Positions 1 to 64,000 of a stretch of DNA of 64,000 nucleotides are shown piece by piece (the first letter of the stretch is position 1; every line of letters begins with the position of its first letter). The translations under genes were made by a program, and so were the position numbers. Under the pieces are notes generated by a model. That model did not search any database and was not told the DNA's origin. It saw only the letters and a list, made by a program, of their open reading frames with translations. The DNA is from Sideroxyarcus sp. (lineage in GTDB: Bacteria > Pseudomonadota > Gammaproteobacteria > Burkholderiales > Gallionellaceae), in NCBI GenBank assembly GCA_030651895.1, contig JAUSBR010000011.1, positions 1-64,000 of the forward strand, in the 5' to 3' direction.

Positions 1-939
1 GCCCTGGAATAGCGGCATGTTGAGCTGCAGGCCGACGCTGGTGCTGCGCACGTCGGTGGGACCGCCAGTGAAGCTGCTGTAGCCGCTGTAGCTGTTGTTG
101 TAGCTGGCGACGATGTCGATGGTGGGCAGGTGGCCGCCGCGGTTGCGGTCGACTTCCTTGTCAGCCAGTTCGGCACCGGCCTGGGCGATGGCCAGTTGCG
201 GGTTGCTGCGGCGGGCGTCTTCCACCCACTGGTCGACGCTGGCCGGTTGCGGGGTTTCGAGTTTGAGGTTCTGTCCCAGTGGGCTCAGTTGGCCGGGGTC
301 GGCGTTGACCAGTTGTTGCAGGCCGCGGCGTTTGATTTCGAGGGCGCTCTGGGCGGCGATCTCCTGGGCGACGATGAGGTCGTATCTGGCCTGGGCTTCA
401 TGGGTGTCGGTGATGGTGGCGGTACCGACTTCGAAGTTGCGCTTGGCCTGTTCGAGCTGCTGGGCGATGGCGGTCTTCTGCGCTGCAGCCAGTTGGACGC
501 TGTCCTGGGCGATGAGGACGTCGAAGTAGGCCTGGGCGACGCGCAGGACGAGGTCCTGTTCGGCCTGTTTGAATTGCGCCTCAGACTGCGCGACTTGCAG
601 TTCGGATTCGGTGTACAGGGCCCAGTTCTGTTCGCGGAACAGGGGCTGCACGAGGCTGACGCCGTAGCCGTGGCTGTTGTATTTCTTGGTCGAATCGACG
701 GGCAGGACGGTGTGGACGTCGTTCTTGGTGGTGTTGGCGGTCAGGTTGACGCTGGGCAGCATGAGCGCGCGACCCTGGGTGAGCTTCTCCTGTCCGGCAT
801 CGCGCGCGGCGCGGGCGGCACCGAAGGTGGCGTCTTGGCTCTGCGCGGCACGGTAGAGTTCGAGAAGGTCGGCAGCGCCGGCCAGCGGGCTGATGCCCAG
901 GGCCAGCAGTACGCTCATTGCAATCTTGGAATGGCTCAT
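1..939 (-). CDS. TolC-family outer membrane efflux protein (3' end cut by window edge)
   Basis: Partial gene: about 313 codons of the N-terminal part are present and the C-terminus lies beyond base 1. The protein starts with a signal peptide (MSHSKIAMSVLLALGISPLA), followed by the typical mature start ADLLELYRAAQSQD and long helical stretches with the TolC-like segment FREQNWALYTES. A good ribosome site, AAGGAG, lies 6 nt before the ATG. TolC-type trimers form the outer membrane duct of tripartite pumps. The gene starts one base after the RND pump gene stop, so it is the last gene of the tetR-adaptor-pump-tolC operon. Family assignment is firm; the substrate is unknown. Confidence 0.9.
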   Translation of the reverse strand, partial: MSHSKIAMSVLLALGISPLAGAADLLELYRAAQSQDATFGAARAARDAGQEKLTQGRALMLPSVNLTANTTKNDVHTVLPVDSTKKYNSHGYGVSLVQPLFREQNWALYTESELQVAQSEAQFKQAEQDLVLRVAQAYFDVLIAQDSVQLAAAQKTAIAQQLEQAKRNFEVGTATITDTHEAQARYDLIVAQEIAAQSALEIKRRGLQQLVNADPGQLSPLGQNLKLETPQPASVDQWVEDARRSNPQLAIAQAGAELADKEVDRNRGGHLPTIDIVASYNNSYSGYSSFTGGPTDVRSTSVGLQLNMPLFQG

Positions 940-940
940 C

Positions 941-3900
941 TTATGCTCCTTGTTTGATATCAGTATTTGCGCCGGCAGGGATTTTCCTGAGCTTGTTCAC
1001 CCTTGCGCGCAACCACACGATGAAGTCATCCACGTAAGTGAACACCACCGGGATCACCAGCAGGCTGAGGAAGGTGGAAGTGATCAGACCGCCGATCACC
1101 ACGATAGCCATCGGCGAACGGAAGCTACCGTCGCCCATGCCGACATCGAGCGCCACCGGCATCATGCCGGCACCCATCGCCATCGTTGTCATCACGATGG
1201 GACGAGCGCGTTTCTTGCACGCGTCGAGCAGCGCCTCGGTCCGGTTCATGCCGCGCTCGCGCCGTGACACGATGGCGTACTCCACCAGCAGGATGGAGTT
1301 CTTGGTGGCGATGCCCATCAGCATGATGATACCGATCATCGACGGCATCGAGATCGAGGTGCGGGTGAGGAACAGTGCCAGCAATGCGCCAGGGATGGAC
1401 AGGATCAGCGCCCACAGGATGGTGGCGGGCTGCATGAAATCCTTGAACAGCAGCACCAGCACGATGTAGATGCACAGCACACCGGTGAACATGGCGAGGC
1501 CGAAGCTGGCGAACAGCTCGACCATCATCTCGGCATCGCCGATCGGTGCAATCGTTATACCCTCCGGCAGATTCTTCAGCGAAGGCAAGGCCAGCGCAGC
1601 TTCCTGCACCTTACCCAGCGGCTGTCCGGCAAGCTCGACCTCGAAGGTGATGTTGCGCTGACGATCCAGACGGTCGATCTGCGCCGGACCGCTCTCCAGC
1701 GCCAGCGTTGCCACATTGCCCAGCATCACCGGCCCGTGCGTACCCTGCACCACCAGACGCGAGAGCAAATCAATATCCTGGCGCGCTTCATCGCGCAATT
1801 TGACGATGATGGGCAATTGCCGCTCGGGCAGGTTGAGCTTGGCCAGCGACTGGTCGTAGTCGCCGTTGGTCGCCACGCGCAGTGCCTCGGCAATGGCGCT
1901 CGACGTCACGCCGAGATCCGCCGCTTTGGCGAAATCGGGGCGCACCACCACTTCGGGTCGCAGCACGCTGGAGTTCGACTCCACATTGCCGACGCCGGGA
2001 ATGGAACGCAGCTCCTGCCCCACCTTGAGCGCGTGCTCGGTCAGCAGCTTGCCGTTCTCGCTGGTCAGCACCACCTGGTATTTGTCCGACGAGGCACCCA
2101 GACCGACCTTGACGCGCACGCCGGGCAAGACGGTCATCGCTTCGCGCAATTCATCCTCGATCTCCTGCTTGCGCTTGCTCCGATCGTTCTTGGGTTTCAA
2201 CTGGATGGACAGCGTAGCCTTGCGTGCCTCCGGTTCTCCGGTCACTTCGAAGGCATCGCCGCCCGTGGCGCCGCCGCCGATGGCGGTGTACACCAGTATC
2301 ACATCCGCATTCTGCATCACGATGCGGCGTGCCTCCTCGGCCAGCGCGTAGGTCTGTTCGAACTTGCTGCCCGGCGGCAGGGTCAGGCTTACCTGGGTCT
2401 GCGACAGATTATCCTTGGGCTGGAAAGCGGTCGGCAACGTACCGGCCAGCAGAAAGGAACCGAAGAAGAATGCGGCAGTGGCCAGCAGTGTCTTCACGCG
2501 ATTGTTCAGACACCATTGCGCCCAGCGCAAATATGTCTCCAGCCATTTCGGCGTGGGATGCGCCTCGCGCGGACGCAAAATGTAAGCCGACATCATCGGC
2601 GTCAGCAGGCGCGCAACCATCAGCGAGATCATCACGGCGATGGCCGCCGTCCAGCCGAACTGCACGAAGAACTTGCCCGGGATACCGCCCATGAAGGCAG
2701 TCGGCAGGAACACCGCGACCAGCGTGAAGGTGGTGGCGATCACCGCCATACCGATCTCGTCGGCGGCCTCCATCGCCGCGTCATACGGCGTCTTGCCCAT
2801 CTCGATGTGGCGCATGATGTTCTCGATCTCGACGATGGCATCGTCCACCAGCACACCAACCACCAGCGACAGTGACAGTAGCGTCACCATGTTGACGGTG
2901 AAACCCAGCAGGTACATGAAAGCGAAGGTCGGGATCACGGCCAGCGGCAACGCGGTGGCCGCCACCACGGTGGCGCGCGTGTTGCGCAGGAAGAAGATCA
3001 CCACGATCACCGCCAGCAGTGCTCCTTCGAAGATCATCTCCATCGAGCCCTTGTAGGTCTCGTACACCTGGTCGACGGTATTGAACACTTTCTCCACGGT
3101 CAGTTCGGGATGTGTCTGCTTCAGTGTCGTCAGCGCTTGATCGACGCCTTCGCCGACAGCCACGTCGCCGGCGCCGATCGATCGCACGATCTCGAAACCG
3201 ACCACCGGCTTGCCGTCATGCAAAGCGGCGGAGCGCCTTTCTGCGATGGTGTCGATCACGTTGGCGACCTGTTCGAGCCGCACATGGCGTCCATCGCGCA
3301 GCGCGATCTCCATCTGCGCCAGTTCTGCCGCGGTCTGCACCGTGGCGACAGTACGCACGGACTGTTCCATCCCGCCGAGATCGGTGCGTCCGCCGGGTGC
3401 CTCCTGCTGGATCTGGCGCAACTGGCTGGAGATCTCCGCCGCGGTCAGGTTCAGCGCCAGCATCCTGATCGGGTCGAGCTCGACACGCACCTGCCGTGTC
3501 ACACCGCCGACGCGACTCACCGCGCCCACTCCCTTCACCCCGAGCAACAGCTTGGTGATGTTGTTGTCGACGAACCAGGAAAGCTCCTCCTCGCTCATGG
3601 ACTGCGAGGCGATGGTGTAGGTGAGGATGGGTTTGCCGCTGAGCTCAACCTTGTTGATCACCGGGTCGAGCATCTCCTTGGGCAGGTCGCTGCGGATGCG
3701 CGTGACGGCGGAACGCACATCCTCCAGCGCAGCCTGAGTGTTGCGCTCAAGGCGGAATTCCGCCGAGATGGTGGCCGATCCTTCACGGACCTGGGTATGC
3801 AAATGCTTCAAGCCCTGCGCGCTGGCGAGCGCGTTCTCGATCTTGCGCGCCACTTCGGTCTCCATCTGATCGGGAGATGCGCCGGGCATGGTCGCGGTCA

Positions 3901-4039
3901 CCGTCACCATCGGCAGGTCGATGTCGGGGAACATCTGGATCTTCATGGCCTTGAACGCCATGATGCCGAGGAGAGAAAGCAGCGCGAACCCCATCACCGC
4001 CGGGATGGGGTTACGGATGGACCAGGCAGATACGTTCAT
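941..4039 (-). CDS. RND efflux pump inner membrane subunit (HAE1/AcrB type)
   Basis: 1032 residues, full length for the HAE1 family. The N-terminus (MNVSAWSIRNPIPAVMGFAL) is the usual first transmembrane helix, followed by the porter domain, a second membrane block around residues 330-480 with the paired aspartates GVLVDDAIVEIENI used in proton relay, a second periplasmic domain and a C-terminal membrane block with GIATKNSILLVEYA. It would use the proton gradient to export drugs, solvents or metabolites through the adaptor and TolC partner. The start codon overlaps the adaptor stop by 4 bases (ATGA), showing translational coupling. Substrate cannot be read from sequence. Confidence 0.95.
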   Translation of the reverse strand: MNVSAWSIRNPIPAVMGFALLSLLGIMAFKAMKIQMFPDIDLPMVTVTATMPGASPDQMETEVARKIENALASAQGLKHLHTQVREGSATISAEFRLERNTQAALEDVRSAVTRIRSDLPKEMLDPVINKVELSGKPILTYTIASQSMSEEELSWFVDNNITKLLLGVKGVGAVSRVGGVTRQVRVELDPIRMLALNLTAAEISSQLRQIQQEAPGGRTDLGGMEQSVRTVATVQTAAELAQMEIALRDGRHVRLEQVANVIDTIAERRSAALHDGKPVVGFEIVRSIGAGDVAVGEGVDQALTTLKQTHPELTVEKVFNTVDQVYETYKGSMEMIFEGALLAVIVVIFFLRNTRATVVAATALPLAVIPTFAFMYLLGFTVNMVTLLSLSLVVGVLVDDAIVEIENIMRHIEMGKTPYDAAMEAADEIGMAVIATTFTLVAVFLPTAFMGGIPGKFFVQFGWTAAIAVMISLMVARLLTPMMSAYILRPREAHPTPKWLETYLRWAQWCLNNRVKTLLATAAFFFGSFLLAGTLPTAFQPKDNLSQTQVSLTLPPGSKFEQTYALAEEARRIVMQNADVILVYTAIGGGATGGDAFEVTGEPEARKATLSIQLKPKNDRSKRKQEIEDELREAMTVLPGVRVKVGLGASSDKYQVVLTSENGKLLTEHALKVGQELRSIPGVGNVESNSSVLRPEVVVRPDFAKAADLGVTSSAIAEALRVATNGDYDQSLAKLNLPERQLPIIVKLRDEARQDIDLLSRLVVQGTHGPVMLGNVATLALESGPAQIDRLDRQRNITFEVELAGQPLGKVQEAALALPSLKNLPEGITIAPIGDAEMMVELFASFGLAMFTGVLCIYIVLVLLFKDFMQPATILWALILSIPGALLALFLTRTSISMPSMIGIIMLMGIATKNSILLVEYAIVSRRERGMNRTEALLDACKKRARPIVMTTMAMGAGMMPVALDVGMGDGSFRSPMAIVVIGGLITSTFLSLLVIPVVFTYVDDFIVWLRARVNKLRKIPAGANTDIKQGA

Positions 4040-4971
4040 TTGACCACCTGCACGAAATCACCTTCACTCAAGAACGAGCCGCCGGTCTCCACCACGACCT
4101 CGCCAGGCTTCAGTCCCTGCCTGATCTCGACACGATCGGCACTGCGCTGGCCCAGCTTCACCGAACGCTCATGCACACGGCTCTCCGCATCAACGACCAG
4201 CACATAGGCAGCGCTGCCGCGACGCATCACCGCAGACTGCGGCAGCGACGAGAGCGTGCGTTTGCCGCCGCTGATATCGAAGGTGCCGTTCGCATACACT
4301 CCGGCGATGATGCCGCTGCTATCGGACAAGGAGACCAGCGCGAAACCATAGCGGGTCTTGGTATCCACCGACGGCGAGATCGCGCGCACCGTTCCCTTGA
4401 TCACGCGCCCCTCGCCGACCGTGATTTGAACGTCCATACCGCGACGCAACAACATCAACTCGTCTGCGGTCAGTTCGGCGCGCCATTCCAGGCGACCCTT
4501 GCGGATGAGGCGGAACAGTTCCGCGCCGGGCTGTACCATCGAACCGGCACTGGCACTCGCCGCCGAGATCACGCCATCATCCGGCGCAACGATGCGCCCC
4601 TGCGCTGTGCGCGAGGCCGCCGCTTCGTCCAGCGTGCGCGCAAAGTTGTCCAGCGTCACCAGCACGTCCCCCTGTTTTACCCAGTCGCCAATGCTGACCT
4701 TCACTTCGGAGATGCGTACACCCTGCACCTGCGCAGTGATGACCGCCTCCTGCCAGGGGATGATGCTGCCGTTGGCCGACAGGGTGCGCGACCACTGATC
4801 GCCTTGCAATACGGCTGTGCGTACCGTCAATGCCGGACGGCTGACCGCCGCAACGGCGGCATGCGCGTCCTCCTTGCCGCCACCGAAAAGCATCCCCGCC
4901 ACCGCGACCGCCAGCAGCACTCCGGCTGCGATCTTGTATTTCTTCGGCACATCATTGAATGAAATCTTCAT
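4036..4971 (-). CDS. RND efflux periplasmic adaptor (HlyD/MFP family)
   Basis: 311 residues: one N-terminal membrane anchor (IAAGVLLAVAVAGMLFGGG), then barrel-sandwich halves (IPWQEAVITAQVQGVRISEV; GRIVAPDDGVISAASASAGS), a beta-barrel region and a C-terminal proximal domain ending with GEVVVETGGSFLSEGDFVQVVK. The protein is short for the family because the helical hairpin between the lipoyl halves is very small. It links the RND pump to the outer membrane duct. It lies between the TetR gene (57-bp gap) and the pump (4-bp overlap), so it is the first structural gene of the efflux operon. Confidence 0.92.
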   Translation of the reverse strand: MKISFNDVPKKYKIAAGVLLAVAVAGMLFGGGKEDAHAAVAAVSRPALTVRTAVLQGDQWSRTLSANGSIIPWQEAVITAQVQGVRISEVKVSIGDWVKQGDVLVTLDNFARTLDEAAASRTAQGRIVAPDDGVISAASASAGSMVQPGAELFRLIRKGRLEWRAELTADELMLLRRGMDVQITVGEGRVIKGTVRAISPSVDTKTRYGFALVSLSDSSGIIAGVYANGTFDISGGKRTLSSLPQSAVMRRGSAAYVLVVDAESRVHERSVKLGQRSADRVEIRQGLKPGEVVVETGGSFLSEGDFVQVVK

Positions 4972-5028
4972 CGTCGTTTTCCTTTGCGTTCTTTGTTCTG
5001 ATTGTCCCGACGGCCAGGCGCCGGGCTG

Positions 5029-5760
5029 CTATTTCGTCTTGTCCGTCGCGGCGCGGCGCTTGCGTTCCGCCTCGATCAGCGCGACGGCGTATCCCACCAG
5101 CCGCTCCACCATGGTCTCCTGCGCCTTCTGACCGCCGAGCAAATTGGGGGAGAAATGATCGAGCGCGGCGCGATTGTGGAAGTACACCGTCGCTTGGCCG
5201 AGCAGCGAGAAAGTCAGCCGGTCCACATCGGCATCCGGCTTCTTCAGCCCGAACTCGCGGCACAATAAGGACTGCACTTTCTCGTGATTGGGACGCAGCG
5301 CCTGCAACATGGCGTCGCCTAGCACGCCGCTGGGTTCGGCCTCCTCGCGCGCATGTAGACGCATGAACAACTTCAGCATCGGATCTTCCTCCGCCACTGG
5401 CGGGAAGAACCACTGGTAGAAGGCACGCAGTCCCTCTTCCAGCGAGACATCTGTGATATCCAGCGAGGCAAAGGTATTGCATTCGCTCAGGAAAGGCAGG
5501 CGGAACACCTCGCGGTACAGCTCCGCCTTGTCGCCGTAGTAATAATGGATAGAGGCCAGATTGACCTGGGCGCGCTTGCATATCTCGCGCGTGGTCGCGG
5601 CGTGATAGCCGACCTCGGCAAAGACTTCGGTCGCGGCCTGCAACAATCGCCAGCGCGTCTCTTCCTGTGCGGTCGGTTGGTGACCGAACAGGCGCTGTGC
5701 GGTTTGCAGCAACAGACAGCGGGTTTCCTTCTTGGCAGTCATGTTCGTTCCGGAATTCAT
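5029..5760 (-). CDS. TetR/AcrR-family regulator of the efflux operon
   Basis: 243 residues. The helix-turn-helix is EVGYHAATTREICKRAQVNLASIHYYYGDKAEL at about residues 51-83; the C-terminal ligand domain resembles the CerR/DUF1956 class. Oddity: the first helix appears twice in degenerate form, ETRCLLLQTAQRLFG then ETRWRLLQAATEVFA, giving an N-terminal extension. A second in-frame ATG lies 18 bases inside (MTAKKETR) and may be the true start. A perfect long palindrome lies just upstream, so autorepression and repression of the downstream adaptor, pump and tolC genes is the simplest model. Confidence 0.9.
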   Translation of the reverse strand: MNSGTNMTAKKETRCLLLQTAQRLFGHQPTAQEETRWRLLQAATEVFAEVGYHAATTREICKRAQVNLASIHYYYGDKAELYREVFRLPFLSECNTFASLDITDVSLEEGLRAFYQWFFPPVAEEDPMLKLFMRLHAREEAEPSGVLGDAMLQALRPNHEKVQSLLCREFGLKKPDADVDRLTFSLLGQATVYFHNRAALDHFSPNLLGGQKAQETMVERLVGYAVALIEAERKRRAATDKTK

Positions 5761-5777
5761 GGATGAGGCCGAAAGTT

Positions 5778-5812
5778 AATTCAGTCGCTTGATTAAGTCA
5801 AGCGACTGAATT
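5778..5812. promoter_or_regulatory. Perfect palindrome, probable TetR operator
   Basis: Two 15-bp arms, AATTCAGTCGCTTGA and TCAAGCGACTGAATT, are perfect inverted repeats around the spacer TTAAG. The site lies 18 bp before the tetR start, where the promoter should be. This is the expected place and symmetry for a TetR dimer or dimer pair. On the plus strand the right arm runs into TTTTT, so it could also form a hairpin terminator, but no plus-strand gene ends here. Confidence 0.75.
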
Positions 5813-5884
5813 TTTGCCAGGCTGGAGAAGATTTTGATGGTAGGCAGACTTTTCCATTAAAGTCAAATTGTTAGATGATCACCC

Positions 5885-6781
5885 TCACCCCTGCCGCAGC
5901 AGGCTGACGGCTTCCGTCAGGTCGGACAATGCCCCCAGATACTGCACGCCGTCTTCAGGTTTGCGCTGCCGTGCGACGCCGGACCCGCCGGCCCACAGCG
6001 CCACATGTCTCGGCAATGCCTGGCGTAGTTGCTGCAAGCCGGACTTGATCTGCAAAGGCGGCATGGACAAGGTGAACGACAGTGCCACGATATCGGCCTG
6101 ATGTGCCTGCGCTGCAAGAACGATCTCTCCGATAGGCGTCTGCACCCCGAGCATGGTGCATTGCGCCCCGCTCAGCGACAGGGTCGCTTCAGCCATCAGC
6201 AGGCCCAGGCTATGTTCTTCGCCGGGCAAGGTGGTCAGCAGGACCCGCGGCGTACCGGCCGGATTCCGGATCGAAGCGATCGCCGCACGCAGAACACTGG
6301 TGATCTGCTCACTATATAAGTGCTCTTCAAAAACGCGGATCTCTCCGCGCAACCAGGCTTCTCCGACCAGTTGATTGAGCGGGCTTATTGTCTTGGACAA
6401 AAAATCAGGCAATCCCTGCCTGAACAGGGCCAGATTCAAGGCGATCCGCAGTGCTCCACCCTGATGCGCCTTGATGAGTTCTACAAACTCGAACAATTCG
6501 GGTGAATAGCCGGGAGCGTTCTTGGGCGCCTCGTTCAGCAATGCATTGAGCTCTGGCAAGGACAAGCCAACCACCTTGACCGGACGCATGCCTATGTCCA
6601 GCAAGCGTTTTATCAAGCGCAGCCGATCCACCTGCTCTCCCGGATACAGCCTTTCTTCATTCTGATCGCGAACCGGAGCAGGGAATCCATAGCGTCTTTC
6701 CCATACCCTTAGTGTGTCTTTTCCGATGCCGGTCTCCCTTTCGACCACGCCGATATTGAACAGACTATTTTCCTGGCTCAT
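5885..6781 (-). CDS. MerR-family regulator with cobalamin-binding domain (LitR/CarH type)
   Basis: 298 residues. A MerR winged HTH occupies residues 8-75 (NIGVVERETGIGKDTLRVWE). It is followed by a helical-bundle domain carrying the W-x9-EH signature (W143, E153-H154), then a Rossmann-like B12 domain with E-x-H-x-x-G (E188, H190, G193). These are the hallmark residues of adenosylcobalamin light-sensing repressors such as CarH and LitR; His190 would be the lower axial ligand. The gene is divergent from the lipid-modification operon starting at 6869, and two mirrored 12-bp boxes lie between them. Light/B12 control of that operon and of itself is inference from these features. Confidence 0.88.
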   Translation of the reverse strand: MSQENSLFNIGVVERETGIGKDTLRVWERRYGFPAPVRDQNEERLYPGEQVDRLRLIKRLLDIGMRPVKVVGLSLPELNALLNEAPKNAPGYSPELFEFVELIKAHQGGALRIALNLALFRQGLPDFLSKTISPLNQLVGEAWLRGEIRVFEEHLYSEQITSVLRAAIASIRNPAGTPRVLLTTLPGEEHSLGLLMAEATLSLSGAQCTMLGVQTPIGEIVLAAQAHQADIVALSFTLSMPPLQIKSGLQQLRQALPRHVALWAGGSGVARQRKPEDGVQYLGALSDLTEAVSLLRQG

Positions 6782-6788
6782 TTATTAT

Positions 6789-6863
6789 TTGTCCTAGACA
6801 TTGTTGACAGTTTTGCTTTGTTTGACGTATTCTCGCACCATCAAGTCAAATTTGTCTAGGACA
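6789..6863 (+). promoter_or_regulatory. Promoter of the lipid operon with two mirrored operator boxes
   Basis: TTGACA (6804-6809) and TATTCT (6828-6833) with 18-bp spacing form a sigma70-like promoter for the plus-strand operon. It is bracketed by TTGTCCTAGACA (6789-6800) and TTGTCTAGGACA (6852-6863); the second contains the reverse complement of the first over 11 bases. Each box is also nearly self-palindromic. Their position around the promoter and beside a MerR-B12 gene makes them the best candidate operators for that regulator. Confidence 0.6.
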
Positions 6864-6868
6864 TAATC

Positions 6869-8173
6869 ATGAGATCACCTGCAATCACCAAGAAAATCGC
6901 TGTCATCGGCTCCGGCATCTCCGGCCTTGCCTGCGCCTACCGTCTAGTCCAGGCCGGGCATGCAGTGACCCTGTACGAGGCGAACGACTACTTCGGCGGA
7001 CACACGCACACTGTCGATGTCACCCTCGACAAAACCACTTACGGCGTCGATACGGGATTCCTGGTGTTCAACCACAAGACCTATCCCTATCTGGTGCAGC
7101 TGTTCAAAGAACTGGAGATCGAAACGGTCGCCACCGATATGTCGTTCTCGGTGAAGTTCCCGCTCAAGGAGCGCAATCTTGAATGGTCCGGCGGCAATCT
7201 GAACACGGTGTTCGCGCAACGCCGCAATCTGTTCAAGCCCGGGTTCCTGCGCATGCTGCGCGACATCCTGCGCTTCAACCGGGAGACTACCGAACTGGCG
7301 AAACAGCCCGAGCTGCACGCGGAACTCTCTCTCGGGGACTTCCTCGTCCGCAACGGTTACAGCAAAGAATTCAGGGAATGGTATCTGTTGCCCATGGCCG
7401 GCTGCATCTGGTCTTGCCCGACCGCGCAGATGCTGGCCTTCCCGCTATCCACCTTCGCCCGCTTCTGCCACAACCACGGACTGCTGCAGATCACCGACAG
7501 ACCGCAGTGGCATACCGTGAAGGGCGGAGCCCGCCATTACGTGGACAAACTGCTGCTGGGCATCCCGGACAAACGACTCGGCGATCCGGTGCATGCGGTC
7601 AATCGCATCCTGGTCGACGACACGCTGCAGATCCAGATCGACAGCGCGCGCGGGCGCGAGCTGTTCGACCATGTCGTGATGGCCGGGCACAGCGACCAGT
7701 CCCTGCAGCTGTTGAAAGACATCGCCCCGCTCGAGCGCAGGCTGCTCTCGGCGGTCTCCTACCAGCCGAATCGCGCGGTATTGCACACCGATGTCTCCTG
7801 CCTGCCGGAGAACAGATCCACCTGGTCAGCCTGGAACTATCAAAGCCTCAACGGCAAAGAGCCGCGCGTGTGCGTCCACTACCTGATCAACAAACTGCAA
7901 CCGCTGCCGTTCAAGGAACAGGTGATCGTCTCCCTGAACCCGATCGAAGAGCCGGATGCATCCAAAGTCATCGCCACTTTCGATTACGCGCATCCGGTTT
8001 TCGACAAGGCCGCCATCGATGCCCAGCAGGATCTGCATCTGATCCAGGGCAAACACAACACCTGGTTCGCCGGTGCGTGGACAGGTTACGGCTTTCACGA
8101 GGACGGCCTGAAGTCGGGGCTGTCGGTGGCGCAAGAGATCAACACACTGAGCTCAGTGGCATACCATGAATAG
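6869..8173 (+). CDS. FAD-dependent oxidoreductase (amine oxidase-like)
   Basis: 434 residues. The dinucleotide-binding motif IAVIGSGISGLACAYRLVQAG is at the N-terminus, followed by the FAD-binding YEANDYFGGHTHTVDV, and the C-terminus has the FAD-contacting WFAGAWTGYGFHEDGLKSG. It belongs to the flavoprotein family that travels with DUF1365 and CFA synthase-like genes in many proteobacteria. In Rhodobacter sphaeroides a similar set belongs to the singlet-oxygen sigmaE regulon. It is first in the operon, with no strong Shine-Dalgarno, and overlaps the next gene by 8 bases. The substrate is probably a membrane fatty acyl chain, by context only. Confidence 0.88.
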   Translation: MRSPAITKKIAVIGSGISGLACAYRLVQAGHAVTLYEANDYFGGHTHTVDVTLDKTTYGVDTGFLVFNHKTYPYLVQLFKELEIETVATDMSFSVKFPLKERNLEWSGGNLNTVFAQRRNLFKPGFLRMLRDILRFNRETTELAKQPELHAELSLGDFLVRNGYSKEFREWYLLPMAGCIWSCPTAQMLAFPLSTFARFCHNHGLLQITDRPQWHTVKGGARHYVDKLLLGIPDKRLGDPVHAVNRILVDDTLQIQIDSARGRELFDHVVMAGHSDQSLQLLKDIAPLERRLLSAVSYQPNRAVLHTDVSCLPENRSTWSAWNYQSLNGKEPRVCVHYLINKLQPLPFKEQVIVSLNPIEEPDASKVIATFDYAHPVFDKAAIDAQQDLHLIQGKHNTWFAGAWTGYGFHEDGLKSGLSVAQEINTLSSVAYHE

Positions 8174-8936
8174 CCCGCAACTCTGCTTCGGCAACGTGCA
8201 CCACAGCCGCCTGCGTCCGGCGCGCAACAGCTTCAACTACGGCGTGTACTTCCTGCGCCTGCCGCTGCGCAGTCTGGAAGGACAGACGGTGCCGACAAAG
8301 CTGTTCTCGCGCAACCGCTTCAACCTGCTGTCGTTGCATGACAGCGACCACGGCGACGGCCGGCAACCGCTGTTGCCGTGGATCGAGGACATCCTGAGAA
8401 AAGAAGGCATCGACGATGCCGACGGCGAGATCTGGCTGCAGACCTTCCCGCGCGTGCTGGGTTACGTGTTCAACCCGGTGTCGTTCTGGTTCTGCCATCG
8501 CAGCGACGGTGAGCTGCGTGCGGTCCTCTGCGAAGTCAGCAACACCTTCGGCGAGCGCCATTGCTATCTGCTCGATCAGCATGGCGCCATCGTCAACGAC
8601 GACATACTGACGGCGCGCAAGATATTTCACGTCTCGCCGTTCTGCCGGGTCGAGGGCGGCTATCGATTCCAGTTCATCCGTACCCCGCGCCCGAACGGCA
8701 AAGACACCATGGCGCGCATCGATTACCACGATGACGACGGCCCACTACTGCTGACCAATATCACCGGCACCTCCCGCGAACTGAACGACCGCGGCATCGT
8801 TCGCGCTCTGCTGCGCTACCCGCTGATGACGCTGATGGTCATCACCCGCATCCATTGGCAGGCACTCAAGTTGTGGTTGAAAAACGTCCCGTTCTACAGA
8901 AAACCTTCCCTACCGCTAAAGGAGAACAGCAAATGA
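8166..8936 (+). CDS. DUF1365 family protein
   Basis: 256 residues, full length for DUF1365. Recognisable blocks are VHHSRLRPARNSFNYGVYFL at the start, the central VLGYVFNPVSFWFCHRSDGE, and FHVSPFCRVEGGYRFQF. The biochemical role of the family is not settled; it is almost always next to the flavoprotein and CFA synthase-like genes found on either side here, which suggests a shared fatty-acyl modification. It overlaps the upstream gene by 8 bases and the downstream start by 4 (ATGA). Confidence 0.9.
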   Translation: MNSPQLCFGNVHHSRLRPARNSFNYGVYFLRLPLRSLEGQTVPTKLFSRNRFNLLSLHDSDHGDGRQPLLPWIEDILRKEGIDDADGEIWLQTFPRVLGYVFNPVSFWFCHRSDGELRAVLCEVSNTFGERHCYLLDQHGAIVNDDILTARKIFHVSPFCRVEGGYRFQFIRTPRPNGKDTMARIDYHDDDGPLLLTNITGTSRELNDRGIVRALLRYPLMTLMVITRIHWQALKLWLKNVPFYRKPSLPLKENSK

Positions 8937-10174
8937 ACACCCAAACCCTCGTTGCCGGACTGAACGGCAAAACTCAAATCTCGAGCGGACTGGACACAGC
9001 CGCCATGCCCGCACGCGCACGCTTCATCCTGAGGATGCTCGCGCAACTGAAGCATGGCGCCCTGCATCTGGAATTGCCGGACGGACAAGTCGCCCATTTC
9101 GGCGACAACTCCTATCCGGTGACACTGCGCCTGCACAACTGGACACTGTGCGATGCCGTGCTGAAATCCGGCGACATCGGATTCGCGGAGACCTTCATCG
9201 ACGGCAGCTGGACCACCGACAACCTGAGCGGACTGATCGAGCTGTTCACCCGCAACCGCCAGACCCTGGAGTCGCTCATCTACGGCAAATGGTGGAGCAA
9301 GTTCCTGTACCGCATGCGCCATCTGTTCAACCGCAACAGCCGCAGCGGCAGCCGCAAGAACATCCACGCGCATTACGACATCGGCAACGACTTCTATCGT
9401 CTGTGGCTGGACCCGTCGATGACCTATTCCAGCGCGCTGTTCAGCAACGGCCATACCGACAGCCTGCAGGACGGACAGCTCGCCAAGTACCGCCGCATCC
9501 TCAACCAGCTCGCCGTGGAGCCGGGCGAGCGTATCCTGGAGATCGGTTGCGGCTGGGGCGGCTTTGCCGAGCTCGCTGCCAAAGAAGGCGGCGCACAGGT
9601 GCGCGGACTCACCCTGTCCACCGAGCAATTGCAGTTCGCCCAACAGCGTTTGGCCGAGGCCGGCGTGGCCGCACAAGCCGACCTGTTGCTGATGGACTAC
9701 CGCGACAGCAACGAACAATACGATGCCATCGCCTCCATCGAGATGTTCGAGGCGGTCGGCGAGGCCTACTGGCCGACCTACTTCGAGTGCGTCGCGCGCA
9801 ATCTCAAATCCGGTGGCCGCGCCTGCATCCAGACCATCGTCATCGCCGACGAACTGTTCGAGCGCTACCGCACCGGCAGCGACTTCATCCAGCAATACAT
9901 CTTCCCCGGCGGCATGCTGCCCTCCCCGGCCGCATTCCGCGCGCAGGCCAAGAAGCAGGGTTTGCGCGTCGTGGACCAGTTCGCGTTCGGCCTGGACTAC
10001 GCCCGCACGCTGGCCGAATGGTGCGACGCTTTCAAGCAACGTCTGCCCGAGGTGCGCGCACAGGGTTTCGATGACCGCTTCCTGCGCACCTGGGAATTCT
10101 ATCTGGCGTATTGCGAAGCCGGCTTCCGCGCCGACAACATCAACGTGATGCAGTTCACGCTGGAGAAAGCATGA
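8933..10174 (+). CDS. Cyclopropane-fatty-acyl-phospholipid synthase-like SAM methyltransferase
   Basis: 413 residues from the ATG at 8933, chosen because AAAGGAG precedes it and it overlaps the DUF1365 stop. The SAM-binding motif is ILEIGCGWGGFAELAAKEGG; the acyl-site motif HYDIGNDFYRLWLDPSMTYS and C-terminal YCEAGFRADNINVMQFTLEK are typical of CFA synthases. The enzyme class methylates or cyclopropanates unsaturated acyl chains of membrane phospholipids. In this conserved neighbourhood the paralogue may make a different methylated product than housekeeping Cfa. The stop overlaps the next ATG (ATGA). Confidence 0.92.
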   Translation: MNTQTLVAGLNGKTQISSGLDTAAMPARARFILRMLAQLKHGALHLELPDGQVAHFGDNSYPVTLRLHNWTLCDAVLKSGDIGFAETFIDGSWTTDNLSGLIELFTRNRQTLESLIYGKWWSKFLYRMRHLFNRNSRSGSRKNIHAHYDIGNDFYRLWLDPSMTYSSALFSNGHTDSLQDGQLAKYRRILNQLAVEPGERILEIGCGWGGFAELAAKEGGAQVRGLTLSTEQLQFAQQRLAEAGVAAQADLLLMDYRDSNEQYDAIASIEMFEAVGEAYWPTYFECVARNLKSGGRACIQTIVIADELFERYRTGSDFIQQYIFPGGMLPSPAAFRAQAKKQGLRVVDQFAFGLDYARTLAEWCDAFKQRLPEVRAQGFDDRFLRTWEFYLAYCEAGFRADNINVMQFTLEKA

Positions 10175-10737
10175 GCCGCCCGCACACCATCGGCCGCTCC
10201 GTCCTGGCCATCGTGCTCGGGCTGATGGTGTGCGTGCTGCCGGTGCAGGCGACCAGCAACGGCGTCCCCGCACATATTCAGAACGAACTGCGCGATGCCC
10301 GCCTCTCCGGTCAGGGCTCCTTCCGCTGGTTCGGCCTGAAGATCTACGACGCCGCACTGTGGGTGGAAAAGAACGACTTCCAGCCGGCATCCCCCGCGGC
10401 GACCAAACTGGTCCTCGACCTGCGCTATGCGCGCGATCTGTACGGGGCGCGCATCGCGCAATCGAGTATCGACGAGATACGCCAACTCGGCTTCGGTAGC
10501 ACCGAACAACAACGTGTGTGGCTGGAGAAGATGACCGCGCTGTTCCCCGACGTGCACGAAGGCACGCACATCAGCGGCGTGTATCTGCCCGCACAGGGCG
10601 CGCGCTTCTACCTCGACGGCAAACTGCTGGGCGAGATCGGCGATGCGGAATTCGCCCGCGCCTTCTTTGCGATCTGGCTCGACGCCAGAACCAGCGCAGC
10701 CGGTCTGCGCAAGCAACTGCTGGCGAGCAACCCGTGA
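10171..10737 (+). CDS. Chalcone isomerase-like periplasmic protein
   Basis: 188 residues from the ATG at 10171 that overlaps the previous stop. A signal peptide (VLAIVLGLMVCVLPVQA) precedes the bacterial chalcone-isomerase-like fold with GQGSFRWFGLKIYDAALWV and LDLRYARDLYG. Bacterial members lack known flavonoid activity; the fold binds fatty acids in several relatives, which would fit the surrounding lipid operon. No membrane anchor beyond the signal peptide is seen. It overlaps the next gene by four bases (GTGA). Confidence 0.85.
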   Translation: MSRPHTIGRSVLAIVLGLMVCVLPVQATSNGVPAHIQNELRDARLSGQGSFRWFGLKIYDAALWVEKNDFQPASPAATKLVLDLRYARDLYGARIAQSSIDEIRQLGFGSTEQQRVWLEKMTALFPDVHEGTHISGVYLPAQGARFYLDGKLLGEIGDAEFARAFFAIWLDARTSAAGLRKQLLASNP

Positions 10738-11975
10738 AAAACCTCACCTTCCCGGCATTGTTCTACTACGGCCTGTTCGGCCTGCCGCTGGCGCTGGTGG
10801 CATTGCCGATCTACGTCTATGTGCCTCAGTTCTATGCCGAGCGCTTCGGCATGTCGCTCACCCTCATCGGCGCGGCCCTGCTGGTCGCGCGCATCCTCGA
10901 CGCCTTCATCGACCCGGCCATCGGCCTGTGGATAGACAAACGCCGCGACCAGTCGGGCTATCGGCGCGTCATCCTGCTGTCGCTGCCACTGCTGCTCTGC
11001 GGCTACATCGCGCTGTTCCACCCGCCGCAGTTCGCCGCCGCGCAACCCTTCTTCTGGTTCCTGTGCAGCCTGGTGGTGGTCTATCTGGGTTTCAGCCTGG
11101 CCACCATCACCTACCAGAGCTGGGGCGCATCGATCACCCAGGCGCGTTCACAACGCTCGCGCCTGACCGCCGTGCGCGAAGCCTGCGGGCTGGCCGGTGT
11201 CGTCATCGCGGCCGCCTTGCCCGGCCTGGTCGGCATCGGCTGGTTGTCGCTGCTATTCATCGTCAGTCTGCTGGCCGCGTCGCTCCTGTTGCTGCTGCAT
11301 GCGCCGCAACCCGGCCCGGCGCAAGCGGGACATGCGGCTTCCGGCGGCATCCTGCTGCCGCTGCGCAATCGCCGCTTCCGCTGGTTGTTCGCCGTGTTCA
11401 TGCTCAACGGCATCGCCGCCGCGATCCCCGCCACGCTGTTCCTGTTCTTCGCCAACGACCGCCTCGGTCTGCCGCAATACGCCGGACTGTTTCTGGTGCT
11501 GTACTTCCTCGCCGCCGCGCTGTCCATGCCGCTGTGGGTGGCGCTGGCGAAACGCCACGGCGAGCAGCGCGCCTGGCTGATCTCGATGCTGCTGTCCATC
11601 GCCGTCTTCGTCTGGGCGTACACCCTCGGTCTCGGCGCGGTCACCGGGTTCGCCCTCATCTGCATCTTCTCGGGACTCTCGCTCGGCGCCGATCTGGCGC
11701 TGCCGCCCGCCTTGCTGGCAGCAGTCGTCGGCGAAGCCGGACATATCGGCACGCATGAAGGTGCCTACTTCGGCATCTGGAGCTGGGCGACCAAGATGAA
11801 TCTGGCGCTGGCCGCGGGCATCTCGCTGCCGCTGCTCGAACTGCTCGGTTACCTGCCCGGCACCACCGAGGTCAGCGGCTTGCACGCCCTCGCGGTCGGC
11901 TATGCACTGCTGCCCTGCCTGCTGAAATCATTCGCCGCCCTGTTGCTGTGGCGCGCTCCCCTTAACAACCTCTAA
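10734..11975 (+). CDS. MFS transporter of the GPH/melibiose-type class
   Basis: 413 residues with about twelve hydrophobic segments. I place the start at the GTG of 10734 (VKNLTFPALFYYGLFGLPLA), which overlaps the previous stop and gives a clean first membrane helix; upstream in-frame sequence is shadow of the preceding gene. The motif AFIDPAIGLWIDKRRDQSGYR between helices 2 and 3 resembles the GPH family signature. Substrate unknown. It is a regular member of this light/oxidative-stress lipid operon in other proteobacteria. Confidence 0.88.
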   Translation: MKNLTFPALFYYGLFGLPLALVALPIYVYVPQFYAERFGMSLTLIGAALLVARILDAFIDPAIGLWIDKRRDQSGYRRVILLSLPLLLCGYIALFHPPQFAAAQPFFWFLCSLVVVYLGFSLATITYQSWGASITQARSQRSRLTAVREACGLAGVVIAAALPGLVGIGWLSLLFIVSLLAASLLLLLHAPQPGPAQAGHAASGGILLPLRNRRFRWLFAVFMLNGIAAAIPATLFLFFANDRLGLPQYAGLFLVLYFLAAALSMPLWVALAKRHGEQRAWLISMLLSIAVFVWAYTLGLGAVTGFALICIFSGLSLGADLALPPALLAAVVGEAGHIGTHEGAYFGIWSWATKMNLALAAGISLPLLELLGYLPGTTEVSGLHALAVGYALLPCLLKSFAALLLWRAPLNNL

Positions 11976-11993
11976 CCCTCAAGGAGACACATC

Positions 11994-12527
11994 ATGACCT
12001 GGTACACCCAACTGCTCCCCGTCGTCGGCATCTGCATGCTCAGCGCATGCAGCACCACCGACGTCTCGATGTATGCAAAAGAAAAACCCGCGCTCGACCT
12101 GAAGCAGTACTTCAACGGCACTGTCGATGCCTGGGGAATGTTCCAGGACCGCAAGGGCAACGTCGTCAAACGCTTCAAGGTCGTCATCCAGTGCAGCTGG
12201 CAGGGCGACACCGGCACGCTGGACGAGGACTTCACCTACTCCGACGGCAGCACGCAGAAACGCGTGTGGACCATCCGCAAGAAACCGAACGGGCAATACA
12301 TCGGCACCGCAGCCGACGTGGTCGGCGAAGCGGTCGGCATCACCTCGGGCAATGCACTGCGCTGGAAATATGTGCTCGCGCTGCCCGTGGATGGCACGGT
12401 CTACCACGTGAACTTTGAAGACTGGATGATCCTGATGGATGACCATGTGATGCTCAACCGCGCCGAGATGAGCAAGTTCGGCTTCAAGCTGGGCGAAGTC
12501 ACACTCTCGTTCAGCAAACGGCCATGA
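11994..12527 (+). CDS. DUF3833 lipoprotein
   Basis: 177 residues. The lipobox LSAC (MTWYTQLLPVVGICMLSAC) marks it as a lipoprotein with the modified Cys at position 19. The body has LKQYFNGTVDAWGMFQDRKG and DWMILMDDHVMLNRAEMSKF, the blocks of DUF3833. The function of the family is unknown; it co-occurs with the CFA synthase-like operon. AAGGAG lies 10 nt before the ATG, and the stop overlaps the SDR start by 4 bases. Confidence 0.9.
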   Translation: MTWYTQLLPVVGICMLSACSTTDVSMYAKEKPALDLKQYFNGTVDAWGMFQDRKGNVVKRFKVVIQCSWQGDTGTLDEDFTYSDGSTQKRVWTIRKKPNGQYIGTAADVVGEAVGITSGNALRWKYVLALPVDGTVYHVNFEDWMILMDDHVMLNRAEMSKFGFKLGEVTLSFSKRP

Positions 12528-13291
12528 ACCCGAAGATAAAAGACTGGCGCGGGCAGCGCGTCTGGGTCATCGGCGCCTCCAGCGGCATCGGTGCAGAGAC
12601 GGCGCGCCTGCTGCTCGAACAGGGTGCCTGGGTGGCGCTATCGGCCCGCAGCCGGAATGCGCTGCAGGAGATCGCCTCCGATGATGCGAATGCGATGATC
12701 CTGCCGCTCGACATCACCCATGCGCAGGAACTGGTCGCTGCGCGCGTCCGCATCATGGAACACTGGGGCGGCATCGATCTGGTGCTGGTGGTCGCGGGAA
12801 CCTACAACAAGATGCGCGCCGACGATTTCGATCTCGCGGTAGCGGCAAAGATCGTGGATACCAATATCCGCGGCACCCTGAATTGTCTGAATGCCGTGCT
12901 GCCATCGCTGATCGCCCAGGGACAAGGGGGCATCGGCATCGTCGCATCGGTCGCCGGGCTGAGCGGCCTGCCGCAGGCCCTGGTCTACGGTCCGACCAAG
13001 GCCGCACTCATCAACCTGTGCGAATCGCTCTACCTCGACCTGCGACCGCGCGGCATCGGCGTGTATCTCATCAACCCCGGCTTCGTCGCCACGCCACTCA
13101 CCGCTAGCAACGACTTCAAGATGCCCGCGCTGATCTCCGCGACGACTGCCGCGCATGAACTGGTGCGCGGCATCGAGCGCGGCGAATTCCACATCCACTT
13201 CCCCAAGCGCTTCACCAACTGGTTGCGCCTGCTGCGGCTGTTGCCCTACCGCTGGTATTTCAGGATCGTTCACAAGGTGACCGGACTATGA
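12524..13291 (+). CDS. Short-chain dehydrogenase/reductase
   Basis: 255 residues, classical SDR. NAD(P)-binding motif VIGASSGIGAETARLLL; active-site Ser in IVASVAGLSGLP and the YxxxK pair in VYGPTKAALINLCESLYLDL. It oxidises or reduces a hydroxyl or keto group with NAD(P)H; substrate unknown, presumably lipid-derived from context. The C-terminus (RLLPYRWYFRIVHKVTGL) is basic and may associate with membrane. It overlaps both neighbours by 4 bases, so it is tightly coupled in the operon. Confidence 0.92.
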   Translation: MNPKIKDWRGQRVWVIGASSGIGAETARLLLEQGAWVALSARSRNALQEIASDDANAMILPLDITHAQELVAARVRIMEHWGGIDLVLVVAGTYNKMRADDFDLAVAAKIVDTNIRGTLNCLNAVLPSLIAQGQGGIGIVASVAGLSGLPQALVYGPTKAALINLCESLYLDLRPRGIGVYLINPGFVATPLTASNDFKMPALISATTAAHELVRGIERGEFHIHFPKRFTNWLRLLRLLPYRWYFRIVHKVTGL

Positions 13292-13719
13292 GCCATCAAG
13301 CCCAGCTGTCACGCTTCATCCGGCTCTTCGAGACACTGTCGCGCGAAGATGTGCAGAAACTGTGCGAGTTCTATACCGGCGATGCCTACTTCAAGGACCC
13401 GTTCAATGAAGTGCGCGGTCATAACGCCATCACCGGTATCTTCGAGCATATGTTCAAACAGGTGGAGGATCCGGGATTCAGGGTGACAAGCAGCATCCTG
13501 CAGGACGACGAAGCTTTCATCGTCTGGGATTTTCGGTTCCATACCAAAGGGAACGGATACGCCGAACAGTGCATCCGCGGATCGAGCCATCTGCGTTTCA
13601 CCGCCGACCACAAAGTGTATTACCACCGCGACTATTGGGATGCCGCCGAAGAGCTGTACGAAAAGATACCCGTGCTGGGCAGCCTGATGCGTTTTCTCAA
13701 ACGCCGGGTGAATGCTTGA
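13288..13719 (+). CDS. NTF2/SnoaL-like small protein
   Basis: 143 residues with the cone-shaped NTF2-like fold pattern: N-terminal helices (RLFETLSREDVQKLCEFY), VYFKDPF-like segment YTGDAYFKDPFNEVRGH, and C-terminal strands SHLRFTADHKVYYHRDYWD. Such proteins act as isomerases, cyclases or binding proteins. It is the last gene of the nine-gene operon and is a usual companion of the SDR and DUF3833 genes. The active role is unknown. Confidence 0.85.
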   Translation: MSHQAQLSRFIRLFETLSREDVQKLCEFYTGDAYFKDPFNEVRGHNAITGIFEHMFKQVEDPGFRVTSSILQDDEAFIVWDFRFHTKGNGYAEQCIRGSSHLRFTADHKVYYHRDYWDAAEELYEKIPVLGSLMRFLKRRVNA

Positions 13720-13786
13720 TTGTAACCAACCTGTTCTGCTTGTCTCGGTGATGAGACCGGATTTGAAAAGCGTAACGCTGCCAATG

Positions 13787-13803
13787 ACCGGCGCAACGCC
13801 GGT
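13787..13803. terminator. Hairpin between convergent genes
   Basis: ACCGGCG and CGCCGGT pair perfectly around a CAA loop, between the stops of two convergent genes (13719 plus, 13809 minus). There is no long T-run on either side, so it may be a weak bidirectional terminator. Confidence 0.45.
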
Positions 13804-13808
13804 CGACC

Positions 13809-14741
13809 TTATTCCGCCTCGAACTCCGTAAAAGTGCGGTTCATATTGGCACGGTGCAGGCTGTCGAAGTTCTCGAGGTGATGGAAAGCCGCATGGTCGG
13901 CATGGCGCTTGATCACCTCGTCCATCGCTTCCATCTCTTTGGCCGCCGCGCCGATGACGTCGGTCAGAAAATCGTAGTAATCGCCGGTTTCCCGCTGTGC
14001 TTTCGCCAGATCGCAGATACGCCCATGGCCGGGTACGACCCGCGCCGGCTTCAGTGCGGCCAGCATCTTGAAGGCACGCTGCCCCTTGCGCACGCTGGAC
14101 CAGGGCAATACTCCCAGCAGACGGTCGACATAGACCAGATCGCCGCCGAACACGATTCCGCGTTTGGGCAAAAAGATCATCGCATCGCCGGGGAAGTGAG
14201 CATCGCTGTATCGCAACTCCAGCGTCTCCCCGCCCAACTCGAGCGTGGCCGTTTCGCCGCTCAACCTGCGCGTCGCGGGCATTGGTTTGGTCCCCTGCAA
14301 GCGTGCACCGAGAAAGCGCTCGAGACCTTCCATGTGCTGCGCGGCGTACTTCGCCTGCGTGGCGGCAGTCCTGTCCATCGCGATGGTCTCGGCACCGCGA
14401 CCGGCGAAGTAATCGTTGCCCAGCCAGCGGTGATCCTGGCTGCCCGTGTTGACGACCCAGCGCACCGGCTTGTCGGTCACGGCGCGAATCGCCTTCTCCA
14501 GTTTCTCCGCGCCCACACGGCTCGCTCCGGAATCGATCAGGATCACGCCGGCAGTCGTGACGATGAAACCGAAGTTGGCATTCAGCCCGTCATTCTCCAT
14601 GCTGCGTTGCCCCAACGGCCCGATGATCGCGTAGACGTTATCCGCAACAAGCTCGGCTTTGGGAATGTATTCGGCGCATGCCGCGGTCGACGACAACACG
14701 GCAAACATGGCACCGATCAAAAAGGAAAATCTTCGCATCAT
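13809..14741 (-). CDS. Periplasmic metallo-beta-lactamase-fold protein with degenerate first metal motif
   Basis: 310 residues with a signal peptide (FSFLIGAMFAVLSSTAACA). The MBL fold is clear: GFIVTTAGVILIDSGAS, RYSDAHFPGDAMIFLPKRG, IVFGGDLVYVD and ARVVPGHGRICD. The canonical HxHxDH after the VVNT strand is replaced by GSQDHR, so two of the usual first-site histidines are missing, while the later His, Asp and His ligands remain. Metal content and chemistry may therefore differ from standard hydrolases. It lies 14 bp downstream of greB on the same strand. Substrate unknown. Confidence 0.85.
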   Translation of the reverse strand: MMRRFSFLIGAMFAVLSSTAACAEYIPKAELVADNVYAIIGPLGQRSMENDGLNANFGFIVTTAGVILIDSGASRVGAEKLEKAIRAVTDKPVRWVVNTGSQDHRWLGNDYFAGRGAETIAMDRTAATQAKYAAQHMEGLERFLGARLQGTKPMPATRRLSGETATLELGGETLELRYSDAHFPGDAMIFLPKRGIVFGGDLVYVDRLLGVLPWSSVRKGQRAFKMLAALKPARVVPGHGRICDLAKAQRETGDYYDFLTDVIGAAAKEMEAMDEVIKRHADHAAFHHLENFDSLHRANMNRTFTEFEAE

Positions 14742-14755
14742 TGCTCTCCCGTGTT

Positions 14756-15316
14756 TTACAGCTCGATATGCCGGTACACCACCTCGATCACCACCAACTC
14801 GTCGACCCCCTCCGGCAATTGCAACACCACCGCATCATCCGCACGCGTCTTGAGCAGCGTGCGCGCCAGCGGCGATACCCAGCTGATGTGGCCTTTGCTG
14901 GCATTGGCCTCGTCGATGCCGACGATGCTGTAGGTGCGCTCGCTGCCATCGCCGTGGCAGACGGTGACGGTCGCGCCGAAGAACACCTGATCGCAGCCCT
15001 GGCGTTGCGCCGGGTCGATCACTTCGGAGCTCTCCAGCCGCTTGGCGAGGAAGCGCAGTCGGCGGTCGATCTCGCGCAGGCGTTTCTTGCCATATATATA
15101 GTCACCGTTCTCTGAGCGGTCGCCGTTGGAAGCCGCCCAGTGTACGGTCTGCACCAGCGCCGGACGTTCCACGTCCAGCAGCTCCATATATTCCGCTTTC
15201 AGGCGGCGATAACCCTCGGGCGTGATGTAGTTCTTGCTGCCCGCCGGAATGGCTGGCAGCTTGACTTCATCATCGTCGTCATCGTCATCGTTTTCGCGGG
15301 TGAATGCCTTGCTCAT
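14756..15316 (-). CDS. greB: Transcription elongation factor GreB
   Basis: 186 residues. N-terminal coiled coil with the tip motif WAASNGDRSENGDYIYGKKR, whose acidic residues coordinate Mg in the polymerase secondary channel, then the C-terminal FKBP-like domain GHISWVSPLARTLL. GreB stimulates transcript cleavage in backtracked RNA polymerase. An unusual run of seven aspartates sits at residues 10-16, before the coiled coil. GreB rather than GreA is favoured by length and the SENGDYIYGKKRLREIDRR segment. Confidence 0.93.
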   Translation of the reverse strand: MSKAFTRENDDDDDDDEVKLPAIPAGSKNYITPEGYRRLKAEYMELLDVERPALVQTVHWAASNGDRSENGDYIYGKKRLREIDRRLRFLAKRLESSEVIDPAQRQGCDQVFFGATVTVCHGDGSERTYSIVGIDEANASKGHISWVSPLARTLLKTRADDAVVLQLPEGVDELVVIEVVYRHIEL

Positions 15317-15393
15317 GTGTTGCTTCTTGGGGGGTGTCCGGGGGCGGAAGCATACTGCACCCGGCCGTGTTTGTGTACGCGCAAAATACCCGC

Positions 15394-15441
15394 AAAAAAA
15401 CGCCCCGACTGGTGTCCATTGCGAACGGGAGGAACGGGGCG
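15394..15441 (-). terminator. Rho-independent-like terminator of the vWA gene
   Basis: On the minus strand CGCCCCG (15441-15435) pairs with CGGGGCG (15407-15401) across a 27-nt loop and is followed directly by seven T residues. It lies just past the stop of the vWA lipoprotein gene. The loop is long, which lowers confidence. Confidence 0.5.
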
Positions 15442-15470
15442 AAAGGGAGGAGAGGTTTGTAAAGTGCTGC

Positions 15471-16133
15471 CTAGCGTGTGTTCAGGATGGCCTCCATATT
15501 GTTCTCCAGATCGTTCACCATCACCCAGTCGGTGGCTCCGGCCTTGCGCGTCCGTTCTTCCCAGCGCGCGAGGCGGTCCAGGTAGATGCGGGGGTCGGCG
15601 TTGTCGGTTCCCAGCTTGGTCACGTTCAGCGCCACGATGCGGATGCCGTCGAGCTTGATCGGAAAGTCGCGCACGGTGCCGTGCCCCAGCTCTTCCTGCA
15701 TGTCCGAGAAGATGACGATGGTCTTGATACCGGCCTTGGTCTCGTTCAGATATTCCGCGCCCTGGATCAGCCCGCCGGTGATGTCGGTGAAAGCGCTGCC
15801 ATGCACATCCTTGGCGAACGCCTCGACCTTGGTCTTGAACGCGCGCTTCTGGATGGTCGCCTGCGAAGGGCGCTTGTCGAACGTCACCTTGGCGATGATG
15901 TCTTTCTCGGTGAAGCTGCGCGTCTCCACCTTGGCCACCGCCAGCGAATCGCCCGAGTTCAGCGAGGCCAGCAGATAATTGATGATGCGCGTGGCCTTGT
16001 TCATCTCCTGCGCATAGGTGCCGGAAGTGTCGACCAGCATATAGACGGCATGACTGTGCATGCGGCTGTCTCCGCACGCGCTCACGAACAGCGAACCGAA
16101 CAACACCGATGCAACAAGCAATATTCTTTTCAT
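15471..16133 (-). CDS. vWA-domain lipoprotein, function unknown
   Basis: 220 residues. Lipobox VSAC at residues 17-20 marks a lipoprotein. The rest looks like a von Willebrand A domain: AVYMLVDTSGTYAQEMNKA carries a DxSxT MIDAS-type start, and IKTIVIFSDMQEELGHG supplies the later Asp. A metal-bound vWA domain usually mediates protein contacts. The gene overlaps the upstream polytopic membrane protein by 4 bases, so the two probably act together at the inner membrane. No named family recognised. Confidence 0.75.
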   Translation of the reverse strand: MKRILLVASVLFGSLFVSACGDSRMHSHAVYMLVDTSGTYAQEMNKATRIINYLLASLNSGDSLAVAKVETRSFTEKDIIAKVTFDKRPSQATIQKRAFKTKVEAFAKDVHGSAFTDITGGLIQGAEYLNETKAGIKTIVIFSDMQEELGHGTVRDFPIKLDGIRIVALNVTKLGTDNADPRIYLDRLARWEERTRKAGATDWVMVNDLENNMEAILNTR

Positions 16134-17569
16134 GATTTGCTCCCGTTCCCGGCCTGCGCCTTGCCGGACGAACCACCGCGCAACGCCTTCACCCAGTTTT
16201 CGATCATGATCGGAATGACGATGGGGATGTCGTAGACCAGTTCCAGCACCTTGGCGATGCGCGTGAAGATCACACCGACGAAGCGGATGACGAAAGCCAG
16301 CCCGCGCATGCTCTGCACCAGCAGCACACCGATCACGGTGCGCAGCGAATGCACCGTGCTTTCCAGCGGGATGGCCACGAAGGCCAGCGCGAAGGGCAGC
16401 ACGAAACCCATGATCATCTGCCCCGCCATCGGGATGCGCGTGAACCAGCCGTCTTCCACCACCGGTGCGACCGATGCCAGATCGCGCATCAGCGCGGCCT
16501 TGTCGGTGATCAGCATGTCGCGCATCAGCGCCAGCGACGACTCGATGCCCGCCAGGATGATCAGGAAGATCAGCGAGGCCAGCATCAGGCGATGGCGCAT
16601 GCGGTCGTCCATGCTGGCGATACGCGGAAACAGCTGCGTGATGCGCAGCGATTCGAGCAGGAACAGGCCCATCGACGCTTCCATCAGAATGATCACCAGC
16701 GCCGCCACGTCCGAGGTCTTCAGATTACCGGTGATGTAATCGCTCGCGCCCACCATCTCCGACATCGGCAAGGCGATGAGCTTGTAGTTGATGAAAGCAC
16801 CGCCCATCGCGATCACCATCACCAGACCGGAGATGGCGAGCTGCACGAAGGCCGATGTGTTCAGCGCGTGCTCGGTCTTGCTGTCCTTGGCGCGCATGCC
16901 TTCGTAAGTCTTCATATGCCCGTCGATCTGCTTGGCATTGCCCTGCAGCGTGAGCATCTTCTTTTCCATCTCGCTCGCCAGTTTGTCCACCGAGCGCCAG
17001 GCCGGTTGCGCCGCCTTCAATATCTTGTGGCGCTCCTCGTAAGCGCGGCGATATTCGACCAGCGTCTTGTCGTGGATCTTCTGGATGGATTTGCTGATGT
17101 CTTCCAGCAACTTGCGCGGGATGTCGCCGCCCGACTTGAGCTTTGAAACAGATTCGAGCGCGCCCACCCACTCCGGCGGCGGCGGCGGTACCTCGCCGCT
17201 CTTGCGATAGTCCTCCTCGATGCGCGTCACCTCTTCCATCAGCTTGCGCTGCAGGGCGGGAAATTCGTGCAGGTCTTTGCGGATGACATCGGCCACGCGC
17301 TCGAACTCGCGCTCGATGATCAGCGCCGCGCCTTCTTCACCGTGCGTCAGCAAGACCGACTGGTTGCGCAAACGCAGATTCTCCGCGCTCAGGAACAGCC
17401 AGCGCGAAAAGAACCGGGTGGACTGCGTGACCAGATGACACAGGGAATGGATGACCCCGTGCATCGGCGTGCGTGCCGCATATAGGAACAGCATCGCCAG
17501 CGTGCCCAGTGCCAGAACAGACAGTGCCACACTGTCCGGCCAAAACAACCACGAATGCCAGTCGCTCAT
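16130..17569 (-). CDS. Polytopic inner membrane protein, unknown
   Basis: 479 residues. An N-terminal membrane helix (DSVALSVLALGTLAMLFLYA) is followed by a long charged and coiled region, residues about 60-230, with the proline tract GEVPPPPPEWVG. At least four further hydrophobic segments follow (SGLVMVIAMGGAFINYKLIA; ALVIILMEASMGLFLLESL; LMLASLIFLIILAGIESSLA; MGFVLPFALAFVAIPLES). I recognise no domain. It is cotranscribed with the vWA lipoprotein (4-bp overlap), suggesting a cell-envelope assembly. It is divergent from the sigma54-driven unit at 17904. Confidence 0.7.
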   Translation of the reverse strand: MSDWHSWLFWPDSVALSVLALGTLAMLFLYAARTPMHGVIHSLCHLVTQSTRFFSRWLFLSAENLRLRNQSVLLTHGEEGAALIIEREFERVADVIRKDLHEFPALQRKLMEEVTRIEEDYRKSGEVPPPPPEWVGALESVSKLKSGGDIPRKLLEDISKSIQKIHDKTLVEYRRAYEERHKILKAAQPAWRSVDKLASEMEKKMLTLQGNAKQIDGHMKTYEGMRAKDSKTEHALNTSAFVQLAISGLVMVIAMGGAFINYKLIALPMSEMVGASDYITGNLKTSDVAALVIILMEASMGLFLLESLRITQLFPRIASMDDRMRHRLMLASLIFLIILAGIESSLALMRDMLITDKAALMRDLASVAPVVEDGWFTRIPMAGQMIMGFVLPFALAFVAIPLESTVHSLRTVIGVLLVQSMRGLAFVIRFVGVIFTRIAKVLELVYDIPIVIPIMIENWVKALRGGSSGKAQAGNGSKS

Positions 17570-17847
17570 TTGATCGCCCTTCCGTTCGTTGATGTCTGCC
17601 GACAGAGCTTCGATACCGGACCAACTTCATCAAACATTCGATCCCCCCGCAGACGGAACGCACTCTGCCTACCCCATCGACGCTGCCGCAATACCATTCA
17701 TCCCCTATTGCACGACCGCTCATCCCGCCAGCGCAGCCGCCCGTCTGCCGGCAAAACACAAACGATGTGCGGCCGACCTACGAATTTCGCGGCCCGTTGC
17801 CGCGCGCTCGTCGCCGCAAGTCTGAAAATCGGAAACATCCGGAAAGT
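17570..17847. other. Intergenic region between divergent units
   Basis: No convincing gene on either strand. The reading frames here have no ribosome site and no family resemblance. No TGT-N10-ACA NifA site was found by eye in this stretch; the nearest, TGT-N10-TAC near 17764, fails at the second half. Confidence 0.5.
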
Positions 17848-17863
17848 TGGTACGCTTATTGCT
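17848..17863 (+). promoter_or_regulatory. Sigma54 (-24/-12) promoter
   Basis: TGGTACGCTTATTGCT fits the sigma54 pattern TGGYRCG-N4-TTGCW with correct GG to GC spacing. It lies 40 bp before the ATG at 17904, at the right distance for a short leader. It points to RpoN-dependent, probably NifA-dependent, expression of the unknown gene and perhaps of nifF and cowN downstream. Confidence 0.75.
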
Positions 17864-17903
17864 GAACATGGGGCTCCACAACTTATCAACAACGGAGCAC
17901 AAC

Positions 17904-18461
17904 ATGCTATTCGACGCTTACGAGCAAAAAGGTCTGCTGTTCAACATGAATTTCAAGGAAGCCAACGGCAGCTACGCCGCCTACCGCGGCGACCTGGTGC
18001 TGGAACTGGGCGAGGTCGGCGACGCGCACGGCCACCGCAAACCGCCCGTCACCACCATCAAGAACACCATCGTGCTGGCCGAAGGCGACAAGATCAAACT
18101 CTACGTCGGCAGCCTCGACGACCTGGCCGACCTGCCCAAAGTGCTCGCTTACTACAAGGCTGATTTTGCAGCGAATGTGCTGCTGATCCTGTTCGTGGTC
18201 AACATCAACAAACCGCTGGTGATCGAACACGAAGGCCTCTCCATCTCTGCCATCGGCATGCAGGAAGGCCTGATCTGGAACGAGCTCATCGACATCGCCG
18301 CGCTGGACAAGGGCGACTTCAAGGGCCAGTCCGCCTCGGAAAAGATCATCACCGTGTACAAGGCGCTGGGCGACTACAAAGCCAAGGGCGACAAGGTATC
18401 GTTCGACGAAGCGCTCAAGCGCACCGTCGAACTGAAGCGCGCGGGACGCGGTCCGGTGTGA
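17904..18461 (+). CDS. Conserved hypothetical protein under sigma54 control, nif-linked
   Basis: 185 residues. I start at 17904 (MLFDAYEQKG) because GGAG lies 6 nt upstream and the sigma54 promoter is close; an upstream in-frame ATG would overlap the promoter. The protein is soluble and acidic, without signal peptide or Cys clusters. Visible segments are GSYAAYRGDLVLELGEVGDA, FAANVLLILFVVNINKPLVI and DKVSFDEALKRTVELKRAGR. I do not recognise a family. Position directly before nifF and cowN and behind an RpoN promoter argues for a role in nitrogen fixation. Confidence 0.75.
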   Translation: MLFDAYEQKGLLFNMNFKEANGSYAAYRGDLVLELGEVGDAHGHRKPPVTTIKNTIVLAEGDKIKLYVGSLDDLADLPKVLAYYKADFAANVLLILFVVNINKPLVIEHEGLSISAIGMQEGLIWNELIDIAALDKGDFKGQSASEKIITVYKALGDYKAKGDKVSFDEALKRTVELKRAGRGPV

Positions 18462-18470
18462 TTTGTCGTT

Positions 18471-18498
18471 GCCGATTGTGAGGTTCGCGACAATCGGC
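18471..18498. terminator. Hairpin after the unknown nif-linked gene
   Basis: GCCGATTGT and ACAATCGGC form a perfect 9-bp stem around GAGGTTCGCG, 10 bp after the stop. No T-run follows, so it may be a processing or attenuation hairpin rather than a full terminator. Confidence 0.4.
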
Positions 18499-18519
18499 GA
18501 CACCAATCGCCTAAAACAG

Positions 18520-19144
<625 letters not shown>

Positions 19145-19154
19145 GAGTCCTAAC

Positions 19155-19460
19155 ATGGATGACCAGCAGCAGACTGATCGCGGCAGCGAGACCGACCGCT
19201 ACATCAGCTTCGAAGGCATAGACTGCAACGGCAACGCCACGCGCGTGATGGAGCTCATCGAGCGCAACCTTGCCGCAGCGCCGCAAAGCGCCCCGTTCTG
19301 GGAATACTTCATGGGCAAGCGCAAACCGCGCAGCGGCCCGCCGCCGGACGACCTGTTTCTGGTGCATTGCCACATCAACCAGATACGCGAACTGTTCGAG
19401 GAACGCGCCGATGCGGAAGCGCTGGCGTTTCTGCTGCGAGTGGAAGAGGAATGCTGTTAG
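19155..19460 (+). CDS. cowN: N2-fixation sustaining protein CowN
   Basis: 101 residues matching CowN throughout: RYISFEGIDCNGNATRVMEL, the aromatic WEYFMGKRKP, PDDLFLVHCHINQIRELFEE and the C-terminal double Cys EEECC. CowN binds nitrogenase and protects it from carbon monoxide inhibition. It follows nifF by 10 bp and is probably cotranscribed. The N-terminal extension (DDQQQTDRGSETD) is polar and variable in the family. Confidence 0.9.
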   Translation: MDDQQQTDRGSETDRYISFEGIDCNGNATRVMELIERNLAAAPQSAPFWEYFMGKRKPRSGPPPDDLFLVHCHINQIRELFEERADAEALAFLLRVEEECC

Positions 19461-19481
19461 AAAGACCCACCGGACCGGACC

Positions 19482-19817
19482 ATGAAAAAAATAACCCTCC
19501 AGCGACGCCTGAAAGCAAAGACACGCAGCCAGACCATGATCATCGGCGTCACCTGGTACACCGAAGAGACCTGGGCGCAGGTGAAGGCGACCGCGACCGA
19601 CCCGGAGTGTTTCGAGGATTCATTCGAGAAGTGGAAAGCCGTGGCGATCGCCGCGCGCCGCAATTTTCAACGCTCCGGCGTGCGCGCACTCGAATGCCTG
19701 ATCGTCCCCGCTGAATTTTCGGCATGGTGCGTGCAGCATGGACAGGAGAACAATTCGACTGCCAGAGCCGAGTTCGTCTCGGAGGTGCTGACGGCGGCTT
19801 ACGAAGCCAAAGCCTGA
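19482..19817 (+). CDS. Small hypothetical protein downstream of cowN
   Basis: 111 residues from 19482. The conserved-looking part begins at an internal ATG (19536, MIIGVTWYTEETWAQVKATA), so the true start is uncertain; neither has a clear ribosome site. The protein is soluble with EDSFEKWKAVAIAARRNFQR and AEFSAWCVQHGQENNSTARA. No domain recognised. Close spacing (21 bp) to cowN suggests operon membership. Confidence 0.6.
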   Translation: MKKITLQRRLKAKTRSQTMIIGVTWYTEETWAQVKATATDPECFEDSFEKWKAVAIAARRNFQRSGVRALECLIVPAEFSAWCVQHGQENNSTARAEFVSEVLTAAYEAKA

Positions 19818-19821
19818 CGCC

Positions 19822-20808
19822 TCAATCGAACTCGTCGTCCCCTTCGCCCTCACCCTCTTCGCTCAACGCCTTGCTGCGCTCTTCGTCTATGCCGGACTTC
19901 AGCTTGCCTGTTTCCGCAAGGAACTCGTCTATCGGGTGGTCGGCGGTCAGGTGCAATGACGGGGCGAACAGTTCGCTCATGTATGGCTCTTCCGCGAGCA
20001 TGCCGCGATTCTGGTAGTTGAATGTCAGCGTCAATGCCGAACCCAGCAGCATCAGCAGCACCGAGATGATGGCGTAGCGTCTGCCGTTGTTCGGGCTGAT
20101 GGTGACCAGATGGAAGAACACCATCCCCGCCGTGATGGCGATCATGACAGGGCCGCCGAAACGCGTCAGCGTCTCCAGCGAAAAGGCATAACCCGCCAGC
20201 GACAGCAGCAACGAAACGACTTCGATCACCACCATGCCGCTCGCCGCGATGAAGAGATGGCGGCCGAAGCGCGTCTGTCCGGCGAAGATGCGGTTGGCCA
20301 GGGTCCAGCCGCCGCTCCACACCAGGCCCGCGACCAGCATCCCCACCATCGCGGTGACATAGCGCACCGTTTCGGTCTTGTCGGTGTCGGTCAGCCAGGT
20401 GGTCTCCAGCGACAGCAACGCCAGCAGCACCAGTCCGGTCACTGCGGGCGGCCAGCCTTCCCAGCGATGGAAGGTGGTGTCGCGCATCTCATCCGCCACC
20501 GAGAAATCCGCCGAGCGCACGCGCAGATTGGTGTGCCCCAGACGGAAGACGGTGTTGCCGTCGATGGTCAGGCGCTCGCGGCGTTTACCTTTGTGCACCA
20601 CGCCGTTGCGGCTGCCCAGATCGAGCACATCCAGACTGCCCGCCTCGTTGCGGTCGATGACCACATGGTGCGCCGAGGTGTGCGGGTCATCCAGGATGTA
20701 GTCGTTGTCATAGCCCTGCCCGATGCGGATGGGCAAGGCATCCACGCGCTGGCGATGACGCACCTCGCCGTTGCGGGTCAATACTTCCACATAGAAAGGC
20801 GCGTTCAT
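19822..20808 (-). CDS. FHA-domain membrane protein
   Basis: 328 residues. An N-terminal forkhead-associated domain (residues 20-95: IRIGQGYDNDYILDDPHTSA, then LDLGSRNGVVHKGKR) binds phosphothreonine peptides. After residue 115 there are about five membrane helices (AVTGLVLLALLSLETTWL through YAIISVLLMLLGSALTLTF), with a polar acidic tail EEGEGEGDDEFD. Its start overlaps the protease gene stop by 4 bases. No kinase is nearby, so the phospho-partner is unknown. A membrane-signalling pair with the protease is inferred. Confidence 0.85.
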   Translation of the reverse strand: MNAPFYVEVLTRNGEVRHRQRVDALPIRIGQGYDNDYILDDPHTSAHHVVIDRNEAGSLDVLDLGSRNGVVHKGKRRERLTIDGNTVFRLGHTNLRVRSADFSVADEMRDTTFHRWEGWPPAVTGLVLLALLSLETTWLTDTDKTETVRYVTAMVGMLVAGLVWSGGWTLANRIFAGQTRFGRHLFIAASGMVVIEVVSLLLSLAGYAFSLETLTRFGGPVMIAITAGMVFFHLVTISPNNGRRYAIISVLLMLLGSALTLTFNYQNRGMLAEEPYMSELFAPSLHLTADHPIDEFLAETGKLKSGIDEERSKALSEEGEGEGDDEFD

Positions 20809-22109
20809 GGCTGCACCTCCCGGCTCGCTTGCTCAAGGAAGATGCGCGCGAGGCGCAGGCCGTTCTCGTAGGTGACGCCGCTGGTGTCGACGCGGGTCTG
20901 CAGACTCATGCGGTCACTGTCCGTGCTGGCGGTGAGCAGCGTGAAATCGTACAGCTCGGGAAACTTGCGGTAAGCGCGCACGCACAGCACCGCGCGCATG
21001 GGCAGCTTGCCGTTGGTCACGAACTGCTCAGTGCATTGCGGCGCGGTGTAGCGCGTGTCCTTGTGTCCGCCCATACTCTGGTTCTGGAACGAGCGGCTCG
21101 CCAGCGCGGCAAAACGCAGATCGCCCAGATCGATGCTCTGCAGCAACTTGTGCTCGATGGAGATGTGCCCGGTCTGCGTCTGGTTCGACACATACAGTGC
21201 GGATTCCATCGCGCAGCTCACCTGATCATAGGAATACGACTTGCTCTGTTTGCCGTTGGCGCGCCCCCAGCAGCGCACCTGGTCCGATTCCCACACCGGC
21301 ACGCGGTAGGGTTTCAGCTCCTTGAAGGTCAGCGGCGTCTTTTCCAGCCGCGCCATCATCGTCGCCTGATGATCCTGCAACTGCTTGCCCACCACCAGTT
21401 TGAAATCCTTGGGCACTTCTTTCTGCGCGGCAACTCTCTTCAACAGATCGCGCACATAACGCACCGGCACCAAAAAACTCACCAGCTCGCCGTCCAGACG
21501 TTTGGAGACGTTCACCCCCGCCACCTGCCCGTCCACCGTCACGCTCGGCCCGCCGCTCATCCCCGCATTGATGGGGCCGGTGAACATCAGCTGGTCGTAG
21601 AAGCTGCGGCTGATGATGCCGTTGTAGGCACCTTCCGAAATGGCAAAGCCCAGATCGAGCGGATTGCCCAGCGAATAGAGATACTGCCCCTGCACCAGCG
21701 TCGGCAACTTGTCCGGCACATTAAAGAAACCGCCGCCCCTGCGGTCGATGCGCACCACTGCCAGATCATGCAGCACATCCACCGCCAGCAGCTCCACTGT
21801 GCCGCGCTTGCCGTAGGTGTCGACATACTCGCCGACATAGATATCCGGCTCCAGCGCGATCTGCGACATCACGTGATAATTGGTCACCGCCAGATCGCTG
21901 TTGCCGATCAGAAAGCCCGACCCCACCGACGACTGCGTGCGCCCGTTCTTCAACAGCGAACGCAACTGCACGATATCGGCCTTGGCCTTCGAATAGAGGC
22001 GCTGCGCGGATGAGGAAGGAGTGGGAAGCTCGACTTTATCTTCGGCAGGCTCGGCCGCCGAAGCGTTGGCGCAGAACAGGGTCAACGCCAGAAGTGATCT
22101 GAGTCTCAT
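20805..22109 (-). CDS. Secreted trypsin-like serine protease (HtrA-like catalytic domain)
   Basis: 434 residues. Signal peptide MRLRSLLALTLFCANASA. The chymotrypsin-fold triad is visible: His in AVTNYHVMSQ, Asp in VLHDLAVVRID and Ser in INAGMSGGPSVTVDGQVAGVN. No PDZ domain follows; the C-terminal ~220 residues are of a kind I do not recognise, with a possible disulfide-rich stretch (RCWGRAN, DQVSCAMES). It would cleave periplasmic proteins. It is the promoter-proximal gene of a pair with the FHA membrane protein. Confidence 0.85.
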   Translation of the reverse strand: MRLRSLLALTLFCANASAAEPAEDKVELPTPSSSAQRLYSKAKADIVQLRSLLKNGRTQSSVGSGFLIGNSDLAVTNYHVMSQIALEPDIYVGEYVDTYGKRGTVELLAVDVLHDLAVVRIDRRGGGFFNVPDKLPTLVQGQYLYSLGNPLDLGFAISEGAYNGIISRSFYDQLMFTGPINAGMSGGPSVTVDGQVAGVNVSKRLDGELVSFLVPVRYVRDLLKRVAAQKEVPKDFKLVVGKQLQDHQATMMARLEKTPLTFKELKPYRVPVWESDQVRCWGRANGKQSKSYSYDQVSCAMESALYVSNQTQTGHISIEHKLLQSIDLGDLRFAALASRSFQNQSMGGHKDTRYTAPQCTEQFVTNGKLPMRAVLCVRAYRKFPELYDFTLLTASTDSDRMSLQTRVDTSGVTYENGLRLARIFLEQASREVQP

Positions 22110-22438
22110 GCGCGTCTTTCTTGGGTGAGGTTTGGGGTGGGGGGATTGTAGTGGTTACGAAAGGAAGTGGCAGCTAAAACTGTTCGTATCTGCACTTTCA
22201 TAAATCATCTAGTCTTCAGCTATCTAACCACATGAGACAGTCACGTTGTGTGCAATGCATGGCTGTTATTCGGCCATACCGGGCAATCAGGGTTGCGGTT
22301 TAGAACTTCCGCTATGTGCCAGAAGGAGACATTAGCGCCCGCCCGTACTATTATGCATATGCGGACAGACAAAAAAAGATGATTCACAGTTAATCAATTG
22401 GTTCTGGAAATGATGCGCGCCTCACTATTTTTAGTAAT
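22110..22438. other. AT-richer intergenic DNA at the left edge of the cassette array
   Basis: No supported gene. Base composition drops relative to the protease gene. An AAC-ending R''-like word (ATCTAAC near 22222) is present but too far from the R' word at 22466 for a normal attC. No integrase gene is seen. The block may be an eroded cassette. Confidence 0.4.
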
Positions 22439-22473
22439 ACGGACCGGTGCGTCCGTCTAATCACTGTTAGAAG
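22439..22473 (+). other. Right half of an attC-like recombination site (left boundary of cassette 1)
   Basis: A small hairpin, ACGGAC-CGGTGC-GTCCGT (22439-22456), is followed by the R'-type word GTTAGAAGGC (22466-22475). The expected crossover is between G22466 and T22467. The reverse complement, GCCTTCTAAC, is found at the end of the same cassette (22999-23008), as integron cassettes require. Confidence 0.7.
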
Positions 22474-22482
22474 GCTCGGGCC

Positions 22483-22998
22483 ATGGGCATTACCATTCAC
22501 TTCGAAGGTCAGCTAAAGGACGAAACTTCTCTTGATACCGTCTTGGCGCTGACACGCCGCTTCTGTGAAGAACGTTCTTGGCCCTTCGAGTCCATCAACG
22601 AATCGTGCATCACGCTAAATCGAGTACGTGACGAGAAAGACTGGGACTACATCGGCCCAACGAAGGGCATCGTCGTTCAGCCGCATGAGAACTCTGAGCC
22701 GTTCCGACTTGAGTTCGACAAAGACTATTACCTCCAGGAATACACAAAGACCCAATTCGCGCCGATTGAGGTGCACATTGCGCTAGTATCTCTCTTGCGC
22801 CAGTTGGAGCCCCACTTTGCCAGTCTCGATGTAGTTGACGAAGGCGAGTTCTACGACACAAACGACCAAAGCACTCTGGAAGGGCACATCAATCGCTGCT
22901 TTGAGGTGCTTGATGACTATCTTGCCCAAGAGGACAAGTACTATGGCCCAATCCGTCTTGCGAGCAAACGTATTGTGGATGTCATGTCACGTGACTAA
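22483..22998 (+). CDS. Integron cassette 1 ORF, hypothetical
   Basis: 171 residues, soluble, acidic (MGITIHFEGQLKDETSLDTV at the start; DEGEFYDTNDQSTLEGHINR near the end). I do not recognise a domain. The start lies 16 bp inside the cassette and the stop abuts attC (TAA just before GCCTTCTAAC), the usual tight fit of cassette ORFs. Codon use is less GC-biased than the flanking chromosome, consistent with acquisition. No promoter is visible inside the cassette. Confidence 0.75.
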   Translation: MGITIHFEGQLKDETSLDTVLALTRRFCEERSWPFESINESCITLNRVRDEKDWDYIGPTKGIVVQPHENSEPFRLEFDKDYYLQEYTKTQFAPIEVHIALVSLLRQLEPHFASLDVVDEGEFYDTNDQSTLEGHINRCFEVLDDYLAQEDKYYGPIRLASKRIVDVMSRD

Positions 22999-23079
22999 GC
23001 CTTCTAACCCTACGCTCAAGTTCGCTCCCTCCGGTCGCTGGGACGCGCTTTCGGCGCGCCCCTTAGCTGCACGTTAGCC
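22999..23079 (+). other. attC site 1 (integron)
   Basis: R'' GCCTTCTAAC (22999-23008), L'' GCTCAAG, a GC-rich hairpin (GACGCGCTTTCGGCGCGCC), L' CTTAGC lacking one base relative to the L'' complement (the extrahelical base typical of attC), and R' GTTAGCC (23073-23079). Total 81 bp. R'' pairs perfectly over 10 bp with the start of its own cassette at 22466. Confidence 0.85.
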
Positions 23080-23082
23080 TTC

Positions 23083-23724
23083 ATGAGCATGGTGCCATCC
23101 AAGACTCCTCCCGTGCCGCTGCGTGACTTCGAGAGAATTTCGCAGTCGATTCTTGGCATCCTGGTTGCCGAAAATGCGCACATCACCGCCAGTTGTTTGT
23201 TCTTTGGGGTCATCGGAGAATCAATCCTCAACAGGCATTACAAGCTGAAAGCCAGGGCTGTGGTTGGTTCTGCGGCCTTCAATCTTGGCGGCCCCAAGCC
23301 GATTGCATTTGCCAACCCTGAAGGAGAATCTGTCTCCGTTGGCGAAGAGAACTTTCATTGTTGGGTTGAAGCTAACGGTTGGTTCCTAGACTTTTCTTCG
23401 CTTGTGTATCCCGAGATTGCTGTTTCCCTCTGGGGGCAGCCATGCCCACGGATGGTGTTTCAAAAGCCATTGGTGAAATCCTCGTTGGCCATGTCTGAAC
23501 TTCAATCCCAAGGTGCGTTCTACTGCCGCCCTGATGACGCGCTGACCCAAGAAGCAATCGCTGGCTTTCGCAGCAAGTTGGCATACTCTGATCTTACTGA
23601 GATATGCACCGAGTGGTATAGAAAACCCCCGAGACAAATGCCCCCCATCGGTTTGGGCGACCAACATGGGAACGCGAAACCTGCGTTCCTTGCTCCGGTT
23701 AAGTTCAACGGGGTGTGGAGCTGA
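23083..23724 (+). CDS. Integron cassette 2 ORF, DUF2026-like
   Basis: 213 residues. It contains a Cys in a helix start (ASCLFFGVIGESILNRHYKL), a His in EENFHCWVEANGWFLDFSS and an Asp a few residues later, an order seen in transglutaminase/papain-like folds; I believe it matches DUF2026 but cannot verify. A second ATG (codon 3) is possible. The ATG begins 9 bp after the crossover point, so the ORF fills the cassette. Enzymatic activity is inference. Confidence 0.7.
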   Translation: MSMVPSKTPPVPLRDFERISQSILGILVAENAHITASCLFFGVIGESILNRHYKLKARAVVGSAAFNLGGPKPIAFANPEGESVSVGEENFHCWVEANGWFLDFSSLVYPEIAVSLWGQPCPRMVFQKPLVKSSLAMSELQSQGAFYCRPDDALTQEAIAGFRSKLAYSDLTEICTEWYRKPPRQMPPIGLGDQHGNAKPAFLAPVKFNGVWS

Positions 23725-23829
23725 CATGAAGGCTAACCCGCCGTTCGAGAGTGCCCGCCTGCAAGCTGCGCTTGCAGGTTCCCTCCGCGGCTTCGCCGCT
23801 CCGGCGGCCCCTCAACTAACACGTTGGGC
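23725..23829 (+). other. attC site 2 (integron)
   Basis: CATGAAGGCTAAC (23725-23737) is the exact reverse complement of GTTAGCCTTCATG at the start of cassette 2 (23073-23085), a 13-bp match. L'' GTTCGAG and L' CTCAAC pair with one extrahelical base. Two GC-rich inner hairpins (CTGCAAGCTGCGCTTGCAG; GCGGCTTCGCCGC) and R' GTTGGGC (23823-23829) complete it. Confidence 0.88.
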
Positions 23830-23844
23830 TTCTTAGATATTGAT

Positions 23845-24639
23845 ATGCCTCAAGCGACCGTTACACTCCTAGAAAACGCCTCAGTGTTTATCAATGAGGC
23901 TATCCGTAACGCTCGCAGAGCAAAGCGAGAGCCGAGATACTGGTCGTTTGCCATTCTTCATCTGATTCAGGGCTTGGAGCTCCTGATGAAACATGTACTT
24001 CAACTTCAGCACCCGCTTTTTATCTTCGAGAACATCGACAACCCCAAGAACACTGTCAGCCTGACGCTCTGCCTTGATAGGTTGAAAAACATTGCCAATA
24101 TTCCAATCGACGAGAAAGAGGAGCGCGCAATTAAACGCGCGAGCACTCAACGCAACAAGATAGTTCATCACGAATATGAACTAAACCCCGACTATTACCG
24201 CACTGTATTCGTCGAGCTGTTTGAGTTTGTGCATTACTTTCACGCCAAACACTTGTCGGGTGAGCTGCATGATCGAATTGATTCCAAGTTGTGGCGAACA
24301 GAAGCGGAGTTGTTAGCGCAATTCGACAATGAGTGGGTGACTTACCGAGGCAAGAAACTTCCAAGTAGCTTGCCCCTAGACATCGTTGTAGCACAGCGGT
24401 ACACGACCGTTCGAAAACCCACCAAAGACGGGTACAGTTATCTGCCTCGTGAAAGGTACTGCGGAGAGTATGGTACCGAGTGCCCTGACTGCGGCGTAAA
24501 CAATGGCGAGTTTCACACATCCTTCTGCGATATTGAGAGCTGCCCAAGCTGTGGTGGGCAACTACTGATGTGCCTTGTATCGCCGGAGGCCTGCAATGTC
24601 GAGTACTGGATTCCAACCCGAGGAAAAGGGCTGCTATGA
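23845..24639 (+). CDS. Integron cassette 3 ORF: HEPN-like protein with C-terminal zinc ribbon
   Basis: 264 residues from the ATG at 23845; an upstream TTG would straddle the crossover point and is less likely. The helical N-terminus (YWSFAILHLIQGLELLMKHV) with STQRNKIVHHEYEL carries the HEPN R-x4-H motif (R103, H108), the catalytic signature of HEPN ribonucleases. The C-terminus has CPDCG and CPSCG knuckles about 23 residues apart, a probable zinc ribbon. HEPN proteins are common in toxin-antitoxin and antiviral systems. No obvious antitoxin partner lies in the same cassette. Confidence 0.75.
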   Translation: MPQATVTLLENASVFINEAIRNARRAKREPRYWSFAILHLIQGLELLMKHVLQLQHPLFIFENIDNPKNTVSLTLCLDRLKNIANIPIDEKEERAIKRASTQRNKIVHHEYELNPDYYRTVFVELFEFVHYFHAKHLSGELHDRIDSKLWRTEAELLAQFDNEWVTYRGKKLPSSLPLDIVVAQRYTTVRKPTKDGYSYLPRERYCGEYGTECPDCGVNNGEFHTSFCDIESCPSCGGQLLMCLVSPEACNVEYWIPTRGKGLL

Positions 24640-24649
24640 ACTCAGAGTC

Positions 24650-24690
24650 ACCCAACCCGGCAGTCGAGAGGGGCGCCGCAAAAACGCAAC
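24650..24690 (+). other. Truncated attC (left half only), right edge of the cassette array
   Basis: ACCCAAC (24650-24656) resembles R'' and pairs over six bases with GTTGGG at the start of cassette 3. CCGGCAGTCGAGAGGGGCG resembles the L'' region of attC 2 (CCGCCGTTCGAGAG). No L' or R' follows before the next gene, so the site appears cut and the array ends here. Confidence 0.6.
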
Positions 24691-24732
24691 GCCACTCACT
24701 TTTACTTTTTGGCGTCACATAAAGGACACATC

Positions 24733-25485
24733 ATGGCGACTTTGACATCTTTGATTCCTGACGTGGATGTTCTTGTCTCGCTCGCTCCCGAAGAGTTGGC
24801 GGAAGTCGTCCTGCGGCTTGCGGACGAACACAAGCAAAATAGCCTCGCGCATCTCCAGTCCATCACGTCTCAGATTACAGGGACCTCTGGAGCAAACAAT
24901 GGTTATCCGCAGAACCGCCACAAAGACGCCGAGTTGGCTTTGGCAGAGGCGTGGAATTGGTTGCTGGTACAAGGATTGCTGATTCCCGAGCCTGGCTACA
25001 ACGGGAATAACGGTTTCATGCTGTTGAGTCGGCGTGCGCAAAGGCTTCTGGTCGACGGTTCCTTCACCACTTACGCCCGCAGCCTTGCGTTCCCTAAATC
25101 TCTCTTGCATCCTGCCATCGCAGATGAAGTCTGGCTCGATATCGTTCGCGGAGATATCGAGACCGCCGTTTTCAAGGCTTTTCGTGCGGTCGAGATTGCC
25201 GTCCGTGAAGCCGGCCATTTTTTGGATACAGACATTGGCACGGTGCTAATGCGTAAGGCATTCGATGAGGCCGCCGGCCCTCTTGCAGATCAAGGCCAGC
25301 CCAAGTCCGAGCGCGAAGCCTTGGCACATCTATTTGCTGGCGCGATAGGCTCCTACAAGAATCCGCACTCTCACCGTACCGTGACAATAAGCGATCCCGT
25401 GGAGGCTCAGGAGATGGTTGTTCTGGCAAGCCATCTACTGCGTATCATCGATAGCAGAAGGCAGCATGCTGCGGCGACGCCATGA
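24733..25485 (+). CDS. TIGR02391 (Ymh) family protein
   Basis: 250 residues from the ATG at 24733 (AAAGGA 7 nt upstream). The C-terminal domain, residues about 140-245, has the TIGR02391 pattern IETAVFKAFRAVEIAVREAG and AGAIGSYKNPHSHRTVTI. The helical architecture and N-x-HSHR motif recall HEPN-type domains, which is inference. The N-terminal half may recognise a partner or nucleic acid. The gene sits directly after the truncated attC and may have entered with, or next to, the cassettes. Family members occur on plasmids and in defence-rich loci. Confidence 0.75.
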   Translation: MATLTSLIPDVDVLVSLAPEELAEVVLRLADEHKQNSLAHLQSITSQITGTSGANNGYPQNRHKDAELALAEAWNWLLVQGLLIPEPGYNGNNGFMLLSRRAQRLLVDGSFTTYARSLAFPKSLLHPAIADEVWLDIVRGDIETAVFKAFRAVEIAVREAGHFLDTDIGTVLMRKAFDEAAGPLADQGQPKSEREALAHLFAGAIGSYKNPHSHRTVTISDPVEAQEMVVLASHLLRIIDSRRQHAAATP

Positions 25486-25610
25486 GTTGCGATGTCCGCT
25501 ACGGGACGGAAGCTGACTTATTCGACAACGTTCGCCACCGGCAGCAATGGCCGAATTTAAGACGTTTAGTACCAACATGCCGCCCCTAGCCCAGAGTAGA
25601 TATCGCAATT

Positions 25611-26171
25611 TCAGAGCTTTGTAGCCAAAGCTGCATCAGTTGCGACAACAAGGTCTTGAATGAAACGAATGTGCTTACGCAAATCATCTCGTGTGACGGC
25701 ATGAGGAGATGGTTGTCCGGCTATTGGTCGCCAAGACCTATGCGCAATGTCACCACGTTTTTTTGCGATCTTGTTTAGCTCGGCACGAGCTCGTGCTGGA
25801 TCATAGTGATTCCATTCCCAACTTTCAGTTATATCGAACCCGAGATATTTTTCAAAGATAGCCTTCACTCGATCTGCGCTTGGCGTATGGAAATACTTCA
25901 GATCATTCTCAAGTGATGATTTGTAAAATTGCGCCAAGCGATTTCCACTCGAATCCAAGCCCGCAATCCCGTCGGTTGCCTCTCTGACTCTATCCTCGAC
26001 ATAAGTTTCCAACGCTGCCAGCGCCATGACTAGGCTGGCTCGCTTAAGTACCTCCGCCTCAGGTGGCGGGGGCTGCTTGTTTAGATTATCAAATTGATTC
26101 AGAAGATCGATTGCATCTTGAATCGCATGCTCAAATGTTTGGTGCGCAGCTGATGACATCTGAAAGTTCAT
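25611..26171 (-). CDS. HEPN-domain protein (RiboL-PSP-HEPN-like)
   Basis: 186 residues, all-helical. KRASLVMALAALETYVEDRV is the typical first helix pair and IAKKRGDIAHRSW carries R-x4-H (R139, H144), the HEPN RNase motif. It is convergent with the TIGR02391 gene and near the integron array. No antitoxin ORF adjoins it. It is AT-richer than the nif genes to the right, suggesting transfer. Function as a toxin or RNase is inferred from the motif. Confidence 0.8.
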   Translation of the reverse strand: MNFQMSSAAHQTFEHAIQDAIDLLNQFDNLNKQPPPPEAEVLKRASLVMALAALETYVEDRVREATDGIAGLDSSGNRLAQFYKSSLENDLKYFHTPSADRVKAIFEKYLGFDITESWEWNHYDPARARAELNKIAKKRGDIAHRSWRPIAGQPSPHAVTRDDLRKHIRFIQDLVVATDAALATKL

Positions 26172-26254
26172 ATTGATTTTGGACGGCGAAGCTTAGACCG
26201 CAGCCCACAGCAAAGCAATATGCCAAACGGTCTAGTACTTTTGGAGATGTGGGC

Positions 26255-26286
26255 CGTTCACCCTTCGACGGGCTCAGGGCGAACGG
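26255..26286. repeat. REP-like intergenic repeat
   Basis: CCGTTCACCCTTCGACGGGC followed by TCAGGGCGAACGG; its ends are complementary (CCGTTC/GAACGG). One of about eight copies of this repeat class in intergenic DNA of the window. Confidence 0.8.
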
Positions 26287-26309
26287 AGTTGGAGAGTTGT
26301 TGGGGTGAT

Positions 26310-26687
26310 TCAGGAAAACCGCTGTTGCAGATACTGGATGATGTCGTTCGACTCATACATCCACTGCACCTGACCTTGCGCATCGGTTATGCGCAGACAC
26401 GGGGTCTGGATCTTGCCGCCGCCCTGTTGCAGGGCTTCGCGATGTTCGGGGTCATGCTGCGCATCGCGCAGGGTGATGGGCAATGACAGTCTGGCCATCT
26501 CGTGGCGCACCTTGATGCAGAACGGGCAGGTACTGAAGTGGTAGAGCTGCAACTGACTACATTGCTGGTCGACCTGTTGCTGTGCTTCTGCGCTGCGCAC
26601 TACACCTTTTGGTGTCGCCAGTTTGGCCCACAGTAGCATGAAGGGCATGAGGATCAGGCGCAGGGTTCGGAAGAATATTTTTATCAT
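26310..26687 (-). CDS. Glutaredoxin-like membrane-anchored protein
   Basis: 125 residues. An N-terminal hydrophobic segment (LRLILMPFMLLWAKLATP) is followed by a thioredoxin fold with CPFC in LYHFSTCPFCIKVRHEMARL, the cis-Pro TPCLRI, and SNDIIQYLQQRF. This fits glutaredoxins with a GST-N-like end. It would reduce disulfides or carry Fe-S clusters, useful near nif genes. It is the last minus-strand gene of the nif accessory block, set off by a REP repeat, so its operon membership is uncertain. Confidence 0.82.
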   Translation of the reverse strand: MIKIFFRTLRLILMPFMLLWAKLATPKGVVRSAEAQQQVDQQCSQLQLYHFSTCPFCIKVRHEMARLSLPITLRDAQHDPEHREALQQGGGKIQTPCLRITDAQGQVQWMYESNDIIQYLQQRFS

Positions 26688-26722
26688 GGGTTGGGGGATT
26701 CTTTTTATTTAAATACAAGTGC

Positions 26723-26751
26723 GGACCCTTCGACAGGCTCAGGGCGAACGG
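26723..26751. repeat. REP-like intergenic repeat
   Basis: GGACCCTTCGACAGGCTCAG followed by GGCGAACGG, the same repeat class as at 26255 and 18520. It lies between the glutaredoxin-like gene and the 105-residue ORF. Confidence 0.8.
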
Positions 26752-26788
26752 CATGTACAAAACAGGCACGGTGGCGGATTCTACCCAA

Positions 26789-27106
26789 TCAAATCTCGGA
26801 CGCCAGCATTTCGGACAACTTTCCCACGTTCGGCCAGTCCAGTTCGAGTGCGCCCTGGGGGGTGGCTATGCTCATGCCCTTGTCGAGCACGGTGCCGACG
26901 AAGCCGTTGTCGCTGGCGATTGGGCTCATGTAGATCTCGCGTTCCGGGCTGATGCCGTTGCGCACGGCGACGAGGGCGAAGGAGAGGCTGGAGGCTTCGG
27001 CGGGGGTGAGGCGCAGGACCAGGTCGTCTGCGAGTTGCAGGCGGATCTGTTTGCCCAGCACGCGATGCTGGACGCTGCTGACGGCAAAAGACGCTGGCTC
27101 AGACAT
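26789..27106 (-). CDS. Hypothetical protein of the nif accessory unit
   Basis: 105 residues, soluble, no Cys motifs. Segments: LGKQIRLQLADDLVLRLTPA, ASDNGFVGTVLDKGMSIATP and WPNVGKLSEMLASEI. No family recognised. The start overlaps the ankyrin gene stop by 8 bases, so it is cotranslated with the nif accessory genes upstream. Confidence 0.65.
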   Translation of the reverse strand: MSEPASFAVSSVQHRVLGKQIRLQLADDLVLRLTPAEASSLSFALVAVRNGISPEREIYMSPIASDNGFVGTVLDKGMSIATPQGALELDWPNVGKLSEMLASEI

Positions 27107-27569
27107 TCGCGGGCTCCTTTGCTTCCTTGAGCATCCGCATGCAGTGGATGTTGGCCGCCAGTTCCAGCGCGGTGAAATCGTCCAGTGTCATCAGTTCGGG
27201 ATCCGCGCCCGCATCCAGCAGCAGGCGCACCAGCGGTGTCTTGCCGGCCGAGGCGCAGTAGATCAATGCGGTGGCACCGTTGATGTTCTGCGTGTCTAGC
27301 GGTGCGCCCGCCTTGATGAGCGCGTTCGCCCCCGCCTCGCTGTCGGCGAAGCAGGCGAACCACAGTGCGCCGTTGCCGTCCGCATTCAGCAATGCCGGAT
27401 TCGCACCGCGCGCGAGCAGGGCTTGCACTGCATCGACATCGCCCACGCGTGCCGCATACATCAGCGGTGTGGTGCCGTCGGTCAGCGTACGGTCGATGCC
27501 GCTTTGCAGCGGGTCGCTCACCGGCAGGCCGGCCTGAACCAGCCAGCACTTGAGTTGGTTGTCATTCAT
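27099..27569 (-). CDS. Ankyrin-repeat protein in the nif unit
   Basis: 156 residues with three to four ankyrin repeats: DGTTPLMYAARVGDVDAVQA, GNGALWFACFADSEAGANAL, GATALIYCASAGKTPLVRLL and DDFTALELAANIHCMRMLKE. Ankyrin proteins bind other proteins; ankyrin genes occur in nif clusters of other proteobacteria. It overlaps the SagB-like gene by 4 bases and the 105-residue ORF by 8. Partner unknown. Confidence 0.88.
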   Translation of the reverse strand: MNDNQLKCWLVQAGLPVSDPLQSGIDRTLTDGTTPLMYAARVGDVDAVQALLARGANPALLNADGNGALWFACFADSEAGANALIKAGAPLDTQNINGATALIYCASAGKTPLVRLLLDAGADPELMTLDDFTALELAANIHCMRMLKEAKEPANV

Positions 27570-29104
27570 ATTGGCTCCTCATAGGCGGGTAAGGTGGAGA
27601 TGCGCGGGTCGTCCAGCGCCATGCCGACGGCGTAGTGATAGATGACCTGGAAGCGGTCGTTCTGCAAGCCGAGCACTTCATGCACCGCATCGTCGAAGAA
27701 GCAGCCGATGCCGGTGCCGCGCCATCCGGCGGCTTCGGCTTCGAGCGTGACGATGTGGCCGAGCATGCCCGCCTCCCAGTGCAGGTGGCGGTAGGCAGCC
27801 GGATCGGCAGCGACGGGGGCGGCGAATTCGGCCAGCATGATGAAGGTGACGGCGCAATCGGTGGCGATGTCCTGATGGCAGGACAGAGTGCGCGCGGTCT
27901 TGCCGGCGCGCGCGGCGATGAGCTGGAACAATGGCGATTCAGTGTCGGCTGCTTCCCAGGTGAAGGTGTCGCGGAACGCGGCACGCATCGCTTCTTTCGC
28001 CGCCCCGCTGCGCGGCAGCGCATACACGCCGGGCGCGACACCTTCGACGCGGTGCACCAGCAACACCGGATGCACGCGGGCGACATGCGGCCACATCTCC
28101 CACACCGGCGAGCCACCGGGCAACAGGCTGGTCAGCAGGCGTTTGAACAGGGTTTGCGGCATCACTGATGCGCCGTCGAAGGTCTGCGCGCTGCGCCGTT
28201 TCAGGATGACTTGTGCGGCGCGGATATCTTCGTCGCGCGCGGGGATGGGGAGCGGCGACACGGATGCGCTCGGCGGTGTGCCGCGCGTGGCATGGGCGAC
28301 TTCTTCGATGACCGGCCACTGGTACAGGGGGCGCGCATCGAGCAGGCCGGGCTTGCCTGCCCAATGCTGCCAGTCTGTCGGCAAGGCGGTATCTGTCGCA
28401 TGCAAGGCGACGATCACTTCCGCCTCTTCGTTTTCCACGCCGACGAAATCCTCTGCGCGGTCGCTACCCAGCGCGTGCGCGATGTCTGCCGCGCTGCGCA
28501 ACAACAGGTGCGGCTTCCAGCCGTGCAGGACCGCTGCGTAACTCACGGCAGCGAGCACATGGCCCATGTCGAGCTGGCAATAGCGGAAAGCGCGTTCGCC
28601 GTATTTCCATGCCTCGCGCCAATGGATGGAACTGAAACCCAGCCACGCGCCCGTCGTCTGCGCGGCTCTTCCCCACGCCCGCCGTTCCAGACCGTGGTAC
28701 AGATTGTGGTAGTGATACAGACCGTCTTCCAAACCGGCCACGCTGGCGGCGATGAGCCAGGTCTCGGTGGGATGCAGGTTGCCGGACGAGGGATGCGCGC
28801 GCAGCGACCAGCGCGAACCGGCATATTCTTTCCAGGCGGTGAGTGCGACGCACAGACGCAACAGCGAGCCGAGATTGCTGCCGTTCAACGGCAGGGATGG
28901 ACGCGAGGCGGGAAGCTCGCCCCAAGTGATATCGGATACAACGATGTCGCGCGGCAACGCGCTACGCTGCGCGCCGTCCCAATCGCGGAAGGCCTTGGGC
29001 TGCGCGTCCCAGTCCAGCGTGCCGGGACCGGCGGCATAACGATCCAGCGCATGTTTGCTGCGTGTGTGATATGCCAGAACGGTAGCAGCACGGGAATCAG
29101 TCAT
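27566..29104 (-). CDS. SagB-type nitroreductase-family dehydrogenase (two nitroreductase-like halves)
   Basis: 512 residues. Both halves look like FMN nitroreductase folds: the first with GSRWSLRAHPSSGNLHPTET, the second with RRSAQTFDGASVMPQTLFKR and WEAGMLGHIVTLEAEAAGWR. SagB/ThcOx enzymes oxidise azoline rings in peptide natural products, but members in nif clusters have no known peptide partner, and none is seen here. The ATG (29104) lies at the edge of a 143-bp MITE; its Shine-Dalgarno-like AAGGA abuts the start codon directly. Probable redox role in nitrogen fixation is inference. Confidence 0.82.
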   Translation of the reverse strand: MTDSRAATVLAYHTRSKHALDRYAAGPGTLDWDAQPKAFRDWDGAQRSALPRDIVVSDITWGELPASRPSLPLNGSNLGSLLRLCVALTAWKEYAGSRWSLRAHPSSGNLHPTETWLIAASVAGLEDGLYHYHNLYHGLERRAWGRAAQTTGAWLGFSSIHWREAWKYGERAFRYCQLDMGHVLAAVSYAAVLHGWKPHLLLRSAADIAHALGSDRAEDFVGVENEEAEVIVALHATDTALPTDWQHWAGKPGLLDARPLYQWPVIEEVAHATRGTPPSASVSPLPIPARDEDIRAAQVILKRRSAQTFDGASVMPQTLFKRLLTSLLPGGSPVWEMWPHVARVHPVLLVHRVEGVAPGVYALPRSGAAKEAMRAAFRDTFTWEAADTESPLFQLIAARAGKTARTLSCHQDIATDCAVTFIMLAEFAAPVAADPAAYRHLHWEAGMLGHIVTLEAEAAGWRGTGIGCFFDDAVHEVLGLQNDRFQVIYHYAVGMALDDPRISTLPAYEEPI

Positions 29105-29110
29105 TCCTTA

Positions 29111-29253
29111 AGGGCACCTCTAATAATCCAAATTTCGTCGCAATACTGCGTTGCTCACAAAAAATCACTCCTCACATATTGCACATATGCCGCGTCGCGA
29201 TTTTTTGCTCGCGCCTTGTCTTGCTTAGAACTTTAGATTTTTAGTGGCGCCCT
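29111..29253. mobile_element. 143-bp MITE-like element between nifZ and the SagB-like gene
   Basis: Ends AGGGCACCTCTAATAATCC and (reverse) AGGGCGCCACTAAAAATC form terminal inverted repeats matching at 25 of 33 positions. The element is flanked by TA on both sides (29109-29110 and 29254-29255), as for Tc1/mariner-IS630 type insertion. It has no ORF. Removing it and one TA would put the nifZ stop three bases before the downstream ATG. Confidence 0.72.
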
Positions 29254-29531
29254 TAGCTTAATCCGGTCAACTCGTCGCTCAAGCAACCGATGGGCTCGGC
29301 AAGTGTGCCTTCGGCATCCAACTCGAAGCGCACCAGATAGATCTCTTCGTTCGGCATCTCCTGCGCATGGCCGACGTTGACCACCACCCCGCGTGTGCCG
29401 GCGGCGGCCAGCAAGGCATCGGGTTCCACACCGGGGATGCTGCTCTCGCCGGTCTCTTCCATCGATTCGTTGTACAGGTCTTGCGCGGCGAAGACCATGT
29501 CGCCCATTTGGAATCTGCTCATGTCATTCAC
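29253..29531 (-). CDS. nifZ: Nitrogen fixation protein NifZ
   Basis: 92 residues. FQMGDMVFAAQDLYNESMEE, then TRGVVVNVGHAQEMPNEEIY and LVRFELDAEG, the NifZ domain, at about the minimum length for the family. NifZ assists P-cluster maturation of MoFe protein. A second ATG at codon 4 (MSRFQMGD) may be the start. The stop codon lies at the junction with the MITE (last base of the element plus the TA). Confidence 0.88.
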   Translation of the reverse strand: MNDMSRFQMGDMVFAAQDLYNESMEETGESSIPGVEPDALLAAAGTRGVVVNVGHAQEMPNEEIYLVRFELDAEGTLAEPIGCLSDELTGLS

Positions 29532-29548
29532 TCCACCAATATATAAAT

Positions 29549-29759
29549 CCGTTCGGGCTGAGCCTGATGAAACTCCTAGCCATTCGACTAAGCCCGCAAG
29601 CGGGCAAGTCGCTGGTTATGTCGAAGCCACACGCCCTTACCAATATAAAATCCGTTCGGGCTGAGCTTGTCGAAGCCACACGCCCTTCGACTAGCCTTTA
29701 GTCTTGACCCTTCGACTCGCCTTTAGTCCTGAGCTTGTCGAAGGGTCAGGGCGAACGGC
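29549..29759. repeat. Cluster of degenerate REP-like repeats
   Basis: At least three units: CCGTTCGGGCTGAGCCTGAT at 29549, CCGTTCGGGCTGAGCTTGTC near 29650, and CTTCGACTCGCC...GGGTCAGGGCGAACGG at 29710-29759. The phrase GTCGAAGCCACACGCCCTT occurs twice (near 29620 and 29668), showing local duplication. It separates nifZ from the next gene of the unit. Confidence 0.78.
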
Positions 29760-29767
29760 ATTTTTGA

Positions 29768-30139
29768 TTAAAGCGCAGTGACCAGTGACGCTTCGCTGCG
29801 CAGTGAACTTTCGTTGCCCCAGGCCGTGACCATCTCGACGAACCAGCGCGGATCGCGCGGGTGCGGGCAGAACAGATCGTACTCGGCATAGAAGCTGTTG
29901 TCGCTGTTGATGGTCAGGGTACCGCACCTGTCGTTGCGGGCATTGCGCCAGACGCCCTCGTATCCGGGCAACTGGTTGCCGGGATCGATGACATGGGTGA
30001 CCTGCAGGGCGGCCAGCTCTATCTTCGGCGACGCGCCGGTCGCGCTGAAATCGTCGGCCTCCTTTTGCAGGGCTGCCACGATGCGCTCGGCCAGCGCCTC
30101 AAGCTCTGCAGGCAACTGGCGCGAGGCGAGCACTACCAT
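29768..30139 (-). CDS. Hypothetical protein coupled to 2Fe-2S ferredoxin
   Basis: 123 residues from the ATG at 30139 (MVVLASRQLPAELEALAERI), which overlaps the ferredoxin stop by 7 bases; longer in-frame sequence upstream is a shadow of the ferredoxin gene. Later parts include YEGVWRNARNDRCGTLTINS and YDLFCPHPRDPRWFVEMVTA. No named domain recognised, but the gene pair with this ferredoxin is seen in nif regions. Soluble; two Cys. Confidence 0.72.
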   Translation of the reverse strand: MVVLASRQLPAELEALAERIVAALQKEADDFSATGASPKIELAALQVTHVIDPGNQLPGYEGVWRNARNDRCGTLTINSDNSFYAEYDLFCPHPRDPRWFVEMVTAWGNESSLRSEASLVTAL

Positions 30140-30456
30140 ACGTCGGCGGGTGCCTTCAGTCTTTCCACCACTTTGCCGCCGAGCAGATGCTCGTCGAATA
30201 TCTCGGCGACATCGGCCTTGCTCACATTGCTGTACATGATGCCTTCGGGATAGACGAGGACGTTCGGCCCCATGCTGCACGGACCGATGCAACCGCTGGG
30301 CGTCACCATCACTTCGGTGAAGCACTGGCGCTGTTGCCATTGCTTCATGATCTCGTCCACCACTTCGGCGCAGCCCTTCTGTGCGCAGGAACCGCGCGGA
30401 TGTCCGGCAGGACGGTTCTGCGAGCAGACGATTACGTGTCTTTTGGGCCTAGCCAT
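30133..30456 (-). CDS. Thioredoxin-like [2Fe-2S] ferredoxin of the nif unit
   Basis: 107 residues. Cysteine set CSQNRPAGHPRGSCAQKGC at the N-terminus and SGCIGPCSMGPNVLVYPEGI: the C-x(12)-C ... C-x3-C arrangement of thioredoxin-fold 2Fe-2S ferredoxins. It probably carries electrons in nitrogen fixation or shields nitrogenase like Shethna-type proteins; the exact role is unknown. Two bases separate it from fdxB. Confidence 0.88.
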   Translation of the reverse strand: MARPKRHVIVCSQNRPAGHPRGSCAQKGCAEVVDEIMKQWQQRQCFTEVMVTPSGCIGPCSMGPNVLVYPEGIMYSNVSKADVAEIFDEHLLGGKVVERLKAPADVW

Positions 30457-30458
30457 GC

Positions 30459-30749
30459 TCAGGCACCCGCCGCAATAGCGGTGTGGCTATGGCACTGCTT
30501 GGGACAGACGCGCGCGCAGGAGCCGCAGCCGATGCAATCCATCATGTCGGCGAGGGTCATGACCATGCTGTTGTCTTCGTCCTCGTCGTAGTTCTCGTCG
30601 TCCTCGCTGCGCTCGACCAGTTCGAACACCTTGCGCGGGCAGACCTTGTAGCAGCGGCCGCAGCCGATGCAGTTGGCCGCGTTGAGCGCGGTGATGAAGG
30701 TGGGTTCGTAAGGCGTGCCGCCTCGGGTGGTTCCTGTGATGTTTGCCAT
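30459..30749 (-). CDS. fdxB: Nif-specific ferredoxin III
   Basis: 96 residues with two [4Fe-4S] motifs, CIGCGRCYKVCPRKVFEL and CIGCGSCARVCPKQC, separated by an acidic linker (RSEDDENYDEDEDNS). This is the FdxB form found in nif clusters. It is likely an electron carrier for FeMo-co biosynthesis or nitrogenase. The gene is within the nifE-directed unit. Confidence 0.92.
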   Translation of the reverse strand: MANITGTTRGGTPYEPTFITALNAANCIGCGRCYKVCPRKVFELVERSEDDENYDEDEDNSMVMTLADMMDCIGCGSCARVCPKQCHSHTAIAAGA

Positions 30750-30762
30750 ATCTCTTCCTTAT

Positions 30763-30981
30763 CTAAACTTGTGTCTCTTTCTGTGCTGCCGCCAGTTTCG
30801 CGCTTGCCTCGGCCCAGGCCTGGCAGGCGTCGTAGGTGGATTGCGCGATGCCGGGGATGTCCTTGTATCCGGCAGGCAACTTGTCTTCGACCAGATCGTG
30901 CAACTGCGAAGCCCATTCGCTGGAGATGCGCTTGAGTTTCTTCACTTCCTTGTCGAGGATCTTCAGTTCTTCTTCAGTCAT
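30763..30981 (-). CDS. CCE_0567-family (DUF683) small nif protein
   Basis: 72 residues from the ATG at 30981, preceded by AAGGAG 6 nt upstream. EEELKILDKEVKKLKRISSE forms a helical hairpin start and LHDLVEDKLPAGYKDIPGIA is the conserved block. Members are small helical metalloproteins located next to nifX and the DUF269 gene. Its role in cofactor handling is inferred from context. Confidence 0.85.
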   Translation of the reverse strand: MTEEELKILDKEVKKLKRISSEWASQLHDLVEDKLPAGYKDIPGIAQSTYDACQAWAEASAKLAAAQKETQV

Positions 30982-31012
30982 CTTGTTCTCCTTGGGGAGA
31001 TGAATATCTATT

Positions 31013-31045
31013 CCGTTCGTGGTGAGCCTGTCGAACCATGATCGG
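31013..31045. repeat. REP-like intergenic repeat
   Basis: CCGTTCGTGGTGAGCCTGTC then GAACCATGATCGG, the mirrored form of the unit at 18559. It lies between the DUF269 gene and the CCE_0567 gene. Confidence 0.75.
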
Positions 31046-31078
31046 AATAAATACATCACAATCAATTGGAACTACTTT

Positions 31079-31129
31079 CCCTTCGACTGCCTTTAGTCCT
31101 GAGCCTGACGAAGGGTCAGGGCGAACGGC
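31079..31129. repeat. REP-like intergenic repeat
   Basis: CCCTTCGACTGCCTTTAGTC then CTGAGCCTGACGAAGGGTCA and GGGCGAACGG. Almost the same sequence as 29707-29759, so one was copied from the other or both from a common unit. Confidence 0.75.
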
Positions 31130-31146
31130 AGATTTCATCTGGGCTC

Positions 31147-31605
31147 TTACAGTCCGGCCACTTCCGGATACTTGCCGATGAGTCCCAGTGCCACGGAGAG
31201 CAGCTTGTCGCCCTCGTCCTTCATCTTGGACAGGCTCTCGTAACCGTAGCGGTGCACGTCGCGCAGGGTGCGGTCCATCACCACCAGCTTGCCCACGGTG
31301 ATGATCGCGCGGCCGAAACCTTCGTGCGTGATGTTGATACTGGGCACCGCCATCAGGCCGCATTCTTTTTCGATGAGCGACGACACGGCGTTGTAGAAGG
31401 CCTTGATGCGCGCCAGCATGATCTCGTCCGGATCGCCGATCACGGGGATCTCGCGGCGCTGTTCCTTGGTCACCACATACGGTGCCAGGATGCGATCGGC
31501 AGGCCAGCCGTCATAAGTGCCGTAGCTGTCGATGGCGCGCATCTGCTTGACCATCTCCTTGATGAATTCGGTGGACAACAAGTCTGCATCGACTGCCTGG
31601 TTCAT
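31147..31605 (-). CDS. NifX-associated nitrogen fixation protein (DUF269)
   Basis: 152 residues. Characteristic blocks: LLSTEFIKEMVKQMRAIDSY, GTYDGWPADRILAPYVVTKE, and GFGRAIITVGKLVVMDRTLR with DVHRYGYESLSKM. DUF269 proteins are encoded after nifX in most diazotrophs and are thought to help FeMo-co assembly or storage. Upstream it is 70 bp from the RseC-like gene. Confidence 0.92.
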   Translation of the reverse strand: MNQAVDADLLSTEFIKEMVKQMRAIDSYGTYDGWPADRILAPYVVTKEQRREIPVIGDPDEIMLARIKAFYNAVSSLIEKECGLMAVPSINITHEGFGRAIITVGKLVVMDRTLRDVHRYGYESLSKMKDEGDKLLSVALGLIGKYPEVAGL

Positions 31606-31675
31606 GTTATTTCTCCTTCGTTAAAATACTTTGTTCGCTTCGAAATATTGGGTGTGCTGCACACCCGGCAAAAAA

Positions 31676-32086
31676 CTACTTCAACTTCTGCGCGCTCATC
31701 TGCGGCGCCCAGCCTGTCCAGCGCCCCAGCAGAAATCCGAGTGCCATGCCGTTAGCCGCGCCCAGCACAGCGCCGATGTCTCCCAGACCGAATGCCGCCG
31801 CGATGCCCGCACCGGCCAGAGCCAGTACTGTTGGCAGCAGGTAGGCCAGCAGTCCGGCCTTGAGCAGATCGCCTTCGCTCATGCTCAGGTGCAGCTCGTC
31901 ACCCTCTCTTACGTTCGCGTCGCACTGCACCGCGATGGTCTTGCGGCCGTGCGCGAAATATTTGCCCAGCCCGGAGACGCCGCAACTGCTGCTGGAAGCG
32001 CAGCCGCCGCAACCGGACTTTTCGGTCGGCAGCACCTGCGCGATGCCATCGGCGCTGGAGACGACACGGACGGGCGCGGAGATCAT
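31676..32086 (-). CDS. RseC/SoxR-reducing-system family membrane protein
   Basis: 136 residues from the ATG at 32086 that overlaps the nifX stop (ATGA). Cys motif SGCGGCASSSSCGVSGLGKY (C-x2-C-x5-C), then two membrane helices (LLKAGLLAYLLPTVLALAGA and GAVLGAANGMALGFLLGRW). This is the RseC family, whose members work with Rnf-type electron transport to reduce SoxR. Placement between nifX and DUF269 suggests redox control or electron delivery for nitrogenase; inference. Confidence 0.85.
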   Translation of the reverse strand: MISAPVRVVSSADGIAQVLPTEKSGCGGCASSSSCGVSGLGKYFAHGRKTIAVQCDANVREGDELHLSMSEGDLLKAGLLAYLLPTVLALAGAGIAAAFGLGDIGAVLGAANGMALGFLLGRWTGWAPQMSAQKLK

Positions 32087-32496
32087 TCCTGCCACTCCTC
32101 GTCTTCGGCGAAGCCCTTGCCGCCCGCCTGCTTCTTCAAATGTTTCGCCAGCCATACCGGAGGTTCGTTGACCAGATTCTTTTGCAGGCCGCACAGCAGC
32201 TCGTCGATGAGCGTGCCTTCATCCACGCGCATGGGCTGGATGCTCGCGGCCAGCAATTGCTGGATCGCCGATGCGCCCACCGCGTTGCAATACACCGCAG
32301 CGCAATCGCCCAGCAGCTCGACCTTGGCGGCGAGCTTGCCTTCGTGACCGTCCATCGCGGTCTCGATGAACTCGGCCACTTCGATCAGTCGGGTCTCGGT
32401 CTCGCCCACTTCGTAGATGGCGAACGACTCCGCCGCGCCGAAATGCTGATTGACCGCTTTGCGGTCACTGGTTGCGAATGCGATCTTCACAGTCAT
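32083..32496 (-). CDS. nifX: Nitrogen fixation protein NifX
   Basis: 137 residues. FATSDRKAVNQHFGAAESFA and YEVGETETRLIEV open the dinitrogenase-cofactor-binding fold; LLGDCAAVYCNAVGASAIQQ follows. NifX binds NifB-co/FeMo-co precursors between NifB and NifEN. The ATG at 32496 gives the expected family start (MTVKIAFATSD). It lies 10 bp after nifN. Confidence 0.92.
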   Translation of the reverse strand: MTVKIAFATSDRKAVNQHFGAAESFAIYEVGETETRLIEVAEFIETAMDGHEGKLAAKVELLGDCAAVYCNAVGASAIQQLLAASIQPMRVDEGTLIDELLCGLQKNLVNEPPVWLAKHLKKQAGGKGFAEDEEWQE

Positions 32497-32506
32497 GGTC
32501 GCCTCC

Positions 32507-33898
32507 TCAGTGGGTTTTATGAGGCGCAGATGCCGCATAGCCTTCTCCCGTGCGCTGCGCATAGATGGAGACATAGGCGGCCGGCTCGTGGTGGCCGTGC
32601 TCGACCAGCATGTTGGCCAGGTCGAACAGCGTCTGGCGCGTGCCGCGATAGCCCACCCACAGGCGCTGGTAGCCGCCGATGAGGTCGTATTGCGGGAAGC
32701 CGGCGCGCAGCAGCGGCACGCCGAGACGGCGCGACGTTTCCACCGCGTGCGAATTGCTGATGACCAGTTGCGCGCCGCCGCGCTTGGCCGCGATCTCCAG
32801 GTCTTCCAGATCGCCGATGCCAACCTGAGCGGCGTTCACGTCCTGCAAGATATTGGCGCGGGCGGGCGCGACGGCGGCAACCACCTCGCAGCCCATCTCG
32901 GTGACCAGCCGTGCATAGCCGTAGAGCATGTCGGGATCGGCGGCGATGGCGACGCGCGCGAAACCGAGCATGAAGTGACTGTCCACCATCGCGTCCTGCA
33001 ACTGCGCGCGCTGGCGCTCGATCTTTTCCGGCACAGGCTTGGCGCTGATCTCGGCCAATGCGGAAACGAAGGCATCCACCGCTTCCAGCCCCATCAGACT
33101 GTCGAAACGAAAGTCCGGCACTTGCGTCTGTGCCTTGAGAAGATCTGCCGCGTCGTACATGGAGTTGCCCAGCACCAGCGTGGCGATGGATTCGCCCATG
33201 CTGGCGATGTCGTTGACCGGCGTGCCGCCCACGGTGAGCGGAGAACTTTCCATCTCGGTGAGGTGGCCGTCGAGCGAATCGCCGATGTCCGGCAATACCA
33301 AAGGACGCAGGCCGAAGGCTTCGACGAGTTCCTTGATGTGTTCGACATCGCCAGGCGTGAGGAAAGAACCGGCCAGCACGTTGACCTGTTTTTTGCGCTT
33401 GCCGACTTCGTTGCTCTTTTGCGGCAGCATCACTTCCAGCGTCGCCTTCACCGCCAGCGCGTAACCGCTTTCCAGGCAGCCGGTGAAATCGGGCGTGTTC
33501 ACCGGCACCACGGGGATGTGGGCGAACTCGGGATGCGCGGCGTAGAAATCCTTCACCAGACGTTTGATGTCGGTGCCCTGCGTTTCGGACAGACCCGTGG
33601 TCGGCAGACCGATGAGCGCGGGTTTACTCTTTTCGCAAACCGCCTTCAAACCGAGGATGACGTTCTCGTCCGCGCTCATCACGGTGGAGACCTGGTCCAT
33701 CGCGGTGGTCTGCAAGGGGATGGGCTCGCGGAAGTGGCGCACGAAGAACACCTTGCCGAACGCGGTGCAACCCTGCGAACCGTGCAGCATCGGGATGGCC
33801 TTGTTTATGCCGAGGAAGGCGAGCGAAGCGCCGACCGGCTGGCTGGCCTTGAGCGGATTCACCGCGAGTGCTTTGTTGCGTTTCAGGATCTCGGCCAT
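32507..33898 (-). CDS. nifN: FeMo-cofactor assembly scaffold subunit NifN
   Basis: 463 residues from the ATG at 33898 ([20 protein letters not shown]). Typical NifN segments: [40 protein letters not shown], and the later [20 protein letters not shown]. NifN pairs with NifE to mature the NifB cofactor. A REP-containing 159-bp spacer separates it from nifE. An upstream extension in frame would run into repeat sequence, so it was not used. Confidence 0.95.
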
Positions 33899-33916
33899 GT
33901 CATGCTCCCCCGCAAA

Positions 33917-33945
33917 CCGTTCGTGGTGAGCCTGTCGAACCATGA
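33917..33945. repeat. REP-like intergenic repeat between nifE and nifN
   Basis: CCGTTCGTGGTGAGCCTGTC then GAACCATG, matching the unit at 31013 over 28 bases. Confidence 0.78.
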
Positions 33946-33980
33946 ATGGTTTGTGACTCAGGATATTTAATCCATTCACA

Positions 33981-34029
33981 CTTCGACAAGCCTGTCCTGA
34001 GCTCAGTCGAAGGGCTCAGTGCGAACGGA
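33981..34029. repeat. REP-like intergenic repeat between nifE and nifN
   Basis: CTTCGACAAGCCTGTCCTGA then CAGTCGAAGGGCTCAGTGCG and AACGGAT. The two repeats in this spacer face each other and can pair (CTTCGAC / GTCGAAG), giving a potential hairpin in the nifEN transcript. Confidence 0.75.
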
Positions 34030-34057
34030 TTAAATGAATTGCGTTTGGTATTCATCA

Positions 34058-35464
34058 TCACGCCCCCAACTCCACACCCGGCACATTCGATTTCGCCCAC
34101 GGCGCCGGCTTGCGCACGCTCGGCCACACCGGGCTCTGGATGGTCAGTGCGAGCTGGCGCGCGAGTTCGACCATGCCGCTGTAGCCCTCGTAACCAAATT
34201 CACGTTCCTGGTTGATGTCGAGGAAGGGGATGCGCGCCTTGAGCGCGGTGTACATGTTGCGGCCGCCGGCGATGAGGATGTCGGCCTGATATTCCTTCAC
34301 CACGCCGAGCAATGCCTTGGGGCTGCCGTCGGTGATCATCTTGGTCTTGTCGCCCATGATCTCGCGGATGCGCGCCTTGTCTTCTTCGGTGGATTTGCTG
34401 GTGCCGGTGGCGACCACGTCCATGCCCAGGTCCTGCAAGGCGGAAACAATCGACCACGACTTCACGCCGCCGGTGTAGAGCAGCACGCGCTTGCCGCGCA
34501 GACGTTCGCGCCAAGGGTCGAGTTCGGCGTTGATCTTGGCTTCTTCGCGCGCAATCATCGCTTCAGTGCGCTCGGTCAGCGAGGGGTCATTCAGCAGCTT
34601 GGCAAAATCCCGGAAGGCATTCGATGTATCGGTCACGCCGTAGAAGCTGCCTTCGAAGAACGGCACCTTGTGATCGGTTTGCAGTTTGCGCGCGATGTTG
34701 AGCAATGCCTTGGCGCATACCACCATGCTGGCTTCGGCACGGTGCATGGTCTGCACTTCGTGGAAGCGCGCATCTCCGGATAGCGTGCACAGGATGCGCA
34801 AGCCCAGCTCGTCGAACAGCGGTGCCACGTTCCAGAATTCGCCCGCGATGTTGTATTCGCCGATGAGGTTGACGTCGTGCACGGTGATACCGGGGCGCTG
34901 CAACTCGGCAGGCACCGGCAAAGGTTCGCCCGTGCCCACTACATATTTGAACATCGCCTCGCCGGCGATGCGGTTGCCCAGATTCTTGGTGCCGTAGAAA
35001 CCGGCACAATCCACCGGGACCACCGGCACGCCGGTCTTCTCGGCGGCAGCCTTGCACACCGCGCCGATGTCGTCTCCGGTCAGCGCGGGTACGCAGGTGT
35101 TGTAGACGAACACAGCTTTGGGGGAATAAGAATCGACCGCTTGTTTGATCGCATGGAACAAACGCTTCTCGCCGCGCCCCATGATGACGTCCTGCTCGGT
35201 GAGGTCGGTGGTCATGCCGATGCGGTACAGGGTCGGCCCGGAAGAGCGCGTGCCGCGGTTGTCCCAGGAACTGCCCGCGCAGGCGATGGGCCCGTGCACG
35301 ATGTGCGCCACGTCGGCGATCGGCAACAAGGCGATCTGCGCCCCGTCGAACGAGCAGCCACCCGCAGTCGCCCCGGGCTTGGGTCGCGCACAACCGGATT
35401 TCTCCTTCTTGTTATGCGCGCAGGCCGGTTCGTTCAGCAGTTCGGCGATGTCCTTGGCTTGCAT
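34058..35464 (-). CDS. nifE: FeMo-cofactor assembly scaffold subunit NifE
   Basis: 468 residues. Cluster-ligand cysteines are in [38 protein letters not shown] and [20 protein letters not shown]. Other NifE segments are [20 protein letters not shown] and [20 protein letters not shown]. NifEN completes FeMo-co before insertion into NifDK. It is the first gene of the accessory unit and is preceded by a sigma54 promoter and a NifA-type site. Confidence 0.96.
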
Positions 35465-35498
35465 GGCAATGGCTCACAATGATTGACGCCCTTGTATT

Positions 35499-35514
35499 CG
35501 CAAGTGCCGTGCCA
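35499..35514 (-). promoter_or_regulatory. Sigma54 promoter of nifE
   Basis: On the minus strand TGGCACGGCACTTGCG fits TGGCACG-N4-TTGCW except the last base. It ends 35 bp before the nifE ATG. Confidence 0.85.
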
Positions 35515-35557
35515 GAGACAGCGGTTTGATTTAAATGGGATTTATTTAAGAATGTCT

Positions 35558-35573
35558 TGTAGCAAACCCGACA
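35558..35573 (-). promoter_or_regulatory. NifA upstream activator site of nifE
   Basis: TGT-AGCAAACCCG-ACA is an exact TGT-N10-ACA. It lies about 45 bp upstream of the -24 element, closer than usual, but the pairing with a sigma54 promoter supports it. Confidence 0.72.
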
Positions 35574-35602
35574 AGGCGTTATCCGCACAACAAATAGGTG
35601 AC

Positions 35603-36481
35603 TCAGCCTTCCCCTGCCAGCCACTCGCCGAACCTGCGTGCCGGATGCCCGGGCGACAGCGTATCGCGCCAGATGACATAGAGTTCTTTGCGCAAGTTAC
35701 CGCCGTCAAGCGTGATAGGTACCAGTGTGCCGGCCCTGGCCTCCTCGGCCACTGTTCCAACCAGGACGATGGACACTCCATGTCCCGCTTTCACCCACTG
35801 CTTTACCGCATCGGTCGATCCGAGTTTCATACCGACGGTCAACCCGTTCGAATCACCTCCAAAGTAGTCCGCAAGTATCCGGCCGGTTCCCGTACCCGGC
35901 TCACCGCCAAGCAGGGGTACGCCCATCAGGTCCGCGTGCGAGAGGCTGTGTTTGTCGGCCCAGGGATGTCCCGGCGGTACGATCACGACCAACTCTTCCT
36001 GCCGCCACGGGCGTGCCTCGTAACCCTTGCGACCGTCCCACCATTCCATCACGGCAACGTCGATATCTCCAGCGTCGAGCTGCCGCGCAATGGACGGGTT
36101 CTGGTCTATGCGGACATCCAGTTGCGTGTTCGGCATCTCGTGCATGTCCAGAAAATCCTTCACATACCCGGACAGCAGATAGATGCCGATATTGCTGCTC
36201 GCCCCGATGACGACAGGCTTGCTCAGGAAGATGCCGGCGGCATTCGTGCTCAGACGCAGCAAGCTTTCCGCATACGGCTTGAACGCCATCCCTTCCGTCG
36301 TCAAACGGCAACCGGCGGCATCCCGCTCGATCAGTCGCGCTCCGAGCTGCATCTCGAGTTTTTGCATCTGTTGCGAGATCGCGCCCTGTGAAAGACTCCG
36401 TTCTCGCGCACCGGCGCGGAAGCTGCCATGCCGGGAGATGGCGAGAAAGCTCGCTACCTGATCCAGGTTCAGGGCGCTCAG
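35603..36481 (-). CDS. ptxE: LysR-family regulator of phosphite operon, apparent CTG start
   Basis: 292 residues if read from the CTG at 36481. [26 protein letters not shown]... with [20 protein letters not shown]; effector domain [20 protein letters not shown]. No ATG, GTG or TTG lies in frame where an HTH start is needed: the next upstream ATG is about 68 codons away inside ptxD, and the first downstream Met is inside the HTH. CTG overlaps the ptxD stop (CTGA) and GAGG lies 7 nt before it, so non-canonical coupled initiation is likely; CTG at 36472 is the alternative. The position matches PtxE of ptxABCDE operons. Confidence 0.8.
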
Positions 36482-37485
36482 ACCGCCACCTCGTCCAGCG
36501 GATGATTGATCGCCCCTTGCGGGATCTGCCCTTTCAGCACTTGCAGGATATTGGTCGCCGCTTCCATCTCGATCGCCAGCCGAACCGTATCCACGGCAGA
36601 GCCGATGTGGGGGGTGAACAGCGTGCGTTCCGTGTCGCTCAGCAGGCGGTCGGATACGGTTTGCGGACGATCCGGCCGCATCCACTCTTCCAGCTCGAAA
36701 ACATCGGCTGCATAGCCCGCCAGCCTGCCGGAATCGAGTGCATCGGCAACTGCTTTCTCATCGACCACCGAGCCCCGGCATGTGTTCACCAGATAGGCAC
36801 CCGGCTTCATGAGCGCAAGCGCAGCCGCATTGATCATATGCAGAGTCTCCGCTGTGTAGGGCACCATGGGCACGACATAGTCGCTCTCGGACAGCAGCGG
36901 CACCAGGTCTACCCTGCGCAATCCCCAGCGCGCCTCCAGTTCAGGTGCCAGCGGTTGCGGATCGGTATACAGCAGTTCCATCTCGTAACCTTGCAAACGG
37001 GCGGCGATGGCGCGTCCGACTGCCCCCATGCCGATGATGCCGAGCGTGCGACCGGTCAGGCCAGCGCCATACAGCACCGGACGCCAGCCGTTGAATTGCC
37101 CGGAACGCACGAAGCGGTCGCCCTGCAGGACGTTGCGCGTCAAGCCGATCAGCAGACCGATGGTCAGTTCTGCGGTCGGAATGGTCAGCAGGTCGGGAAC
37201 ATTGGTGATGCGGATCCCGCGGCGGGTGCAGGCCGCCACATCGTAGTTGTCATATCCCTTGAGCGCGCAGGCAACCAGACGCAATTGCGGACACTCTGCG
37301 AGGAACGCTTCGTCGATGCTGTCCGGCATGAAAGTCATGACCGCGACCGCATCCTTGCATCGCTCAATGATCTCTTCGCGGCTCAGCCGCTCGCGCGATT
37401 CGTTGGCGACCACGTCGCAGTGGGGCCGCAGCATATCCAGCGTCTGCGGATGCACCCAACTGGTAATGACGATTTTCGGTTTCAT
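36478..37485 (-). CDS. ptxD: NAD-dependent phosphite dehydrogenase
   Basis: 335 residues from the ATG at 37485 ([20 protein letters not shown]), with GGAG 6 nt upstream; an ATG 15 bases earlier is possible. It aligns well with Pseudomonas stutzeri PtxD from memory: [53 protein letters not shown] (Rossmann), catalytic Arg in [14 protein letters not shown], Glu in [12 protein letters not shown] and His in [10 protein letters not shown]. An Asp in LLYTDPQPL sits where PtxD has the Glu that favours NAD. It oxidises phosphite to phosphate in the cytoplasm. Confidence 0.93.
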
Positions 37486-37496
37486 CTTGTCTCCAT

Positions 37497-38303
37497 TCAT
37501 TTGAAACGTTTCCTGAGATAGCCGCTGAAGGCATCCACCAGTGTGACCATAACCAGGATCACGATCAATATCGCCGACACATCCTGGTATTGCATGATGC
37601 GCAGCGACCCCATCAGTTCGAAACCTATCCCTCCCGCCCCTACCATCCCCATCACCGTGGATGCGCGGAAGTTGTATTCCCAGCGGTAGATGGATGTGTC
37701 GGCGATCTGCGGCAGCACCTGCGGCAATACGCCGTGCAGCAACACCTGCAGCGGCGACGCACCTGCCGCACGCGCCGCTTCTATCGGCGCCGGATCGGCA
37801 TGCTCGATCGCTTCGGCGAAGAATTTGCCGACCATGCCGATCGAATGCAGACCAAGTGCGAGTACGCCGGGCAGCGCGCCGAAACCGACCGCCGCCACAA
37901 AGATGATGCCCAGTATCAACTCGGGGATGGAACGCAAGGTATTCAACAGACCGCGCGCCAGTTGGTAGACCAGCGGATGCGGGGCGGTATTATTTGCCGC
38001 CAGAAAAGCCAGCGGCAGCGAGAAAGCGACCGCCAGCGCCGTGCCCGCGACACTCATGGCCAGCGTGTCCAGCAGCGGCTTCCACCAGCTGGCGACCTCA
38101 TTGAAGTTTGGCGGCATCATCTCGCCGACCAGACTGAACAGGCTCGGCACACCTTCCGAGAGACGCTCTGCATCGAACAAGCCGACGTAGTGTGCGCACA
38201 TCAGGATGACCAGCATGGCTGCGCCGAAGCGCAGCGCGTTGAGCATCCAATCGCGCTGCGCCGCGTCGAGCAGTCGGTCGTATTGACTGTTCTGTTCGCT
38301 CAT
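37497..38303 (-). CDS. ptxC: Phosphite/phosphonate ABC transporter permease
   Basis: 268 residues, PhnE type. About six membrane helices; the EAA loop is [20 protein letters not shown] with [16 protein letters not shown]. It forms the channel for phosphite entry with PtxA and PtxB. 13 bp separates it from ptxB and it overlaps an alternative ptxD start by 4 bases. Specificity for phosphite rather than phosphonate is inferred from the linked ptxD. Confidence 0.9.
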
Positions 38304-38316
38304 ATGCCGTTTGCCA

Positions 38317-39180
<864 letters not shown>

Positions 39181-39984
39181 TCACTCCTCGTTGATGGCTA
39201 GTTGGGCAAATGAAGGCAAAGCGGGCGCGGGCATCTCTTCCCGGCTACTGGTCGGCGCCTGATCGTAAATATCCTGCAACAGGGCGTCACTCAGTTCGTT
39301 CGGCGCGCCGTCGAAGACGACTCGTCCATGTGCGATGGCAATGATCCGGTCGGCGAACTCGCGCGCCAGATCGACTTGATGCAGGCTCACCACGGTGGTG
39401 ATGCCGTCCTCAAGACAGATACGTTTCAGCTGCGACAGTACGCGCCGCGAAGTCGCCGGGTCCAGGCTGGCGACCGGTTCATCCGCCAGCATCAGGCGCG
39501 GTTGTTGCGCCAGTGCACGCGCGATACCGACACGCTGCAATTGACCACCGCTCAGCCGGTCGACACGCTCGGTAGCCTTGTCCAGCAAACCGACACGTTC
39601 CAGACATTCGAGCGCGATATGCTGTTCGGTACGGGGCAGCGGGAACAGTGAGCGCAGGGTGGAGTGATAACCGATACGACCGAGCAGTACGTTCTGTAGC
39701 GCCGTATGTCGCCGGATCAGTTGGTGCTGCTGGAATATCATGCCGGTACGACGCCGATGCAGCCTGAGTGCGGCGGTCGAGTCTATGACCCCGACATCCT
39801 GCACATGGATGGAACCCGTCGTCGGTCGGGTGAGCATATTGAGGCAGCGGAGCAGCGTCGATTTGCCGGCACCGGAAGCACCCAGCAGGACATTGAATTC
39901 GCCGCGCTTGAAATTCAGTGAGGTCGGATGCAACCCGATGGCATCAGCACCATATCGGACGGATACATTGTTAAGTTCGATCAC
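39181..39984 (-). CDS. ptxA: Phosphite/phosphonate ABC transporter ATPase
   Basis: 267 residues. Walker A GASGAGKST, signature LSGGQLQRVGIARALAQQ, Walker B RLMLADEPVASLDP and the H-loop VVSLHQVDLAREFAD. PhnC/PtxA class. It is the promoter-proximal gene of ptxABCDE; two small palindromes lie in the 70 bp before it. Confidence 0.93.
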   Translation of the reverse strand: MIELNNVSVRYGADAIGLHPTSLNFKRGEFNVLLGASGAGKSTLLRCLNMLTRPTTGSIHVQDVGVIDSTAALRLHRRRTGMIFQQHQLIRRHTALQNVLLGRIGYHSTLRSLFPLPRTEQHIALECLERVGLLDKATERVDRLSGGQLQRVGIARALAQQPRLMLADEPVASLDPATSRRVLSQLKRICLEDGITTVVSLHQVDLAREFADRIIAIAHGRVVFDGAPNELSDALLQDIYDQAPTSSREEMPAPALPSFAQLAINEE

Positions 39985-40010
39985 TCCCTACCTCCGCTAT
40001 TCGCCGCATA

Positions 40011-40027
40011 GATTCGATTTTCGAATC
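40011..40027. promoter_or_regulatory. LysR-type palindrome before ptxA
   Basis: GATTCGA-TTT-TCGAATC is a perfect 7-bp inverted repeat and contains T-N11-A, the LysR box form. It lies 27 bp upstream of the ptxA start and is a candidate PtxE operator. Confidence 0.55.
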
Positions 40028-40037
40028 GTCACGGCAT

Positions 40038-40052
40038 GAAATTAAGAATTTC
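40038..40052. promoter_or_regulatory. Second palindrome before ptxA
   Basis: GAAATT-AAG-AATTTC, perfect 6-bp arms, 10 bp beyond the first palindrome. The pair could hold a LysR tetramer on one DNA face; the sequence differs from the first, so this is tentative. Confidence 0.4.
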
Positions 40053-40346
40053 TAAACAGCGAGGATGCTAAAAGACGGAAATGACAAGGGGATTGCAGAG
40101 AGATGAATTATTTTGGATCGCCACCGCCTGGCGTGTCGGATGCTTGCAAACACAGACGGTAACAAAACAATAAATGCAGCATCAGCAATAGATTGATTTA
40201 AAGAAACTATCGCCTGACCGGCCGTAGATGAACCGGCAAGGTATGACCATGGAGCAAATAGATATAGGCCTTCAGGCCTGTTGACACTAATTTATTACAG
40301 CCACAGAATGCCCCCGCCCTTTGTGTTGTTACTTATGGAGGTCACT

Positions 40347-40763
40347 ATGGCATTTGACACAGATCGCACCGGCACCTGGTTTGTCTACGGCAATACCATT
40401 TCCACTCAGGCCGCAGGCCCCCGGTTTGCCGACCATCTCGCGGCCCGTTTTCCCAAAGTGGCGGCAATCATCGAAGAGGCGGATTTCGGCGTGCTGCCCG
40501 TCGAGGTGGACGCGCTGAAGCTGGCCACGCGCGAGGCGATCCAGAAGAAAGACTGGCCGACCGCAAGCGCGCACTTCGCTTTCGTCGATGAGATACTGGA
40601 ATCGGCCGGGACCGAACTGCACGAGGCGATCGGCATCTCCTACCTGACGAATCTTTTCTACGGCGAGACCTCACCCGAGTTCGCCATGGCGCGCACCCTG
40701 ATGCCCAAGCGGCTTGCCGCCGCGCTGGAGCTCATGGAACGCCATTACGAAGAGCTGCGATAA
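40347..40763 (+). CDS. Small hypothetical protein
   Basis: 138 residues from the ATG at 40347 with GGAGG 6 nt upstream. All-helical and soluble: RFADHLAARFPKVAAIIEEA, WPTASAHFAFVDEILESAGT, and ISYLTNLFYGETSPEFAMAR. It may belong to the DUF7674-type helical proteins but I cannot confirm. It is convergent with, and one base from, the nif-linked pair on the other strand. Function unknown. Confidence 0.7.
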   Translation: MAFDTDRTGTWFVYGNTISTQAAGPRFADHLAARFPKVAAIIEEADFGVLPVEVDALKLATREAIQKKDWPTASAHFAFVDEILESAGTELHEAIGISYLTNLFYGETSPEFAMARTLMPKRLAAALELMERHYEELR

Positions 40764-40764
40764 T

Positions 40765-41730
40765 TCAGACCGAATACGGCGCCGCCACCCAGCTCTTCAC
40801 CAGCGCCGCTTCGGTTTCCGGCAGATAACTGAACCCCGCTTCGAGATCGCGCGCAACGGCATAGGCGATCTTGGGCGGGGTGAAGGTTCCGGCGACCAGA
40901 TGGAAATACCAGGCCGAGGGATAGCCCGCCGCGCGGTCGAAGGCCTGCAACTGATTCAGCATCTCGACACCCGACAGTTCGACGTTCCACTGGAACGGCT
41001 TGAGCGTGCGCGCCTTGCGCGACACCAGCGAGGCGGAGACAACGGGATTGCGATACCGGTCCTGATGCTCGCGCAGGGCGACGATCCAGTGGTCGCTGAA
41101 GTGTCCGCGCGAGGCGGCGCTGCTGTGCGACCACTCTGCGAGCAAACGCGGCAGACCGGCATCGCGTCCTTCGGACGTCGTCACTTTGGCGAGAGTCTGG
41201 CGTATGTCGAGCATGCGGCGGAACTGGTAGCGCGGCGCGCTGACGGCCTGGGCTTCCAATTCCAGCGGGCTCAAAGGCTCGACGAGTTCCTGCAGATCAT
41301 CGGGCAGGTTGTCGGCGTCGAACAGTTTGCGGTCCAGCACTTCCTGCAACTCTTCCACTTCCATCTGCAGGAAATCCGCCGCGTTGGGGCCGTAGGACGC
41401 GACAAAATAATGGGTGCATCCCGAATGGCGCGTGACTTGCAGGTCGCTGTCCGCATAGCGTTCGATGAGTTCGTTCATGTCACCGCCGCATGCTTCCAGG
41501 CTGGCCTTCGCCCACGCCTCGACGCTGTCCGCGAAGCGCTTGCCATCGGCCTTGATGACGCCACCGGGCCGGTACCAGCCGCCGCGGTTCAGCGCATAGC
41601 GGAAGTTGCAGTCGGTGCAGATGCGGTTGGCCGTTTCCAGCAAAGCGGCATGATGCGGACGCGGCGGGATGGCTTCCGTCTCTTCCGCCAGTTTGCGCAA
41701 CATCTTTTCATCGGGTGTGTGGATACTCAT
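40765..41730 (-). CDS. Unknown protein paired with the Fe-S LRV protein, nif-regulated
   Basis: 321 residues, soluble. Cys residues occur early (NRICTDCNFRYALNRGGWYR) and at SLEACGGDMNEL and HSGCTHYFVASYG; the first C-x2-C could bind metal. The start overlaps the LRV gene stop by 4 bases. The two-gene unit has a sigma54 promoter and NifA-type site, so the protein is very probably made under nitrogen-fixing conditions. No domain recognised. Confidence 0.75.
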   Translation of the reverse strand: MSIHTPDEKMLRKLAEETEAIPPRPHHAALLETANRICTDCNFRYALNRGGWYRPGGVIKADGKRFADSVEAWAKASLEACGGDMNELIERYADSDLQVTRHSGCTHYFVASYGPNAADFLQMEVEELQEVLDRKLFDADNLPDDLQELVEPLSPLELEAQAVSAPRYQFRRMLDIRQTLAKVTTSEGRDAGLPRLLAEWSHSSAASRGHFSDHWIVALREHQDRYRNPVVSASLVSRKARTLKPFQWNVELSGVEMLNQLQAFDRAAGYPSAWYFHLVAGTFTPPKIAYAVARDLEAGFSYLPETEAALVKSWVAAPYSV

Positions 41731-42494
41731 AGCTCATCTCCCAGCAAAAAATCATTCAAGCGTTCGCGCACCGCGGCGCGCACATCCGGTTCGGCGTCGT
41801 CCACCATCTCGGCGATGACTTCCAGCGGTGCGCGCTGCACCGCTTCCAGACGCACCAGCCAGTCTTCGTCCGCGAGCAGTTTTGCCGCGTCGTCCGGCAG
41901 ACAGCGCTGCGCGACGATGCGGCGCACTTCGGCGTCGCTGTCTTTCAGCATCATGCCCAAGGCAAAAGACGGCAGCCGCCGCGCCACTTCCTTGCGCACT
42001 TCGCGATCCTCGTCGCCCGCCATGTTCCGCAACTGCCCGTGCGGCAGGCGCTTGGCGACCTGCAGGCGCACCAGATAGTCCACATCGGCCATCAGCGCGT
42101 TCAATCTTTCCGGCACCAGACGGTTCGCCGCCGTCATGCGCACCTCGCGGTCGCTATCGTGCAGGTAAGCGTCCAGTTCATCAACAGGCACACGACTCAC
42201 CACCACGCGCCGCACCACTTCGTCCGCATCGCGCGGCAATTGTCGCACGACCTCCAGCGGGGCATAGCGCGCGGCGATGGCGCGGCGCTCCCAGAAATGA
42301 TCGTGCAGATAACCCTCGGCGAACTGCGGGTTGCGCCGCAAAAAACGGTCAATCTGCCGCCCGCTCTGTGCGGTGACACAGATATCGCCCGGCACACAGC
42401 GCGCCTCGGCCAGTAATGCGCGATGCGGACAAACCGAGCAATCGGCCAGCGCGACCTCCGCCAAAGGCGAGACCCCGGAATGATGTTCCGACAT
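41727..42494 (-). CDS. [4Fe-4S] leucine-rich-repeat-variant (LRV) protein
   Basis: 255 residues from the ATG at 42494. The N-terminal cysteines CSVCPHRALLAEARCVPGDIC fit a small 4Fe-4S domain, and the remainder is a series of about eight 24-residue helical LRV repeats (for example DADEVVRRVVVSRVPVDELD and DSDAEVRRIVAQRCLPDDAA). The same architecture was described for the LRV protein of the Azotobacter vinelandii nif region. Biochemical role unknown; a docking or redox scaffold is plausible. Confidence 0.88.
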   Translation of the reverse strand: MSEHHSGVSPLAEVALADCSVCPHRALLAEARCVPGDICVTAQSGRQIDRFLRRNPQFAEGYLHDHFWERRAIAARYAPLEVVRQLPRDADEVVRRVVVSRVPVDELDAYLHDSDREVRMTAANRLVPERLNALMADVDYLVRLQVAKRLPHGQLRNMAGDEDREVRKEVARRLPSFALGMMLKDSDAEVRRIVAQRCLPDDAAKLLADEDWLVRLEAVQRAPLEVIAEMVDDAEPDVRAAVRERLNDFLLGDEL

Positions 42495-42542
42495 GTTCAG
42501 GACCTTCAAAGATGACTCCGCAATGAACCCGGGAGAATGATG

Positions 42543-42558
42543 AGCAACCACCGTGCCA
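42543..42558 (-). promoter_or_regulatory. Sigma54 promoter of the LRV operon
   Basis: On the minus strand TGGCACGGTGGTTGCT is an exact TGGCACG-N4-TTGCW. It lies 49 bp before the LRV ATG. Confidence 0.88.
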
Positions 42559-42632
42559 AAATGGTGATGCTGCCGAAATGCCTGTGATGACGGGTAGTTA
42601 CGCTTCGGAAGGGGTGCAGGGAGTGGCAGTTT

Positions 42633-42648
42633 TGTAGCGATTGCGACA
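42633..42648 (-). promoter_or_regulatory. NifA upstream activator site of the LRV operon
   Basis: TGT-AGCGATTGCG-ACA, an exact TGT-N10-ACA about 75 bp upstream of the -24 element, a normal distance for NifA looping. Confidence 0.8.
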
Positions 42649-42796
42649 GCGAGATGTCACAAGGACGCCCATTTTCTAATGGGCTCAGGATGATCAATGA
42701 TGGGCGCATCCCGAACTTCGATCAAATCGACAGTAATGCGCCCTCTTGAATTCAGAATATCAGGCAAGCAGTTGGACGAACACGTATTCGATATTT

Positions 42797-43540
42797 CTAT
42801 TCCAAAGTTCTGACAACACGGAATCCGAAATCGCCGGCCCGATAATTGGGAGAGAATCCGAAGCGCAGCACGGCACGGCTATATTGGGGGCCGGCAAGCC
42901 ATGAACCGCCACGGAGGATGCGGCTGTTGCACCCGCCTGCATTTTCCCATGCCGATCCGTCCGCAGGCGCGCCTTTGTAGTCGGCATGGGTGCAGTCCTG
43001 CGTCCACTCCCATATGTTGCCGCTCATGTCATACAGCCCCCATGCGTTGGGCTGCTTCAGCCCGACTTTGTGGATGCCGCCATACTCGTTCCCGAACCAC
43101 GCCACTTTGTCCGGATCGCCACCACCGCAATAGTCGTATTGTTCTCCCGCACGGCATGCATACTCCCATTCCGCTTCGGTCGGCAGCCGATAGGCCTTGC
43201 CGGTTTTGGCGCTGAGCCGTTTCACATATTCCTGCGCCTCTTGCCAGCTCACATGTTCCACCGGGCAGGCATCTCCGCAAGCGTTATCCTTGCTGGGGTT
43301 TTTGCCCATGAGCGCCTTCCATTCCCCCTGTGTGATTTCGTACTTGCCGATGGCGAACCCGGGCAGGTTGACCGAATGTACCGGTTCTTCGTTTGGCCGA
43401 CCTGGCGCTCCCATCTGGAAACTCCCGGCTGGCAGCGTGGCCATCTCCGGGCAAGATGCACAATCCCGGAAAGTGTCTGCCTGGGCGACGCAGGACAACG
43501 TTGCAGCCATCAGCATCAAGAAACAAATTATGTTTTTCAT
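42797..43540 (-). CDS. Secreted formylglycine-generating-enzyme-like (SUMF1-domain) protein
   Basis: 247 residues from the ATG at 43540, which gives a clean signal peptide (MKNIICFLMLMAATLSCVAQ); an ATG at 43564 overlapping the upstream stop is possible. SUMF1-type blocks: MATLPAGSFQMGAPG, YRLPTEAEWEYACRAGE, GLYDMSGNIWEWTQDCTH and ILRGGSWLAGPQYSRAVLRF. The two active cysteines of true FGE are not in the GGSW segment, so it is probably a non-catalytic or differently acting member. Rich in Cys (about ten). It is the last gene of the fecIR-receptor cluster. Confidence 0.85.
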   Translation of the reverse strand: MKNIICFLMLMAATLSCVAQADTFRDCASCPEMATLPAGSFQMGAPGRPNEEPVHSVNLPGFAIGKYEITQGEWKALMGKNPSKDNACGDACPVEHVSWQEAQEYVKRLSAKTGKAYRLPTEAEWEYACRAGEQYDYCGGGDPDKVAWFGNEYGGIHKVGLKQPNAWGLYDMSGNIWEWTQDCTHADYKGAPADGSAWENAGGCNSRILRGGSWLAGPQYSRAVLRFGFSPNYRAGDFGFRVVRTLE

Positions 43541-43563
43541 TTTATCTTCCCGGTATGTTGGCA

Positions 43564-44172
43564 TCAGCCTTGTGCTTTTTTGGCGGCACGCTTGCGGCGC
43601 TCTTCCCGGTTCCGCCGCATCATGGCGACGTCATCGGCGAGATCGGTAAAGGAAATCTTCAGGGTTTGCTGGAAGTCCATCAGTTCGCCGCCGTGTATCT
43701 TTTGCGCGGCAGTTGCGGCTTCTGCGGTGCCATAGGCGACCTTGCTGTTCTTGGTCATGACGCCGGGTATGTCGCTGCCGATCAGGAATGTCGCTTTGGA
43801 GACCTCGACCAGCGGTCGCGGATCCGACTCAACTGCGTTGTCGCCAACGTAGATCGCCTTGGGATCAAGCGACAGATTCAGTGCCAGACTGATGGCGCCG
43901 CAGTGGATCGAACAGAGCGGGTCGGGCAGATCGTTGCTGAATTGGATGAGCATGCGCGAACGGTGGTTGAACCGGCGATCCATGCCGCAATACGGACACG
44001 TCGGATATTTTTCAATGTCATTTTCCTGCGGGGCGGGATCGGGCGGCTTCTTCGGCAGAAACTGGGCCGGGGTACCATCGGTCTGTTTGGTGTCGGTCTG
44101 CGCTTGCGCGAAGGGGCTGGCAAGCCCCGCGCCCGCGAGAAGGGAGAATTTCAGTAGTTCGCGTCGGTTCAT
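43564..44172 (-). CDS. NosL-family protein with Tat-type signal (paralogue 1)
   Basis: 202 residues from the ATG at 44172. Tat-like start MNRRELLKFSLLAGAGLASP. The NosL motif is CPYCGMDRRFNHRSRMLIQF, followed by CSIHCGAISLALNLSLDPKA and GSDIPGVMTKNSKVAYG; the tail RRNREERRKRAAKKAQG is strongly basic. NosL proteins bind Cu(I) via a Cys and Met. It is a close paralogue of the gene at 52904, down to the basic tail. It sits after the TonB receptor, so copper or heme handling is suggested. Confidence 0.83.
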   Translation of the reverse strand: MNRRELLKFSLLAGAGLASPFAQAQTDTKQTDGTPAQFLPKKPPDPAPQENDIEKYPTCPYCGMDRRFNHRSRMLIQFSNDLPDPLCSIHCGAISLALNLSLDPKAIYVGDNAVESDPRPLVEVSKATFLIGSDIPGVMTKNSKVAYGTAEAATAAQKIHGGELMDFQQTLKISFTDLADDVAMMRRNREERRKRAAKKAQG

Positions 44173-44204
44173 GGTAATCATCCTTCCTGTCAGAAAATCA
44201 ATGC

Positions 44205-44233
44205 GGGGAAGCATCCATTGCAGATGCTTCCCC
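44205..44233 (-). terminator. Hairpin after the TonB receptor gene
   Basis: GGGGAAGCATC and GATGCTTCCCC pair perfectly (11 bp) around a 7-nt loop, directly after the receptor stop. On the minus strand a mildly T-rich stretch (TTGATTTTC) follows. It may partially terminate before the NosL-like gene. Confidence 0.6.
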
Positions 44234-44244
44234 ATCAACATGAA

Positions 44245-46515
44245 TCAGAACGAGCCCGCAACGGACAGGTTATAGCTCCGTCCCATTTCGTACGCTGTCA
44301 GCGCAGCGGCCTGCGTTTGCTGGTAGCTCAAGTAGCGCTTGTCGGTCAGATTGGTGATGCCGAAGTCGATGCGAAAAGCCTGACGCGGCGATTGCCATGT
44401 CGTGTATAGATCATGCACGGTATAGCCGCTGCGTTGCCGCAACACCGTCGAGTCGTAATCTTGTGCAGCGACTGCGGTCGTGTTCCAGGCGACCGACATG
44501 TCTGTGCCCGAAAACGCATAGGCGACTTGCGCATTCAGTTTGTCCGGCGGCGAGAACAGGTTCAGGCCGGTGGCATCATCGGTGATCCTGATCCTGCTAT
44601 ACCCCGCATTCAGTTTCCACGCCGCTATCTGATATTCGCCGCTCAGCTCCATGCCTTTCTTGGTGGCCTTCGCGACGTTCTGGTACTGAAGTGTCGAGCC
44701 AAACGCGCCCACAACCCCCGCGATGGTGACCGACTGGATCAGGTTCTTGGCCTTGGCCTGGAAGATGGCTGCATGTAACCCGAGCCGGTCATCATTGCCG
44801 GAGATCTGGCTGTTCTCATAACGCGTACCGAGTTCCAGCGTGGTATCGGTTTGCGGTTGCAGATTGGCATTGGGGGCAAAGCGCCGGAATCCGGGATTGG
44901 GATTGTTCTGGAACATCTCCCACACGGTAGGTGCGCGGAACGCCTGCCCGAAGCTGCCGTACAAGCTTGTACCTTGTATGCCTTGCCAGGCTATCGCCAG
45001 TTTGGGCGACACGTGACTATTGCTGCTGGCGGCCAACGTGGTGCTGTTCGGGGTGGCCGTATAGCCGTCGTAGCGCAAGCTGGGAATGATGTTCCAGGCA
45101 GTGAGAGATATCTCGTCCTGAATGAACACGCCCTGCACCTTCTCCGACCCATCCGGGTTCACCGGATTGGTCACCGGTGTATTCGGTGCCGCAGTGGTTC
45201 CCGCCAGCGTGCCGAGTTTGTCGCGATAGATATCAACCCCGTAGGTCAGGCGATGCATGCCCATAGCATCGGAATCGAAGCGGTTAGTATTCTGCGCGCT
45301 TAGCCCGGTCGTTTGCATCTTGCTATCCGAGTACGCATAGGGCAGCGCGGAACCGCCCGGCATCTGATAGGTAGTATTGGCATCGCGCTGAGTCCTGGTC
45401 AGCGTATCGTAGACTCTTACATCGGTCGCCTTCTCGCCCAACTCGTTCAGCATCGAAAAACTCATCACTGTTTCGTTCTGGCTGATATGCGCCATCTGCG
45501 GTTGCCCGACCGCGACTTGCGGATTGTTGGTTTCCCAAGCCGTTTTATTGAATGCCTTGTGGGACAGCTCGACACGCATGGCATCGCCGACTTGCGCACC
45601 GACCTTGGCAAGGGAGCTGGAATCGTGTCCGTTGTTCGGCGCGAGTGTGGTGCCGCCCGGCTGGCGTATCTCGCTGAATTCCTGATAACCGCCTGCCAGC
45701 AGGAAATCCACCACCCCGCTCATGCCATACAACCTCGCGTTGCTGCGGCGGGAAAGGTTGCCGGAACTGTACCCTGCCCTCACGCCGCCGCCGAACACTT
45801 CACCTTCCTTCAGCAGATCCTTTGCAGAGAGGGTGCTGAACACCATCGCCCCTCCCAGCCCTCCCGAACCATAGGTCGAAGTTGGCCCGCGAACCACCTC
45901 GGCCCGGGACAGGTAATACGGATCGACAAACAGCGGAGTTGACAGATCACCCACCCTGGCCGAGCTGCGGCGCGCCCCATCCACCAGCAGAATGATATTG
46001 TTGAACTGATCACCCCGGATCGTGGGGATCTGACCGTCCGCCCGCGGGCCACCGCCGAAATCGACGTTCGGCAGTTTCTTCATCACGTCGCCGACCGTCG
46101 CCGCCTGCTGCTCGGAGAAATCATCTGCCGTCACCAGACTGACCGATGCGGGGACGCGAGCCAGCTTGTTGGGTGTACGGGTGGCGACAACGACCACTTC
46201 GTCCTGCATCAATGCAGCACCCAAGCGCTGCAACACATAGGTACCGTTTCCGGTAGCGCGGTAGGTGTAATTCGTGCCTTCGAGGAGTCGCTGGAGCGCC
46301 TCTTCCACACTCATCGACCCGTTGATTTCCTTTGCCTGGATGTTCTTCAGCTCATCGGCGGTGAACAGCAACTGGATGCCGGTCTGGCTGGCCAGGCTGT
46401 GCAATGCGCCGGGCATATCCTGCGCAGTGATGGTGATGGTGATGGTCTTGTCTTCGGCCAGGGCTGGCCCGGCAAACATGGAAGCCAGCAATATGGCCAG
46501 TAGTTTCTTCTGCAT
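44245..46515 (-). CDS. TonB-dependent receptor with N-terminal signalling (STN) domain, heme-receptor-like
   Basis: 756 residues from the ATG at 46515 (AGGAGGA upstream). Signal peptide, then an STN domain (ITAQDMPGALHSLASQTGIQ; NGSMSVEEALQRLLEGTNYT) that contacts a FecR-type anti-sigma factor. Plug: TRTPNKLARVPASVSLVTAD and RAEVVRGPTSTYGSGGLGGA. The barrel has FRAPTVWEMF and PNANLQPQTDTTLELG, resembling FRAP/NPNL boxes of heme receptors; ends in an aromatic residue. Together with fecI and fecR it forms a cell-surface signalling set. Heme as ligand is inference. Confidence 0.88.
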   Translation of the reverse strand: MQKKLLAILLASMFAGPALAEDKTITITITAQDMPGALHSLASQTGIQLLFTADELKNIQAKEINGSMSVEEALQRLLEGTNYTYRATGNGTYVLQRLGAALMQDEVVVVATRTPNKLARVPASVSLVTADDFSEQQAATVGDVMKKLPNVDFGGGPRADGQIPTIRGDQFNNIILLVDGARRSSARVGDLSTPLFVDPYYLSRAEVVRGPTSTYGSGGLGGAMVFSTLSAKDLLKEGEVFGGGVRAGYSSGNLSRRSNARLYGMSGVVDFLLAGGYQEFSEIRQPGGTTLAPNNGHDSSSLAKVGAQVGDAMRVELSHKAFNKTAWETNNPQVAVGQPQMAHISQNETVMSFSMLNELGEKATDVRVYDTLTRTQRDANTTYQMPGGSALPYAYSDSKMQTTGLSAQNTNRFDSDAMGMHRLTYGVDIYRDKLGTLAGTTAAPNTPVTNPVNPDGSEKVQGVFIQDEISLTAWNIIPSLRYDGYTATPNSTTLAASSNSHVSPKLAIAWQGIQGTSLYGSFGQAFRAPTVWEMFQNNPNPGFRRFAPNANLQPQTDTTLELGTRYENSQISGNDDRLGLHAAIFQAKAKNLIQSVTIAGVVGAFGSTLQYQNVAKATKKGMELSGEYQIAAWKLNAGYSRIRITDDATGLNLFSPPDKLNAQVAYAFSGTDMSVAWNTTAVAAQDYDSTVLRQRSGYTVHDLYTTWQSPRQAFRIDFGITNLTDKRYLSYQQTQAAALTAYEMGRSYNLSVAGSF

Positions 46516-46640
46516 CTCTATTCCTCCTGTCATCTCTCTGAATTTTCGCCAAATGGGTCGGCTCATCCGGTAAGACGTAAAAGGAGGGAGAAACCTGACA
46601 TGCAGGAAAAAATATCCTGCCAAAACGGGAAGGGAGATGG

Positions 46641-47570
46641 TCAGTACCGAGGGGAAAGTTCTGTCGTACCGAGATGTTCGCTGCTTTCCAGCGATAGCAG
46701 TATCGTCAAGGCCTGGAGCAAACCGTCGCGGTCGGCGCTGTTGAATTCGCCGCTCACTTTCAACGCGGCCAGTTTGTCATCCGCCAGTTTCACAGGGCGA
46801 GAGTGGTAGCGGTTGATCTGGTTGACGACTTCCTGCAAGGGCGTGTCGCGGAAGATCAAACGGCCATTCAGCCAGGCGGTGACTTCCGCCACATCCGCAC
46901 GGGCGACCTCGCCATGCCCCTCTGCCGTGTAGTCCATTTGCTGTCCACCACGCAGGTGCAGAGAAGCGTCCGCCGCCAGAACGACCTGTACCTCACCTTC
47001 CAGCACAGCGACATTGGCATGGTCGCCTTCGTCGCGGACATTGAATACGGTGCCGATGTCGCGCAACACGCCATCGGCAGCATGTACCTCAAACGGTCGC
47101 GCATCGCGCGCCACTTCGACCAGCACTTCGCCCTTCACCAGGATGATGCGGCGCAGCTTGTCGTCCATCCTCACCCGGATTTTGCTGCCGGTGTTCATGT
47201 CCACTGCTGTTCCATCCGCCAATACGACATGGCGGCGTTCGCCGACTGCCGTGCTGATGGTTTCGCCCAGATTGGCGTACCAGTTCGCCGCAGTCAACAC
47301 GACAGCCAGACCCGCTACGATACCCATCAATGCACCAGCCTTCCGGCGCGAGGGCTGTTTTGGCAGCGAGCCCAGCCGGTCGAGATCGTGCCAGAGCGCT
47401 TCGTATTGCCGATACTCCTCGCGGCGATCCTCGCTTTCAGCCAACCATGCCTCGAACTCGCGCCGATCAGCCTCGCTGCAATCTTCTTGCTGCATGCGCA
47501 GAAACCATGCTGCCACTTCTTCGGCGAGCGCATCCTGCTGGGTATCCGATGGTGATGTGGCTTTGTTCAT
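46641..47570 (-). CDS. fecR: FecR-family anti-sigma regulator
   Basis: 309 residues. N-terminal cytoplasmic part with DUF4880-like EEVAAWFLRMQQEDCSEADR and FEAWLAESEDRREEYRQYEA; one membrane helix (ALMGIVAGLAVVLTAANWYA); periplasmic FecR domain with VGERRHVVLADGTAVDMNTG, VAVLEGEVQVVLAADAS and FRDTPLQEVVNQINRY. It senses the loaded receptor through the STN domain and controls the sigma factor encoded 39 bp upstream. Confidence 0.92.
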   Translation of the reverse strand: MNKATSPSDTQQDALAEEVAAWFLRMQQEDCSEADRREFEAWLAESEDRREEYRQYEALWHDLDRLGSLPKQPSRRKAGALMGIVAGLAVVLTAANWYANLGETISTAVGERRHVVLADGTAVDMNTGSKIRVRMDDKLRRIILVKGEVLVEVARDARPFEVHAADGVLRDIGTVFNVRDEGDHANVAVLEGEVQVVLAADASLHLRGGQQMDYTAEGHGEVARADVAEVTAWLNGRLIFRDTPLQEVVNQINRYHSRPVKLADDKLAALKVSGEFNSADRDGLLQALTILLSLESSEHLGTTELSPRY

Positions 47571-47609
47571 CAATGGGGTGGCAGAGTCATTCGGGGAGAG
47601 CGTACCAGA

Positions 47610-48107
47610 CTACGCCATCTGTTTGCGCAATTGCACCAGCGCGCGGATCAACAGTTTTTCGATGGCGTTCTTGGTCACGCCGAATTCGGCGGCAATCTCG
47701 GCATGCGAGCGCCCTTCGAACTTGAACAGCAGGAAAGCGCGGCGACATTGCGGTGGCAGCGCATCAACCGCCATGCGCAACCGCTCCAGTGTCTGTCGTG
47801 CGCATACCACCCGCGCGGGGTCATGCAGGTCGGTCGCCGGTTGTTCGTTTTCACCGAGGTCATCGATGCATTCGATCTGTTCGCGATGGGTACGATGGTG
47901 GTCTATCGCCAGATTACCCGCGATGCGGTACAAAAAGGCACGCTGATTCAGAATGGGATCGGGCGATCTGTAATCCAGAATGCGAATGAAGGTCTCGTTG
48001 GTCAGTTCCGCCGCCAGCTCACGGCAGCCGACCCTGCGCAGGATGAAAGCGCGCAACTCGCCGAAATGGCGCTGGTACAGATTTGTGAATGTCGCAACGG
48101 AATTCAT
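47610..48107 (-). CDS. fecI: FecI-type ECF sigma factor
   Basis: 165 residues from the ATG at 48107; a start at 48128 adds seven residues. Region 2: YQRHFGELRAFILRRVGCRE and FIRILDYRSPDPILNQRAFL with YRIAGNLAIDHHRTHREQ; region 4: LPPQCRRAFLLFKFEGRSHA with EIAAEFGVTKNAIEKLLIRA. It would drive the receptor gene and its cargo on signal from FecR. A GCGACA-type site lies about 130 bp upstream. Confidence 0.93.
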   Translation of the reverse strand: MNSVATFTNLYQRHFGELRAFILRRVGCRELAAELTNETFIRILDYRSPDPILNQRAFLYRIAGNLAIDHHRTHREQIECIDDLGENEQPATDLHDPARVVCARQTLERLRMAVDALPPQCRRAFLLFKFEGRSHAEIAAEFGVTKNAIEKLLIRALVQLRKQMA

Positions 48108-48237
48108 TTGCACCGCACATAACCGCATCAAAAGAGAGCCAAGAGCACGGAGTGTTTTTAGAAAGGAAGGCTCTTGAAGGAGAGAATTCGATGTCGCGCC
48201 CTCTTGGTGGACAGATTATGCGGATGCCGGCGCCGGA

Positions 48238-48259
48238 TGAGAATGCGTCATATTGTCGC
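48238..48259 (-). promoter_or_regulatory. RegA/ActR-like site upstream of fecI
   Basis: Minus strand GCGACAATATGACGC (48259-48245) matches the RegA-type pattern GNGRCRTTNNGNCGC at 14 of 15 positions. The 7 bases beyond it (TGAGAAT on the plus strand) are shared with the first repeat at 51464, extending the similarity to about 20 of 22 bases. Confidence 0.55.
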
Positions 48260-48283
48260 ACCCGACCCGGGCGGAAAACAACA

Positions 48284-48315
48284 GAGGCCCGGCATGTCAC
48301 GACATGCCGGGCCTC
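48284..48315 (-). terminator. Strong terminator of the cyd operon
   Basis: GAGGCCCGGCATGTC and GACATGCCGGGCCTC are perfect 15-bp arms around AC, followed on the minus strand by TGTTGTTTT. It lies 20 bp after the cydX stop. Confidence 0.88.
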
Positions 48316-48334
48316 CTCTTGCGACCGATGCGAC

Positions 48335-48442
48335 TCAGTGGCCGTTCTGTTCCGCGCATTCCTGCGCTTCGTACCACATCGCGTTAAGCACCGACACCAT
48401 CACGGCGGCGGAGACTCCGAGTACCCAGGCGAAATACCACAT
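48335..48442 (-). CDS. cydX: Cytochrome bd oxidase small subunit CydX
   Basis: 35 residues: MWYFAWVLGVSAAVMVSVLN then a short polar tail (EAQECAEQNGH). The MWYFAW(I/V)LG start is diagnostic of CydX. It is a single-helix subunit stabilising the bd oxidase hemes. It lies 13 bp after cydB in the same operon. Confidence 0.93.
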   Translation of the reverse strand: MWYFAWVLGVSAAVMVSVLNAMWYEAQECAEQNGH

Positions 48443-48455
48443 GACGTTCCCTTTC

Positions 48456-49592
48456 TTAATAGACTGAATGATCGTTGGCTTCGATGTGCGCAATGGTGAT
48501 CTTGCCGCGCATGATGCGGTAGGCCCAGCCGGTATAGGCGATCACGATGGGGGTCATAACCAGCGCCACCCAGAACATGACGCCGAGGGTGCGCTCACTG
48601 GAGACGCAATCCCATGCGGTCAGGCTGTGCGAGGGCATGGAGCTGGACGGCAGCACGAAGGGAAACATGGCGACCCCGGCGGTGAAGATCACACCCAGCA
48701 TCGCCACCGAGCTGGACACGAATGCCAGCACCCCCTTCAATTTGGCGGCGAAGAACATGCCCGCCAGTGCGCCGATGAAGCCGAGGGCGGGAATGACCCA
48801 CAGCAATGGCAGCTTGTCGAAGTTACCGAGCCACGCACCTGCCTGCATCTCCACCACCTTGCCCACCGGGCTTTGCATCGCGCCTGCTTCCGGCCCGGAG
48901 ACCAGCACATAACTTTGCATGTCCGTGACCAGCATGCCGCACAAGGCGAACAACAACACCATCAGTACACCGAAGATCAGCGAGGCGCGACTGGCGCGTT
49001 GCTGGATCACGCCTTCGGTGCGCACGATGAGGTAGTTGGCACCGTGGAAAGCGATCATCGACAGACTTAGCAGTCCGGCCAGCAGCGCGAACGGATTGAG
49101 CAGCGCCCAGAAAGTGCCGGTGTAGAAGGAACGCATGTCGTCATCGTAGTTGAACGGCACGCCCAACAGCACGTTGCCGAAAGCCACACCGAACAGCAAT
49201 GCGGGCACGGCGGAGCCGACGAACAAGCCCCAGTCCCAAGCCGTGCGCCAGCGCGGATCGGCCACTTTGCTGCGGTAGTCGAAGCCGACCGGACGGAAGA
49301 ACATCGCCCACAGCACCGCCATCAGTGCGAAGTACAAGCCGGAGAATGCGGTGGCATAGACGATGGGCCAGGCGGCGAAGATCGCACCGCCCGCGGTGAT
49401 GAACCAGACCTGGTTGCCATCCCAGTGCGGCGCCACGCTGTTGATCAGCACGCGGCGTTCGCTGTCGCTCTTGGCGACGAAGGGCAGCAAGGTGCCCATG
49501 CCCATGTCGTGCCCGTCCATCACGGCGAAGCCAACCAGCAGTACGCCGACCAACAGCCACCAGATCAGTTTGAGGGTTTCGTAATCGAGCAT
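48456..49592 (-). CDS. cydB: Cytochrome bd ubiquinol oxidase subunit II
   Basis: 378 residues, about eight to nine membrane helices. KLIWWLLVGVLLVGFAVMDG with HDMGMGTLLPF is the conserved start, and SMPSHSLTAWDCVSSERTLG is typical near the C-terminus. CydB supports the CydA heme core in the inner membrane. It starts one base after the cydA stop. Confidence 0.96.
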   Translation of the reverse strand: MLDYETLKLIWWLLVGVLLVGFAVMDGHDMGMGTLLPFVAKSDSERRVLINSVAPHWDGNQVWFITAGGAIFAAWPIVYATAFSGLYFALMAVLWAMFFRPVGFDYRSKVADPRWRTAWDWGLFVGSAVPALLFGVAFGNVLLGVPFNYDDDMRSFYTGTFWALLNPFALLAGLLSLSMIAFHGANYLIVRTEGVIQQRASRASLIFGVLMVLLFALCGMLVTDMQSYVLVSGPEAGAMQSPVGKVVEMQAGAWLGNFDKLPLLWVIPALGFIGALAGMFFAAKLKGVLAFVSSSVAMLGVIFTAGVAMFPFVLPSSSMPSHSLTAWDCVSSERTLGVMFWVALVMTPIVIAYTGWAYRIMRGKITIAHIEANDHSVY

Positions 49593-49593
49593 G

Positions 49594-51195
49594 TTAGAAC
49601 TCCTTTTTGGAAACGGGAGCAGACACTGCTCCCTTGGTCATGCCGCCACCCGATTCAAAGTGGTATCCACCGGTCCCCAGACTGGATGGGCCCAGGCGCG
49701 CGTACTTGAACATCAGGTACAGTTCGGCGATCAGCAACAGCGTGTAAAAGATGAAGAAACCGGCCAGCGACAACATCACTTCACCGGATGACAGACTGGA
49801 AACGGACAGATGCGTGGGCAGCACGCCGTGCACCGTCCACGGTTGGCGTCCCACTTCGGCCACGATCCAGCCCACTTGCGTCGCAACCCAGGGCATGGGG
49901 ATGAACCACAGCGCCCAGCGCAATAGCCAGCGTTTGTGCTCGAAGCTGTTCTTGGCCGAGGCCCAGAAAGCGATGGCGAACAACACGATGAAGGCCAGCC
50001 CCAGCGCAACCATGATGCGGAAGCTCCAGAACAGCGGCGCGACCGGCGGGATCGCATCGTCCACGGCGCGAGCCACCATCTCCGGCGTCGCCTGTGTGAC
50101 ATCCTCGGTGTACTTCTTCAGCAGCAGGCCGTAGCCCATGTCATCCTTGTGCGCGGCAAACAGATCAGTCGCTTCGGCATCGTCCTTGTTGTTGCGCAAC
50201 CGTTCGAGCGCACCCACCGCGATGGCGCCACTTTCGATACGCTGTTTGAGTGTGACCTCAAGCTGGTCGATACCGGGCAGCACTTCGTCGCTGGAACGCG
50301 TCGCGATCAACCCCAACAGATAGGGTATCTTCACCTCGGCATGGTTGGTGCGGTTGGCTTCGTCGGGTATACCGAACACGGTCAATCCCGCCGGCGCTTC
50401 CTCTGTAGTCCACATGCCTTCCATGGCGGCAAGCTTGGTCTTCTGGTGCTCGGTAACGGCATAGCCGGATTCATCGCCCAGCACGACCACCGACAATGCC
50501 GAGGCCAAACCGAAAGCGGCGGCGATACGGAAGGAGCGGCGCGCGAATTCCAGATCGCGACCCTTGAGCAGATACCAGGACGAGATGCCCAGCACGAACA
50601 CCGAGGCGGTCACGTAACCGGAGGACACGGTGTGCACGAACTTGGCTTGTGCCGCCGGGTTGAACACCAGATCCCAGAAACTGGTCATCTCCATGCGCAT
50701 GGTCACCGGATTGAATTCGGAACCCACCGGATTCTGCATCCAGCCGTTGGCGATCAGGATCAGCACCGCCGACAGGTTCGAGCCGATCGCCACCAGATAA
50801 GTGATGGTCAGGTGCCCGACCTTTGACAGGCGATCCCAGCCGAAGAAGAACAGACCGACCATGGTGGATTCCAGGAAGAAGGCCAGCAAGCCTTCGATAG
50901 CCAGCGGCGCGCCGAAGATGTCGCCGACGTAGTGCGAGTAGTACGCCCAGTTGGTGCCGAACTGGAATTCCATAGTCAGTCCGGTGGTGACGCCGAGCGC
51001 GAAGTTGATGCCGAACAGCTTGCCCCAGAACTTGGTCATGTCACGGTATATCTGCTTACCGGTCATGACATAGACCGTCTCCATGATGGCCAGCAGGAAC
51101 GTCAGGCCCAGCGTGAGCGGGACGAAGATGAAGTGGTAAAGCGCGGTGATGGCGAATTGCAATCGCGCCAGGTCTACAGCACCCGGATCAATCAT
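49594..51195 (-). CDS. cydA: Cytochrome bd ubiquinol oxidase subunit I
   Basis: 533 residues. Heme ligand His is in RLQFAITALYHFIFVPLTLG; the GRQPW motif is in VAEVGRQPWTVHGVLPTHLS. The Q-loop region (EHQKTKLAAMEGMWTTEEAP onward) is long, as in the Escherichia coli type. It reduces O2 at very low oxygen using quinol; useful for protecting nitrogenase and for micro-oxic life. It overlaps cydP by 8 bases. Confidence 0.97.
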   Translation of the reverse strand: MIDPGAVDLARLQFAITALYHFIFVPLTLGLTFLLAIMETVYVMTGKQIYRDMTKFWGKLFGINFALGVTTGLTMEFQFGTNWAYYSHYVGDIFGAPLAIEGLLAFFLESTMVGLFFFGWDRLSKVGHLTITYLVAIGSNLSAVLILIANGWMQNPVGSEFNPVTMRMEMTSFWDLVFNPAAQAKFVHTVSSGYVTASVFVLGISSWYLLKGRDLEFARRSFRIAAAFGLASALSVVVLGDESGYAVTEHQKTKLAAMEGMWTTEEAPAGLTVFGIPDEANRTNHAEVKIPYLLGLIATRSSDEVLPGIDQLEVTLKQRIESGAIAVGALERLRNNKDDAEATDLFAAHKDDMGYGLLLKKYTEDVTQATPEMVARAVDDAIPPVAPLFWSFRIMVALGLAFIVLFAIAFWASAKNSFEHKRWLLRWALWFIPMPWVATQVGWIVAEVGRQPWTVHGVLPTHLSVSSLSSGEVMLSLAGFFIFYTLLLIAELYLMFKYARLGPSSLGTGGYHFESGGGMTKGAVSAPVSKKEF

Positions 51196-51400
51196 GATTA
51201 TTCCTCCGTGAAGTTAATGAAAAATCCTGCGACCCGCCGGTCAAGCGTTCCGCCACCGTGGCGGCGACGGTCTTCTTGTCCGGCGCGTGCGAAAAGAACG
51301 CCCACCACAGCAGGTACAGCAATGCGACTTTCAGCAGCAATGCAATGAATATTTCCCAACCCAGTGTGCGTTTGATCGGAAAGCGTTTTGTGATTTGCAT
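51188..51400 (-). CDS. cydP: Cytochrome oxidase small subunit CydP-like
   Basis: 70 residues with one membrane helix (EIFIALLLKVALLYLLWWAF) followed by FSHAPDKKTVAATVAERLTG. Position just before cydA and the LLxKxxLLxLLWWxFF pattern fit the CydP family found in proteobacterial cyd operons. It would be the first gene of cydPABX. Confidence 0.82.
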   Translation of the reverse strand: MQITKRFPIKRTLGWEIFIALLLKVALLYLLWWAFFSHAPDKKTVAATVAERLTGGSQDFSLTSRRNNHD

Positions 51401-51470
51401 GGCGCGACCTTGCGGTGAGTGTTTGAATTTGACCGCGCGCAGTGTATGGATGATGGATCATCTTGAGAAT

Positions 51471-51515
51471 GCGTCACGTTGTCGCGCGACCATCTGTCGC
51501 AGGACAAAATGTCGC
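51471..51515. promoter_or_regulatory. Three tandem 15-bp repeats upstream of cydP
   Basis: GCGTCACGTTGTCGC, GCGACCATCTGTCGC and AGGACAAAATGTCGC follow each other without a gap. Each ends in TGTCGC and resembles GNGRCRTTNNGNCGC at 11-13 positions. The array lies 71 bp upstream of the cydP start. Confidence 0.65.
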
Positions 51516-51695
51516 AGTGCACGACGCATACCGGCTGCGCGCTCAGGGCCGCAAGGAAGCGGCAGGAAGATGCGGGAAAGGGATGCCAAGAATCACGGGG
51601 TATTTTGGAAAGCGGAGGCTCGGAAGTGAGAATTCGCTGACGCGCCCGTCACCCGTGGCGAAATGATTATTCTTAGCGCCACCACGGAATGGAAT

Positions 51696-51740
51696 GCGAC
51701 TTGATGTCGCGCGACCATTTGCCGCGCGGCAATTTGCCAC
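51696..51740. promoter_or_regulatory. Three tandem 15-bp repeats upstream of regA-like gene
   Basis: GCGACTTGATGTCGC, GCGACCATTTGCCGC and GCGGCAATTTGCCAC, again end to end. Each matches the RegA-type pattern at about 13 of 15 positions. The array ends 80 bp before the response regulator start. Confidence 0.65.
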
Positions 51741-51820
51741 ATTCTCGCGGCTGCCAGAATCGCTATACTAGCCCGGCGCTACCGCTTGTATGAGGTGCGC
51801 GTTCTGCAACGGGAATCGGA

Positions 51821-52387
51821 ATGAACTCGAATACATATTCGCGCAATTTGCTTCTGGTCGATGACGATCACACCTTCTGCTCGGTGATGTCGAACGCCAT
51901 GCGGCGGCGCGGATTTCATGTGGTCGTGGCGCATGACGCGGCGGAAGCCAGGGCCATGGCGAGCAAGCAAGCGCCGGAATATGCGCTGGTCGATCTCAGG
52001 ATGCCGGGCGAATCCGGTCTGTCGCTGATCCAGTTTCTTCATGTTCTCCACCCGTCCATGCGCATCGTCATGCTCACCGGTTATGCCGCCATCGCCACCG
52101 CGATACAGGCAATAAAACTGGGGGCGACACACTACCTGACCAAACCGGTGAATGCGGATGAGGTACTGGTCGCTTTCGACAGGGCAGAAGGTGATTGCGA
52201 TGTCGCCGTGGCTGCGACTCCGCTATCGGTGGATCAACTGGAATGGGAACACCTTCAGCGCATACTGACCGAGCAGCACGGCAACGTCACCGCTGCTGCA
52301 CGCGCGCTGAACATGCACAGGCGCACCCTGCAGAGGAAACTTACCAAACGGAACACCTTCTCGACCAACGATTCCCTGCACAATTAA
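51821..52387 (+). CDS. regA: RegA/PrrA/ActR-type response regulator
   Basis: 188 residues. Receiver: LLLVDDDHTFC, phospho-Asp in YALVDLRMPGESGLSL, and IVMLTGYAAIATAIQAIKLG with Lys in YLTKPVNADEV. Fis-type HTH at the C-terminus: HGNVTAAARALNMHRRTLQR, the segment conserved in RegA/PrrA/ActR. These regulators control respiration, nitrogen fixation and CO2 fixation in response to redox. No RegB sensor kinase adjoins it here. It is divergent from cydPABX. Confidence 0.9.
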   Translation: MNSNTYSRNLLLVDDDHTFCSVMSNAMRRRGFHVVVAHDAAEARAMASKQAPEYALVDLRMPGESGLSLIQFLHVLHPSMRIVMLTGYAAIATAIQAIKLGATHYLTKPVNADEVLVAFDRAEGDCDVAVAATPLSVDQLEWEHLQRILTEQHGNVTAAARALNMHRRTLQRKLTKRNTFSTNDSLHN

Positions 52388-52407
52388 GCATTCGAACCCG
52401 GAGTCTG

Positions 52408-52902
52408 TCAGAACTTGCCGTCGTCAACCTGCGCGACGAGCGCGCTGCTGACCTGTTCGAAAGTCAGGATCTGCTTACCTTTGTGGTCCTTCAGAAATTC
52501 CTCAGCATCGGTGCGCGTCTCCAGCGGCACGAACTCGTGCCCCATCGGGCCGAGCACGTCGGATCCGATGACATAGAACGCCTTGCGCGCGTCGATCTTG
52601 TTCAAACCGTAGAATTCGGTGACGTGTATCCCCGCGATAGTCTCCTTGCGGTGACCGGGCGCATATTTCGGCAAATCGTGCAGATACTTGAACATGTCCT
52701 TGGCGCCGTCGAAGAAATGCGCGTGACCGTCGCGGTACTTCACCACGGCGACCCAGTTGGGATATTTTGAGACCAGCATGCCGCACACCGGGCACAGATC
52801 TTTTGCTCCCGGCTTGGGCACGACAACACCCTCCTGGGCGGCAGCAAATGCCGCCCATAGAGTGAGGAACGACAGGATGAAGAGTCGTCTAAGCTGATTC
52901 AT
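52408..52902 (-). CDS. NosL-family copper-binding protein
   Basis: 164 residues with signal peptide LFILSFLTLWAAFAAAQ. NosL motif DLCPVCGMLVSKYPNWVAVV and YRDGHAHFFDGAKDMFKYLH. NosL binds Cu(I) and serves Cu delivery to N2O reductase; no nosZ is in the window, so the client here is unknown. It lies at the end of the ABC/TlpA/SafE cluster, next to a second NosL-like gene (1-bp gap). Confidence 0.88.
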   Translation of the reverse strand: MNQLRRLFILSFLTLWAAFAAAQEGVVVPKPGAKDLCPVCGMLVSKYPNWVAVVKYRDGHAHFFDGAKDMFKYLHDLPKYAPGHRKETIAGIHVTEFYGLNKIDARKAFYVIGSDVLGPMGHEFVPLETRTDAEEFLKDHKGKQILTFEQVSSALVAQVDDGKF

Positions 52903-52903
52903 C

Positions 52904-53503
52904 TCAGCTCGGCTTCATCATCATCTTCTTGCGGCGCTCTTCGCGGTTCTTGCGAATCATCGACACGTCCTGCGCCATGTCGGTGTAGGCCGCGAGCAAT
53001 GCCGCGTCGAAATTGCCCGGCTCGCCACCGTTGGTGGCCTGCGATGCCTTGAGTGCGGCTTCGTCGCTGTATGCGACCTTGCTGCGCTTGGTCATCACGC
53101 CCTTGATCGAGCTGCCGATCAGGAATGTGGCCTTGCCCACTTCGACCAGAGGCTTGATCTCGGCAGCGGATGCGTTATCACCGACATAGATCGCCTTCGG
53201 CTCACGGTCGACGTTGAGCGACAGGCTGATCGCGGCGCAGTGAATGGAACAGGTGCCGTCTGCGATGTCGTCGCTGTAATGCACGACCATGCGCGAGTGG
53301 TGGTACTGCTTGCGGTCCATGCCGCAGTACGGGCACTTGGCATATTTCTCGATGTCGTTTTCGAATGCCTTGGCATCGGGTGCTTTCTTCGGCACGAACT
53401 GGGCCGGGGTGCCATCGCCCGCGCAGGATTCGGCAGCTTGCGAAGGCAAGGCGACGAGGCCGACAGCGGCAACGGAAAGTTTCAGCAGATCGCGACGATT
53501 CAT
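52904..53503 (-). CDS. NosL-family protein with Tat-type signal (paralogue 2)
   Basis: 199 residues, Tat-like start MNRRDLLKLSVAAVGLVALP. CPYCGMDRKQYHHSRMVVHY, CSIHCAAISLSLNVDREPKA and SSIKGVMTKRSKVAYSDEAA align with the gene at 43564, including the basic tail NREERRKKMMMKPS. The shared order suggests duplication between the fec and ABC clusters. It probably binds Cu or a thiol partner in the periplasm. Confidence 0.84.
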   Translation of the reverse strand: MNRRDLLKLSVAAVGLVALPSQAAESCAGDGTPAQFVPKKAPDAKAFENDIEKYAKCPYCGMDRKQYHHSRMVVHYSDDIADGTCSIHCAAISLSLNVDREPKAIYVGDNASAAEIKPLVEVGKATFLIGSSIKGVMTKRSKVAYSDEAALKASQATNGGEPGNFDAALLAAYTDMAQDVSMIRKNREERRKKMMMKPS

Positions 53504-53597
53504 GTGGTTCTCCTTTTCAAGTTAAAGATGCAAAGCGTGTGATTCCAGTGCTGCATTCTCCCGATTGCTTCCTCTTAATTATTTGTCTGCAAAAGTC

Positions 53598-54287
53598 TCA
53601 CCAGTTCGCCAGATTGCGCATCACGCTGTAGTAGCTCAATCCCTGCCACAGCGTGGCAAGTCCCAGTGCGATGACAAACAGCGCCGCGCCGCGCAACAGC
53701 CAGCCGCGGGTCTTAAGGCCCAGTCTGGCAAACAGGAAACTGGCCGCGAGCATGGACGGCAGCGTGCCCGCGCCGAAAGCCAGCAGCAGCAGACCGCCCT
53801 GCAGCGGGCCGGATGCGGTGGTGGCCTGCACCGCCATCGCCATCACCATCGCGCAGGGCATGAGTCCGTTGAATGCGCCGGCCATGAAGGCACCCTTCAC
53901 CGGCCCGCGCCGTGTGGCAGCGGCAAAGCGACCGACGACCCAGGACACCGGCGCGAAGTGCAGCGTGTTGCTGACCGGCAACATGCCGAGCATGTCGAAG
54001 CCGAGCAGGATGACCACCAGCCCGGCGACGATCTGCAGGATGCCCTGCGCCTTGCCGAAGATGCCGGTCTGCACCAGCACCGCACCCAATGTCGCCGCGA
54101 CCAGTCCGATCAGCACATACACGCCGACCCGGCCCGCATGGTAGGCAACATAGGGCGCAATGTTCCTGTTGCCCTGGCGCATGAAGAAACCCGACACCAG
54201 ACCGCCGCACATGCCGAGACAATGGCCGGTGCCGAGGATGCCGGTCATGAAAGCGATGCCGTAGGAGATCTCGTTAGCGTGCTGCAT
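53598..54287 (-). CDS. Sulfite-exporter TauE/SafE-like (DsbD_2/CcoH-type) membrane protein
   Basis: 229 residues from the ATG at 54287. Motif FMTGILGTGHCLGMCGGLVS at the start and FNGLMPCAMVMAMAVQ in the middle; six membrane helices. Relatives sit in cytochrome oxidase and copper-trafficking operons, and the Cys/His residues in the helices may pass copper or electrons. The start overlaps the TlpA-like gene by 14 bases. Confidence 0.85.
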   Translation of the reverse strand: MQHANEISYGIAFMTGILGTGHCLGMCGGLVSGFFMRQGNRNIAPYVAYHAGRVGVYVLIGLVAATLGAVLVQTGIFGKAQGILQIVAGLVVILLGFDMLGMLPVSNTLHFAPVSWVVGRFAAATRRGPVKGAFMAGAFNGLMPCAMVMAMAVQATTASGPLQGGLLLLAFGAGTLPSMLAASFLFARLGLKTRGWLLRGAALFVIALGLATLWQGLSYYSVMRNLANW

Positions 54288-54768
54288 TGAGCAACTCCAC
54301 GGCAAGTTTCTCGAATGTGAGCGCGTCGGACTCGCCCACCACCTTGGCCTTGATCAGACCATCGGCACCGACAAAGTACGTCGTGGGCAGGCCGACCACG
54401 CCGTAGGTGCGGGTGATGGCAGAGCCCTCGTCGAGCAGTGCCGGATAGGTCGCGCCGATTTTCTGCATGAAGGCCGCGATGGTCGCCTTGTCCTGTCCCG
54501 CGTTCACCGCAAGTATCTGCAGCCCCTGCTCGCGCCTGCGCTGGTAGACCTGCTCGATGGCTTTCATCTCGCCCTCGCAGAAACGGCACCAGTCGGCCCA
54601 AAAACGGATGACCACCGGCTTGCCGCGAAAATCCTCGGGAAAGCGCGCCGCCGTGCCGTCCATATATATAGTGGTGAAAGCCGGTGCGACGCTGCCGGTA
54701 TTCAGTTTGGGCGCGCTGTCGCAGGCGGCGAGCAGCAGGAAAGTCAGCAGGAACAGGAAACGCAACAT
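54274..54768 (-). CDS. TlpA-like thiol-disulfide lipoprotein
   Basis: 164 residues. Lipobox LLAAC (Cys16). Thioredoxin fold with active site WADWCRFCEGEMKAI and cis-Pro in VVGLPTTYFVGADG. It would reduce or carry thiols of periplasmic copper or heme proteins. It follows the CPFC membrane protein by one base, so the two are coupled. Confidence 0.9.
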   Translation of the reverse strand: MLRFLFLLTFLLLAACDSAPKLNTGSVAPAFTTIYMDGTAARFPEDFRGKPVVIRFWADWCRFCEGEMKAIEQVYQRRREQGLQILAVNAGQDKATIAAFMQKIGATYPALLDEGSAITRTYGVVGLPTTYFVGADGLIKAKVVGESDALTFEKLAVELLNAAR

Positions 54769-54769
54769 C

Positions 54770-55771
54770 TCAGTCCTTCAGCAAGATCAGATTCGAATCG
54801 GCGACCATGAACGTCGCCACCGCAGCAAAGAACGCAAAGCCCAGCGCCGCGATCCAAGCCAGCCGCCGCGACATCTGCGGCACGACAGCGGCAAGACTGG
54901 GCACGCGTGCGAACGGCTGTATCACGCCGACGCTCAACCCGGCGGCGGTCGCGGCGAACAGCGGCAGATACAGCCAGTAGCCCTGATAGTCGTACTCGGG
55001 CTTGAGCAGGCAGAACGGACAATGGTGGTGCGGGTGCTCGTACACATACAGCGAGACGAACGACAGGATGCCGGTGAGTGCGGCGACGAAGGCGGCGGCG
55101 GAAGCGGCAGCGACGACATAGGCCGCGCGCAGCTTGCGCGCATGCAGCACGGCGACCGCGATGACTGTCAGCAGCGCTGTGTAGAACAGCCACAGCCCCT
55201 GTTGCGGCGGTAACGCCGAGGCATCGGCGACCAGCGTCTGCGCATCGCTTGAGAACAGACTGCCGCAACAGGAAGTGATGATGTCGGCCTTGAGGTTGAG
55301 GAAATACATGAGTTGCAGCGTGAAGGCGAGCACGACGAAAGGCAGGATGCCCATCAGCAAACGATACTTCACGCGCACCAGCGGATAGTCGTAAGCGCGA
55401 CTGTCGGCATGGTTGAGCACCAGCCACACCGCCGCCATGAAGAACACAGCGATCTGCGCAAGCAGCGCGGGGAAGCCGTAAGCATTCGCGTTGAGCGTGC
55501 CCACCGCGCACATCGCGCCGACGAACATCACCGCCATCTTGTCGGCGTTGAACACGAACAACAGCAGTGCCACCAGTTGCGTTGCGAAGACGAAGCTGAG
55601 CAGCGTGGACATCAGGTAGGTGCGCCGCTCCAGACGCAATTGCAGTTCCGAACCGCTGGCGATATCCCAGCGGTGCACCAGTTGCCAGGCGTAGGGCGTG
55701 GCCGCGAGCAGCAGCAGCACGCTGACAGCGGACGCCAGCAACAACGCGATGATGGCGGGTTGGAACAACAT
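54770..55771 (-). CDS. Polytopic membrane protein with HPHHHCPFC motif
   Basis: 333 residues with about eight membrane helices. A loop at residues about 243-258 reads EHPHHHCPFCLLKPEY, a His-rich stretch next to CxxC that could bind metal or do thiol exchange; another Cys pair is ADIITSCCGSLFSS. I recognise no family. It overlaps the ABC ATPase stop by one base. Its site in a NosL/TlpA/SafE operon suggests copper or electron transfer across the membrane. Confidence 0.75.
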   Translation of the reverse strand: MLFQPAIIALLLASAVSVLLLLAATPYAWQLVHRWDIASGSELQLRLERRTYLMSTLLSFVFATQLVALLLFVFNADKMAVMFVGAMCAVGTLNANAYGFPALLAQIAVFFMAAVWLVLNHADSRAYDYPLVRVKYRLLMGILPFVVLAFTLQLMYFLNLKADIITSCCGSLFSSDAQTLVADASALPPQQGLWLFYTALLTVIAVAVLHARKLRAAYVVAAASAAAFVAALTGILSFVSLYVYEHPHHHCPFCLLKPEYDYQGYWLYLPLFAATAAGLSVGVIQPFARVPSLAAVVPQMSRRLAWIAALGFAFFAAVATFMVADSNLILLKD

Positions 55772-56451
55772 TATTGTTCAGCCTCCACCAGATGGCCGTC
55801 ACGCAGATGCACCACGCGGTCGACCACAGACGATTCGACCAGCAGCGGGTCGTGGCTGGTCAGGATGATGGTCTTGCCCTGCCCCTTGAGATTCTCGAGT
55901 ATCTCCATGAACTCGCGCGATAGCGCCGTGTCGAGATTGGCGGTCGGCTCGTCGGCGATCAGCACTTGCGGGTCGTTGATCAGCGCTCGTGCGATGGCGA
56001 CGCGCTGCTGCTCGCCGCCGGACAGCCACTCGACGCGCGCATCGCGGCGCTGGCCGAGTTTGAGCGTATCGAGCAGTGCATCGGCGCGTGCGTGCAATTC
56101 GCGCCAATCGCCGCCGAGCGGATAGGCGGGCAGCATGACGTTGTCGCGCGCACTGAGCCCCGAGATCAGATTGAACTGCTGGAACACGAAACCAAAGGTC
56201 TTGCGGCGGATGTCGGTGAGGAAACGTTCCGGTAATCCGGAGATGTCGCGTTCGCCCAATTGCACTCGCCCGCTGGTGGGGCGCGCCATGCAGCCGACGA
56301 TGGTCAGCAGCGTGCTCTTGCCCGAACCGCTGGGGCCGCTCAGGACGGTCACCTTGTTCGCCTCGATGGTGAGGTCGATGCCGTTGAGTGCCCACAACTC
56401 GTTGTGTTGGCCCTGGTGGTATGCCTTGCGGATGTCGGTCAGTTTGATCAT
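55771..56451 (-). CDS. ABC transporter ATPase (LolD/MacB-type)
   Basis: 226 residues. Walker A SGPSGSGKSTLLTIVGCMAR, signature WLSGGEQQRVAIARALINDP, Walker B VLIADEPTANLDTA. LolD/FtsE class, which pairs with FtsX-like permeases rather than classic importers. It works with the permease at 56453 (1-bp gap). Confidence 0.92.
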   Translation of the reverse strand: MIKLTDIRKAYHQGQHNELWALNGIDLTIEANKVTVLSGPSGSGKSTLLTIVGCMARPTSGRVQLGERDISGLPERFLTDIRRKTFGFVFQQFNLISGLSARDNVMLPAYPLGGDWRELHARADALLDTLKLGQRRDARVEWLSGGEQQRVAIARALINDPQVLIADEPTANLDTALSREFMEILENLKGQGKTIILTSHDPLLVESSVVDRVVHLRDGHLVEAEQ

Positions 56452-56452
56452 G

Positions 56453-57604
56453 TCAGCCCCGCATCACCGCATCAGGATCGGTGATGGCCGCGCGCCAGAT
56501 CGGCACGATGGTCGCCACTGTGTAGGGGAAGACGGTGAAGAAGAACAGCGTGGCGATCTGGAAGCCGTCGACCACCGGCACCAGTTCGAAACGCGGATAC
56601 AGCACCGACCAGCCCTTCAGCACCGGTTCGAACAGCGCGGCGGAAAAATGGAACACGTGCAGGTAGGCGGCGACATAACCGAGCAGGAACGCCGCAAGCG
56701 AGACCAGCGCGCCTTCCCAGAATTTCATCTTGAGCACGTCGCCGGTCTCCCAGCCGATGGCTTTGAGGATACCGATCTCGCGCTTCTCCTCGGCGGACAG
56801 ACCGGAGGCTTTCTCCCAGGCGAAGATGGCGAAGGCGAGGATGCTGCCGGAGAGCAGCACCAGCACGATGCCTTCGCGCCAGTTGAAGATGGATTCGTAG
56901 GTGCGCAGCACTTCTTCGCGCAGGATGATGCGCGCATCGGGCAGCGTTTCGGAGATCTTGCCCGCGATGTTGCGCACTTCCTGCGGATTGGCCACCGACA
57001 GCGCGATGTCGTTGTAGTAACCGGCGGGGATGTCGAAGAAGGAGCGGAAATCGGTTTCGCTCAACAGCAGCAGATCGGCACTCACCAGTTCCGCCTCGTG
57101 CGGCAGCACCGCCGCCACCGTGAAGATGAACAACTTGCCGGTGTAGGAACGGAAGGAGATCAGGTTGCCAGGCGCCAGGCCGCGTTCGCGCGCCACGGCT
57201 GCGCCGATCACGATCTTGCCGTCGGCGACCTGGCCGAAGTCGTGCGATGCAGACGACGGCGCCATGAGGGTGTAATTGGCGCTGACCACGTTGTCGTAGA
57301 AGTAGCCCCACAAGCGCCCTTCTTTGCTCTGCACGCCGCGGATGCGGCCGAGCTTTTCCAAATAGCCGGGCGGGATCAGATCGTGCCGACCGGCGACTAG
57401 GCGTTGCACGATGACCTCGGGCGAACTCTTCAGCACCTGTGCCGCTTCGTGGCGCAATGCGTGGGTGTACAACATCACCGAGGCGAGCAGGAAAACGATG
57501 ATGGTATAGACCAGCAGCAGGCCGAGGTTCTTCAGCTTGCGCCGCGCCAGCGACGACAGCGTGAAATCAATCAGCGCTTTTTGTTTTGCTATCCAGGTCT
57601 TCAT
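56453..57604 (-). CDS. FtsX/MacB-type ABC permease
   Basis: 383 residues. N-terminal helix (NLGLLLVYTIIVFLLASVML), a large periplasmic domain to about residue 245, then three helices (GIVLVLLSGSILAFAIFAWE; EGALVSLAAFLLGYVAAYLH; IATLFFFTVFPYTVATIVPI). Typical of mechanotransmission-type permeases that move lipoproteins or act on periplasmic partners. It overlaps the upstream small ORF by 38 bases. The client is unknown; NosL/TlpA proteins are the obvious candidates. Confidence 0.88.
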   Translation of the reverse strand: MKTWIAKQKALIDFTLSSLARRKLKNLGLLLVYTIIVFLLASVMLYTHALRHEAAQVLKSSPEVIVQRLVAGRHDLIPPGYLEKLGRIRGVQSKEGRLWGYFYDNVVSANYTLMAPSSASHDFGQVADGKIVIGAAVARERGLAPGNLISFRSYTGKLFIFTVAAVLPHEAELVSADLLLLSETDFRSFFDIPAGYYNDIALSVANPQEVRNIAGKISETLPDARIILREEVLRTYESIFNWREGIVLVLLSGSILAFAIFAWEKASGLSAEEKREIGILKAIGWETGDVLKMKFWEGALVSLAAFLLGYVAAYLHVFHFSAALFEPVLKGWSVLYPRFELVPVVDGFQIATLFFFTVFPYTVATIVPIWRAAITDPDAVMRG

Positions 57605-57902
57605 ATCGTGTGAGCAGATGTTGCGACGGCGGCATCAATGAGCCGCTGGGGAAGTGTTCGAATGCGAGCGGATGGTCCTGGAACGCGCTTTGCAGATCAG
57701 CCTGCGACGGATGGCGGGTGTAGCGCGCTTCGGTGAACAGGCACAGGTCGGTCAGGCCCAGTTGCGCCACCAGCCGTTCGTTTGCCGCCAGCGCATCTGC
57801 ACTCCCCGCGCGCCGGAAAGCAGCATCAGCGAAGGTGAGCAGGAACAGCGCCAGACAGAGGGCGAAGAAGGCGAAAGCGTAATGTGATCTTCTCGAATGC
57901 AT
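57567..57902 (-). CDS. Small membrane-anchored protein leading the ABC/NosL operon
   Basis: 111 residues with one N-terminal helix (YAFAFFALCLALFLLTFADA) and a periplasmic tail (LVAQLGLTDLCLFTEARYTR; DHPLAFEHFPSGSLMPPSQH). No family recognised. The long overlap with the permease start suggests coupled translation. A perfect GCGACA-type palindrome lies about 95 bp upstream. Confidence 0.7.
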   Translation of the reverse strand: MHSRRSHYAFAFFALCLALFLLTFADAAFRRAGSADALAANERLVAQLGLTDLCLFTEARYTRHPSQADLQSAFQDHPLAFEHFPSGSLMPPSQHLLTRYEDLDSKTKSAD

Positions 57903-57995
57903 GTGCAGCGCACCGAACCTGGAACCGTGTTCCGTGCTGGATATTCATCTGTATCGAACGATGTGCCGATTGTCGTGCATTCCCCCGCGCAACGG

Positions 57996-58014
57996 GTGCG
58001 ACATTTTGTCGCAC
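57996..58014. promoter_or_regulatory. Perfect RegA/ActR-type site before the ABC/NosL operon
   Basis: GTGCGACATTTTGTCGCAC is a perfect inverted repeat (8-bp arms, TTT centre), and its core GCGACATTTTGTCGC fits GNGRCRTTNNGNCGC at all positions. It lies 94 bp before the start of the leading gene. Confidence 0.65.
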
Positions 58015-58155
58015 TGACCCGCGCAGGTACAGCAGGACAAGTGTTGGGGACGGGGCGGCAATGGCTGGCAGGTACATTTACCATGGAAACAAGGCCGTAC
58101 GTTCGAGGTGTGGCGGTGCAGGAAAAGCCCGGTGGCGTGTGCTGTTGTATCCGCG

Positions 58156-58602
58156 CTACAGCATCTTGCGCAGCACGGTCATGTTCGAATCGCCGAAACC
58201 GAGCTTGCGGTAGAACGCCTGTGCGGCCTGGTTCTCACGATCTGCCAGCAGGGTGATGCGCACGATGCCGCGCAGCTTGGCCCAGTGCAACACATGCTCC
58301 ACCAGTTGCCGCCCCAACCCGCCGCCGCGGTATTCGCGGCTGACAATCACATCTTCCAGCAGCAAGGCGCGCCCGCCTTCCGCCGTGCTGATGGTGAACA
58401 GCGCATTGGCCATGCCCGCCACCTTGCCGTCCACGCGCAGCACAAACAGTTTTCCCAGCTCGGGCTCATCGAGGATGGTGCGCAGACCGCTGATCTGTTT
58501 TTGGCGATCCGGCTTGAAATCGCTCTCCAGCGCAAACAGCTCGGCGAGCAGGTCGGCCATGTAAGGCAGGTCGGCGGCAGTGGCGAAATCGATCTTGTGC
58601 AT
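58156..58602 (-). CDS. GNAT-family acetyltransferase
   Basis: 148 residues from the ATG at 58602, 10 bp after modD. GNAT motif A is EYRGGGLGRQLVEHVLHWAK, followed by AQAFYRKLGF. It acetylates an amine using acetyl-CoA; substrate unknown. It is the last gene of the mod operon, which may be incidental. Confidence 0.9.
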   Translation of the reverse strand: MHKIDFATAADLPYMADLLAELFALESDFKPDRQKQISGLRTILDEPELGKLFVLRVDGKVAGMANALFTISTAEGGRALLLEDVIVSREYRGGGLGRQLVEHVLHWAKLRGIVRITLLADRENQAAQAFYRKLGFGDSNMTVLRKML

Positions 58603-58612
58603 GAGACACCCT

Positions 58613-59446
58613 TCAGCAGGTATGGAAATCCACCTGCACATCTTTGGGAATCGCATTATACGGTGCAGAAGTCACTAGCAGGTCTGCACCGGCATTCACA
58701 TACGCGAAGGCATTGTCGGCGCAGACCCCGCCCGCGGCGGCAAGCGCGGGGTGCAGACCAGCTGAACTCAAATCGCTGCGGCAGTGCGCCAGCATTTCAG
58801 GCGTGAATCTCTCCAGTTGCAGAACATCGGCACCTGCGGCGGCCCAGATGATCGCCTCATCGATATTCGCCACTTCGACCACCAGTTTCTTCTCGGGCTC
58901 GGCCCGTTTGAATCGCGCCACAGTGTTCGCAGGCGATTCATCCAAAAACAGGCGGTGCTCGGCAAACAGCAGCAGTGATTCGGACAAGCCGAGCCGGTGC
59001 ATGGTCGCACCGCCCGCCCGCACTGCCTTGACCGACATCGCCTTGGTGCCCGGCACGTTCTTGCGTGTGCAGGCCACCGCGATGGGTGATGCCGCTTTCG
59101 CAATAGCGGCAGTCGCTGTACTGATGCCGCTCGCCCATTCCACCAGTACCTGTGCGGTCTTCCATACCCGGTGCAGGGCCTGTGCATCCCCCCTTGCATC
59201 CAGCAGTAGATCGTCCTTGTTTACAGCTTGCCCGGAACGGGAATGCACTTTGATTGTTGCGCCACACAGAAAGAACAGTCGCCCGGCTTCTTCGATTGCG
59301 CACACCACCATGTCCTGCCGTGCGCGAAATTCGAGACGCGCGGCCAGTTGGCCGATACCCGAAGTTTGCGTAGTCAGGTCGCCGCACGGTACATCGTCGC
59401 CCAGCAGGCGGACCAGTTCCTCATCGGACAAAGCCAGGTAGCTCAT
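58613..59446 (-). CDS. modD: ModD, molybdate-linked nicotinate phosphoribosyltransferase-like protein
   Basis: 277 residues. Quinolinate phosphoribosyltransferase-like fold: DDVPCGDLTTQTSGIGQLAA, VEWASGISTATAAIAKAASP, VACTRKNVPGTKAMSVKAVR and the C-terminal AAGADVLQLERFTPEM. ModD proteins occur beside modABC; their exact reaction in molybdenum use is not settled. It lies 12 bp after modC. Confidence 0.92.
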   Translation of the reverse strand: MSYLALSDEELVRLLGDDVPCGDLTTQTSGIGQLAARLEFRARQDMVVCAIEEAGRLFFLCGATIKVHSRSGQAVNKDDLLLDARGDAQALHRVWKTAQVLVEWASGISTATAAIAKAASPIAVACTRKNVPGTKAMSVKAVRAGGATMHRLGLSESLLLFAEHRLFLDESPANTVARFKRAEPEKKLVVEVANIDEAIIWAAAGADVLQLERFTPEMLAHCRSDLSSAGLHPALAAAGGVCADNAFAYVNAGADLLVTSAPYNAIPKDVQVDFHTC

Positions 59447-59458
59447 CGTGCCGTTTGT

Positions 59459-60532
59459 TCACGCCATCAGCGCGATGCTCTTGACCTGTGCACAGACATA
59501 CATTCCCGCGTGCAGGCCAAGCAGATCGCGCGAACGGCGGGTGATGCGCGACAGCAGGATGTGCGCATCGCCGACCTGCATGCGCACGATGACTTTGTCT
59601 GGCCCCTCGTCGCGAATCTCTTCGATGCGCGCGTTCAGGATGTTGTTGATACTGGAACCCTGCGGCGGCTGGGTGGCGATGCTGACGTCGCGTGCCAGCA
59701 CGCGCGCGCGCACCGTCGTGCCGAAGGGCTGCTCTACCCTGCCCACCCAAAGTTGCCCGCCCGCAAAATCCAGCCGCGTAAGGTGATACTTCTCGTCCTG
59801 CTGCGCCACCGTCGCTTCGAGCACCGTGCCCGCATCATCGAAATGTGCCGTGGGCAGATCGAGACTCGCGAGCGTCTCGTGCAGGGCTCCGCTGGCGATG
59901 ACGCGGCCTTTTTCCAGCAGCACCAGGTGGTCGGCCAGCCGCGCCACCTCGTCCATCGCGTGGCTGACATAGAGCACGGGGATGTTCAGTTCTCGGTGCA
60001 GGCGTTCGAGATACGGCAATATCTCCTGTTTGCTGTTGCTGTCGAGCGCAGAGAGCGGTTCGTCCATCAGCAGGATGCGCGGACTGGTAAGCAGCGCGCG
60101 ACCGATGGCGACACGCTGGCGTTCGCCGCCGGAGAGTTGCGCGGGATCTTTGCGGTCGATAAGTCGGATCAGGCCAAGCCATTCCACCACCTGCTCCAGC
60201 GGTACTTTGCGCTCGGAGGGCAAGATGCGTTTGAAGCCGTATTCCAGATTTGCGCGCACCGACAGGTGCGGGAACAGGCTGGCTTCCTGGAACACATAAC
60301 CGAGCGGACGTTTGTGCACCGGCATGAAGTCGCTGTCGTTCTGCCAGGTCTCGCCATGCACCTGCAACGTGCCTTGCGCGCGTTCCAGCCCCGCGATGCA
60401 ACGCAGCAGCGTGGTCTTGCCGGAACCGGAAGGGCCGAACAGCGCGGTGACGCCGACAGCGGGCGCGGTGAAGCTGGCGTCGAGCGCAAAGCTGTCCAGT
60501 TGCATCTTGAAGCTGGCCCGGATATCGCTCAT
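59459..60532 (-). CDS. modC: Molybdate ABC transporter ATPase
   Basis: 357 residues from the ATG at 60532 that overlaps the modB stop (ATGA). Walker [19 protein letters not shown], signature [20 protein letters not shown], Walker [16 protein letters not shown]. The C-terminal ~65 residues form the TOBE/mop oxyanion domain ([20 protein letters not shown]). It powers molybdate import for nitrogenase and other Mo enzymes. Confidence 0.95.
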
Positions 60533-61221
60533 CGCGCGCCCCTCCACAACTTGCCGCCCACCAGATAGAGCGAGAGCAGCACGATGAACGAGAACAGCAC
60601 CATGCCGCCCGCCAGCCAGTGCGCCGCACCATACTCCATCGCTTCCACATGGTTGTAGATGGCGACCGACAGCACGCGCGTCTCGCCGGGGATGTTGCCG
60701 CCCAGCATCAGCACCACGCCGAACTCTCCGACCGTGTGCGCGAAAGCGAGAATGATCGCGGTGAGGAAACCGGGACGCGCCAGCGGCAAGGCTACACTGA
60801 CGAAACGGTCCCACACACTCGCGCGTAGCGTCGCCGCGACTTCGAGCGGACGTTTGCCGATGGCTTCGAAGGCGTTCTGGATAGGTTGCACCGCAAAGGG
60901 CAGCGAGAACAACACCGAGCCCACCACCAATCCGTAGAAGGTGAACGGCAAACGGCCCAAGTTCAGCGCGCTAGTCAGCTCGCCCACCACACCGTGCGGG
61001 CCCATCAGCAACAGTAGATAGAAACCCAGCACCGTGGGCGGTATCACCAGCGGCAAGGCCACCGTCGCGGCCACCATACCCTTGTACCATCTGTTGCTGT
61101 GCGCCAGCCACCAGGCCAGCGGCGTGGCGATGAACAGCAACAATAGCGTGCTCACACTCGCCAGCTTAAGGGTGAGCCACACGGCTTGCAGGTCGTCTGA
61201 GTTCAATCCGGTTTCCATCAT
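60529..61221 (-). CDS. modB: Molybdate ABC transporter permease
   Basis: 230 residues, five to six helices. The EAA loop is [40 protein letters not shown] is the conserved ModB region. It lies 58 bp after modA in the same operon. Confidence 0.95.
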
Positions 61222-61279
61222 TTCACCAACTGTCAGTAGCCGCCATTCACAATCTTGCCGGAATGACGGCCAGATTCCA

Positions 61280-62035
61280 TCACGGCAACCCGTAACCGAA
61301 GGAACGGATGATCGCGACAGCCTTCTCGCTCTTCAGGTACTTCAGGAACGCCTCTGCCGCCGTCTTGTCTTTGGCCGCAGTCAGTTGCACGGCAGCCTGT
61401 TTGATCGGATTGTACATATCTGCCGGCACAAGCCAGAACGAACCCTCGCTCTGCTTGCCGTCCTTGGTGATCTGCGACAGGGCGATGAAAGCCATCTCGG
61501 CATTGCCGGTCGCGGCGAACTGGTAGGTCTGCGCGATGCTCTCGCCGGTCACCATCTTGCCTTGCACCTTGTCCCACAGCTTCATCTTTTGGAGAGTCTC
61601 CTGCGCGGCCAGACCGTAAGGTGCGAGCTTGGGATCGGCATAGGCGATCTTGTTGAATCCATCCTTGCCAAGCACTGCACCCTTGCTATCCACGAAACCG
61701 GGCTGTGCGCTCCACAGCACCAGTTTGCCCAGCGCATAGACGAAGCGCGTGTCCTTCACGGCCAGGCCTTCTTCTTCCAGCAGCTTGGGATTTTTTTCGT
61801 CGGCGGCGAGGAATACGTCGAACGGCGCACCTTCCTTGATCTGCGAGTAGAACTTGCCGCTGGAGCCGAAACTAAGCTTCACCGTGTGTCCGGTCTCCTT
61901 CTGGAACAGTTCGACGATCTGCTGCACCGGCGCGGTGAAGTTCGCCGCCACCGCGGCGGTCACTTCGCCCGCATTCGCCACTTGCGCCATCGTTGCCAAC
62001 AGCGCCCCCAACAATCCGAATTTGATCGACTTCAT
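61280..62035 (-). CDS. modA: Molybdate-binding periplasmic protein
   Basis: 251 residues with signal peptide [15 protein letters not shown]. ModA blocks: [60 protein letters not shown]. It binds molybdate and delivers it to ModB. It is located 10 bp after modE. Confidence 0.95.
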
Positions 62036-62045
62036 TTTTCTCTCC

Positions 62046-62855
62046 TTATGCGTTGACTGCCAAAATAACGTGCGATGCCTTGATCAGCGCCGCTGCTTTC
62101 ACACCTTCCTTCAATCCCAGCGACTTGATGCTGTCGTTGGTCACGATGGCTGCCACGCTCTTGCCGCCGGAAAGCTCGATGATGACTTCGCCGTTCACCG
62201 CGCCTTCGTGGCAGCGCACCACCGTGCCGTGCAATTCGTTGCGCGCGCTGGTCTTGAAGCCGTCGGAGGTGGTCACGATCACCCACGGTGCCTTGATTAG
62301 CGCATACGCTTGCGAGCCGATCTTCAAGCCCAGATGATTCACGCTCTCGTTGGTGATCACCGCCGCCAGCATGTCGCCGCCGCCGATCTCCAGCACCACC
62401 TCGGCATTGATTGCGCCGAGCTTGATGCTCTTCACCGTGCCGAGGAACTGGTTGCGCGCACTCGTTTTCATATCGAATCTCCTTATCAAATGGTAGTACT
62501 CGTCAAAATCGTCCATCACGTCCGCGAGCCGCTTCAACACCTCCTCGCGCTCCTGCTCCAGTCGGCGATAGGCACCGGCCACACGGCGTCCATAAACAGT
62601 AAGCGTCGTGCCGCCGCCTTTGGCCCCGCCGGTCTTGCGCTCCACCAGCGGCTGTTCGGAAAGATTGTTGATCGCTTCGACCGCTTCCCACGCAGCCTTG
62701 TAGCTCATGCCCATGGCACTCGCCGCCGCCGTGATCGAACCCGTCGCATCGATACGTTCCAGCAATTCCAGATGGTCCCAGCGCCGCCCCTTGGCGATCT
62801 TCAGTTTGGAGACGACAGCAGAGCCAGTCTTCTTTTCAGCAGTTGCTTGCACCAT
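62046..62855 (-). CDS. modE: Molybdate-dependent transcriptional regulator ModE
   Basis: 269 residues. Winged HTH with ERIDATGSITAAASAMGMSY then KAAWEAVEAINNLSEQPLVE and RKTGGAKGGGTTLTVYGRRV; two mop/TOBE domains (SARNQFLGTVKSIKLGAINA and SARNELHGTVVRCHEGAVNG). With molybdate bound, ModE represses mod genes and can activate others. It is first in modE-A-B-C-D, divergent from a TonB receptor gene. Confidence 0.95.
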   Translation of the reverse strand: MVQATAEKKTGSAVVSKLKIAKGRRWDHLELLERIDATGSITAAASAMGMSYKAAWEAVEAINNLSEQPLVERKTGGAKGGGTTLTVYGRRVAGAYRRLEQEREEVLKRLADVMDDFDEYYHLIRRFDMKTSARNQFLGTVKSIKLGAINAEVVLEIGGGDMLAAVITNESVNHLGLKIGSQAYALIKAPWVIVTTSDGFKTSARNELHGTVVRCHEGAVNGEVIIELSGGKSVAAIVTNDSIKSLGLKEGVKAAALIKASHVILAVNA

Positions 62856-63178
62856 GACAACCTCTCTCGTTATTACCTTGCACGCCCAACGATGAGCAAA
62901 AGCGATGCCACCTCATGCATCGCACCCACACAACCCCCGCCACCATTTGATTCCTGCGAATACGTCCCGCTTGCGCGAAGCGCCAGCGTCACCCTGCTTT
63001 TGTAGTGTTTTGCACAAATTGCTGCGTTCGTTACAACCCTGACAACATAACGGTCAAGACAATCGCGCCCAATCCAGCGCTGCTTCGCACTCCGCCCTGT
63101 TGGCACGCCCTTTGCTGAAATCGAATTGCGTTATGCACCAGACTATATAACCAAACACATTATACATAGGAGCGAAAA
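62856..63178. other. Divergent control region modE / TonB receptor
   Basis: 323 bp without a supported gene. It holds the ModE-like box near the receptor start. Apart from that I see no clear sigma54 site or long palindrome. Confidence 0.5.
63129..63152 (+). promoter_or_regulatory. ModE-like box before the TonB receptor
   Basis: CGTTATGCA, a 6-base spacer, then TATATAACC: close to the ModE pattern CGNTATATA-N6-TATATANCG. It lies 27 bp before the receptor ATG and about 275 bp before modE. Confidence 0.65.
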
Positions 63179-64000
63179 ATGAACAAAAACCGTACGATCA
63201 AACCGCAGTGGCTGGCTTGCATGCTGGCTTTGGCCTCTTCTGCGAACGCAGAGTCCTTCAACCTGGGTGAAATCACAGTGACCGCCCCCCGTTCCCAGAT
63301 CGGCGAGATCGGGGAAGACCAGACGGCTTCGGTCGTCACCAGCAAGGAGATGAAACGATTCAACCGCGACAACGTGGGCGACGCGCTGAACCTGCTTTCC
63401 GGCGTCACGCTCACCAACAGCGGCATGCGCAACGAGAAGATGATCTACGTGCGCGGCTTCGATGCGCGCCAGGTGCCGCTGTTCATCGACGGCATCCCGG
63501 TATATGTACCGTATGACGGCTATGTGGACCTGAACCGCTTCACCACCACCGATCTGGCCGCCATCCAGGTGAGCAAGGGATTCAGCTCGGTCGCCTACGG
63601 CCCCAATACGCTGGGCGGCGCGATCAATCTGATCTCGCGCAAACCGAAGACGAATCTGGAAGGCGATGTCTCAGTCGGATTCGCTTCCGGCAACGAGAAG
63701 CAGGCGCTGGCGAACATCGGCAGCAATCAGGGCATGTGGTATGCGCAGGCGGGCGTGTCTTACCTGAAGAGCGATGGTTATCCGCTCTCGTCCAGCTTCA
63801 CCCCTACCGCCACTGAAGACGGCGGCACGCGCAACAATGCCTACCGCAAGGACGACAAGGTCTCCCTCAAGCTGGGCCTGACACCGAATGCCAGCGACGA
63901 ATATGCCCTCAGCTACTACAAGCAGAACGGCGAGAAGGGCCAGCCGCCCACTACCGGTGCAGGCGCGCGCTACTGGAGATGGCCGATGTGGGACAAACAA
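63179..64000 (+). CDS. TonB-dependent receptor, possibly molybdate-linked (C-terminus beyond window)
   Basis: Partial: the first 274 codons are present. AGGAG lies 7 nt before the ATG. Signal peptide (WLACMLALASSANA), TonB box-like FNLGEITVTAPR, and the plug domain with NVGDALNLLSGVTLTNSGMR, KMIYVRGFDARQVPLFIDGI and VSKGFSSVAYGPNTLGGAIN. There is no STN signalling domain. The adjacent mod operon and ModE-like box suggest uptake of molybdate or a Mo-chelate across the outer membrane; that is inference. Confidence 0.88.
   Translation, partial: MNKNRTIKPQWLACMLALASSANAESFNLGEITVTAPRSQIGEIGEDQTASVVTSKEMKRFNRDNVGDALNLLSGVTLTNSGMRNEKMIYVRGFDARQVPLFIDGIPVYVPYDGYVDLNRFTTTDLAAIQVSKGFSSVAYGPNTLGGAINLISRKPKTNLEGDVSVGFASGNEKQALANIGSNQGMWYAQAGVSYLKSDGYPLSSSFTPTATEDGGTRNNAYRKDDKVSLKLGLTPNASDEYALSYYKQNGEKGQPPTTGAGARYWRWPMWDKQ

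Follow-up and report, generated by a model that had tools for sequence, protein, structure and literature searches.

Several described operators of RegA/PrrA/ActR-type response regulators resemble the locus analyzed here. As reported in the available parts of the literature, RegA activates cydAB in R. capsulatus and has a positive influence on cydAB in B. pseudomallei. R. capsulatus ChIP sites that resemble the repeat unit described below include GTGACAATTTGTCCC at cydA, GCGACCGTTCGTCGC at ccoN, and also CGGACAAAATGTCGC (PMC5359404, available part), and at ccoN two RegA-protected stretches lie between -80 and -49 (PMC9147068, available part). For PrrA, the accessible text of PMC4263372 describes a proposed degenerate binding repeat whose spacer varies; ChIP-seq yielded no strong consensus. 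For B. japonicum RegR, every tested promoter except one is reported to contain two putative sites (PMC4064962, available part). In Acidithiobacillus ferrooxidans, RegA binds cyd and reg promoter DNA and multimerizes on DNA, according to the excerpts available from PMC5506826.

The locus described herein shares features with each of these systems. Like the RegA operators of R. capsulatus (cydAB, ccoN), it has a 15-bp recognition sequence and a bd oxidase target, with the site at R. capsulatus cydA as the direct counterpart; unlike them, as far as the available descriptions go, it has three full 15-bp units in register at the edge of a -35 region. A GCG-type inverted repeat and an identical HTH stretch (PDB 1umq) are shared with R. 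sphaeroides PrrA, whereas the varying spacer described in the accessible text for PrrA contrasts with a spacing fixed at 5 bp. The 15-bp box of B. japonicum RegR (GNGRCRTTNNGNCGC) has the same length as the unit. At. ferrooxidans is likewise an iron oxidizer with cyd among the RegA targets, but no motif could be predicted there (PMC5506826, available part). Operator and target are thus of kinds already known, and what looks new is the stacking of three units end to end beside a -35 region. Searches of the open-access literature, as far as its text was available, returned no description of RegA arrays set end to end.

Results

Two triplets of 15-bp palindromes beside cydAB

The window, the whole stretch of 64,000 nucleotides that was analyzed, contains two arrays of three 15-bp units each, set end to end (Table 1). 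The unit is the palindrome GCGRC-N5-GYCGC. Relative to GCGNC-N5-GNCGC, the units carry 0, 0, and 2 mismatches in array 1 and 0, 0, and 1 in array 2. The edge of array 1 at 51471 abuts the -35 region of the predicted proximal cyd promoter, and array 2 sits between two divergent promoter-like sequences. Both triplets had been proposed in an earlier note, and direct reading of the sequence agrees with it. Triples with a total mismatch of at most 2 appeared in 0 of 20,000 dinucleotide-preserving shuffles of 51196-51820, and the real stretch has two. The formula given in the same note, GCG(A/G)C...TG(T/C)CGC, is a little too tidy, as unit 1 reads GCGTC, unit 3 opens with AGGAC, and unit 6 ends in CCAC. 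A repeat search returned the two 50-nt blocks as a repeat pair with 74% identity, 225 bp apart, and TRF picked up only part of array 2 (51708-51738). At a looser cut, one other three-unit chain was found in the window, at 28255, with a total mismatch of 4.

Table 1. Coordinates of the arrays, predicted promoter elements, single sites, and genes within the window
Feature	Position	Strand	Remarks
Single site GCGTCATATTGTCGC	48245..48259	-	CATAAT at offset 24; faces ECF sigma factor, FecR-like, and TonB heme receptor genes
cydB, cytochrome bd oxidase subunit II	48456..49592	-	TIGR00203 over cut-off
cydA, cytochrome bd oxidase subunit I	49594..51195	-	PF01654, E 1.6e-178
Small membrane-protein-like ORF, 70 aa, cydP position	51188..51400	-	Sub-threshold Pfam hit only
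-10 hexamer TACACT (4/6), predicted proximal cyd promoter	51441..51446	-	24 nt past array 1 edge
Array 1	51471..51515	-	Units GCGTCACGTTGTCGC / GCGACCATCTGTCGC / AGGACAAAATGTCGC at 51471/51486/51501, end to end
-10-like hexamer AATAAT (5/6), possible distal promoter toward cyd	51666..51671	-	24 nt past array 2 left edge
Array 2	51696..51740	+	Units GCGACTTGATGTCGC / GCGACCATTTGCCGC / GCGGCAATTTGCCAC at 51696/51711/51726, end to end
-10 hexamer TATACT (5/6), predicted promoter of the regA-like gene	51764..51769	+	23 nt past array 2 right edge
Orphan RegA/PrrA/ActR-type response regulator, 188 aa	51821..52387	+	Receiver and Fis-type HTH
Single site GCGACATTTTGTCGC	57998..58012	-	GACAAT at offset 23; faces cluster with FtsX-, DsbD-, and NosL-domain proteins

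Family models for cydA, cydB, and the regulator place the repeats between cytochrome bd genes and a RegA-type regulator gene, as previously claimed. An ORF does stand where the note had put cydP; the label is positional only, since the ORF in the right frame has just a sub-threshold Pfam hit. The regulator matches PF00072 at 11-118 and PF02954 at 137-176, both over cut-off, and is of the expected RegA size (about 180-190 aa). Its best family model by far is NF033791 (ActR_PrrA, E 8e-53), with 179 bits against an NCBIfam cut-off of 250 that is reached by 0 of the 150 genomes sampled from the order. The HTH stretch LNMHRRTLQR is identical in PDB entries 1umq and 3rqi, which we take to be PrrA of R. 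sphaeroides and a Burkholderia protein, respectively. In an alignment with 1umq, the PrrA Cys has no counterpart at the matching place in the window protein. That residue presumably corresponds to Cys 156, the only Cys of R. capsulatus RegA, through which the latter dimerizes (PMC9147068, available part).

No kinase gene lies beside the regulator gene, whose neighbors are the ORF in the cydP position and NosL genes. Because no RegB-type kinase gene adjoins it, we consider the protein an orphan RegA-type paralogue and not the RegA of a RegBA pair. The canonical RegA of the same genome, an assembly that is 73% complete, is encoded at C17:22172 and is 58% identical to the paralogue. In a tree made by a quick method, which can wrongly shut out long rows, the window paralogue forms a long branch outside the 32-row clade that holds the canonical RegA of the genus, and it was not placed further.

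Relation of the motif to RegA

Each of the six units has one mismatch to the RegA consensus SSGNVRDNHYSNCSS (from the available part of PMC5506826) and 1-2 mismatches on the better strand to the RegR box, while the single site at 57998 has zero mismatches to both. The lack of an A at position 6 in units 2, 4, and 5 was counted against the RegA reading.

The N5 palindrome is concentrated ahead of regBA. Among 80 named RegA loci (75 with the full upstream region), 24 have it in the regB promoter region, 1.2-1.75 kb before regA, as compared to 1.1 expected from its density elsewhere; twelve other palindrome spacings gave 0-3 loci each in the same region. Nine of the 24 (L158, L182, L187, L189, L193, L195, L196, L199, and L201) can be assigned to Gallionellaceae from their titles, the tree, or shared sequence, and among the remaining 15 are Nitrosospira, Methylotenera, Methylovorus, Methylococcales, and Chromobacteriaceae. 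The locus and genus sets overlap, in that L199 (Sideroxydans sp.), L195, L201, and L189 have sequence in common with the same-genus genomes G016, G022, G013, and G046. Four relatives have a kinase gene (regB by eye) preceding the canonical RegA gene, and a single site stands before regB/canonical RegA in many loci of the genus.

Co-occurrence with RegA was counted by pattern searches in 150 genomes of the order, using an A/T-centered form of the motif that was chosen for the RegA correlation. The 66 genomes with RegA (best E < 1e-40) have 97 such sites against 16 for the reversed control pattern, and the 84 without it have 19 against 17 (Fisher p 1.5e-9, or 1.6e-8 with the family of the window removed). 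Within the genus, GCGNCAWWWTGNCGC gave 168 sites in 34 of 34 genomes against 20 for the control, summed by hand. On comparative grounds, the motif is of the RegA type and is tied to RegA. The likeness to RegA/ActR/PrrA sites that the note had seen is hence upheld by the location in the regB promoter region in several genera, the co-occurrence with RegA, the fit to published sites, and the conservation in the closest relative described below.

Three other patterns were discarded. The broad GCGNCNNNNTGNCGC proved too loose for a regulon (205 hits in the genome of the window versus 107 for the control), and GC-rich genomes dominated the hits of an order-wide tandem pattern. GCGRCANNNTGYCGC gave no clean separation of genomes; for example, G026, which is without a strong RegA, has 37 hits to it against 4 for the control, yet only 2 A/T-centered ones.

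Distance between the motif and the -10 hexamer

Sites of the RegA motif often abut a -35 region, and a hexamer resembling TATAAT then begins 23-24 nt beyond the edge of the array. The distance was scored in 189 flanks of A/T-centered sites, which come from related genomes (loci of genus and order relatives). A hexamer matching TATAAT in at least 4 of 6 positions occurs at offset 24 in 63 of these flanks and at 23 in 25, and every other offset from 5 to 34 has at most 14. A TAnnnT scan of 160 flanks gave 51 at offset 24, 19 at 23, and at most 6 elsewhere. With similar flanks grouped, hexamers matching in at least 5 of 6 positions stand at 23/24 in 10 of 78 groups for the genus and 16 of 43 for the named loci, two sets that share a few genomes; offset pairs not touching 23/24 reach at most 2 and 1, respectively.

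In the window, five of eight flanks have a hexamer of at least 4/6 at 23 or 24, against a background chance of 0.029, and the far flanks of array 1 and of the sites at 48245 and 57998 have none there. The cyd-side flank of array 1 holds further 4/6 hexamers at offsets 15 and 38. A scan of the region for consensus sigma-70 promoters found 0, which is weak evidence since shuffles average only 0.6.

The two single sites of the window perhaps belong to the same regulon as the arrays. Another single site (L133:1759, equivalent to G000:C17:20758) and its equivalents lie between canonical regBA and a divergent gene for a TonB-dependent copper receptor (TIGR01778). In several relatives both flanks of this site have a -10-like hexamer at 23/24, and a single operator may therefore serve a promoter in each direction. 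Extra RegA-like genes were also noticed at L317:1928-2425 (G001) and L318:3803-4201 (G021), one of them receiver-only; they adjoin TonB receptor-like genes and have FecI/FecR-like genes nearby.

Conservation and stacking of the units

The closest relative, G014, has a cydA that is 94% identical to that of the window. Before cydA it carries a tandem pair at -301/-286, the counterpart of which lies at -305/-290 in the window, and a single distal site at -549 with CATAAT at offset 24. An alignment of the two loci reveals that the half-sites are kept: two of the three units of array 1 are conserved and the outer third unit is lost. The sequence CCATACACTG at the proximal cyd -10 region is kept as well. 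Beyond its cyd sites G014 has rplS and trmD (by eye) and no RegA gene.

Sixteen cyd loci of the genus were examined, and one further partial locus was dropped. A zero-mismatch site lies within 800 bp of cyd only in the window and G014, and within 1.5 kb in nine loci, namely these two and seven with a site at -844 to -850; the other seven have none. The seven distant sites (L089, L091-L095, and L100) precede an additional gene, and none shows a -10-like hexamer at 23/24; the array design before cyd is thus confined to the window and G014. In some of the seven, a -10-like hexamer was seen by eye about one helical turn farther, near offset 35. Conservation among relatives, whose absence the earlier note had named as a refuting result, was found in part: two of three cyd units and the distal site persist in G014, and 14 of 16 loci have no array before cyd.

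RegA genes neighbor cyd in other genera too. Sulfurimicrobium (L136) has a second RegA gene, divergent from cydA, whose product is 56% identical to the window paralogue; a one-mismatch site lies in between, with TACAAT at 24 toward the second RegA and no such hexamer toward cyd. Methylovorus (L152) has cydAB directly after regA. In L191, a second RegA gene begins 268 bp after a site that has no hexamer at 23/24.

Stacking extends beyond cyd. A pattern of two units end to end was found in 24 of 34 genus genomes; hand-summed totals are 72 strand-hits for the pattern and 16 for its control, with every palindromic pair counted twice. Many of the A/T-rich tandem hits precede TonB receptor genes, often beside mutL (genes by eye). 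Triples in G005 and G016 lie between a TonB receptor gene and a cytochrome b561-like gene; in G020 a triple precedes a TonB receptor gene, and a pair about 0.5 kb off precedes the b561-like gene; most of these TonB and b561 genes were likewise named by eye. In L183 and L186, regA too is preceded by a tandem pair.

Spacing was measured at 57 anchor sites from loci not fetched via the tandem pattern. A second unit with at most one mismatch lies exactly 15 bp away at 8 of these, and the runner-up distance, 30 bp, accounts for 2; among the 26 anchors of the named loci, the corresponding figures are 3 and 2. When two mismatches are tolerated, 10 of the 57 anchors have a neighbor at distance 10 and 9 have one at distance 15, perhaps because a 10-bp shift reuses a half-site. 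As the commonest neighbor spacing at one mismatch, the 15-bp end-to-end step is a real design. It equals 1.43 turns, so neighboring units would face different sides of the helix, a matter of arithmetic and not evidence of winding. As judged by aligning and counting related sequences, stacking and the distance to the -10 hexamer are recurrent properties of these sites.

Discussion

Our preferred reading, to which we assign a probability of about 0.85, is that the two triplets are activator-type RegA/PrrA/ActR operator arrays for cydPAB and for an autoregulated orphan RegA paralogue. Each palindrome would bind one regulator dimer, with three dimers stacked end to end across 45 bp. The promoter-proximal dimer would touch the upstream edge of a poor -35 region and recruit RNA polymerase in a class-II-like manner. 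Array 1 would drive cydPAB; array 2 would drive the orphan regA-like gene by positive autoregulation and probably also cyd, from a second and more distal promoter. When conditions are reducing or oxygen is low, phosphorylated RegA would in this way turn on both the bd oxidase and its own amplifier. We infer binding, the direction of regulation, and the signal, as well as occupancy by the orphan, by canonical RegA (C17:22172), or by both.

Who binds is the point at which a narrower form of this reading competes. The arrays may serve the canonical RegB-RegA pair only, the neighboring regA-like gene being a target or a relic and not a binder, a version to which we give somewhat less than even odds. 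It would explain why G014 keeps its cyd sites with rplS/trmD (by eye) and no regA-like gene beside cyd, and why tandem arrays occur in G005, G016, and G020, each with a single RegA listed at about 55-59% identity; the long branch of the paralogue outside the canonical clade in the quick tree also fits. However, the paralogue retains the PrrA HTH stretch and an open frame, and a second RegA near a site recurs in L136 and L191, although the L191 site departs from the 23/24 distance. Activation of cyd is itself not certain, because RegA also represses genes: in R. capsulatus it represses some operons, such as ccoNOPQ in the ChIP Table 2 (PMC5359404, available part). Three dimers next to the -35 region could accordingly block RNA polymerase, and the sites are indeed close to the promoter. 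We nevertheless consider repressor arrays unlikely, given that the sites end just upstream of the -35 region and do not overlap the -10, that no consensus sigma-70 promoter was found here (weak evidence at 0 versus a shuffle mean of 0.6), and that cydAB of R. capsulatus is activated by RegA.

The neighboring genes led us to weigh whether the palindromes serve a different regulator, such as a copper- or heme-sensing one, that by coincidence shares genes and genera with RegA. A TonB-copper receptor gene (TIGR01778 over cut-off) lies next to regBA, and genes for other TonB receptors, cytochrome b561, cytochrome c', and NosL stand beside sites. Against this are the fit to published RegA sites, the location in regB promoter regions, and the co-occurrence with RegA; in addition, R. 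capsulatus RegA itself binds copper (PMC9147068, available part), and we rate the idea as quite improbable. A chance origin, or a GC-rich repeat without function, has next to nothing left to it. Short palindromes rich in GC are frequent in DNA of this kind, as the loose pattern illustrates (205 genome hits, control 107), and TRF scores array 2 only in part, but this reading is already contradicted by the 0 of 20,000 shuffles with a triple, the half-sites and -10 conserved in G014, and the clustering of the motif before regA.

Returning to activator arrays, a bolder extension, which we hold to be doubtful, is that stacking forms a cooperative RegA platform, a short filament advancing around the helix in steps of ~150 degrees per unit, in which the unit number (1, 2, or 3) sets promoter sensitivity. 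Orphan RegA paralogues beside their targets would then act as local, self-amplifying readers of a global redox signal.

RegA/PrrA binding has so far been hard to define, and these genomes provide a crisp motif together with a recurrent distance to the -10 hexamer. The natural arrays of one, two, and three units make polymerase recruitment by RegA, and the reason for its multimerization, testable. They also outline a predicted RegA regulon of bd oxidase, copper and heme uptake, and cytochromes for relatives of iron oxidizers that are mostly uncultivated.
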